Source: a virus. Taken from it: DNA of 26,825 bases. Both the position numbers and the translations under genes were made by a program. The DNA is taken from IMG/VR virus record IMGVR_UViG_3300021962_000538, positions 1 to 26,825 of that record; one strand, 5' to 3'. The notes beneath the pieces were generated by a model. That model was given only the letters and a program-made list of their open reading frames with translations, was not told the origin of the DNA and did no database searches. Shown here piece by piece: positions 1 through 26,825 of the stretch (its first letter is position 1; the number at the start of each line of letters is the position of its first letter).

Positions 1-500
1 TGCAAGACCAGTTCGTTGTCTACACGTTTCGGTTTGAGGAGTGTGTCAATCCTGAAACCACACCAGGTTGCCCAGGGTATGTAGACCCTCTGCTTTATCA
101 AGCAAATACACCACAGATTGAAATCTATAACACACTGGAAGATGAGAGCGTAACTAACGCGCTGGACCCGACCAATCCTGACCTCTACGAGGAAGACAAA
201 GAAGAGGCTGCTAAAGAAGACGACGAAAAAGAAAAAGATAAAGATGACATGGAAAAGGCTCTTGCTGCTTCTCAGAATGCCATCACTTTAGCTAGCACCA
301 TATCGCAGGAAGCGCTGGTAAATGCTATGAATGCGACAGTAAACATGACCACCTATTATGCCGTTCGCATTGATGGTGGCGCTTATAAAGAGACACAAAA
401 ACTTGTGGACAGTCAACTCCCAGAGAACCGCAAAGGACTGCGGAATGGATTGGCTCAACAACTGCTACATGACCAGATGGTTGATGCTCAATACAAATAG
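1..500 (+). CDS. C-terminal part of a phage protein of unknown function (5' end outside window)
   Basis: The frame is open from base 3 to a TAG at 498-500, so the start lies upstream of the window. About 165 residues are visible. A first part with aromatic and proline residues and three visible cysteines-or-prolines-rich turns is followed by a strongly acidic/lysine run (roughly residues 60-83, mostly D, E and K). The last part, after the internal Met at 249, is alanine-, asparagine- and glutamine-rich and looks helical. I do not recognise the family. Position at the head of a run of tightly packed same-strand genes ending in lysis genes suggests a virion or late protein, which is inference. 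An internal ATG at 249 exists but nothing suggests it is the true start. Confidence 0.6.
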   Translation, partial: QDQFVVYTFRFEECVNPETTPGCPGYVDPLLYQANTPQIEIYNTLEDESVTNALDPTNPDLYEEDKEEAAKEDDEKEKDKDDMEKALAASQNAITLASTISQEALVNAMNATVNMTTYYAVRIDGGAYKETQKLVDSQLPENRKGLRNGLAQQLLHDQMVDAQYK

Positions 501-510
501 GAGATTTGTG

Positions 511-1005
511 ATGAGGATAACAACGATTGCTGCGCTTGCCCTGATTATACCAGTGGCAGCAATGGCGGAAACAACCATTGAAGGTAACATAGCGTCCAAG
601 TGCATAATTAACACTGATACCCAGGGCGTCTATGGAAACCCCACACCAGACAAGCTGAGTACAGCCACAACTGATGGCGGCGTGCTTCCTATTATTCGGT
701 ATGATGTGGCGATAGCTGACTACTACACCGCTAAGATAACGACGCCAACCAGCTTTTCTACCAGCCCAACGCTTTCAGATACCGTTGCTTGGTCTGGTTC
801 CACGTCTGTTTCAAACACCTCAGACGCTTCTATGTCTGGTTATGAAACCAATAAGGTAACATATGAGGCCACGACAGAATTTGACCTGACTGTGGCTGGC
901 ACGGTTTGGTTTGAGGTGAGTAGCACTGCGGAATATGGTTACAGCAAAGCATTCCCAGGCGGCACCTATCGAGCCATTGTGCAGGCGGAGTGCATAGCGA
1001 ATTGA
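511..1005 (+). CDS. Exported beta-rich protein with signal peptide, possibly pilin/spore-coat-U-like
   Basis: 164 residues. The start at ATG 511 (GTG 508 is adjacent) follows GGAG at 500-503 and gives a clear Sec signal peptide: MRIT, a hydrophobic core, then AMA|E cleavage near residue 19. The mature part is rich in T, S, V and G with alternating hydrophobic residues, as in a beta sandwich. One cysteine lies near the mature N-terminus (ASKC) and one near the C-terminus (QAEC), where a GTYR-hydrophobic strand resembles the last strand of secreted spore coat U or fimbrial subunits. That family link is my inference and is weak. The gene overlaps the next one by 16 bases. With its two neighbours it forms a block of three exported proteins ahead of the lysis genes. 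Confidence 0.75.
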   Translation: MRITTIAALALIIPVAAMAETTIEGNIASKCIINTDTQGVYGNPTPDKLSTATTDGGVLPIIRYDVAIADYYTAKITTPTSFSTSPTLSDTVAWSGSTSVSNTSDASMSGYETNKVTYEATTEFDLTVAGTVWFEVSSTAEYGYSKAFPGGTYRAIVQAECIAN

Positions 1006-1391
1006 GAACGCTGGCGCTTATGGTTGGATTGATTACAGCGGCTTCCTCGGTTGCCGCTCACGAACTCACGCCTACCTATCCAAAACTGATGCCATCGTAT
1101 GTGGACGGGTTGGTAAGCGCCAAGATGCGTATGTTTAACGCCAGACAAGATATTGATTACTATGAGATTGGTGTGTTTACGAAAGACATGGTGGCCATTC
1201 CGTTTGCCACAACCAATCAAATTATCAAAGTTCCACATGGCACCAGCTATGAATTTGAAATCTTCATAAGAAACAGAGACAGGCCAGCCGCCGTTTACAT
1301 TTGCACGATGTCAAAGTTGCGGTCAGACAAAGCACAGAATGCAATCATATCGTCAAAGGTTTGTTCCAAGTTTGATGGCGAGTTGCAATGA
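990..1391 (+). CDS. Exported protein, possibly Ig-like (pilus-chaperone N-domain-like)
   Basis: 133 residues starting with ATG at 990, inside the end of the previous gene. An N-terminal signal peptide runs to about residue 23 (hydrophobic LALMVGLITAASS, then VAA|H). The mature protein has alternating hydrophobic strands, a KMRMFNARQD strand and a late VYIC strand with a second cysteine near the end (SKVC). This pattern is compatible with an Ig-like beta sandwich such as the first domain of periplasmic pilus chaperones, but key chaperone residues cannot be confirmed by eye. The stop overlaps the next start in an ATGA arrangement (1388-1391), so translation is probably coupled. The role is unknown; it may sit in the periplasm late in infection. 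Confidence 0.75.
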   Translation: MHSELRTLALMVGLITAASSVAAHELTPTYPKLMPSYVDGLVSAKMRMFNARQDIDYYEIGVFTKDMVAIPFATTNQIIKVPHGTSYEFEIFIRNRDRPAAVYICTMSKLRSDKAQNAIISSKVCSKFDGELQ

Positions 1392-1807
1392 AACGATGGG
1401 GAGTGCTGTTGATGCTTGTTGCTTGTCCCGCATACGCTGACTCTTCATCTCTAGCGTTGCAGCTTCCAAGCTCGCAGGGAACCTATGCCCAGGATGCTTT
1501 CCGAGCTGGTGACAAAGATTGCAAGAACGCGATAGGCGGCAGCGTTAATTTTGAGTTCGGTGTCCTGGGTGCGCTCAACAATGTTGGCGGGTCTTACGAT
1601 TATCAAAGTCAAGCCTTCAAGGACCAATCAAAAGACGTTGGTGTCTTTGCACGCATGGTCATACCGCTTAACGCACCGCGAGAACGCATCAACTGCAATA
1701 CGCTTTATCAGCTAGAGTTGCAGCAACGACGCCTAGAAATTCAAAAGCTACAGACCGAGCTGCAACAGCTCAAAGCAATGACAAAAAACACGAAGTTTGA
1801 GAACTGA
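1388..1807 (+). CDS. Exported protein with C-terminal coiled coil, unknown function
   Basis: 139 residues; the ATG at 1388 overlaps the previous stop (ATGA). The signal peptide is MKRWGVLLMLVACPAYA with cleavage after AYA at about residue 17. The middle contains two cysteines (DKDC, INC) and a glycine-rich stretch (GGSVNFEFGVLG) that reads like beta strands. The last 35 residues are a Q/L/E-rich amphipathic helix with heptad-like leucines, a likely coiled coil for oligomerisation. It is the third consecutive exported product in this block, with about 1 base before the next gene. I cannot name the family. An envelope or periplasmic role during late infection is inferred only from the signal peptide and location. 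Confidence 0.75.
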   Translation: MKRWGVLLMLVACPAYADSSSLALQLPSSQGTYAQDAFRAGDKDCKNAIGGSVNFEFGVLGALNNVGGSYDYQSQAFKDQSKDVGVFARMVIPLNAPRERINCNTLYQLELQQRRLEIQKLQTELQQLKAMTKNTKFEN

Positions 1808-1808
1808 C

Positions 1809-2300
1809 ATGAGCGACCTTGGAGATGAGATTGAGAAGATCGAAGCCCTCTCTGACAAGAAAATGTCACTCGGCGGGTTTCGTTTTACTCCTGCTCAGTT
1901 GGGCGTCGCTTTTGCTGCCATTAGTTCTCTCGTTGGCGCTCTTTATGCGGGCTTTGTCATGTACCAAAAGATTGAGGAAGTGGCGGGGTTAGACCTTGGT
2001 GCATACGAGCAGAAGATGGAGGTTATGGATGCAAAGGTTCAGGAGTCGTTGGACTACGCCAGGGACATCAAGAACGGTTTGCGGGATGACATTCTGCGGA
2101 TAGAGAAACAAGCAGACCGTGTAGAAGACATGGTGCGAAACACTGAGGAAAAAGTAAGGGTAATGATTGATGACGCGGAAGGGCGTTTTGAGGTAAAACG
2201 TGAGCAGCTTCGCACATCGCAGACGGCTGACATGAAAGAACTTGAGAACAGGCTAAACGCAAAACTACAGCGGGCATTAGACAACCCACTGGCTAAGTAG
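1809..2300 (+). CDS. Membrane-anchored coiled-coil protein
   Basis: 163 residues from ATG 1809; an in-frame TTG at 1797 would add four residues but the ATG sits directly after the previous stop. An acidic N-terminus precedes one strong transmembrane segment (about residues 33-55, VAFAAISSLVGALYAGFVMY). A long E/K/R/D-rich helical region follows to the end, with heptad-like spacing of L, I, M and V. The topology is one membrane anchor plus a long soluble coiled coil. It lies between exported proteins and a lipoprotein gene upstream of spanins, so an envelope role is plausible, but no specific function can be read. Confidence 0.75.
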   Translation: MSDLGDEIEKIEALSDKKMSLGGFRFTPAQLGVAFAAISSLVGALYAGFVMYQKIEEVAGLDLGAYEQKMEVMDAKVQESLDYARDIKNGLRDDILRIEKQADRVEDMVRNTEEKVRVMIDDAEGRFEVKREQLRTSQTADMKELENRLNAKLQRALDNPLAK

Positions 2301-2311
2301 GAGTGCAGATA

Positions 2312-2677
2312 GTGAGAATTATTTTAGCAGGCATGACCGCGCTGTTATTGTCAGGCTGTTATCTGACACTGCCATCGTTTTATGATGACAATGAATCTTT
2401 GCTTGCTGTTGATGTGAGAATGTCCGTTGCCAACCTTGATTGTGCTGGTGAGGTAAAGCCTCAGGTTGTTTCTGTTGATCGATCAATTCAACGTCTAGCT
2501 CTCTATTCAGAATCAAAAGGCTCTACCGATGTTGGCGAGATGATTGGCCTAATGCGTAAAACAACTGAAGGCATGTTGCAAAAGGACATCATATCTCCAG
2601 CGTTTTGCGGCATAAAAAAGAAGGTTCTGGAGAAACAATCGGATGACGTGGCAAACGCAATCATGGGGAGATATTGA
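2312..2677 (+). CDS. Small lipoprotein, unknown function
   Basis: 121 residues from GTG 2312, chosen because AGGAG at 2299-2303 is about 8 bases upstream; an in-frame GTG at 2303 lies inside that ribosome site. The N-terminus is a lipoprotein signal peptide, a hydrophobic run ending in the lipobox LLSGC with the lipidated Cys at about residue 15. The mature part is mixed helical, with cysteines at NLDC and AFC, and a conserved-looking helix near the end. It is followed without a gap by the next gene (TGATG at 2675-2679). Lipoproteins upstream of phage lysis genes can act in superinfection immunity or envelope attachment; here neither is shown. Confidence 0.75.
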   Translation: MRIILAGMTALLLSGCYLTLPSFYDDNESLLAVDVRMSVANLDCAGEVKPQVVSVDRSIQRLALYSESKGSTDVGEMIGLMRKTTEGMLQKDIISPAFCGIKKKVLEKQSDDVANAIMGRY

Positions 2678-2874
2678 TGGCGAGTTTAGAAAAGATTGAG
2701 GCGCTTGTAGCTGAGTCCAAGGCGCTATTCGATAACGGCGAAATCACACAAGAAGAATTTGCAGAAATCCTGGAGGACATCAAACGAACTGAGGCTGTAG
2801 AAGAAATGTCAGACGACGTAGTTCTCAAAGCCCAAATCATCACTGTTTTAAGCATTGCAACTTACCTAGCATAG
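2677..2874 (+). CDS. SHOCT-like small helical protein
   Basis: 65 residues; ATG 2677 shares its A with the preceding TGA. The first half (LEKIEALVAESKALFDNGEI, then TQEEFAEIL) resembles the short C-terminal SHOCT helix pair, in which a leucine-rich helix, a D/N-G-x-I turn and a T-x-E-E-F helix alternate. The tail (VLKAQIITVLSIATYLA) is hydrophobic and could associate with the membrane. SHOCT motifs are found in many membrane-linked and oligomeric proteins with no single function. Ribosome site GGGGAG at 2665-2670 supports the start. It precedes an EF-hand membrane protein. Confidence 0.65.
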   Translation: MASLEKIEALVAESKALFDNGEITQEEFAEILEDIKRTEAVEEMSDDVVLKAQIITVLSIATYLA

Positions 2875-2884
2875 AGGAGCCACC

Positions 2885-3223
2885 ATGTCTGAGATACTCG
2901 ACAAATATGATGAGAACGGTAATGGGAAGATTGACCCGCACGAACTAGCTCTCATTGAGCTTGAAGACCGTAGGCGCCGAATGGAAGACGATGACGCGCA
3001 ACGCGATCAACAGCGGAAGATGATTTGGTACGTGCTGTTCGGCATGTTGGGCTATCCATTGTTCGTCTTGGGTGCATCCATTGCTGGGGTAGATAAAGCT
3101 GCTGACCTTATTGCTTCAATGGCTACAATCTATTTTCCATCAACCAGCTTATTGGTTGGCGTATTCTTTGGTGCTGAAGCAATGAAAAAGAATGCCAGCG
3201 CCACTGCGGAAAAGAAGGCTTAA
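2885..3223 (+). CDS. EF-hand membrane protein of marine-phage type
   Basis: 112 residues, with GAGG at 2874-2877 upstream of ATG 2885. Residues 9-20 form a textbook EF-hand calcium loop, with D9, N11, N13, G14, I16, D17 and the closing E20. A charged linker (RRRRMEDDDAQRDQQRK) leads to two hydrophobic segments, about residues 46-68 and 76-96, that look transmembrane. The tail is short and basic. The shape is a cytoplasmic calcium-binding hand attached to a two-helix membrane anchor. Similar proteins occur near lysis genes in marine phages as I recall them. Its place three bases before the spanin pair makes a holin or lysis-timing function possible but unproven. Confidence 0.75.
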   Translation: MSEILDKYDENGNGKIDPHELALIELEDRRRRMEDDDAQRDQQRKMIWYVLFGMLGYPLFVLGASIAGVDKAADLIASMATIYFPSTSLLVGVFFGAEAMKKNASATAEKKA

Positions 3224-3225
3224 AA

Positions 3226-3675
3226 GTGTTTGGCTTTGGCGCAATCGTGCCGATGGTGCTTGTGCTGACGACGCTTGGTGGAGGTGTTTATTTTTATTAC
3301 ACGTCCACCCAAGCAACGATCCAGCAATTGCGTGAAAACAATTACGCCCTTGAGGCGGCTAATAAGACCAATCAGGAAACGATAAGCCAAATGGAGCAAG
3401 CGGCAGAGCTTTCCAAGAAGTTGAATAAAGAGTTATCGGATAAATACAATCAGTCTGAGTCGCGGGTGAACTCATTGCGGGATAAGTTGATCGACCATGA
3501 CCTCACTAATCTTTCGATGAAGAAACCAGGTTTAATCGAAAAGAAGATAAACAATGGAACGAAAAAGGCTTTTGAGTATCTTGAGCGTGTCACTGCTATT
3601 GACGGGGTGCAGCCTGTGGTCGAAACCCGAGCCGATAGTAGTGACGGAAACCAAGATAAAACCAATCCTAATTGA
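3226..3675 (+). CDS. Rz-like inner-membrane spanin
   Basis: 149 residues from GTG 3226, three bases after the previous stop. An N-terminal signal anchor (about residues 5-26) precedes a long helical periplasmic domain (residues 28-95) with coiled-coil heptads rich in Q, N, K and L. This is the standard build of an i-spanin, which joins the inner membrane to its outer-membrane lipoprotein partner and fuses the two membranes after the endolysin has acted. The gene for a lipoprotein begins inside it in another frame at 3554, as in Rz/Rz1 pairs. The assignment rests on topology and gene architecture rather than sequence identity. Confidence 0.75.
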   Translation: MFGFGAIVPMVLVLTTLGGGVYFYYTSTQATIQQLRENNYALEAANKTNQETISQMEQAAELSKKLNKELSDKYNQSESRVNSLRDKLIDHDLTNLSMKKPGLIEKKINNGTKKAFEYLERVTAIDGVQPVVETRADSSDGNQDKTNPN

Positions 3676-3943
3676 GATTAAGGACCGTCCTCGTCCACTT
3701 TCAATGAAGGGTGTTTCTTGGTTTGTAGTGACTGAAGAAAACCTTGAAGAGTTCAAAGCTCGCTTTGTTAAGGAAACGGGTGGTCAACTTGTGTTTTACG
3801 CAATAGCGGTTGGCGACTATGAACGAATGGCGATAAACCTGGCAGACATCACGCGCTACATAGAACAGCAAAAGCAGCTCCTTGTTTATTATGAGACTTC
3901 AATCGAAGCACAAACCAAAAAGCCAGAAGAGGTGACAAAGTGA
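3554..3943 (+). CDS. Rz1-like outer-membrane lipoprotein (o-spanin), unusually long
   Basis: 129 residues from ATG 3554, with its first 122 bases nested in the +1-shifted frame of the Rz-like gene. The signal peptide ends in the lipobox LLTGC, so Cys at about residue 19 would be lipidated. A short proline-containing stretch (SKPEPIV, DRPRP) follows, reminiscent of proline-rich Rz1. Then comes a folded-looking domain with a W-F-V strand and a C-terminal Q-rich helix. Classic Rz1 proteins have about 40-60 mature residues; this one has about 110, so it is an extended form or an Rz1 fused to another domain. The stop overlaps the GTG of the next small gene. Confidence 0.75.
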   Translation: MERKRLLSILSVSLLLTGCSLWSKPEPIVVTETKIKPILIEIKDRPRPLSMKGVSWFVVTEENLEEFKARFVKETGGQLVFYAIAVGDYERMAINLADITRYIEQQKQLLVYYETSIEAQTKKPEEVTK

Positions 3944-4086
3944 AAAAGTCTAAAGTGAATGCTGTTGAAGCCTGGAAGCCTTTAAGACATAAACACGCGA
4001 CCAGCATTGGTCATGGGACGCATTCAAGACCAAAGAACAAGCATGATAGAAAATCGTGGAAGCGCTACAGAGGTCAAGGCAAATGA
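3940..4086 (+). CDS. 48-residue basic peptide in the lysis cassette
   Basis: GTG 3940 overlaps the previous TGA (GTGA), and the gene ends at TGA 4084-4086, which overlaps the endolysin start (ATGA). The product is very basic, with many K, R and H, and closes on the motif WKRYRGQGK. Tight coupling on both sides and a length precisely filling the gap between the spanin and the lysin argue that it is real. I recall closely similar KSW-K-x-YRGQG endings in other phages, but can name no function. The charge would fit nucleic-acid or phospholipid binding. It is too short for most gene callers to report. Confidence 0.7.
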   Translation: MKKSKVNAVEAWKPLRHKHATSIGHGTHSRPKNKHDRKSWKRYRGQGK

Positions 4087-4694
4087 GCGAAGCACTAAGA
4101 AGACTTCAAGAGAAGATTGGCGTCACCGCCGATGGTGGCTTTGGGCCAAACACCGCAAGGGCTATCGCAAAGCACTATGACTTTTCTGTTTTGCGTGGCG
4201 CTCATCTTCTAGGTCAGGCAGCTCATGAAAGCGGTTCATTTTATTTCACTGAAGAGAACTTGAACTACAGCGCTGAAAGCATCGTGAAGGTGTGGCCTTC
4301 CAGGTTTGCAGATTTAGAAAGCGCTGAACCGTTCGCCAGAAACCCAAAGGGCTTGGCTGATGCTGTCTATGGGGACCGCATGGGCAATGATGGTGAAGGC
4401 TGGCTCTGGCGTGGCAGGGGTTTCCTACAGCTTACTGGTCGCAACAACTATGAAACATTCGCAGAAGATATGAATCTTCCAGAGGTTATGGATAATCCTG
4501 ATTGCGTCTGCACTGAGTATGCGATGGAAACCGCCATCTGGTTCTTTGAAAAAAATGGACTGTTTGAGATAGCTGACCTTGGCATCCTAGAGGACGTGAT
4601 TGAAAGAATCACAAAGCGGGTGAATGGCGGAACCCACGGTCTTGATGATAGAATAAAGAAGACCCAACAAATATACGGGTGGCTAAGTGGGTAA
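4083..4694 (+). CDS. GH19 (chitinase-like) endolysin
   Basis: 203 residues from ATG 4083, overlapping the previous stop, with AAGG about 7 bases upstream; a longer frame from 4056 would run through the preceding gene. The N-terminal ~20 residues (LQEKIGVTADGGFGPNTA) match a short peptidoglycan-binding-type motif. The rest is a glycoside hydrolase family 19 lysozyme-like fold: LLGQAAHESGSF with the likely catalytic Glu49, EENLNYSAE with Glu58, RGRGFLQLTGRNNY, and a C-terminal FITKRVNGG-like region (ITKRVNGGTHGL). It would cut the glycan strands of host peptidoglycan at lysis. No signal peptide is seen, so release needs a holin. It is preceded by spanins. Confidence 0.9.
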   Translation: MSEALRRLQEKIGVTADGGFGPNTARAIAKHYDFSVLRGAHLLGQAAHESGSFYFTEENLNYSAESIVKVWPSRFADLESAEPFARNPKGLADAVYGDRMGNDGEGWLWRGRGFLQLTGRNNYETFAEDMNLPEVMDNPDCVCTEYAMETAIWFFEKNGLFEIADLGILEDVIERITKRVNGGTHGLDDRIKKTQQIYGWLSG

Positions 4695-4932
4695 GCTCTC
4701 AAATACTCAAAACACCAGACTGGGTGGCCTCATAGCCGTTTTAAGCGGTCGCGAGCCCTATGAACACATTCTGACGGGTCTTTTAGCGTCAGAGTTCGTT
4801 GTGGCCACTGACGGGGCTTATACGCTTACGGAAAAGGGTATGCGTGAAAAAGATAGGCTAGCCACCCTAGCTGGTCTTATGGTGGAAAAGGATTATGCGG
4901 CTCCTCTTCCTCGCAAGGCTCAAGAACCCTGA
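4687..4932 (+). CDS. Small protein, winged-helix-like, at end of lysis operon
   Basis: 81 residues from GTG 4687, overlapping the endolysin end by 8 bases. A segment ILTGLLASEFVVATDGAYTLTEKGMREKDRL looks like a helix, a beta-hairpin wing and the TxxG of winged helix proteins, where the phrase 'YTLTEKG' is common. A DNA- or protein-binding role is therefore possible. Its last 56 bases overlap the converging - strand zinc-ribbon gene that ends at 4877, so the two transcripts would be antisense there. No terminator is visible at the convergence. Confidence 0.6.
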   Translation: MGKLSNTQNTRLGGLIAVLSGREPYEHILTGLLASEFVVATDGAYTLTEKGMREKDRLATLAGLMVEKDYAAPLPRKAQEP

Positions 4933-5059
4933 GCGGTTCTCCGCATAACGCACAAACCCATTGGCTCTCTGAGTGCATGACTGGGATTGTGTCAGCAAAG
5001 CATTTGGCGGGGTCAACCATCTCATCGCACCAGACGCACTTTTTCAAATCTGTGTTCAT
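4877..5059 (-). CDS. Small double-CxxC zinc-ribbon protein
   Basis: 60 residues. ATG at 5059 (complement) overlaps the stop of the upstream hydrolase gene and has GGTGGG a few bases before it; a longer reading from 5122 would overlap that gene. Two CxxC pairs (CVWC and CALC) about 25 residues apart form a probable zinc ribbon. The tail is rich in E and P. Function unknown: such mini-ribbons occur in phage host-takeover proteins and nucleic-acid binders. It converges on and overlaps the + strand gene ending at 4932. Confidence 0.6.
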   Translation of the reverse strand: MNTDLKKCVWCDEMVDPAKCFADTIPVMHSESQWVCALCGEPLRVLEPCEEEEPHNPFPP

Positions 5060-5478
5060 CGTTCCCACCTGTAGAAGACGTGGTTGTTGATGGTCACTGT
5101 TTTGGTTTTGCTCGCTGCCCACGATGGTAGCACATAAGTCGCGTGATAGTGAGTTGCTCCCTCAGACAGGTCTGGCATACTGCCATCCATCACCGCTCTT
5201 GCGATTGTGACTGAATCCTCAAAAACTTCTTGGTTTGCTGCAACATCTGATTTTCCATCACAGTAAAAACTGAACTGGCACTTGTTCTTGACTGGGTAGT
5301 CCTGTTTCCAAGAGTACGTTGGACCTTGGGTGACCACATCGCAGACCGTATCTGGAAATCTGGTGTCGTCTACTCTATTCATAATTGTGTGCGCTACAGC
5401 AATTTTCCCAGCGAGGGGTTCGCCACGGGCTTCGAAGTAGATGGCGGTTGCCATGCATATTAGGCTGCTTATCAGCAT
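5056..5478 (-). CDS. SleB-like cell wall hydrolase
   Basis: 140 residues. The N-terminal CMATAIYFEARGEP followed by KIAVAHTIMNRV is the hallmark of the SleB/CwlJ (Hydrolase_2) family, with the catalytic Glu in the FEARGE motif. Downstream the family signatures FPDTVCDVV, CQFSFYCDG, ATHYHA and HVFYRW are all present, so the domain is complete. These enzymes are peptidoglycan lytic transglycosylases. A short hydrophobic N-terminus (MLISSLICMA) is too short to be a confident signal peptide. It is a second peptidoglycan hydrolase, on the opposite strand from the GH19 lysin, in what looks like the early/middle - strand operon. Confidence 0.85.
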   Translation of the reverse strand: MLISSLICMATAIYFEARGEPLAGKIAVAHTIMNRVDDTRFPDTVCDVVTQGPTYSWKQDYPVKNKCQFSFYCDGKSDVAANQEVFEDSVTIARAVMDGSMPDLSEGATHYHATYVLPSWAASKTKTVTINNHVFYRWER

Positions 5479-5481
5479 TGC

Positions 5482-5682
5482 TCATTTCCCAAATGGCGGG
5501 ACAAAAATCTTTAAGAACTCCAGCGGGTACATGCAGGAGTTATTCGCCGTCCAATATTCTCGGTCCCAAGATTCGCAACCAAGCAGGAAGTTGATGATGA
5601 TGTAGAGAATAAAAAGACCCGTTCCAAGCAGAGCGGAGCCCTGTAGCAGTAGAGACGGTAGGTAATAGCGGAGTTTGGTCAT
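5482..5682 (-). CDS. Small membrane protein
   Basis: 66 residues from ATG 5682, with AAGGA about 7 bases upstream. A strong transmembrane segment occupies about residues 15-36 (LLGTGLFILYIIINFLLGC). The C-terminal part holds two cysteines (LLGC and NNSC) and an amphipathic hydrophobic end. It sits three bases upstream of the SleB-like hydrolase on the same transcript. That pairing suggests it could help the hydrolase reach the periplasm, or act as a small holin or antiholin; nothing in the sequence proves this. Confidence 0.65.
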   Translation of the reverse strand: MTKLRYYLPSLLLQGSALLGTGLFILYIIINFLLGCESWDREYWTANNSCMYPLEFLKIFVPPFGK

Positions 5683-5891
5683 TTTCTTTCCTTCGTGTTT
5701 TGGTTAGCGAGCATTTCCATTAAGAGACTTAGCCGTGGTGAAATCTCACGCTTGCCAGATTCAAAGAGGCTGACTGAGGCTCTGTTCTCATAGCCTAGCA
5801 TGGCAGCCATCTTATGCTGAGACAGGCCAAGACTTTCTCTAACTTGCCTAAACCTGCCAGCGGTCATTTTTTGTTGCTTGTTACCTTGCAT
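5679..5891 (-). CDS. XRE-family helix-turn-helix regulator
   Basis: 70 residues from ATG 5891, which overlaps the previous gene by 11 bases and has GGGGA upstream. Residues 12-60 form a Cro/C1-type HTH: FRQVRESLGLSQHKMAAMLG then a recognition helix ENRASVSLFESGKREISP, with the usual S-x-x-E-x-G-x-R ending. It would bind an operator DNA in a phage promoter. No partner repressor lies next to it, and it is co-oriented with, not divergent from, its neighbours, so it is more likely an accessory or late-delaying regulator than half of a lysogeny switch. It could act on the repeated promoters found upstream. Confidence 0.8.
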   Translation of the reverse strand: MQGNKQQKMTAGRFRQVRESLGLSQHKMAAMLGYENRASVSLFESGKREISPRLSLLMEMLANQNTKERK

Positions 5892-6210
5892 AGTGCTTCC
5901 CCTCTATCAGAGTGTCTAAAACTTCAATCAACTGGTCGAAATAAACGTCATCAAACGAACCGCAGATTTTAATTTCACCCTTGCGAATTTTTATTGTTTC
6001 TACGGTGTAGGTGTCGTTCCAACAAAGGCTAATCCGAACTATACCTTTGTGCTTGTAGCCATTAACGCGGAACTCTAAAGCCGCGCGGCGCGTTTCTGTT
6101 TCGCCGTGTGCCAGAAACTTCTGAGCTCCATATGACATCAGAGCCATAGGTGACTGAGCTACAATCTGATTCTTTATTTCTTGAGCATAAATCATGTGTT
6201 CACTGGTCAT
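5881..6210 (-). CDS. Hypothetical protein expressed from promoter P1
   Basis: 109 residues. I chose ATG 6210 because the promoter -10 box lies at 6242-6247, so the longer reading from 6282 would start upstream of the transcript; CCACGGAG lies 8-9 bases before this ATG. The protein begins with MTSEHMIYAQEIKNQIV and contains a YGAQKFLAHGETETRRAALEFRV stretch, then beta-like strands and a helical end. I do not recognise the family. It is the first gene of the unit leading to the HTH regulator, the membrane protein and the SleB-like hydrolase. Confidence 0.65.
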   Translation of the reverse strand: MTSEHMIYAQEIKNQIVAQSPMALMSYGAQKFLAHGETETRRAALEFRVNGYKHKGIVRISLCWNDTYTVETIKIRKGEIKICGSFDDVYFDQLIEVLDTLIEGKHYAR

Positions 6211-6241
6211 TGGTCTTACTCCGTGGTGTTTCAATAAAAAG

Positions 6242-6270
6242 AAGATAGGGTTATTGTTTGCGTTTGTCAA
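6242..6270 (-). promoter_or_regulatory. Promoter P1 of the repeated TTGACA...CAAACA...TATCTT cassette
   Basis: Read on the - strand: TTGACA (6270-6265), 17-base spacer containing CGCAAACA, then TATCTT (6247-6242). The leader to the 6210 start ends in ACACCACGGAG. Close copies lie at 6941-6969, 7383-7411 and 8069-8097. A strong sigma70-type promoter. Confidence 0.8.
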
Positions 6271-6282
6271 CAATAAAAACAA

Positions 6283-6504
6283 TCAACCCCAGTCTTTTTT
6301 ATGACCAATACTTTCGTTGTGAATCCAGCCGTCTTTGTAAGCGGCTAGTTCAGCTTCTGTCATGTTTTCTTTGGAAACCCTTAAAAGCGGAGAGGTATCC
6401 AGCTTGAAGTAGTGAGGGTTGAACGGTCTGCCGTAGTAGTTGTCGGCTGCACCTCTATCCCATGGGCCATTGTGGCGTTTATATTGCGCTGAGTTTTTGT
6501 TCAT
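6283..6504 (-). CDS. Conserved small phage protein (DRGAADNYYGR motif)
   Basis: 73 residues from ATG 6504, with AAGGA about 9 bases upstream. The N-terminal half carries GPWDRGAADNYYGRPFNPHY, a motif I recall from small proteins of unrelated phages and prophages; the C-terminal half is E-A-K-rich with GWIHNESIG. The function is unknown. The stop lies 13 bases before the -35 box of promoter P1, so the next unit starts at once. It follows the 6540-6914 gene on the same strand and is probably cotranscribed with it from P2. Confidence 0.7.
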   Translation of the reverse strand: MNKNSAQYKRHNGPWDRGAADNYYGRPFNPHYFKLDTSPLLRVSKENMTEAELAAYKDGWIHNESIGHKKDWG

Positions 6505-6539
6505 TTACGTTTGTCCTTCTCCCGCTATGGGTGGGGCCG

Positions 6540-6914
6540 TTAGGCCACCACCTCTGCTTTTAAGATTTTATTTTTGCAAGCGTTGCGATTCCATTCCTGG
6601 GTTCCAACAACGTGCCAAGCCCAGATGCCGTTATTGTCCTGAGAGCCAAAACGCATTTCACCAAAACAAAAACAAATCGCGCCAACGCCAAAGTCTTCTG
6701 GCTTTATAGAAACTAAGGTTCCACTGTCGTGGTCGAAGCGAGCTGCATCCGTTTGCCATGTCCATTCTTCGTTAGATGGCCCATGGGTTTTTGTCAGGGT
6801 AACTTTGAAGGTTTTATCGCCCTTCTTTACCAGCCAGCCACCAGTTTGGTCGCAGCGTTGAACAGCGCCAAGCAGTTCGCCTTTTTTGCCGTTGCTAAAA
6901 TCAAATATCTTCAT
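6540..6914 (-). CDS. Hypothetical early protein expressed from promoter P2
   Basis: 124 residues from ATG 6914, 9 bases after the CCACGGAG leader. The protein reads as a mostly beta fold with glycines and aromatic residues (GGWLVKKG, EWTWQTD, GIWAWHVVG), cysteines in CFCF and a basic C-terminus (NACKNKILK). Tryptophan content is high. The 'GPSNEEWTWQT' stretch is echoed by 'GPWTWQTGC' in the neighbour 7431-7856, so the two may be distant paralogues. I do not recognise a family. Confidence 0.65.
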   Translation of the reverse strand: MKIFDFSNGKKGELLGAVQRCDQTGGWLVKKGDKTFKVTLTKTHGPSNEEWTWQTDAARFDHDSGTLVSIKPEDFGVGAICFCFGEMRFGSQDNNGIWAWHVVGTQEWNRNACKNKILKAEVVA

Positions 6915-6940
6915 GGTCTTTCTCCGTGGTTAGTGAAGAG

Positions 6941-6969
6941 AAGATAAGGGCATTGTTTGCATATGTCAA
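6941..6969 (-). promoter_or_regulatory. Promoter P2 of the repeated cassette
   Basis: TTGACA (6969-6964), 17-base spacer TATGCAAACA plus seven variable bases, TATCTT (6946-6941) on the - strand. The leader continues as CTAACCACGGAG immediately before the 6914 start codon. Confidence 0.85.
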
Positions 6970-6990
6970 CAGTTGTTTTTGATATAAGCA

Positions 6991-7015
6991 AAAAAAAGAG
7001 GGGCCGTGGCCCCTC
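6991..7015 (-). terminator. Rho-independent terminator after 7036-7356
   Basis: GAGGGGCC (6998-7005) and GGCCCCTC (7008-7015) form a perfect inverted repeat, followed on the - strand by a run of T (6991-6997). It lies 20 bases past the stop of the 7036-7356 gene and just upstream of promoter P2, so it insulates the two units. Confidence 0.9.
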
Positions 7016-7035
7016 AAGTTGAATCTTGTTTCTAG

Positions 7036-7356
7036 TTATTGTCTGTGGCCCATAAGAAGAGCATGAGCTTTTAGGTAATTTTCTTCAAAGGCTTTTGATT
7101 GTTGGGAGCTGTCGCCAATCACTTTAAGAGTTGCCCTGGCACTAGCACAAAGGCCGTTGCATTCGCCGTTAAAGCCGCCTACTCCCTGCATGTCTACATA
7201 GTACTGGGCGCGGCTGCGAAGCTCTGAAAGCTCTGGCCCTTCCTCTGCGCTTATCCAGTAATGCTGCTTTGTTTCTTTAACTACTGGCGGTGCCTCGCAA
7301 TCGCACTCGACGTGGTCGATGTAATAGCGCTTTGGAATTCGATATAATTTAGTCAT
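7036..7356 (-). CDS. Hypothetical early protein expressed from promoter P3
   Basis: 106 residues from ATG 7356, with CCACGGAG 8-9 bases upstream. The sequence has VVKETKQHYWISAEEGPELSELRSRAQYYVD, a short glycine-rich turn, and then GECNGLCASARATLKVIGD with cysteines spaced to allow metal or disulphide binding. Together with CDC near the start (VECDCEAPP) there are four cysteines. The C-terminal half looks helical. I cannot assign a family. It is a single-gene unit between promoter P3 and a terminator. Confidence 0.65.
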   Translation of the reverse strand: MTKLYRIPKRYYIDHVECDCEAPPVVKETKQHYWISAEEGPELSELRSRAQYYVDMQGVGGFNGECNGLCASARATLKVIGDSSQQSKAFEENYLKAHALLMGHRQ

Positions 7357-7382
7357 GTCATTTCTCCGTGGTTAATAAAAAG

Positions 7383-7411
7383 AAGATAATGATTCTGTTT
7401 GCATATGTCAA
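7383..7411 (-). promoter_or_regulatory. Promoter P3 of the repeated cassette
   Basis: TTGACA (7411-7406), 17-base spacer TATGCAAACA plus seven bases, TATCTT (7388-7383) on the - strand, then TTAACCACGGAG before the 7356 start. It lies 20 bases after the end of the previous unit. Confidence 0.85.
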
Positions 7412-7430
7412 CAAGCAAAACAAAAAATAA

Positions 7431-7856
7431 TCAATAAATTTTACTGGTTGGTATTTTCCCACTTTCAACAGCGGCTCGGAATTGTTTGAGGGTAACAATA
7501 TCAATTTTTCCAGGCTGACTCATGTAAGCATCGCCAAAGCAATTATCGCTTTCTTTAAGGCATCCAGTTTGCCAGGTCCATGGACCTTCTTTGTTGCCAA
7601 TGTAAAGCCGAACACGGCATATGCTTCCAGCGCGAACGCCAGTGTCAACAATAGGTGCATAGCCGTTCGATAATGCCTTCCACCAAACGATACGTCCTTT
7701 CACTTTACCCTTGTTTTTTCCAGAGGTGTAACGAGGCAACAATTCAACTACCTCGTTCATTGTGTCTTCACCAAATCTGCGACAAGCAAACGACCAGCCA
7801 AACTCATCTGCGAGCTTGGCTGAGTTTTGATATAAATTGGCTTGTGCGTATCTCAT
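7431..7856 (-). CDS. Hypothetical early protein, possible paralogue of 6540-6914
   Basis: 141 residues from ATG 7856, two bases after the stop of the upstream gene. It contains RFGEDTMNEVVELLPRY, a lysine/glycine loop (SGKNKGKVKGR), IVWWKALSNGYAP and GPWTWQTGCLKESDNCFGDAYMS. The WTWQT phrase is shared with the 6540-6914 product, as is an acidic/aromatic composition. The function is unknown. It is the second gene of the P4 unit. No terminator follows before P3. Confidence 0.6.
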   Translation of the reverse strand: MRYAQANLYQNSAKLADEFGWSFACRRFGEDTMNEVVELLPRYTSGKNKGKVKGRIVWWKALSNGYAPIVDTGVRAGSICRVRLYIGNKEGPWTWQTGCLKESDNCFGDAYMSQPGKIDIVTLKQFRAAVESGKIPTSKIY

Positions 7857-7858
7857 CG

Positions 7859-8035
7859 TTATGCCCAGTCTTCAAACTTTAGAAAGCAACCTTTGAGGCG
7901 GAACCAAGCTGGCCTGCCGTCATGTTCCATCAGAATGGAAACCTGACCCCAAGGCTTATCGCCGCCAACTATCCAGCGCTTGCCAACTTTTTTGGCCCAG
8001 GTATCGAGGCCGTTTTGTTTTGCTTGATAACGCAT
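7859..8035 (-). CDS. Small hypothetical protein, first gene of P4 unit
   Basis: 58 residues. ATG 8035 is preferred because AAGGA is 9 bases upstream; an in-frame TTG at 8041 would sit only three bases from it. The product is basic and aromatic (GLDTWAKKVGKRWIVGGDKPWG), ending in FRLKGCFLKFEDWA. The shared 'LKGCFLK' and 'GCLKES' phrases are too short to claim homology with the next gene. Function unknown. Confidence 0.55.
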   Translation of the reverse strand: MRYQAKQNGLDTWAKKVGKRWIVGGDKPWGQVSILMEHDGRPAWFRLKGCFLKFEDWA

Positions 8036-8068
8036 TTTCAATGGTCCTTCGCGGTTTTGATGTAATTA

Positions 8069-8097
8069 TAAATAAGGATGGTGTTTGCATATGTCAA
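8069..8097 (-). promoter_or_regulatory. Promoter P4 of the repeated cassette
   Basis: TTGACA (8097-8092), 17-base spacer TATGCAAACA plus seven bases, TATTTA (8074-8069) on the - strand. The -10 box and the leader (ACCGCGAAGGA rather than ACCACGGAG) are more diverged than in P1-P3. Confidence 0.8.
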
Positions 8098-8120
8098 CAA
8101 CTGAATTAAAAAAAAGATGA

Positions 8121-8150
8121 AAAAAAATCCCCCCGCGTTTAAACGGGGGG
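8121..8150 (-). terminator. Rho-independent terminator of the recombination operon
   Basis: CCCCCCG/CGGGGGG stem (arms at 8129-8135 and 8144-8150 on the + strand numbering) with an AT-rich loop, followed on the - strand by a run of T at 8121-8128. It lies about 35 bases after the stop of the AlpA-like gene and upstream of P4. Confidence 0.9.
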
Positions 8151-8185
8151 CAAAGTACCCGACTGGGTCATTTTCAGGGAGGGAC

Positions 8186-8413
8186 TCAGAAACCGCTAAA
8201 CGAGTCGATTAACGCGTCTAACTGTTTCACGTCCCAAACTAATCGGCGCTGACTTATTTGTATAGGTTTTGGTGCTTCGTTGTTCTGAACCATGCGCGAA
8301 AAAGTGTTAGGCGATACGCCTATGTATGCTGCCGCTTGGGCCTTGCTTAAACATCTTACAGCGACACCATCAGGCATCTTTATCGTGGTTTCTACCACCG
8401 CTTCGCTAACCAT
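8186..8413 (-). CDS. AlpA/excisionase-like helix-turn-helix protein
   Basis: 75 residues from ATG 8413, overlapping the upstream gene by 22 bases. After an acidic lead, residues 22-70 read CLSKAQAAAYIGVSPNTFSRMVQ, then PKPIQISQRRLVWDVKQLDALIDS. This is the AlpA/MerR-type winged HTH used by phage excisionases and regulators: first helix, 'GVSPxTF' recognition helix, a basic wing and W-D-x-x-x-L-D-x-x-I closing helix. It is the last gene of the recombination operon. With no integrase in view, a transcriptional role is as likely as an excision role. Confidence 0.75.
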   Translation of the reverse strand: MVSEAVVETTIKMPDGVAVRCLSKAQAAAYIGVSPNTFSRMVQNNEAPKPIQISQRRLVWDVKQLDALIDSFSGF

Positions 8414-8829
8414 TTGTCATATTCCCCTTTGAGTCGTGTAAACGCTAGACGAGCATCATCGTCATCATGAAATTCTGTTCTGCTTTTAATGCCAAGTGCT
8501 GTTCGTAGACCACTTGCAACTGATTCTGAATCGTTGATGTTTATTTCAGAGAGTCGCAAATTATCGCGCAAAAAGACGCCGAATTCTGGATTAGAACAAA
8601 GCATAGCAGCGAGTTTAATCATGTTAGCGCCTTCTTCGTTTTTAATGATTGCTGTTTCTTTAAGCGCCGCTATTGCCACCCACTGCTCAACTGATGCTTT
8701 TGGCACACCGAACATGCGAATTGCTTCATCAGCTTGTTCTAGCGGTATCTCTACAACGAACTGAGCGACGTTTCGTGTCTTAACTATCTTGAAGTCAGCA
8801 TATGTTCCAGAAATAATTTTGTTAGTCAA
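8392..8829 (-). CDS. Conserved hypothetical protein of recombination operon
   Basis: 145 residues. The apparent start is TTG 8829 (AGGGA about 10 bases upstream, overlapping the previous TGA as TTGA); the next Met is 38 codons in. The N-terminal half, SGTYADFKIVKTRNVAQFVVEIPLEQADEAIRMFGVP, is a motif I recall from proteins next to recombination genes in alphaproteobacterial phages and prophages. The second half is helical with a D/E-rich loop (FHDDDDARLAF) and a basic end. No enzymatic motif is visible. Function unknown, probably related to DNA replication or recombination by location. Confidence 0.65.
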   Translation of the reverse strand: MTNKIISGTYADFKIVKTRNVAQFVVEIPLEQADEAIRMFGVPKASVEQWVAIAALKETAIIKNEEGANMIKLAAMLCSNPEFGVFLRDNLRLSEININDSESVASGLRTALGIKSRTEFHDDDDARLAFTRLKGEYDKWLAKRW

Positions 8830-9131
8830 AATTCTGTTTCCCTGTAGTGAGGGCTTGAGTACCAGAGCTTCATCGCTAGCAGTCTGCCAAATGATTCGTC
8901 TCCGGTTTCTTCAGCAAAAAATCGTTCTTCATTTCCCGCATGGTGCAGAGCCCTGTGGTGGTCAGGGCAGAGAGGGATGGCGTTTTGATCGCCTGCCTTC
9001 ATACCCATGCCCCTGGTGCCGCTCCAGGGCCGCAAAAGGTGGTGCGCTTCCACACCAACCTTTCCGCATAAACAGCACGGCCTATGACGCACATAGTCCA
9101 GATGGCTTGGCACCTTGAGTTGTCGTGACAT
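8826..9131 (-). CDS. HNH nuclease-like protein of the DUF968/Ref type
   Basis: 101 residues from ATG 9131; a TTG at 9143 overlapping the previous TGA would add four residues, and neither start has a strong ribosome site. Residues 15-75 carry RHRPCCLCGK, EAHHLLRP and a second cluster PLCPDHHRALHHAGNEERFF. This C-x2-C, HH, C-x2-HH and H arrangement is a metal-bound HNH/treble-clef fold like the DUF968 and Ref proteins found in phage recombination clusters. It probably nicks DNA at recombination or replication intermediates. It lies between the SSB-tailed protein and the conserved hypothetical protein. Confidence 0.75.
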   Translation of the reverse strand: MSRQLKVPSHLDYVRHRPCCLCGKVGVEAHHLLRPWSGTRGMGMKAGDQNAIPLCPDHHRALHHAGNEERFFAEETGDESFGRLLAMKLWYSSPHYRETEF

Positions 9132-9139
9132 CTGGGATG

Positions 9140-9643
9140 TCAAAACGGCACATCATCATCGAGCGAATCGGAACTGCTAGCACTATATGTAGGCGATTCG
9201 TTTTTCTTTTCTTTTGCTGCCAAGCTAACGCTTGTCATTTTAACGCCTGATTTAGTTTCACGCTTACGACCCCAAATCATGTATTCGCCAAGACTGCCGT
9301 CTTTAGGGGTTACAGTCCCGCTCATGTCGGCGTCTCTGTCAGAGCGTTTTCTGTCGTTAGCATAGATTGGTCCTATTTTTTTATAAAATTCAAAATAGGT
9401 GTTCCCATCTCTGTCAGTAACTTCAGCAACTAAAGCTCTGTCTGACATCGCCTCGTAAACCTCAAAATAGGTTTTTCCATCTTTGCTTGTGGATTGAGTC
9501 AATATCATTCGGCTCTCTTCGCCCTCAATATTGACCTTTCCTTGGCGAAGTATTTTAAGGTCGTCCCAAGATGCTCTACCAAACGGTTTCATATGCTCCG
9601 CTGGATAAAGCGCTCCAGAATTTGTGTTATCATAATCACTCAT
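9140..9643 (-). CDS. DUF736-like protein with SSB-type acidic C-terminal tip
   Basis: 167 residues from ATG 9643 (GAGGGA upstream, ATGA overlap with the previous stop). The start YDNTNSGALYP and the later block DADMSGTV, GEYMIWGRKRETKSGVKMTSVSLA match the DUF736 pattern, split by a beta-rich insertion of about 80 residues with a repeated 'DGKTYFEVYE / DGNTYFEFYK' strand pair. The last six residues, DDDVPF, match the DDDIPF tip that bacterial SSB uses to recruit partner proteins, and the approach is a serine-rich linker. I infer a single-stranded-DNA-binding role next to an annealing protein and a nuclease. DUF736 itself has no proven function. Confidence 0.7.
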   Translation of the reverse strand: MSDYDNTNSGALYPAEHMKPFGRASWDDLKILRQGKVNIEGEESRMILTQSTSKDGKTYFEVYEAMSDRALVAEVTDRDGNTYFEFYKKIGPIYANDRKRSDRDADMSGTVTPKDGSLGEYMIWGRKRETKSGVKMTSVSLAAKEKKNESPTYSASSSDSLDDDVPF

Positions 9644-9903
9644 CGACTTATTCCCTCTACCCAAAGCAGGCGATGCTGCTCAGGTTTTTCTGTGTCATCT
9701 GATAGTTTATATTTTGAATACATTTTATTATTTCGCTTATCGTGAATCAGCTTTGATTCAATGTTCCACCCTTCTTCTTTGAGCTTATGAACTACAGCGC
9801 TAAGTCTAAAGGCTCCAAAGTTGTTCAGAGCTTCCAGCGGTGTCAGGCTTGCTCCGGTTAGAAAGTGCGTAAGGATTTTGTCTTTCTGGCTTTGTTTACG
9901 CAT
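9640..9903 (-). CDS. Winged-helix DNA-binding protein
   Basis: 87 residues from ATG 9903, overlapping the ERF gene end by 8 bases, with GGAGACCAACG upstream. The pattern KDKILTHFLTGASLTPLEALNNFGAFRLSAVVHKLKEEGWNIES is a winged helix: DNA-recognition helix after a 'SLTPLEA' turn and an 'RLSAVVHKLKEEG' helix, then a hydrophobic wing strand MYSKYKL. Proteins of this shape sit next to RecT or ERF in many phages. Function probably regulatory or a loader in recombination, but unknown. Confidence 0.7.
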   Translation of the reverse strand: MRKQSQKDKILTHFLTGASLTPLEALNNFGAFRLSAVVHKLKEEGWNIESKLIHDKRNNKMYSKYKLSDDTEKPEQHRLLWVEGISR

Positions 9904-10654
9904 CGTTGGTCTCCATCGTGGTCAAGTTTTCAAGAGATGTTAAAAGATTTGTTCTGGCCTTTTCTGTTAATTGCGGATCAACTTTTACGTCTCGAATAAC
10001 CCTTTCTATTTCGAGGCGGTTGGTTTCGTATAAATCAGGGTTCTTGCTAAGACGGTTTTTCATCATCATTCCCCATGGTTTTATTTCGGTGAATGATTGG
10101 ATTACTGAACTGTTTTTATCAAACAGACGAAACGGCGCGTCATTGTAGTCGTATGCTATTGTGCTGTCCTGGCCTCTTGTTGGCTTTGAGGTAGCGTCTG
10201 CGTCTACAACCACAGTTGTTGCGGTTTGTTCAACCTCACGCACTGGGTTATCTTGTTCGGGGTCATATTCGCCGGTCGGGATTTTGAACAGCGTTCTCAT
10301 CACAAATTTCTCTGCATATGACAAAGCAGAGCCGCAAGACTGAGCCCCGCCATATTGCAAATAAACAGTTCGCTTAACTGGCACTTCCCAGACTTCTCCG
10401 CTTTCGTGCATCACGATAAAAGCGAAACGTACCTTGTAAGTCCTGCCATCAGGTGAAATTGATGCCTCTTCCTCATTTGGAATAAGCATGAGGCCAGCTT
10501 GATTGAGCCAAGGCCTAACAGCTTCGTAGTAAGCGTCAATGCTCACATAGTTATAAGACTGGAAATCGTTCTTTGAGTCGTGCGCCAGCTTTTTAACTTG
10601 TTTCTGAACGCTGAACATAGCCTCTGCTATCACTTTTGGACATTTCATGGTCAT
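9896..10654 (-). CDS. ERF-family single-strand annealing protein
   Basis: 252 residues from ATG 10654 (GGAGA 9 bases upstream; ATGA overlap with the nuclease gene). Residues 1-150 carry the ERF domain: AEAMFSVQKQVKKLAHDSKNDFQSYNYVSIDAYYEAVRPWLNQAGLML, then a beta strand and the GGAQSCGSALSYAEKFVMRTLFKI motif that binds single-stranded DNA (ERF G-x-x-S-x-Y-K/R-like element). The remainder is a variable acidic linker and a helical C-terminus. ERF proteins promote annealing and recombination in circularisation or repair. Its companion nuclease gene is directly upstream. Confidence 0.9.
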   Translation of the reverse strand: MTMKCPKVIAEAMFSVQKQVKKLAHDSKNDFQSYNYVSIDAYYEAVRPWLNQAGLMLIPNEEEASISPDGRTYKVRFAFIVMHESGEVWEVPVKRTVYLQYGGAQSCGSALSYAEKFVMRTLFKIPTGEYDPEQDNPVREVEQTATTVVVDADATSKPTRGQDSTIAYDYNDAPFRLFDKNSSVIQSFTEIKPWGMMMKNRLSKNPDLYETNRLEIERVIRDVKVDPQLTEKARTNLLTSLENLTTMETNDA

Positions 10655-11418
10655 CACATTATCTCCATTTCCCAAATATCACGGGCCGCAGCCCTCGTGG
10701 TTTCAGACCACATCCAGTGGTCAACGTCTGGATAGACGCAACGACAACATTCGAAAATGTCATCGCTAAACGAAAGAACTCGTTCCAATGATTTCGCCGC
10801 ATGGTGAAGCTGACTTAGCCATCCACTTACGTTATCAACGCGAAAAGTTCTTACTTCTTTAGTGCCAACGTAATCTATCCATGGTTCTCTATTGGTAGCG
10901 TTGGCATAAATTGCAGCTTGGCGGCAATGTGCAGCTGATACTGTTGATGTTATTCGGCCAACGGTTTTTGTATCGCGCACTTTGTCTGCATATAGAAGGT
11001 CGTAATAGCCAATCCAAGGAACAGGAACGCCATCAATTTTTATTGTGACTTTTCCTTGCTCGGCTTCTGGTGGCTCTCCTAGACCGCGATAAAAACGAGC
11101 AGCGGTAGTAACATAAGACTCCAGCGCCTTACGTTCTTTCTGTATTTTGTCTTCGGGGTATTCATTGATTGCGTTTGCTAAATTATCATCGAACACCTTA
11201 TACGCCAGAGTAACTAATTCGTCGTCTTTGACGTCATGTTCGAATGCTGCTTTCGCGGCGGCTCTATCAGCGCCTTGGCCGCGCCATGCAGATGGACCTG
11301 CTTCTTCGTCTTTAATGCCAGCAATTTTAAGCAGCGTTAAAGCGGGCTGGGTTATCCATCCATTAATAGTTGATGCGGATAGGTGCATCACTCCGTGACG
11401 TTCAAATGCGTTGGTCAT
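10654..11418 (-). CDS. PD-(D/E)XK nuclease (exonuclease partner of ERF)
   Basis: 254 residues from ATG 11418. The N-terminal LSASTINGWI is the usual first motif of Cas4/RecB-like phage nucleases. The catalytic core reads VPWIGYYDLLYADKVRDTKTVGR, with Asp of GYYDL and the D-x-K of DTKTV as metal and catalytic residues, followed by QAAIYANATN (QxxxY). These are typical of the PD-(D/E)XK superfamily. It probably resects double-stranded ends to give substrate for the ERF protein. First gene of the operon; the promoter upstream has TTGATT-N18-TATCAT. Confidence 0.85.
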   Translation of the reverse strand: MTNAFERHGVMHLSASTINGWITQPALTLLKIAGIKDEEAGPSAWRGQGADRAAAKAAFEHDVKDDELVTLAYKVFDDNLANAINEYPEDKIQKERKALESYVTTAARFYRGLGEPPEAEQGKVTIKIDGVPVPWIGYYDLLYADKVRDTKTVGRITSTVSAAHCRQAAIYANATNREPWIDYVGTKEVRTFRVDNVSGWLSQLHHAAKSLERVLSFSDDIFECCRCVYPDVDHWMWSETTRAAARDIWEMEIM

Positions 11419-11447
11419 TTATGCCTCGTGGTTCTTTCTGGTGCCTT

Positions 11448-11477
11448 ATGATAGCCTTTTGGTGTATTAAGAATCAA
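11448..11477 (-). promoter_or_regulatory. Promoter of the recombination operon
   Basis: TTGATT (11477-11472) and TATCAT (11453-11448) with an 18-base spacer on the - strand, about 30 bases upstream of the nuclease ATG at 11418. The leader ends in ACCACGAGG, close to the CCACGGAG leader seen at other - strand genes. Not a copy of the P1-P4 cassette. Confidence 0.6.
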
Positions 11478-11531
11478 GCCCTTTCTCAAAAACATATTAT
11501 TTTTTAATATTAAATTACTGCAAACAAAATA

Positions 11532-11655
11532 GGTCCTACAGGCTCTACAGGCCCTACAGGACTGGTCCTACAGGCCCTACGGGTGCAATGGGTGCAACTG
11601 GACTGGTCCTACAGGCACTACAGGGGCAATAGGGACAAAAGGGACAAAACAGCAA
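11532..11655 (+). repeat. Collagen-codon (Gly-X-Y) repeat block with two frame breaks
   Basis: This intergenic DNA spells Gly-Pro-Thr-like codons on the + strand in three frames in turn: from 11532, from 11564 and from 11605, where the frame changes after GGACT each time. CTACAGG occurs about six times, mostly 9 bases apart. Each break lies in AGGACTGGTCCT or GGACTGGTCC, which are inverted repeats. No ribosome site or open reading frame spans the block, and the last frame stops at 11656. It looks like a decayed or transplanted piece of a collagen-like fibre gene, or an iteron-like DNA element. The only nearby gene is on the + strand at 11655. Confidence 0.7.
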
Positions 11656-11987
11656 TGATTGCGAGACGAAACAAATACAATAATAAAATCACAACGTATG
11701 ACGGTTATCGCTTCGATAGCAAAAAGGAAGCGCAAAGATATTTTGAATTAAAGATGCTTCAGCTTGCGGGAGAGATAAGCGTGCTTGAGCTACAGCCTGT
11801 CGTTCCATTGCTGGTCAACGGTCAGTGGATTGGTAAATATATAGGGGACTTCAGTTACAGAAACAAAGATGGCGAAAGGGTTATTGAGGACGTAAAATCG
11901 CCAGCAACCAGAACGCCTATTTACAATTTGAAAAAGAAGATTCTGGCGACCTATGACCCGCCTATTCATATACAAGAGATTTTTTGA
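11655..11987 (+). CDS. DUF1064 nuclease-like protein
   Basis: 110 residues from ATG 11655; the frame is open further upstream but only through the repeat block. The sequence KYNNKITTYDGYRFDSKKEAQRYFELKML, then LELQPVVPLLV, IGDFSY and ERVIEDVKSPATRTPIYNLKKKIL is the DUF1064 family, a PD-(D/E)XK-type nuclease fold found in phages. Likely active-site residues are E of KKEAQRYFEL, D of YIGDF and D-x-K of EDVKS. Phage members are thought to be endonucleases or Holliday junction resolvases; here the activity is inferred. No SD sequence stands out directly upstream. Confidence 0.8.
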   Translation: MIARRNKYNNKITTYDGYRFDSKKEAQRYFELKMLQLAGEISVLELQPVVPLLVNGQWIGKYIGDFSYRNKDGERVIEDVKSPATRTPIYNLKKKILATYDPPIHIQEIF

Positions 11988-12039
11988 TAAAATCACAGGC
12001 AAAGAACCGGCCCATCTGGGTTTCAGAAAGGGGGTTCTA

Positions 12040-12402
12040 ATGCAACCCGAAAATATTTTAGATGTAATCAAAAAAGCTTCACGCTCTTACACAGAGGCGT
12101 TTGTCTCCTGTTCAATAATGATGGTTCAGTTAGACCTTAGTGCGTTCACCTGGTCTCACCTTGGGACAGCGGCATCAACAGGGCTCTATAGTTTCATTGG
12201 TGTCATGATTGCGCTTATGGCGCGTCCTGGTTCAAGTGATTTCTTTAGAGCTTGGGTGACAGGCGTTGTAACGATGCTTGCAGATAGGTTTATTCATCCG
12301 CCCAACTTTGGAGAGCAGATGACGGAGGCCATACTGACAGGCTTTGGTGCTTTCACACTCGCAATAATCTTTGATCTAACTCGTAAAAAAAAGGAAACAT
12401 GA
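12040..12402 (+). CDS. Holin-like membrane protein
   Basis: 120 residues from ATG 12040, with AAAGGGGG 6-8 bases upstream; an open frame back to 11953 would overlap the DUF1064 gene. Three hydrophobic stretches are visible: about residues 15-50 (AFVSCSIMMVQLDLSAF, weaker), 45-65 (GLYSFIGVMIALMA) and 97-115 (ILTGFGAFTLAIIFDL), with a central FFRAWVTGVVTMLADRF. A basic RKKKE end is typical of holins. It is followed by a small gene of one membrane helix. It may be the phage holin, set apart from the lysin gene in the lysis cassette, but its place among early genes makes a different membrane role possible. Confidence 0.6.
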   Translation: MQPENILDVIKKASRSYTEAFVSCSIMMVQLDLSAFTWSHLGTAASTGLYSFIGVMIALMARPGSSDFFRAWVTGVVTMLADRFIHPPNFGEQMTEAILTGFGAFTLAIIFDLTRKKKET

Positions 12403-12403
12403 A

Positions 12404-12532
12404 ATGCTGAATAAAGTTAAATCAGCGGTGAGTGCCGTTGTGCAAAGAGGCAAAGATATTTGGAAATACGAAAGACGTGTCGTCTACGGTGCAATCATCG
12501 GCTTCGCGGTTGGATTCTTCGTGGCTTATTAA
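12404..12532 (+). CDS. Short single-helix membrane protein
   Basis: 42 residues, not long enough for common gene callers. ATG 12404 follows the previous stop by one base and has AAGGA 8 bases upstream. A basic amphipathic N-terminal part (KVKSAVSAVVQRGKDIWKYERR) precedes a C-terminal membrane helix VVYGAIIGFAVGFFVAY. The C-terminal part resembles ElaB/YqjD-type anchors. Its place after a holin-like gene suggests a paired membrane function. A stem-loop begins four bases past the stop. Confidence 0.65.
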   Translation: MLNKVKSAVSAVVQRGKDIWKYERRVVYGAIIGFAVGFFVAY

Positions 12533-12552
12533 AAAAGGGGGCGTTAGCCCCC
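12531..12552 (-). terminator. Terminator between converging transcripts
   Basis: GGGGGC (12537-12542), GTTA loop, GCCCCC (12547-12552). On the - strand it is followed by six T (12531-12536), so it ends the 12555-12713 gene. On the + strand the same stem lies just after the 12404-12532 gene, but the following T run (CTTTTCTTT) is weak, so termination there is less sure. Confidence 0.85.
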
Positions 12553-12554
12553 AA

Positions 12555-12713
12555 TCACTTTTCTTTGCCGCCGCACCAAACGTGCTTACCGTTGATTTTT
12601 CGCCAGTGCGGTTTCTGTTTCCATCCGCCGCGCGGTTTATTTTCAGGTCGGTCTTTTAATTGATTGTATTTATTGCGGTCAGTAGCAAATAGACTCATCA
12701 AAACTTTAAGCAT
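12555..12713 (-). CDS. Small basic protein (52 aa) with KHVWCGGK ending
   Basis: 52 residues, found from ATG 12713 (AAGGTG about 7 bases upstream) to a TGA at 12555. A hydrophobic N-terminus (MLKVLMSLFAT) is followed by a basic, proline-rich middle, RPENKPRGGWKQKPHWRK, and the end INGKHVWCGGKEK. It is immediately followed by a terminator, and it is downstream of the methyltransferase gene on the same strand (27-base gap). I recall similar W-C-G-G-K endings in phage small proteins but no function. Evidence for it being real is the ribosome site, spacing and terminator. Confidence 0.65.
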   Translation of the reverse strand: MLKVLMSLFATDRNKYNQLKDRPENKPRGGWKQKPHWRKINGKHVWCGGKEK

Positions 12714-12740
12714 TTTTTCACCTTCTGGTGCCTAATTGGT

Positions 12741-13262
12741 TTAATTGGTCCTTCCAATAAACTCTATTTTTTCAGCGGTTTTGTCAAACAAATACCAGCA
12801 AGCATTGTCTTTTCCAGTGTGTTTGCTGCCGTCTATCCACTTCACTCTTCCAATGCTCACGATTTTTCGTAGGCGCGATAGAAGCGGAATGGCTTGTTTA
12901 GTGTGAGCCCAATCGGCATCAAATAAAAGCCATGTTGGGGCCATGTTGGATAGGTGCTGAATTAAAGGGTGCAGAACGCTGCGCTGCCATGGTGGGTTTG
13001 TTATAAAAACTTGAGCGCCATTTGTTCTTGATAATGAAAAAGCATCCATTTGAATTATTGTTTTTTCCTGTGGCTCAAGGTCTGAAAGCCAGACTGGCAC
13101 ATGACCAAAGCTAGACAAATGACGAGCAAGTCTACCGTCTCCGGCGCATGGTTCAGAGAATTTCGTTTGCGGTTGAAGGTGAGGTAAAAGCGGCAAAACT
13201 GCGGCGCGCGGGGTGGGGTAAAAGTCCCGTGGCTTTCGCTCAAATTCGCTACGTTTTCCCAT
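12741..13262 (-). CDS. DNA N6-adenine-type methyltransferase
   Basis: 173 residues from ATG 13262, with GAGG about 8 bases upstream. The start KRSEFERKPRDFYPTPRAAVLPLL is typical of phage class I methyltransferases. The SAM-binding motif I is seen as SEPCAGDGRLARHL and the catalytic motif IV as TNPPW (FITNPPWQRSV). The length is short for a whole restriction-modification enzyme but common for orphan phage methylases. It would methylate phage DNA, perhaps to evade host restriction or to time packaging. It points away from the replication genes and shares an intergenic region with them. Confidence 0.8.
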   Translation of the reverse strand: MGKRSEFERKPRDFYPTPRAAVLPLLPHLQPQTKFSEPCAGDGRLARHLSSFGHVPVWLSDLEPQEKTIIQMDAFSLSRTNGAQVFITNPPWQRSVLHPLIQHLSNMAPTWLLFDADWAHTKQAIPLLSRLRKIVSIGRVKWIDGSKHTGKDNACWYLFDKTAEKIEFIGRTN

Positions 13263-13300
13263 CAGAAAACCTCGCTGAAATTTTTTTCTCCAAAGTGCTA

Positions 13301-13328
13301 TTGGTTCTTTTCATGATTTGCGTATAGT
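13301..13328 (+). promoter_or_regulatory. Promoter of the replication genes
   Basis: TTGGTT (13301-13306), 16-base spacer, TATAGT (13323-13328), 37 bases before ATG 13365, which has an exact AGGAGG ribosome site. It lies in the divergent region between the methyltransferase gene and the initiator gene. Confidence 0.65.
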
Positions 13329-13364
13329 CGCAAGACCACTTAGGCAGACCAACCAGGAGGAAGC

Positions 13365-14021
13365 ATGTCATTCGAAGCGATGTCTTGGGCCGCTAGGCGT
13401 CCATGTAAGAACAGCCTAAACAAGCTAGTTCTTCTTATGCTAGCAAATTATGCAGACGAAAATCATAGGACATGGCCAAGTTATAAGCATTTAGCGGAAC
13501 TGTGCGAATGCACTGAACGCTCCGTTATCAGGGCTTGTAAATCTCTGCAAGAAGAAGGCGCTTTGGCTATATGGCCACGGTTTACACCTCTAGGTAAACA
13601 GACGAGCAATTTGTTTATATTGCACGTTCTAGAGGGTGACAAAAAAGGGGGGGTGAGGGTGCCAAAAACAGCACCCAATACTATCAATAATATACTTGAA
13701 AATATTAATCAGATTGGGGGTGACAAAAACAGCACCCCTAAAACTGATAAAAAATACTGCCAGGATTTTGAAGATTGGTGGACCTTATACCCCAGGAATG
13801 ACGGCTCTAAGAAAAAAGCTCATGAGCTCTGGCAGCGTGTCACAAACAAAGAAATTGACGTTGCTAAATTGCAACAAGCGACATTCAAATTTATGAAAGC
13901 CAGCATAGGAAAAGATAAAAAGTTTTTACCACATGCAACAACCTGGCTATCGCAAGGTCGATGGGAAACAGTTGAAGAAGCACAAGCAATAACCACGAAC
14001 CGCAACTCACTAGCTGGATAA
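13365..14021 (+). CDS. Replication initiator, phage O-like (winged-helix N-terminus)
   Basis: 218 residues from ATG 13365 with a full AGGAGG. The first ~95 residues are the helix_turn_helix_36 type winged helix: SLNKLVLLMLANYADENHRTWPSYKHLAELCECTERSVIRACKSLQEEGAL, then a beta wing ending in 'NLFILHV'. A variable linker follows that is encoded by iteron-like repeats, then a C-terminal domain with DFEDWWTLYPRNDGSKKKAHELWQRV and FLPHATTWLSQGRWE, the classic DnaC/DnaB-recruiting end of lambda O-like and DnaD-like initiators. It would bind repeats in its own gene and load the helicase encoded next. Three bases separate it from that gene. Confidence 0.85.
   Translation: MSFEAMSWAARRPCKNSLNKLVLLMLANYADENHRTWPSYKHLAELCECTERSVIRACKSLQEEGALAIWPRFTPLGKQTSNLFILHVLEGDKKGGVRVPKTAPNTINNILENINQIGGDKNSTPKTDKKYCQDFEDWWTLYPRNDGSKKKAHELWQRVTNKEIDVAKLQQATFKFMKASIGKDKKFLPHATTWLSQGRWETVEEAQAITTNRNSLAG
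13634..13738 (+). repeat. Iteron-like repeats in the initiator gene (candidate origin)
   Basis: Three related copies: GGGTGACAAAAAA at 13634-13646, GGGTGCCAAAAACAGCACCC at 13657-13676 and GGGTGACAAAAACAGCACCC at 13718-13737. The second has inverted ends (GGGTGC/GCACCC). Between copies two and three lies an AT-rich stretch (about 13677-13713), and more AT follows at 13739-13760. The three copies are read in different translation frames (GDKKG; VPKTAP; GDKNSTP), so the protein is not repetitive although the DNA is. That points to DNA-level selection, as in lambdoid origins inside the O gene. Function not tested. Confidence 0.65.
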
Positions 14022-14024
14022 CAA

Positions 14025-15797
14025 ATGCTACAACTAATAGACCAAGGAATTCGCCTTCGTAATTACGATGCAGGCGACAAGAAGACGACATGCCCGCAGT
14101 GTTCGCACACCAGAAAAAACAAGAAAGACCAGTGCCTATCAGTTACAATAGACAGGGATGGTGGTGCTGTTTGGATGTGTCATCACTGCAACTGGACGGG
14201 CGGTCTTGGCGGCGATGATTTTAAAAGAAATCGTGAACCAATCCAGAGACGCGAATACAAGAAACCAGAGCCACTAAAGCACATCGCGATTTCAGACGGC
14301 GTGAGGGCGTGGTTTCAGGCCCGCCACATATCCGAGAAAACTGTTAATGAATATAAGTGTTACAAATCCAGCATCAGCTTTGGGGACGCTCCAGAGGCCT
14401 GCATAGCATTCCCATATTTTGAAGACGGTGAATTGGTTAATGTAAAATACCGCACCAAGGATAAGCGGTTTAGACAGGAAGGCGGAGCGAAGCGCACCTT
14501 GTTTGGCATTGATAAAGTTAAAAAATACTGGGCAGACACGGGTAACAAGTACGTCATTTTCGTTGAAGGGGAGATGGACGTGCTAGCGCTATGGGAAGCT
14601 GGGTTTGAGTACGCCACAAGCCTACCAGACGGCGCTCCAAAGGAAGCAAAGTTTGATGCCAACGATAAACGGTTTGAGGCTTTGCAAAACTGCGAATGGC
14701 TTGATGAAGTAGAGCGTGTCTATATCGCTACAGACGGCGACCAGGCGGGCCAGTCCTTAGCTCTGGAGCTAGTTCACCGCTTTGGCAAGGACAGGTGCTG
14801 GAACGTAAAATGGCCAACGATAAACGATGTGGTTTGCAAGGACGCCAACGAGACGCTAGTGGAGCATGGGGTCTATGTCGTCAATGAGTGCATAGACTTT
14901 GCCACACCTTATCCCATAGACGGGCTCTACACGGTCTCTGACTACAAGACAGAGGTCTTAAATATCTACAGGGGTCACGTCCAAAAGCCAGTCAGCACTG
15001 GGTTTCATAACCTTGATGAGATTTATAAGGTGATGCCCTCGACGTTTGCTTTAGTGACAGGAATTCCAAACCACGGCAAAAGCAATTTCATTGACCAGCT
15101 AGCGGTCAACCTTATGCAGAAGGAAGGCTGGAAATTTGCCATCTTTAGTCCAGAGCATTCGAGCGCTAACCACATAAGGCGGCTGGCAGAAAAGGTAGTA
15201 AAGAAGCCTTTTGATGTTGGACCCAACGTGCGGATGGATGAAAAAGAGCTTGGGGCGGCAATGGAGTTTTTAGATGGGCGGGTTCACTTCATAGAGACCA
15301 ACGATAGCGTCCCAAACATCGATTGGCTTCTAGGAAAGGCTAGGGCTGCTTGTATGCGGCATGGGGTAAAGGGAATAATTATTGACCCTTATAACGAAAT
15401 AGACGCGAGCCGAGACGGTAACAAACGAGAGGACGAGCATATCAGAGACCTGATAAGCCAGTGCAAGAGCTTTTGCCGTAAGCACGAAATCGTGATGTGG
15501 ATGGTAGCTCACCCAGCAAAGATGCAGAGAGGTTCTGATGGAGCCTACCCACCGCCGTCTCTGTATGATGTCAGCGGGTCAGCGCATTGGAACAATATGT
15601 GCGACGTTGGGCTGGTAGTTCACCGTGACTTCGAAAGCGGAGAAACAAGAGTAATCACGCGCAAGATACGTGAGCAAGGACTATATGGATCGATTGGAGA
15701 GGTGTTTTTTAGGTATAACCTTACCACTCATACTTATGAACCATCGTATGATATGTCTGCCCATGCGGCACCAAAACACTGGACAGACAACGACTAA
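14025..15797 (+). CDS. Bifunctional primase-helicase (T7 gp4/Twinkle-like)
   Basis: 590 residues from ATG 14025. The N-terminal zinc-binding domain has C23-P-Q-C26 and C52-H-H-C55. A TOPRIM primase fold follows, with VEGEMD at about residue 180 and the metal-binding ATDGDQAG at about residue 237. The C-terminal RecA-type helicase has Walker A GIPNHGKSN at about residue 346, Walker B GIIIDPYNEID, a VAHPAK motif and the DVSGSAHWNNMCD motif of replicative helicases. It lays down RNA primers and unwinds DNA in front of the replication fork. It directly follows the O-like gene. No DNA polymerase gene is in view. Confidence 0.92.
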   Translation: MLQLIDQGIRLRNYDAGDKKTTCPQCSHTRKNKKDQCLSVTIDRDGGAVWMCHHCNWTGGLGGDDFKRNREPIQRREYKKPEPLKHIAISDGVRAWFQARHISEKTVNEYKCYKSSISFGDAPEACIAFPYFEDGELVNVKYRTKDKRFRQEGGAKRTLFGIDKVKKYWADTGNKYVIFVEGEMDVLALWEAGFEYATSLPDGAPKEAKFDANDKRFEALQNCEWLDEVERVYIATDGDQAGQSLALELVHRFGKDRCWNVKWPTINDVVCKDANETLVEHGVYVVNECIDFATPYPIDGLYTVSDYKTEVLNIYRGHVQKPVSTGFHNLDEIYKVMPSTFALVTGIPNHGKSNFIDQLAVNLMQKEGWKFAIFSPEHSSANHIRRLAEKVVKKPFDVGPNVRMDEKELGAAMEFLDGRVHFIETNDSVPNIDWLLGKARAACMRHGVKGIIIDPYNEIDASRDGNKREDEHIRDLISQCKSFCRKHEIVMWMVAHPAKMQRGSDGAYPPPSLYDVSGSAHWNNMCDVGLVVHRDFESGETRVITRKIREQGLYGSIGEVFFRYNLTTHTYEPSYDMSAHAAPKHWTDND

Positions 15798-15848
15798 AAG
15801 ACTAATATTTTTACGCTTCCCCAAGCACACGGGATGCCTTCGTGGTTA

Positions 15849-15878
15849 GGGGGGTAAGGTTTGGTCGCCTTGCTCCCC
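15849..15878 (+). other. Long stem-loop upstream of the tRNA-like element
   Basis: GGGGGGTAAGG (15849-15859) and CCTTGCTCCCC (15868-15878) pair over 11 positions, with two wobble pairs, around an 8-base loop. No T run follows on the + strand (GCTCCATTTGAG), so it is not a classic terminator. It follows the primase-helicase stop by about 50 bases and sits 12 bases before the tRNA-like fold. Confidence 0.6.
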
Positions 15879-15889
15879 GCTCCATTTGA

Positions 15890-15991
15890 GTTGGTGTAGC
15901 ATTGCGGCAATGCGTTCCAGCAATTCTCTTTAATGAGTCTTACCAGATCAACGCTGGAAAGAAGGCGGTTCAACTCCGCTCATCAACGCCA
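15890..15991 (+). ncRNA. tRNA-like cloverleaf with enlarged anticodon arm
   Basis: Acceptor arms GTTGGTG (15890-15896) and CATCAAC (15981-15987) pair over 7 bp with one wobble, followed by G and an encoded CCA (15989-15991). TA and a D-arm-like hairpin come next (GCAT / ATGC, 15899-15913, loop with GG). A perfect 7-bp stem TTCCAGC (15915-15921) / GCTGGAA (15953-15959) occupies the anticodon-arm position, but its loop is 31 bases instead of 7 and has no U33-type anticodon. A canonical T-arm follows: GGCGG TTCAACT CCGCT (15964-15980). No charged anticodon can be named, so it is not a normal tRNA. A tRNA mimic, a tRNA with an insertion, or coincidence are open. The gap has no gene on either strand. 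Confidence 0.4.
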
Positions 15992-16050
15992 TAAAATATT
16001 GCTCACAAAGCGTTCTAGATATAAACTCCCAAGAGTATTGCGGAGAGGCC

Positions 16051-16428
16051 ATGTCTTTTAAGTGTCCAGAATGTAATAACACAAAAACAAAAGTTACTGA
16101 CAGTCGCCCCATGCTTGACGGTGTTTATAGGCGACGGTTTTGCATGAAATGCGAACACCAGTTCTACACCAAAGAAACCACATCAGATACTATGCGTGTC
16201 TATACGCCCCCAAGAGAAAAGCCAAAAGCCAAAGGGCCAGTAGTAACTAAGAAACGGAAGCCCATTTCTGCGGTACAAATACGTCGGCAGGCGAGGTCGG
16301 TTACTAGAGACATTCCCAGACCAGTGATTATTGATGATATTCCAGACGTAGACAGAATGACTGACGCTGAGTTAGATAATTTTATCTATGGCTCAAGCGA
16401 TAGATTTGACGACGACGACCCTTATTGA
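16051..16428 (+). CDS. NrdR-like zinc-ribbon protein (lacks ATP-cone)
   Basis: 125 residues from ATG 16051, with GGAGAGG upstream. Residues 5-45 read CPECNNTKTKVTDSRPMLDGVYRRRFCMKCEHQFYTKE, which follows the NrdR zinc-ribbon signature: two CxxC pairs, T-K-V-x-D-S-R, a D-G-x-x-R-R-R and C-x-x-C-x-x-x-F-x-T-x-E. The ATP-cone of true NrdR is absent; instead there is a basic, then acidic low-complexity tail (KPKAKGP, then SSDRFDDDDPY). NrdR represses ribonucleotide reductase genes; here the stand-alone ribbon may bind DNA or host RNA polymerase. The stop is followed at once by the ParB-methylase start. Confidence 0.8.
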   Translation: MSFKCPECNNTKTKVTDSRPMLDGVYRRRFCMKCEHQFYTKETTSDTMRVYTPPREKPKAKGPVVTKKRKPISAVQIRRQARSVTRDIPRPVIIDDIPDVDRMTDAELDNFIYGSSDRFDDDDPY

Positions 16429-16442
16429 CATTGGATCAAGCT

Positions 16443-17729
16443 ATGAAAGTTCAGCAGAAGCTGATAAGCGAAATTATCCCCTACGCAAGAAACCCGCGCA
16501 AAAACCAAGAAGCGATAGCTAAGGTTGCGGGGAGTCTAAAAGAGTTTGGTTGGCGGCAACCTATAGTCATAGATTCCGAAAATGTCGTTATAGCAGGCCA
16601 CACGAGGCTTATGGCAGCGCATTCATTAGGTATGGAGAAGGTGCCTGTAGTAGTTGCAGACGATTTAACTCCTAACCAAGTGAAAGCCTATAGGCTAGCT
16701 GATAACCGAGTAGGGCAAGAAGCTGGTTGGGATGACGACTTGCTCCGGTTGGAAATAAGAGATTTAGAAGACGAAAATTATGACATAAGCCTCACTGGTT
16801 TTGATTTAGACGAATTAGGTGATTTGTTTGACGAGCCAGAGGAAGAAAAATACGCTGACGGTCAGAGCGGAAGCATGGCTGCAACCTATGGTGTACCACC
16901 ATTTAGCGTATTAGATACACGCCAAGGCCACTGGGGCAATTTACGTGACAAGTGGCGGGAAAAGATTGGCGATAAAGGTGAGAGCAGAGAAAATACGCTT
17001 TCAAAAAGTGACTCAAATGTAATGAGTGACATGAATAATGGCGTCAGTTTGTTTGACCCAGTCCTGGCTGAACTTATGGTTAGTTGGTTTGGTGTAGAGG
17101 GCGGCAAAACATTCGATCCATTTGCAGGCGGAATTTTAGGCTTCGTGACAGGTAGCCTCGGCATGGAGTTTCACGGGATAGAGCTACGCAAAGAACAAGC
17201 GGAGATTAATCAGTCGAGATGTACAGCGGCTGGCTTGCCGTGCACGTATCATAACGACACTAGTGAAAATATGGACAAGTATGTTGAGGATGACAGCATG
17301 GATTTGGTTTTTACCTGTCCGCCATATGCTGATTTAGAGGTTTACAGCGACGACCCGCGCGACTTGTCTAATATGAGCACACAAGACTTTTTTAAAGTGT
17401 ACAAAAAAATCCTGCAAAAAACCTTCGCAAAGTTAAAAAACAATCGTTTCGCAATTGTGGTGATGGGCGAGGTGCGAGGCAAAAACGGAGCCTACATTGG
17501 CACAATACCGAAAACAATTCAGATAATGGAAGACGCGGGATATAAATTCTACAACGAAATAGTCTTAATAAATTCAGCTGGTACGCTACCGTTGCGGGCT
17601 GGCAAATACATGCAAGCAACCCGCAAAGTAGGCAAGATGCACCAGAATGTTCTAGTGTTTCTAAAAGGCGACGCAAAAGCAGCTGTCGCAGATTTAGGCC
17701 CTATAGATATGAACTTAGCTGAAGATTAA
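16443..17729 (+). CDS. ParB-like nuclease domain fused to DNA methyltransferase
   Basis: 428 residues from ATG 16443; a TTG at 16425 overlapping the previous TGA would add six residues, so the start is not certain. Residues 5-100 form a ParB/Srx fold: LISEIIPYARNPRKN, IAGSLKEFGWRQPIVI, VVIAGHTRLMAAHSLG and VKAYRLADNR. The second half is a DNA methylase with motif I FDPFAGG at about residue 225 and catalytic TCPPYADLE at about residue 292, and a closing R-K-x-x-K-M-H-Q-N-V-L-V-F. Such fusions occur in phages as orphan DNA methyltransferases. It would act on phage DNA after replication starts. It ends overlapping a - strand small gene by four bases. Confidence 0.85.
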   Translation: MKVQQKLISEIIPYARNPRKNQEAIAKVAGSLKEFGWRQPIVIDSENVVIAGHTRLMAAHSLGMEKVPVVVADDLTPNQVKAYRLADNRVGQEAGWDDDLLRLEIRDLEDENYDISLTGFDLDELGDLFDEPEEEKYADGQSGSMAATYGVPPFSVLDTRQGHWGNLRDKWREKIGDKGESRENTLSKSDSNVMSDMNNGVSLFDPVLAELMVSWFGVEGGKTFDPFAGGILGFVTGSLGMEFHGIELRKEQAEINQSRCTAAGLPCTYHNDTSENMDKYVEDDSMDLVFTCPPYADLEVYSDDPRDLSNMSTQDFFKVYKKILQKTFAKLKNNRFAIVVMGEVRGKNGAYIGTIPKTIQIMEDAGYKFYNEIVLINSAGTLPLRAGKYMQATRKVGKMHQNVLVFLKGDAKAAVADLGPIDMNLAED

Positions 17730-17938
17730 GCGTTGCAGATATGGGCAAAGTTAAAATCATTAACAGCGTAAATCATGGAGCGCTTGTCACCAAACTCTTC
17801 CGCTTTGGCAATGGCAGCTTCGAAAGTCGGGCATTCGATACGGGTGCGGTTGTTGCGGCCAAAGTGTCTGAATACAGTAAAATATTTAGCTGTATTGAAA
17901 ACGTGCTCTTCATGCGAGTTGGTAAATTTAATTTGCAT
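17726..17938 (-). CDS. Small hypothetical protein with the CCACGGAG leader
   Basis: 70 residues from ATG 17938; the leader ends in TTAACCACGGAG 8-9 bases upstream, as in the P2 and P3 cassettes far away. The product has HVFNTAKYFTVFRHFGRNNRTRIECPTFEAAIAKAEEFGD, a pattern of a small alpha/beta fold with 'T-F-E-A-A-I-A-K-A' helix, as in some phage-encoded host-acting mini-proteins, and ends YAVNDFNFAHICNA. It is opposite in direction to its neighbours and stands alone as an early gene between the methylase and the terminase. Function unknown. Confidence 0.7.
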   Translation of the reverse strand: MQIKFTNSHEEHVFNTAKYFTVFRHFGRNNRTRIECPTFEAAIAKAEEFGDKRSMIYAVNDFNFAHICNA

Positions 17939-17963
17939 CGTTGGTCTCCGTGGTTAATGAAAA

Positions 17964-17985
17964 GTAGTATACATATGTAAACAAA
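17964..17985 (-). promoter_or_regulatory. Variant early promoter of the 17726-17938 gene
   Basis: On the - strand TATACT (17969-17964) is followed by TTTTCATTAACCACGGAG, the same leader as P2 and P3. The -10 is preceded directly by TTTACATATG, which resembles the TTGACATATG start of the other cassettes, but that box is next to, not 17 bases before, this -10. A weak TTGTAG lies 16 bases upstream. Boundaries are therefore approximate. Confidence 0.45.
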
Positions 17986-18104
17986 CACTACAAGTCCGAA
18001 ACGGAATAAAAAACGACAAAATTTCTGGGTGGTTGAAACAATTTAACAAAAAACCAAATCTAGCCTAAAGTGCAGACCATTAACGCAAAGGCGGAACAGG
18101 TAAC

Positions 18105-18506
18105 GTGTCAAAACGAGGACCAAAAGGACCGAGCAAACCCATGTCAGACCTAGATTTAGGGCGCGTGGAAACTATGATGCGAATACATTGCACCAAGGAA
18201 GAGATTGCCAGCGTTCTTGGCATGTCTACTAGGACGCTAGACAGGCGTTTAAAAGAGCTGGGCGAAGAAAATTTTGACACCATGTATAAAAAAAACAGAG
18301 CGCATGGAAACGCATCGCTTCGACGTATGCAGTGGAAGCAGGCCGATAGTGGAAATACGGCGATGCAAATATGGCTAGGAAAGCAGTACTTGGGTCAGCA
18401 AGATAAGCAGCAAGTCGAGCACCAGGGGGAAATTGACACTGGCAATGATGACGCATTCAGAACAATTCTTGCCGCTCTTGCAACAGCTAGAACACGACAA
18501 AGCTGA
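18105..18506 (+). CDS. terS: Terminase small subunit
   Basis: 133 residues from GTG 18105, with GGAACAGG upstream. The N-terminal RVETMMRIHCTKEEIASVLGMSTRTLDRRLKE is a helix-turn-helix that binds the packaging site. The middle, ASLRRMQWKQADSGNTAMQIWLGKQYLGQ, is the signature of HK97-type small terminase subunits ahead of a portal module. It recognises phage DNA and regulates the large subunit. The end overlaps the large-subunit gene by about 60 bases. The stretch 17939-18104 upstream holds only a weak promoter region. Confidence 0.85.
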   Translation: MSKRGPKGPSKPMSDLDLGRVETMMRIHCTKEEIASVLGMSTRTLDRRLKELGEENFDTMYKKNRAHGNASLRRMQWKQADSGNTAMQIWLGKQYLGQQDKQQVEHQGEIDTGNDDAFRTILAALATARTRQS

Positions 18507-19716
18507 CATACTTAGCCACTACAGTCTGTGGCCTATAACTGCGAGAGAAGAGCAAAAAACCCCAAAAGGCGACTGGACCTATTGGTTAGTTCTTGCTGGC
18601 AGGGGTTGGGGCAAGACTCGAACGGGTGCGGAAGATGTAGGCTTTTATGGTTTGCTGCATCCAGGTTCACGAATAGCGGTAGCCGCTCCGACGATTTCTG
18701 ATGCCAGAGATACTTGCATAGAAGGCGAAAGCGGTTTGCTGTCTGTGTTACCGCCAGCACTCATCCAGACGTGGAATAGGTCTCTTGGTGAGTTATTGTT
18801 GAAGAATGGGACACGCTACAAGACATTTTCCGCCGATGAGCCTGATAGATTTAGAGGGCCGCAGCATCATCGGGCTTGGTGCGATGAGATAGCCGCCTGG
18901 AAATACCCAGATGCTTTCGATCAATTGCTATTTGGTTTAAGGCTTGGAGACAGCCCACAAGTAGTCATTACCACCACACCAAGGCCAACGCCTCTGATTA
19001 AGACATTGCTTGAAGACGAAAAAACCGTTGTCACAAGAGGTTCAACTTTTGACAACGCAGACAACCTTGCACCTTCAATGCTTGAACAACTGAAAAAGAA
19101 ATATGAAGGAACTAGGCTTGGTCGCCAGGAATTATATGCAGAAGTGCTTACCGATACTGAAGGAGCGCTCTGGTCGTGGTCATTGATTGACGAAACGCGA
19201 ATAAAAGAAACCGAAGCGCCAGAAATGAGGCGTGTAATCGTTGCAATAGATCCGGCGGTTACAAACAATTCAGATTCTGATGAAACAGGGATTGTGGTTG
19301 CAGGAGTTGGTCTTGATGGACGATATTATGTTTTAGAAGACGCTTCTGGTAAAATGTCGCCAGATGCATGGGGAAGAAAAGCTGTTGACTGTTACTATAG
19401 CTGGCAAGCTGATAGAATAGTAGCGGAGACAAATAATGGTGGCGATTTGGTCGAAAGATTGATAAGAACAGTTGATAATAACGTATCATATAGCCCCGTA
19501 ACTGCATCGCGTGGTAAACTGACGAGAGCGGAACCAATTGCTGCTTTATACGAGCAAAGGAAAGTAAGTCACGCTGGTTTTTTTTCTGAGATGGAAGACC
19601 AGATGACAACGTACATAGGTGGGAGTAGGAAATCACCAGATAGAATGGATGCCTTAGTATGGGCGTTGACCGAACTGAGCCACTCCAGCGGGACGGCATA
19701 TTGGAGAATTAGCTGA
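18445..19716 (+). CDS. terL: Terminase large subunit
   Basis: 423 residues from ATG 18445 (a second ATG follows at 18448; a TTG at 18433 is also in frame). The ATPase has a Walker A of AGRGWGKT at about residue 55, DEIAAW as the Walker B-type motif and TTTPRPT as motif III. The C-terminal nuclease has VAIDPAVT with the first metal Asp, VAETNNGG with the second acidic residue, and the closing DRMDALVWAL. It translocates and cuts phage DNA into the prohead. The start overlaps the small subunit. It ends where the portal begins (ATGG at 19716). Confidence 0.93.
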   Translation: MMTHSEQFLPLLQQLEHDKADILSHYSLWPITAREEQKTPKGDWTYWLVLAGRGWGKTRTGAEDVGFYGLLHPGSRIAVAAPTISDARDTCIEGESGLLSVLPPALIQTWNRSLGELLLKNGTRYKTFSADEPDRFRGPQHHRAWCDEIAAWKYPDAFDQLLFGLRLGDSPQVVITTTPRPTPLIKTLLEDEKTVVTRGSTFDNADNLAPSMLEQLKKKYEGTRLGRQELYAEVLTDTEGALWSWSLIDETRIKETEAPEMRRVIVAIDPAVTNNSDSDETGIVVAGVGLDGRYYVLEDASGKMSPDAWGRKAVDCYYSWQADRIVAETNNGGDLVERLIRTVDNNVSYSPVTASRGKLTRAEPIAALYEQRKVSHAGFFSEMEDQMTTYIGGSRKSPDRMDALVWALTELSHSSGTAYWRIS

Positions 19717-21926
19717 TGGGCATCATCGACAACTTAACTGGGATTTTCAGACAGAAAGCAGAGACGCCGCGCTATGAGGCTAAAGAGGCACCACAGGTAG
19801 TCCTACAGACGACCTACGGCACCCACAAGCGCAGCGACAAATACGAGAGCTACGCAAAAGAGGGATACCAATACAACGCCATCGTGTTCAGATGCGTAAA
19901 CGAAATAGCTAACGGCGCTGCCGCCATACCGTTCAAGGTATTTCAAGGTGAGATAGAGCTAGAACGTCACCCGCTAATCTCATTGCTAGAGAGGCCAAAC
20001 CCGCTTCAAGCTGGCGTTGAATACTTCCAAGCGCTGTATTCTTATCTGCTTCTAAGCGGGAATAGCTTTGCAATTCGGAACGATGTAGGCGGCACACCGC
20101 GCGAATTGCACCTTCTGCGTCCTGACAGGATAAGAATTAAGCCAAGCAAGACATCTATTCCAGAAGGCTATGAGTACGTTTTGGGTGGCCAAGTTGCCAA
20201 ATACTATCCATCAGACCCCATGACGGGTCTTTCAGAGGTTAAGCATTTTAAGTTCTTTAACCCGCTCGACGACTATTTGGGAATGAGTCCACTTATGGCA
20301 GCGGCTATAGACATCGACCAGCACAATGCCATAGCTAACCATAACATTTCATTACTGAATAACGGCGCACGGCCGACGGGTGCGATAGTGTTCAAGCCAC
20401 AGAATGACCGTGGCATTCCAATGCAATTGAGCGACAGCCAAAGGCAGCAATTGAACGAGGACTTGCGGAACAGGTTCACTGGCCCAAATAACTCAGGCCG
20501 TCCAGTTTTGCTTGAAGGCGACTTTGACTGGAAAGAAATGGGCTTGTCGCCAAGAGATATGGACTTCCTGCAAAACAAGAACATGGCTGCAAAGGACATA
20601 GCGCTCTGCTTTGGTGTGCCATCCCAATTGATTGGAGTTCCTGACGCGCAAACCTATGCAAACGTGCAGGAAGCACGTCTGGCGCTCTATGAAGAGACCA
20701 TCATTCCGCTAGCCAAACGAGTTGAGAGCGACCTAAACGAGTGGCTAGCACCGCTTTATGGTGATGATTTCTACATCCAATATGACATTGATGCTGTCCC
20801 CGCCATGACTGAGCGCAGGCGTCGTGTCTATGAAAACGTGACCCAGGCAGTTCGTGAAGGAATTATATCGAGAAATGAAGCTAGAGAGCGGCTTGGTCTT
20901 GAGCCAATATCAGGCGGTGATGAGGTATACATCGCGGCTAACCTCTTCCCGCTCGGTGCGCCTGACGTGGCTCAGGATGAGGGTATTTCACCTGACGATG
21001 CTGGAAAGCTGGCTTATGGTGAGACTGAGACTAAAGAAGAGCATGATGTCTATGAGACAGAAGCTGAAGCCGAGGAGCGCGCTGCGGAGCTAGGCTGCGA
21101 GGGATACCATGAGGCGGAAGGGCCAGATGGTGTCTACTACATGCCTTGTGGCAGTCACGCAGAATGGGTTCGGGCTACGGGAAACGATAAGGCAGAAGGC
21201 GGTGAAGATGCCAAAGCGGAGAGCGACGTTGACACTCGCCCGACACGGGAAATGGCACGAAACGCAGAACAAGGCTTACGTCTCCGAAAGGAGTTCAACA
21301 GAGGCGGCACTGAGGTGGGCGTCGCTAGAGCCGTGCAACTTATCAACCGTGAGCGTTTGTCTCCTAGAACTGTTCGACGGATGCATTCCTTTTTCGCACG
21401 ACATGAAGTTGACGAGCGTGCGGAAGGTTTTCGCCGTGGGGAGCCAGGATTCCCGTCTGCGGGTTTCATCGCCCATCAACTTTGGGGCGGGACAGAAGGC
21501 AGGCAGTGGTCAGCAAGAAAGGTAGAAGAGCTTGATAAAGCTCGCGGAAAAGAGATGGACATACTGGACATCATGGTTCCGTGCTGCGATGACTGCGACG
21601 CATTAAGCTATGGAGAGGTCAAGGCTGATGTCTCAGAAAGCATCGCTAAAGCTCTATCGGAAAAGGTCAAAGAGCATAATGACAAGCATGGTGATGCTAA
21701 GTCTAAGCGTGTTACTCAGCGGATGCTTGAAGCCGTGTTCACCAGAGGCGTTGGAGCGTACAGGACCAATCCTGAAAGTGTGCGTCCCAATGTGACTGGG
21801 CCGGACCAGTGGGGTCTAGCGCGAGTTAATGCTTTCCTGTTTGCAGTGAGGACGGGCAGATTTAAGGGTGGGAAGTTTGATACTGACCTACTCCCTGAAG
21901 GTCATCCTATGAGGACGGGAAAATAA
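19716..21926 (+). CDS. HK97-type portal with two extra C-terminal domains
   Basis: 736 residues from ATG 19716. Residues 1-420 are the HK97 portal fold: YNAIVFRCVNEIANGAA, LLSGNSFA, a clip region and NMAAKDIALCFGVPSQLIGVPDAQTYANVQEA. That part is the normal length of an HK97 portal. It continues past a linker into about 310 more residues. One segment (YETEAEAEERAAELGC, then YMPCGSH) has two cysteines. The next, REMARNAEQGLRLRKEFNRGGTEVGVARA, LSPRTVRRMHSFFARHEVD, FIAHQLWGG, is known in many phage head proteins. The last, KALSEKVKEHND, VFTRGVGAYRTN, DQWGLARVNAFLFAVRTGRFKGG, is another family domain. These tails may act in host modification or head assembly, but their activity is not established here. 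Confidence 0.85.
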   Translation: MGIIDNLTGIFRQKAETPRYEAKEAPQVVLQTTYGTHKRSDKYESYAKEGYQYNAIVFRCVNEIANGAAAIPFKVFQGEIELERHPLISLLERPNPLQAGVEYFQALYSYLLLSGNSFAIRNDVGGTPRELHLLRPDRIRIKPSKTSIPEGYEYVLGGQVAKYYPSDPMTGLSEVKHFKFFNPLDDYLGMSPLMAAAIDIDQHNAIANHNISLLNNGARPTGAIVFKPQNDRGIPMQLSDSQRQQLNEDLRNRFTGPNNSGRPVLLEGDFDWKEMGLSPRDMDFLQNKNMAAKDIALCFGVPSQLIGVPDAQTYANVQEARLALYEETIIPLAKRVESDLNEWLAPLYGDDFYIQYDIDAVPAMTERRRRVYENVTQAVREGIISRNEARERLGLEPISGGDEVYIAANLFPLGAPDVAQDEGISPDDAGKLAYGETETKEEHDVYETEAEAEERAAELGCEGYHEAEGPDGVYYMPCGSHAEWVRATGNDKAEGGEDAKAESDVDTRPTREMARNAEQGLRLRKEFNRGGTEVGVARAVQLINRERLSPRTVRRMHSFFARHEVDERAEGFRRGEPGFPSAGFIAHQLWGGTEGRQWSARKVEELDKARGKEMDILDIMVPCCDDCDALSYGEVKADVSESIAKALSEKVKEHNDKHGDAKSKRVTQRMLEAVFTRGVGAYRTNPESVRPNVTGPDQWGLARVNAFLFAVRTGRFKGGKFDTDLLPEGHPMRTGK

Positions 21927-21927
21927 T

Positions 21928-22626
21928 ATGCCGTTAGAATCAAAATATGCCCTGCAAATCCGCCGAGGTAATTGGGCTGAGAAGGGCCTGTTCAAGTTTG
22001 GTTTTAACCAGGTAAGCACTACAGAAGAAACAATCTGGGATGGCGGTGGAATATACGTCTATCCATCGTCAGCGGGTCCAATGACTGTCACATCGGCTGG
22101 CGGTGCTACAGACGAAGGCGTGAAAATTACCGTTCAAGGATTGGATGAAAACTACGCTATAGCCAGCGAGGAAGTGACGTTAAATGCGTCTGGGGTTGCT
22201 ACTACCACGACGACTTACATTCGCGTCTACAGGGCCTTTGTAAGCGGTTCTGCAGCTATTACAGGCGACGCAACTATTGCCAACGGTGGAACAACTTATG
22301 CAAAGGTTCTGATTGGTGAGAACCAAACGCTGATGACCGTTTGGACTGTTCCCGCTGGTTATACAGCCTACATCCAAGAAGGCTACATTGGTTCGGGCAC
22401 ATCAACGGTCAATAAGTACGCAATAGCACGCATAGTGACCCGTGAGCCTGGTGGAGTGTTTAGAACACAGTTTAAGACCACTCTTTCCAACGAGACGATC
22501 AAAGTTGATTTGGGATTGCCTATCGTATGCCCAGAGAAAACAGACATTGAAGTACGGGCCAAAACGTCTAGCGGTGACGATGACATCTCAGCGACTTTGG
22601 CCATCGTTTATGTGAAGAATGACTGA
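21928..22626 (+). CDS. Beta-rich structural protein, likely head decoration or fibre
   Basis: 232 residues from ATG 21928, one base after the portal stop. It is mostly beta with many T, S, V and G: IYVYPSSAGPMTVTSAGGATDEGVKITVQGLDENYAIASEEVTLN, then IRVYRAFVSGSAAITGDATIANGGTTYAKV, then VPAGYTAYIQEGYIGSGTSTVNKYAIARI. I recall similar structural proteins in marine phage virions. There is no transmembrane or signal segment. It lies between the portal and the MuF gene, so a head-surface, decoration or fibre role is plausible. The exact role is unknown. Confidence 0.75.
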   Translation: MPLESKYALQIRRGNWAEKGLFKFGFNQVSTTEETIWDGGGIYVYPSSAGPMTVTSAGGATDEGVKITVQGLDENYAIASEEVTLNASGVATTTTTYIRVYRAFVSGSAAITGDATIANGGTTYAKVLIGENQTLMTVWTVPAGYTAYIQEGYIGSGTSTVNKYAIARIVTREPGGVFRTQFKTTLSNETIKVDLGLPIVCPEKTDIEVRAKTSSGDDDISATLAIVYVKND

Positions 22627-23477
22627 TGATAATTGCCGCCGATAGGGGGGCGATAGAGCGCACAAGAATTGGCTACAGCCATGAGCGCATGTCGTTTCCT
22701 ATCTTTATCAAGGCTGGCAGGAAGCGCATCAACGTCGCCAAAGAGGTCGCAACGGTCAACAAACTTCGGCAATCACATGAGCGACGGCTTACTTTTCGCA
22801 TAATGCAGCTATTTAACAGGATAGCAAAAGAAGCGGCTGAAGAGTTTGAGGCAGGCAGAAACATAGAAAATGCGTTCGTTTCCATGCCAGAAGAACTCAA
22901 TAGCATCCTTAGAGCGCATTACTCCGCTGTTATTGAAACATTCGCAAATTATGCGAGCCAAGACAGGAAAGCAGATAGCCCGTTTTTGTATTTGATAAAT
23001 CGTTATCATGAGCTCTTTACAGCGCAAAAGGTAACCGCAATCCTTTTCACGACTAGAGTGCTAATCAGAAGAGCTATCGCACAGGGCGATGCAGAGGGTC
23101 TTGGTGTTGCTAGTATTGGCAAACTAATAAGAGAAAAGACTAGCGGTCAAATAGGCCGAGCAAGGGCCGCAACAATAGCGAGAACAGAGACACACGGTGC
23201 AGCAAGTTGGGCGCAGCACGAACAGCACAAAGAAATGAATTTCCCCATGAAAAAGCGTTGGGTTTCTGTTGGCGATGCTCGCACCCGACAGCATCATGTT
23301 GCTATGAATGGTAAAGAAGTGAAAATGGATGAGGACTTTCTCGTCTATTATAACGGCGTTGAATACCCAATGGCCTACACTCATGACCCCAGGGGTGGTC
23401 CTGGTAATAATATCAATTGTCGTTGTGTTACTCTCTATTTTCTGGATGATGATATAATGTCTGAAGATGAGACATGA
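22626..23477 (+). CDS. MuF/SPP1 gp7-like head morphogenesis protein
   Basis: 283 residues from ATG 22626, sharing its A with the previous TGA. The C-terminal half is the MuF domain: RAATIARTETHGAASWAQHE, KKRWVSVGDARTRQHHVAMNG and PGNNINCRCVTLYF. This is the minor head protein that sits near the portal. The N-terminal half is helical and basic, without a recognisable toxin or ART domain (no extra C-terminal domain is present). It assists head assembly or DNA entry. A gap of 74 bases follows, without a clear promoter or gene, before the prohead protease. Confidence 0.88.
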   Translation: MIIAADRGAIERTRIGYSHERMSFPIFIKAGRKRINVAKEVATVNKLRQSHERRLTFRIMQLFNRIAKEAAEEFEAGRNIENAFVSMPEELNSILRAHYSAVIETFANYASQDRKADSPFLYLINRYHELFTAQKVTAILFTTRVLIRRAIAQGDAEGLGVASIGKLIREKTSGQIGRARAATIARTETHGAASWAQHEQHKEMNFPMKKRWVSVGDARTRQHHVAMNGKEVKMDEDFLVYYNGVEYPMAYTHDPRGGPGNNINCRCVTLYFLDDDIMSEDET

Positions 23478-23551
23478 TGCGCGAAAGTTGTAAATGGTGG
23501 ATGTTTATCTAATTGCAGTTATGTGCTAATTTGAGGTAGAAGGGTATTGAT

Positions 23552-24421
23552 ATGCCGTTACCTGAACCAAATTTAGGCGAGGACAGGGATGCATTTGTGT
23601 CCCGTTGTATGGGCGACGACAAGATACGTTCTGAGTTTCCCAACGATGACCAGCGAGCCGCTGTCTGTATGAGCGCATTTGAGAAGACAGACAAAGGGGA
23701 TAGCTCGATGTCACAAATTCAAGAGTACGACGAAGACATTGGCGACTTTGAGAGCAAGGAATTTGAGGCTGGAACGCTCGACGTAAAGTTTGACGTTAAA
23801 GCTGGCCATGAGGACGATGAAAAAGGCGTCTTTAGTGGCTACGGCTCAATCTTTGGCAACAAAGACCTTGGAAATGACATCGTCGTTGAAGGTGCGTTCG
23901 CAAAGTCTATCGCCAGCAAAGGTGCCAAGGCTGTCAAGATGCTTTACCAGCACCGCCCAGACGAGCCCATAGGCGTCTTTGACGAGATTATTGAAGACAG
24001 GCGTGGCCTCAAGGTTAAGGGGCGTCTCGCTATGGGGACGCAGCGCGGTCGTGAAGTTTACGAATTGATGAAGATGGGCGCTCTGGATGGCCTCTCAATA
24101 GGCTACAGAGTGGACGCAAAGGGCTATGACTACGATGAGAAGGGCAAGCGTCGCTATCTCAAGTCTGTAGACCTGATGGAAATTTCTGCCGTTACCTTCC
24201 CAATGAACCCCCGCGCACGGGTTGCAGCGGTGAAAGGTGCGGAGAGAAGTGTTCGGGAATGGGAAGAAATCTTGCGGGATGCAGGGAACCTTTCCAGGAA
24301 CGAAGCGAAGGTTGGAGCAGCGGCTTTGACCAAGGCACTGGAACAGCGGGATGCTGTGAAAGACGAAGCGCCTGAAGTTCTCGAAGCGTTGAAACGCTTC
24401 ACAAACATCCTTAAACCCTAA
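23552..24421 (+). CDS. HK97 prohead protease with N-terminal extension
   Basis: 289 residues from ATG 23552, with GAGG upstream. The core carries FSGYGSIFGNKDLGNDIVVEGAFAKSI, MLYQHRPDEPIG with likely catalytic His134, a GLSIGY motif with Ser182 and the VDLMEISAVTFPMNPRA region, which together define the U35 HK97 protease. Residues 1-46 (PLPEPNLGEDRDAFVSRCMGDDKIRSEFPNDDQRAAVCMSAFE) form a small domain seen in front of many phage proteases, with two cysteines and a conserved 'F-P-N-D-x-Q-R-x-A-V-C' motif. It matures the capsid by cutting the scaffold domain. The capsid gene follows 16 bases later. Confidence 0.92.
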   Translation: MPLPEPNLGEDRDAFVSRCMGDDKIRSEFPNDDQRAAVCMSAFEKTDKGDSSMSQIQEYDEDIGDFESKEFEAGTLDVKFDVKAGHEDDEKGVFSGYGSIFGNKDLGNDIVVEGAFAKSIASKGAKAVKMLYQHRPDEPIGVFDEIIEDRRGLKVKGRLAMGTQRGREVYELMKMGALDGLSIGYRVDAKGYDYDEKGKRRYLKSVDLMEISAVTFPMNPRARVAAVKGAERSVREWEEILRDAGNLSRNEAKVGAAALTKALEQRDAVKDEAPEVLEALKRFTNILKP

Positions 24422-24437
24422 ATCTACGAGGTGAGAA

Positions 24438-25658
24438 ATGACTGATGAAGTCAAGACCGCTGTAGACGCAATGGCTGGTGCCTTTGAGGAATTCAAAAAG
24501 GTCAATGACGAGCGTCTAAAGCAAATCGAAGAAAAAGGCAGCGTAGACCCAATCCTTGAGGGCAAACTTGCTGCTATTGAGAAAGACCTTGATAAATTCG
24601 AGGACTTCAACCAGAAGCTCGTCGCGCAGAGCAAATCTGCCGAGCAGCTTTCCGAGAAGCTCAACAGCATCGAAGCAATGATGAAGCGTCCAAATGCAGG
24701 CGTTGAATCAAAGCAAGTAGATGACAGCATCCGCATCTGGGAAACTTTCCTTCGCAAAGGCAAGGAAGGTCTTGATGAGGTAGAGCAAAAGGCGCTTGTG
24801 GTTGGCACCGCTGCCACCGCTGGTAACTTAGCCCCTGCCGAATATGTGGAAGAGCTTATCAAAGTCATCACTGAGATTAGCCCTGTTCGCTCGGTTGCGC
24901 GTGTACGCCAAACCAGCAACAAGGAAATCGAAGTACCAAGCAAAACCGCTTCCTTTGCGGCTGCTTGGACGGCTGAAGCTGGTACTCGCTCTGAGACGAC
25001 TGGCTACACCACAAGCCTGAACACCATCCCAACTCATGAGCTTTACGCTCTGGTTGATATTTCATCTGCATTGCTTGAAGATTCCGTCTTCGACCTTGAA
25101 GCTGAAATGAACCTTGAGTTCGCGGAGCAGTTCGCCAAGGCTGAAGGCGCAGCTTTCATCTCTGGTAACGGCACCAACAAGCCAACTGGTATCACTGACT
25201 CGGCCTCTGCCGTTGCTTCTGGCGTGACCTGTGCTTCTGCTACAGCAATCACGGCTGACGAAATGGTTGAGTTCGTGCATAGCCTCAAAGCAGATTATGC
25301 TCGCAACGCATCTTTCATGATGAATCGCACCACCCTTGGCGCTATTCGTAAGCTGAAAGATACCGCTGGTCAGTACATCTTCCAGACAGGCTTCAGCGGC
25401 CAAGCTGGTTTGCCAAACACAATCTTGGGCCATCCTTATGTTGAGGCTCCAGATGTGGCTGACATTGCAACAGGCACAAAGCCAATCATCTTCGGCGACT
25501 TCCGCCGTGGCTACATGATTGTTGACCGCGTGTCCTTGTCAGTATTGCGTGACCCATACTCCCAAGCATCGACAGGCAATGTTCGTTACCTTGCTCGTCG
25601 TCGTGTAGGTGGTGAGGTCGTGCTAGCCGAGGCAATGAAGCTCTTGGAAATGGCATAA
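24438..25658 (+). CDS. HK97-fold major capsid protein
   Basis: 406 residues from ATG 24438, with GAGGTGAG 7 bases upstream. The first ~105 residues are a coiled-coil delta domain (EKDLDKFEDFNQKLVAQSKSAEQLSEKLNSIEAMM) that acts as the internal scaffold and is expected to be removed by the protease. The mature part starts near LVVGTAATAGNLAP and has the HK97 landmarks: SPVRSVARV, ISSALLEDSVFDLEAEM, GNGTNKPTGI, IFGDFRRGYMIVDR and YLARRRVGGEVV. Five hundred-plus copies would form the shell. It is followed by a tetraloop hairpin and a small connector gene. Confidence 0.93.
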   Translation: MTDEVKTAVDAMAGAFEEFKKVNDERLKQIEEKGSVDPILEGKLAAIEKDLDKFEDFNQKLVAQSKSAEQLSEKLNSIEAMMKRPNAGVESKQVDDSIRIWETFLRKGKEGLDEVEQKALVVGTAATAGNLAPAEYVEELIKVITEISPVRSVARVRQTSNKEIEVPSKTASFAAAWTAEAGTRSETTGYTTSLNTIPTHELYALVDISSALLEDSVFDLEAEMNLEFAEQFAKAEGAAFISGNGTNKPTGITDSASAVASGVTCASATAITADEMVEFVHSLKADYARNASFMMNRTTLGAIRKLKDTAGQYIFQTGFSGQAGLPNTILGHPYVEAPDVADIATGTKPIIFGDFRRGYMIVDRVSLSVLRDPYSQASTGNVRYLARRRVGGEVVLAEAMKLLEMA

Positions 25659-25670
25659 CACCATAGGTGC

Positions 25671-25690
25671 GGGGGGCCTTCGGGCTCCCC
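25671..25690 (+). other. UUCG tetraloop stem-loop after the capsid gene
   Basis: GGGGGGCC (25671-25678), TTCG, GGCTCCCC (25683-25690) pair over 8 bp with one wobble. The T run needed for a Rho-independent terminator is missing (AATCCGAAAGG follows, which is the next ribosome site). It may limit read-through, shield the capsid mRNA end, or be an attenuator that lowers the downstream genes relative to capsid. Confidence 0.75.
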
Positions 25691-25708
25691 AATCCGAAAG
25701 GAGTTATT

Positions 25709-25948
25709 ATGAAGATAGTAATGTTAAAGAACGCCGTTGGGATGGCTAACGCTTCAGGCGGTGAAACTATGACTTACGTCATGGGTCAAGAGTATGAAGG
25801 CAAAGAAGGCTGGCAAGTTAAGACGCTTTCCTACTTCGTACAGGTTGGGGCCGCTAATGAAATAGGCGGCAATGCAGCACCAGAAGAGACCAAGACAGCC
25901 AGCAAGCCAAAACCAAAGGCGAAGCCAAAAGCAAAGAAGGCGGAGTAA
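25709..25948 (+). CDS. Small head-tail-type protein with K/P/A tail
   Basis: 79 residues from ATG 25709, with AAAGGAG directly upstream; an open frame back to 25667 covers only the hairpin. The N-terminal 45 residues form a small beta fold: MKIVMLKNAVGMANASGGETMTYVMGQEYEGKEGWQVKTLSYFVQVG. The C-terminus is a low-complexity lysine/proline/alanine tail (KPKPKAKPKAKK). Small proteins of this type follow the capsid in HK97-like phages and may be connector or head-surface proteins. The identity is unproven. Confidence 0.7.
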   Translation: MKIVMLKNAVGMANASGGETMTYVMGQEYEGKEGWQVKTLSYFVQVGAANEIGGNAAPEETKTASKPKPKAKPKAKKAE

Positions 25949-25954
25949 CGTAGA

Positions 25955-26302
25955 ATGACGGCTGGCGTTTATCACTTTTCAATGGAGCAAGGTTCTACCT
26001 TTAGCAGAAGCATCACCTATAAAAATAGCTCTGGTGACGCCATTGATTTGAGTGGTTACACCGCTAGGATGCAGCTACGCAAAAACATTGAAGATGCCGC
26101 ACCTTTGATAGAGTTGACTACTGAGAATGGCAGGATAGCTATTACGGGCTCAACTGGGACTATAGTCCTAACGATTTCTGCCGCTGACACGGCTTCTCTA
26201 AACCCTGTTGAGGGTGTTTATGATTTGGAGTTGGTTAGTGGATCAACCATTGAAAAACTAATTGCAGGCACGTTCACAATAAAACGGGAGGTCACTAGAT
26301 GA
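25955..26302 (+). CDS. Beta-sandwich baseplate/tail-associated protein
   Basis: 115 residues from ATG 25955. The pattern FSMEQGSTFSRSITYKNSSGDAIDLSGYTARMQLRKNIEDAAPLIELTTENGRIAITGSTGTIVLTISAADTASL, then YDLELVSGSTIEKLIAGTFTIKREVTR, has the seven-strand alternation of a known phage family with an opening 'xQGxTFxRxI' and a closing 'GxxxVxxEVTR'. Relatives form an N-terminal BppU- or fibre-attachment-like domain. It is a good candidate for a baseplate or fibre-linking protein. It overlaps the next start by four bases. Confidence 0.75.
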   Translation: MTAGVYHFSMEQGSTFSRSITYKNSSGDAIDLSGYTARMQLRKNIEDAAPLIELTTENGRIAITGSTGTIVLTISAADTASLNPVEGVYDLELVSGSTIEKLIAGTFTIKREVTR

Positions 26303-26529
26303 CTGGAAAAACCGTTACGATTGTTGAGACTACCAACGAAGCTATTATTGATGCTACAACTGTTGAAGTCGTGTCAGTCGGCACACAGGGGCCAGCGGGA
26401 CCCAATACCATTGGCGGCAAAGGACTTCCAAATTCTGAAACTGCGCCGACAGATGGAGACCTTTTGAAATATAGCTCTAGCAGTGACAGATGGGAGTTCA
26501 CGCAAGAGATTGATGCTGGCACCTATTAA
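26299..26529 (+). CDS. Short tail-fibre-like protein with a GxxGPAGP segment
   Basis: 76 residues from ATG 26299, overlapping the previous TGA (ATGACTGG), with CGGGAGG 7 bases upstream. Strands TVTIVETTNEAIIDATTVEVVSV are followed by GTQGPAGPNTIGGKG, a short collagen-like Gly-X-Y stretch, and LLKYSSSSDRWEFTQEI, a beta motif that recurs in marine phage fibre proteins. A fibre adaptor or chaperone role is likely. It is the only intact collagen-like segment in the window; compare the repeat block at 11532. Confidence 0.7.
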   Translation: MTGKTVTIVETTNEAIIDATTVEVVSVGTQGPAGPNTIGGKGLPNSETAPTDGDLLKYSSSSDRWEFTQEIDAGTY

Positions 26530-26540
26530 CGGAGACTGAC

Positions 26541-26825
26541 ATGGCTAACACCATAAAGATTAAAAGAAATATTACCGACTCTGCCGCACCTACTACGTCA
26601 GAGATTGCCAAAGGTGAAATAGGCTTTACTGAAGCCACCAAGAAACTCTTCTACCGCATGAATGACGACACCATCCTTGAGATTGGTGGTGAGGGTGCAT
26701 TCCTGAAGAGCAATGAATCAGACACGATGAGCGGCAACCTTACCATCACTGGTAACTTGACCGTTCAAGGAACCACAACTCAAGTTGACTCAACAACTGT
26801 TACAGTTGCGGACCCGCGGGTTAAG
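26541..26825 (+). CDS. Start of a tail-fibre protein (truncated by the window end)
   Basis: 95 residues visible from ATG 26541, with CGGAGA upstream. The N-terminal KIKRNITDSAAPTTSEIAKGEIGFTEATKKLFYRM is the phage fibre N-domain pattern 'P-x-x-x-E-x-x-x-G-E-I-x-x-x-x-x-x-K-L-F-Y', followed by SGNLTITGNLTVQGTTTQVDSTTVTVADP, a beta-helix-like repeat. This belongs to a long, host-recognising or appendage protein that continues past the window. Length and C-terminal domain cannot be seen. Confidence 0.8.
   Translation, partial: MANTIKIKRNITDSAAPTTSEIAKGEIGFTEATKKLFYRMNDDTILEIGGEGAFLKSNESDTMSGNLTITGNLTVQGTTTQVDSTTVTVADPRVK

Follow-up and report, generated by a model that had tools for sequence, protein, structure and literature searches.

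A candidate intragenic iteron-type replication origin in the HTH_36 initiator gene of an uncultured phage

The IMG/VR virus record studied here, analysed over its whole length of 26,825 bases and hereafter called the window, contains three short repeats inside the gene of a phage replication initiator. Very probably, this locus is an intragenic iteron-type replication origin that would be bound by its own HTH_36 initiator, opened at an AT-rich stretch and supplied with the primase-helicase encoded by the next gene. The repeats lie unevenly spaced in the linker region of the gene, on both sides of a weak duplex, they are conserved as DNA among relatives, and the gene and its neighbour encode proteins of replication families; origin activity at the repeats would fit all of these findings. 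Sequence alone places the likely origin of an uncultured phage within about 100 bp, and the combination of synonymous-codon freezing with frame-breaking repeats within an initiator gene provides a general route to such likely origins.

The initiator gene and its repeats

The initiator (Table 1) passes the Pfam cutoff for HTH_36 (PF13730, 1.8e-11). Its best match among the PHROGs is the replication-initiation family phrog_270 (residues 1-210, 6.6e-33), with lower-scoring matches to the O-like phrog_391 (2.1e-17) and, over residues 116-206, to the primosomal phrog_9327 (7.3e-12); the C-terminal domain is one that is common to phage initiators and primosomal proteins. Neither Phage_rep_O (PF04492) nor RepA_N (PF06970) was among the Pfam matches at E<=1, and a PDB sequence search returned no convincing relative (best E 0.076). 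By these matches the protein is assigned to the HTH_36/phrog_270 phage replication initiators, and its gene adjoins that of a replicative primase-helicase. The C-terminal tail of the initiator, ITTNRN(S/Q)LAG (13983-14018), is near-invariant among close relatives, with mildly frozen codons, and may be a helicase-contact peptide or have an effect on the start of the next gene. Elsewhere in the window, adjoining ORFs at 16051-17729 encode an NrdR-like zinc ribbon and a fusion of ParB_N with an N6_N4 methyltransferase, and the portal ORF (19716-21926, 736 aa), with matches to Phage_portal and DUF3721 and a below-cutoff match to DUF5824, encodes a fused portal.

Table 1. Coordinates of the features of the initiator locus in the window
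Feature	Position	Strand	Remarks
Initiator gene, 218 aa	13365..14021	+	HTH_36 domain (winged-helix type) at the N-terminus, linker with the repeats, C-terminal domain
Codons of the recognition-helix motif T-E-R-S-V-I-R, residues 50-56	13512..13532	+	R52 is helix position 3
Iteron copy 1 (AGGGTGACAAAAAAGGGGG)	13633..13651	+	Left half-site and A-tract kept
Iteron copy 2 (AGGGTGCCAAAAACAGCACCC)	13656..13676	+	23 bp after copy 1; imperfect dyad; different frame; codons frozen
AT-rich stretch between copies 2 and 3	13677..13716		Candidate unwinding element
Iteron copy 3 (GGGGTGACAAAAACAGCACCCC)	13717..13738	+	61 bp after copy 2; imperfect dyad
Primase-helicase (Toprim + DnaB_C)	14025..15797	+	phrog_239 1.6e-99; PF03796, PF13662

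Read directly from the window DNA, the 12-mer GGGTG(A/C)CAAAAA occurs at 13634-13645 (GGGTGACAAAAA), 13657-13668 (GGGTGCCAAAAA) and 13718-13729 (GGGTGACAAAAA), and a search of the whole 26.8 kb with the pattern GGGTGMCAAAAA, zero mismatches allowed, returned these three places only. Copies 2 and 3 extend to a pair of 20-mers (13657-13676 and 13718-13737) with one mismatch between the members, and both form imperfect dyads (GGGTGC-CAAAAACA-GCACCC; GGGTG...CACCC); copy 1 has no right arm in the window and is not a dyad. A tandem-repeat search of the window found no stronger array elsewhere. When the codons were shuffled while preserving the protein, three or more copies of the 12-mer arose twice among 1000 usage-sampled sequences and seven times among 1000 permuted ones (9 of 2000 together), and the 20-mer pair was never produced in the 2000 shuffles. 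The stretch between copies 2 and 3 consists for 82.5% of A+T, compared with 53% for the whole window, and by nearest-neighbour energies the 40 bp at 13676-13715 form the second-weakest 40-bp duplex of the window, the weakest being located at 11491-11530. GC skew, which had been put forward in the first-pass annotation as a marker of the origin, tracks gene direction and gives no signal at 13.6 kb, and the record is possibly a fragment.

Conservation as DNA among relatives

Relatives were gathered by protein, using search words from the HTH and C-terminal domains and none from the linker, with a few seed sequences that had originally been found by DNA pattern; a scan of genome contigs yielded three weak relatives only. 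The close set consists of the window and 27 distinct relatives (28 genes), with 46-73% identity to the window protein. All 28 genes carry the 23-bp pair of copies 1 and 2, or in L158 an equivalent pair, in differing frames, and 24 of the 28 carry copy 3 at 58 or 61 bp past copy 2. Copy 3 is absent from L155, L156 and L161. In L158 (2001-2723), where copy 3 is also missing, an extra iteron lies 24 bp upstream, which shows that the array is rearranged with retention of the 23-bp pair. In L161 (2001-2621) both remaining copies read GGTGTC instead of GGTGAC, a concerted change, and Arg at position 3 of the recognition helix is kept.

Given an identical amino acid, the fraction of identical codons in the 28 genes is 0.94 in the iterons and 0.85 in the AT-rich DNA that separates copies 2 and 3, compared with 0.37 and 0.43 in the flanking N- and C-terminal domains. 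This codon freeze has sharp edges, with a rise at codon 13632 and a drop after about 13730, and the first half of the AT-rich stretch (AATACTATCAGAGATATACA in most relatives) is also frozen as DNA; the linker peptide varies in the close set, and beyond the element synonymous codons change freely. A distant set of 24 genes displays a similar but weaker freeze of the linker codons (0.89-0.97 at its peak), with altered iteron words, e.g. GGGTATCAGACTGACACCC.

These results bear out the first-pass annotation, which had reported three 12-mers and two long copies in an O-like gene, now found at the same positions, with AT-rich DNA among them and with the long copies translated in different frames (copy 2 as VPK, copy 3 as GDK). 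The repeat interval that it had delineated coincides with the frozen stretch, and the repeats are kept in near relatives despite a variable linker, as it had expected. Its view that the repetition serves the DNA and not the protein is demonstrated statistically by the codon shuffles and by the synonymous-codon freeze in the 28 genes.

The iteron word and the recognition helix

Viral contigs were searched by DNA pattern alone for three GGTGNCA copies, 20-25 bp apart, with N fixed per base, the array counts being samples among the matches listed and as such lower bounds. At least 229 arrays have a spacing that is not divisible by three, which rules out a repeat at the protein level, and 132 of those listed are located within HTH initiator-like ORFs (50 of 96 for N = A, 52 of 68 for T, 20 of 41 for C and 10 of 24 for G), some of which may encode other HTH proteins, because the HTH profile was grown from these initiators and iterated on the same ORFs. 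Arrays with a spacing divisible by three provide an internal contrast: in the C and G classes, most of those among the matches listed are coding repeats of other kinds. Eight arrays outside the profile were sampled, five of which are present in O-like initiator families and two in DnaD-like loader families. Four of the five O-like ORFs were scanned against Pfam, and all four (L338, L344, L372 and L417) match PF04492 at 4.4e-35 or better. These are true Phage_rep_O genes, in which GGTGACA/TGTCAC dyads recur at 23-24 bp and the GGTGNC half-site word is the same despite the different initiator family. Named phages with repeats in the initiator linker are SfV, Vibrio 236O40-1, Arthrobacter Andrew and Vibrio D279. 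In a limited search of the openly licensed literature we found no description of GGTGNC iterons in HTH_36 initiators, and nothing relevant on the literal word GGTGACA.

To relate word and protein, each initiator was given a label according to which base fills the variable position of GGTGNC in its linker, and these labels were compared with the HTH sequences. Among the 43 clusters labelled A or T, position 3 of the recognition helix was by far the strongest HTH column (z 10.9, the next being 3.6). In the 68-member non-redundant set, Arg is found at this position in 45 of 45 initiators of the GGTGAC type and in 9 of 23 of the GGTGTC type; the corresponding Fisher value of 6.6e-9 is too strong because the sequences are related, and the association was discovered and scored in the same data. 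A tree-based test provided two independent pairs on well-supported branches, too few for significance, and 8-10 pairs on all branches, of which 5-9 agree and none oppose. The trend was modest in 50 clusters outside the discovery (one-sided p 0.013), and a link between Lys at position 2 and G is possible (p 0.003, post hoc). The window itself combines Arg at helix position 3 (R52) with base A in two of its three copies.

As helix position 3 is associated with one half-site base across diverse initiators, binding of the repeats by the protein's own HTH is a putative but supported step, and the earlier suggestion that the same protein binds them gains from this association. The association points to the recognition helix, and the wing named in that suggestion is a putative contact. 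It is quite possible, though we stop just short of favouring it, that one degenerate half-site, GGTGNC, serves as the common iteron word in a very large group of initiators, which comprises HTH_36 and true Phage_rep_O proteins and carries the word within its own genes, and that identifiable recognition-helix residues set the variable base (Arg-3 for A, Ser and other residues for T, and possibly Lys-2 for G). If this is true, origin specificity could be predicted from the protein sequence, and should the helix/base rule hold, one could predict for many uncultured phages both the origin and the specificity of replication.

Origin model, other readings and known systems

In the proposed model, the recognition helix of the initiator's HTH_36 domain would contact the three repeats, which consist of half-site and A-tract (core GGGGTGACAAA, with CACCC as partial dyad), a contact that the above association supports. 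Dimers of the initiator would probably occupy copy 3 as well as copies 1 and 2, which at 23 bp are about two helical turns apart. The bound complex may then strain the 40-bp AT-rich stretch and lead to its opening, after which the C-terminal domain of the initiator would likely help to recruit the primase-helicase of the next gene to the opened origin.

Iteron-binding initiators often regulate themselves too, and the repeats could be binding sites of the same protein that act as an operator or as an autoregulatory/handcuffing site and not as the origin. On the minus strand, a weak site resembling a promoter overlaps 13699-13726 and would agree with such a role, but promoter-like sites are not above chance (1 found, 1.4 expected), the repeats are located about 270 bp inside the gene, away from the promoter, and the weak AT-rich duplex between the copies is itself frozen. 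Moreover, the intragenic iterons of lambda-type initiators are origins (PMC7466680). We leave a slim chance to this regulatory reading.

It is highly improbable that the dyads function in the mRNA, as hairpins that serve as a translation, stability or frameshift signal. The repeat region of the window does fold better than shuffles (z -3.5), and there is an Rfam match to a frameshift element, but this match scores 17 bits against the 70 needed and no Rfam family reached its threshold. Moreover, in the 81 iteron copies aligned from the 28 genes of the close set, a near-invariant left part (GGGGTGACA) is followed by an A-rich tract and a loose C-rich right arm, and copy 1 in relatives mostly ends in ...GACAGGGT or ...GCGGGGGT, without a complement, from which it follows that pairing is not what is conserved. 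The same half-sites are also found on either strand in other initiator genes. Alternatively, a different protein, either a phage repressor or a host factor, could bind repeats that lie in the initiator gene by chance. Binding by the initiator is so far a prediction, which leaves room for this, but GGTGNCA arrays accompany initiator genes in phages of great diversity, and the base in the half-site is associated with a residue in the recognition helix of the protein that the surrounding gene encodes, so that we find a foreign binder very hard to credit. Copies 1 and 3 share one frame and both encode GDK, as would suit repetition in the peptide, for instance of a linker motif like GDKN/GVTK, but copy 2 is out of frame with copy 1 in all 28 genes and the codon freeze exceeds the needs of the peptide. 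Such a peptide repeat, like an overlapping gene, can for practical purposes be discarded. An overlapping gene was rejected as no other frame is conservedly open, the longest antisense frame varying from 22 to 132 codons among relatives.

The preferred reading, an intragenic origin bound by its own initiator, can be compared with several known systems. In lambda and the Stx phages, the origin lies midway along gene O, where iterons bound by O, each an imperfect inverted repeat of 19 bp, adjoin an AT-rich region (PMC7466680). The window likewise contains several iterons of about 20 bp, with an A-tract at their centre and AT-rich DNA beside them, midway along the initiator gene; copies 2 and 3 are imperfect inverted repeats like those of lambda, copy 1 is not, and the right arms are loose in relatives. 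It differs from lambda in its half-site (GGGGTGAC, compared with TCCCTC/GAGGGA), in the unequal distances between its three copies (23 and 58/61 bp), the last two of which enclose the AT-rich stretch, in a protein that matches HTH_36 and not Phage_rep_O (PF04492), and in the gene that follows, which encodes a primase-helicase and not a P-type loader. Gene 18 contains different repeats in P22 and in phage L, and the study deduces that each of the two initiators recognises its own set (PMC8022706). These distant initiators also possess their own iteron within the coding region next to a helicase gene, whereas the iteron word of phage L (TGTCCAACGGA) differs from that of the window and the helicase is the DnaB-type gp12, primase and helicase being fused in the window.

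In RepA_N systems, direct repeats that contain inverted sub-repeats on either side of a poly-A tract serve as iterons, to which the N-terminal domain of the initiator binds (PMC7145576), as is also predicted for the window. The window repeats resemble those of RepA_N initiators (PLE RepA, pTZ2162, pSK41) as direct repeats, in copies 2 and 3 with inverted sub-repeats that meet at a poly-A tract, but the PLE iterons are non-coding, whereas those of the window are intragenic and belong to a protein without a RepA_N Pfam match. With phrog_270/HTH_36 proteins such as SfV orf39 the window initiator shares its family, domain order and linker repeats, although the half-site words differ (GGTGCA-like in SfV, GGGGTGAACG in Arthrobacter Andrew). 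The window locus is best read as a lambda-like plan realised with another protein family and another DNA word, and not as a member of the lambda O family.
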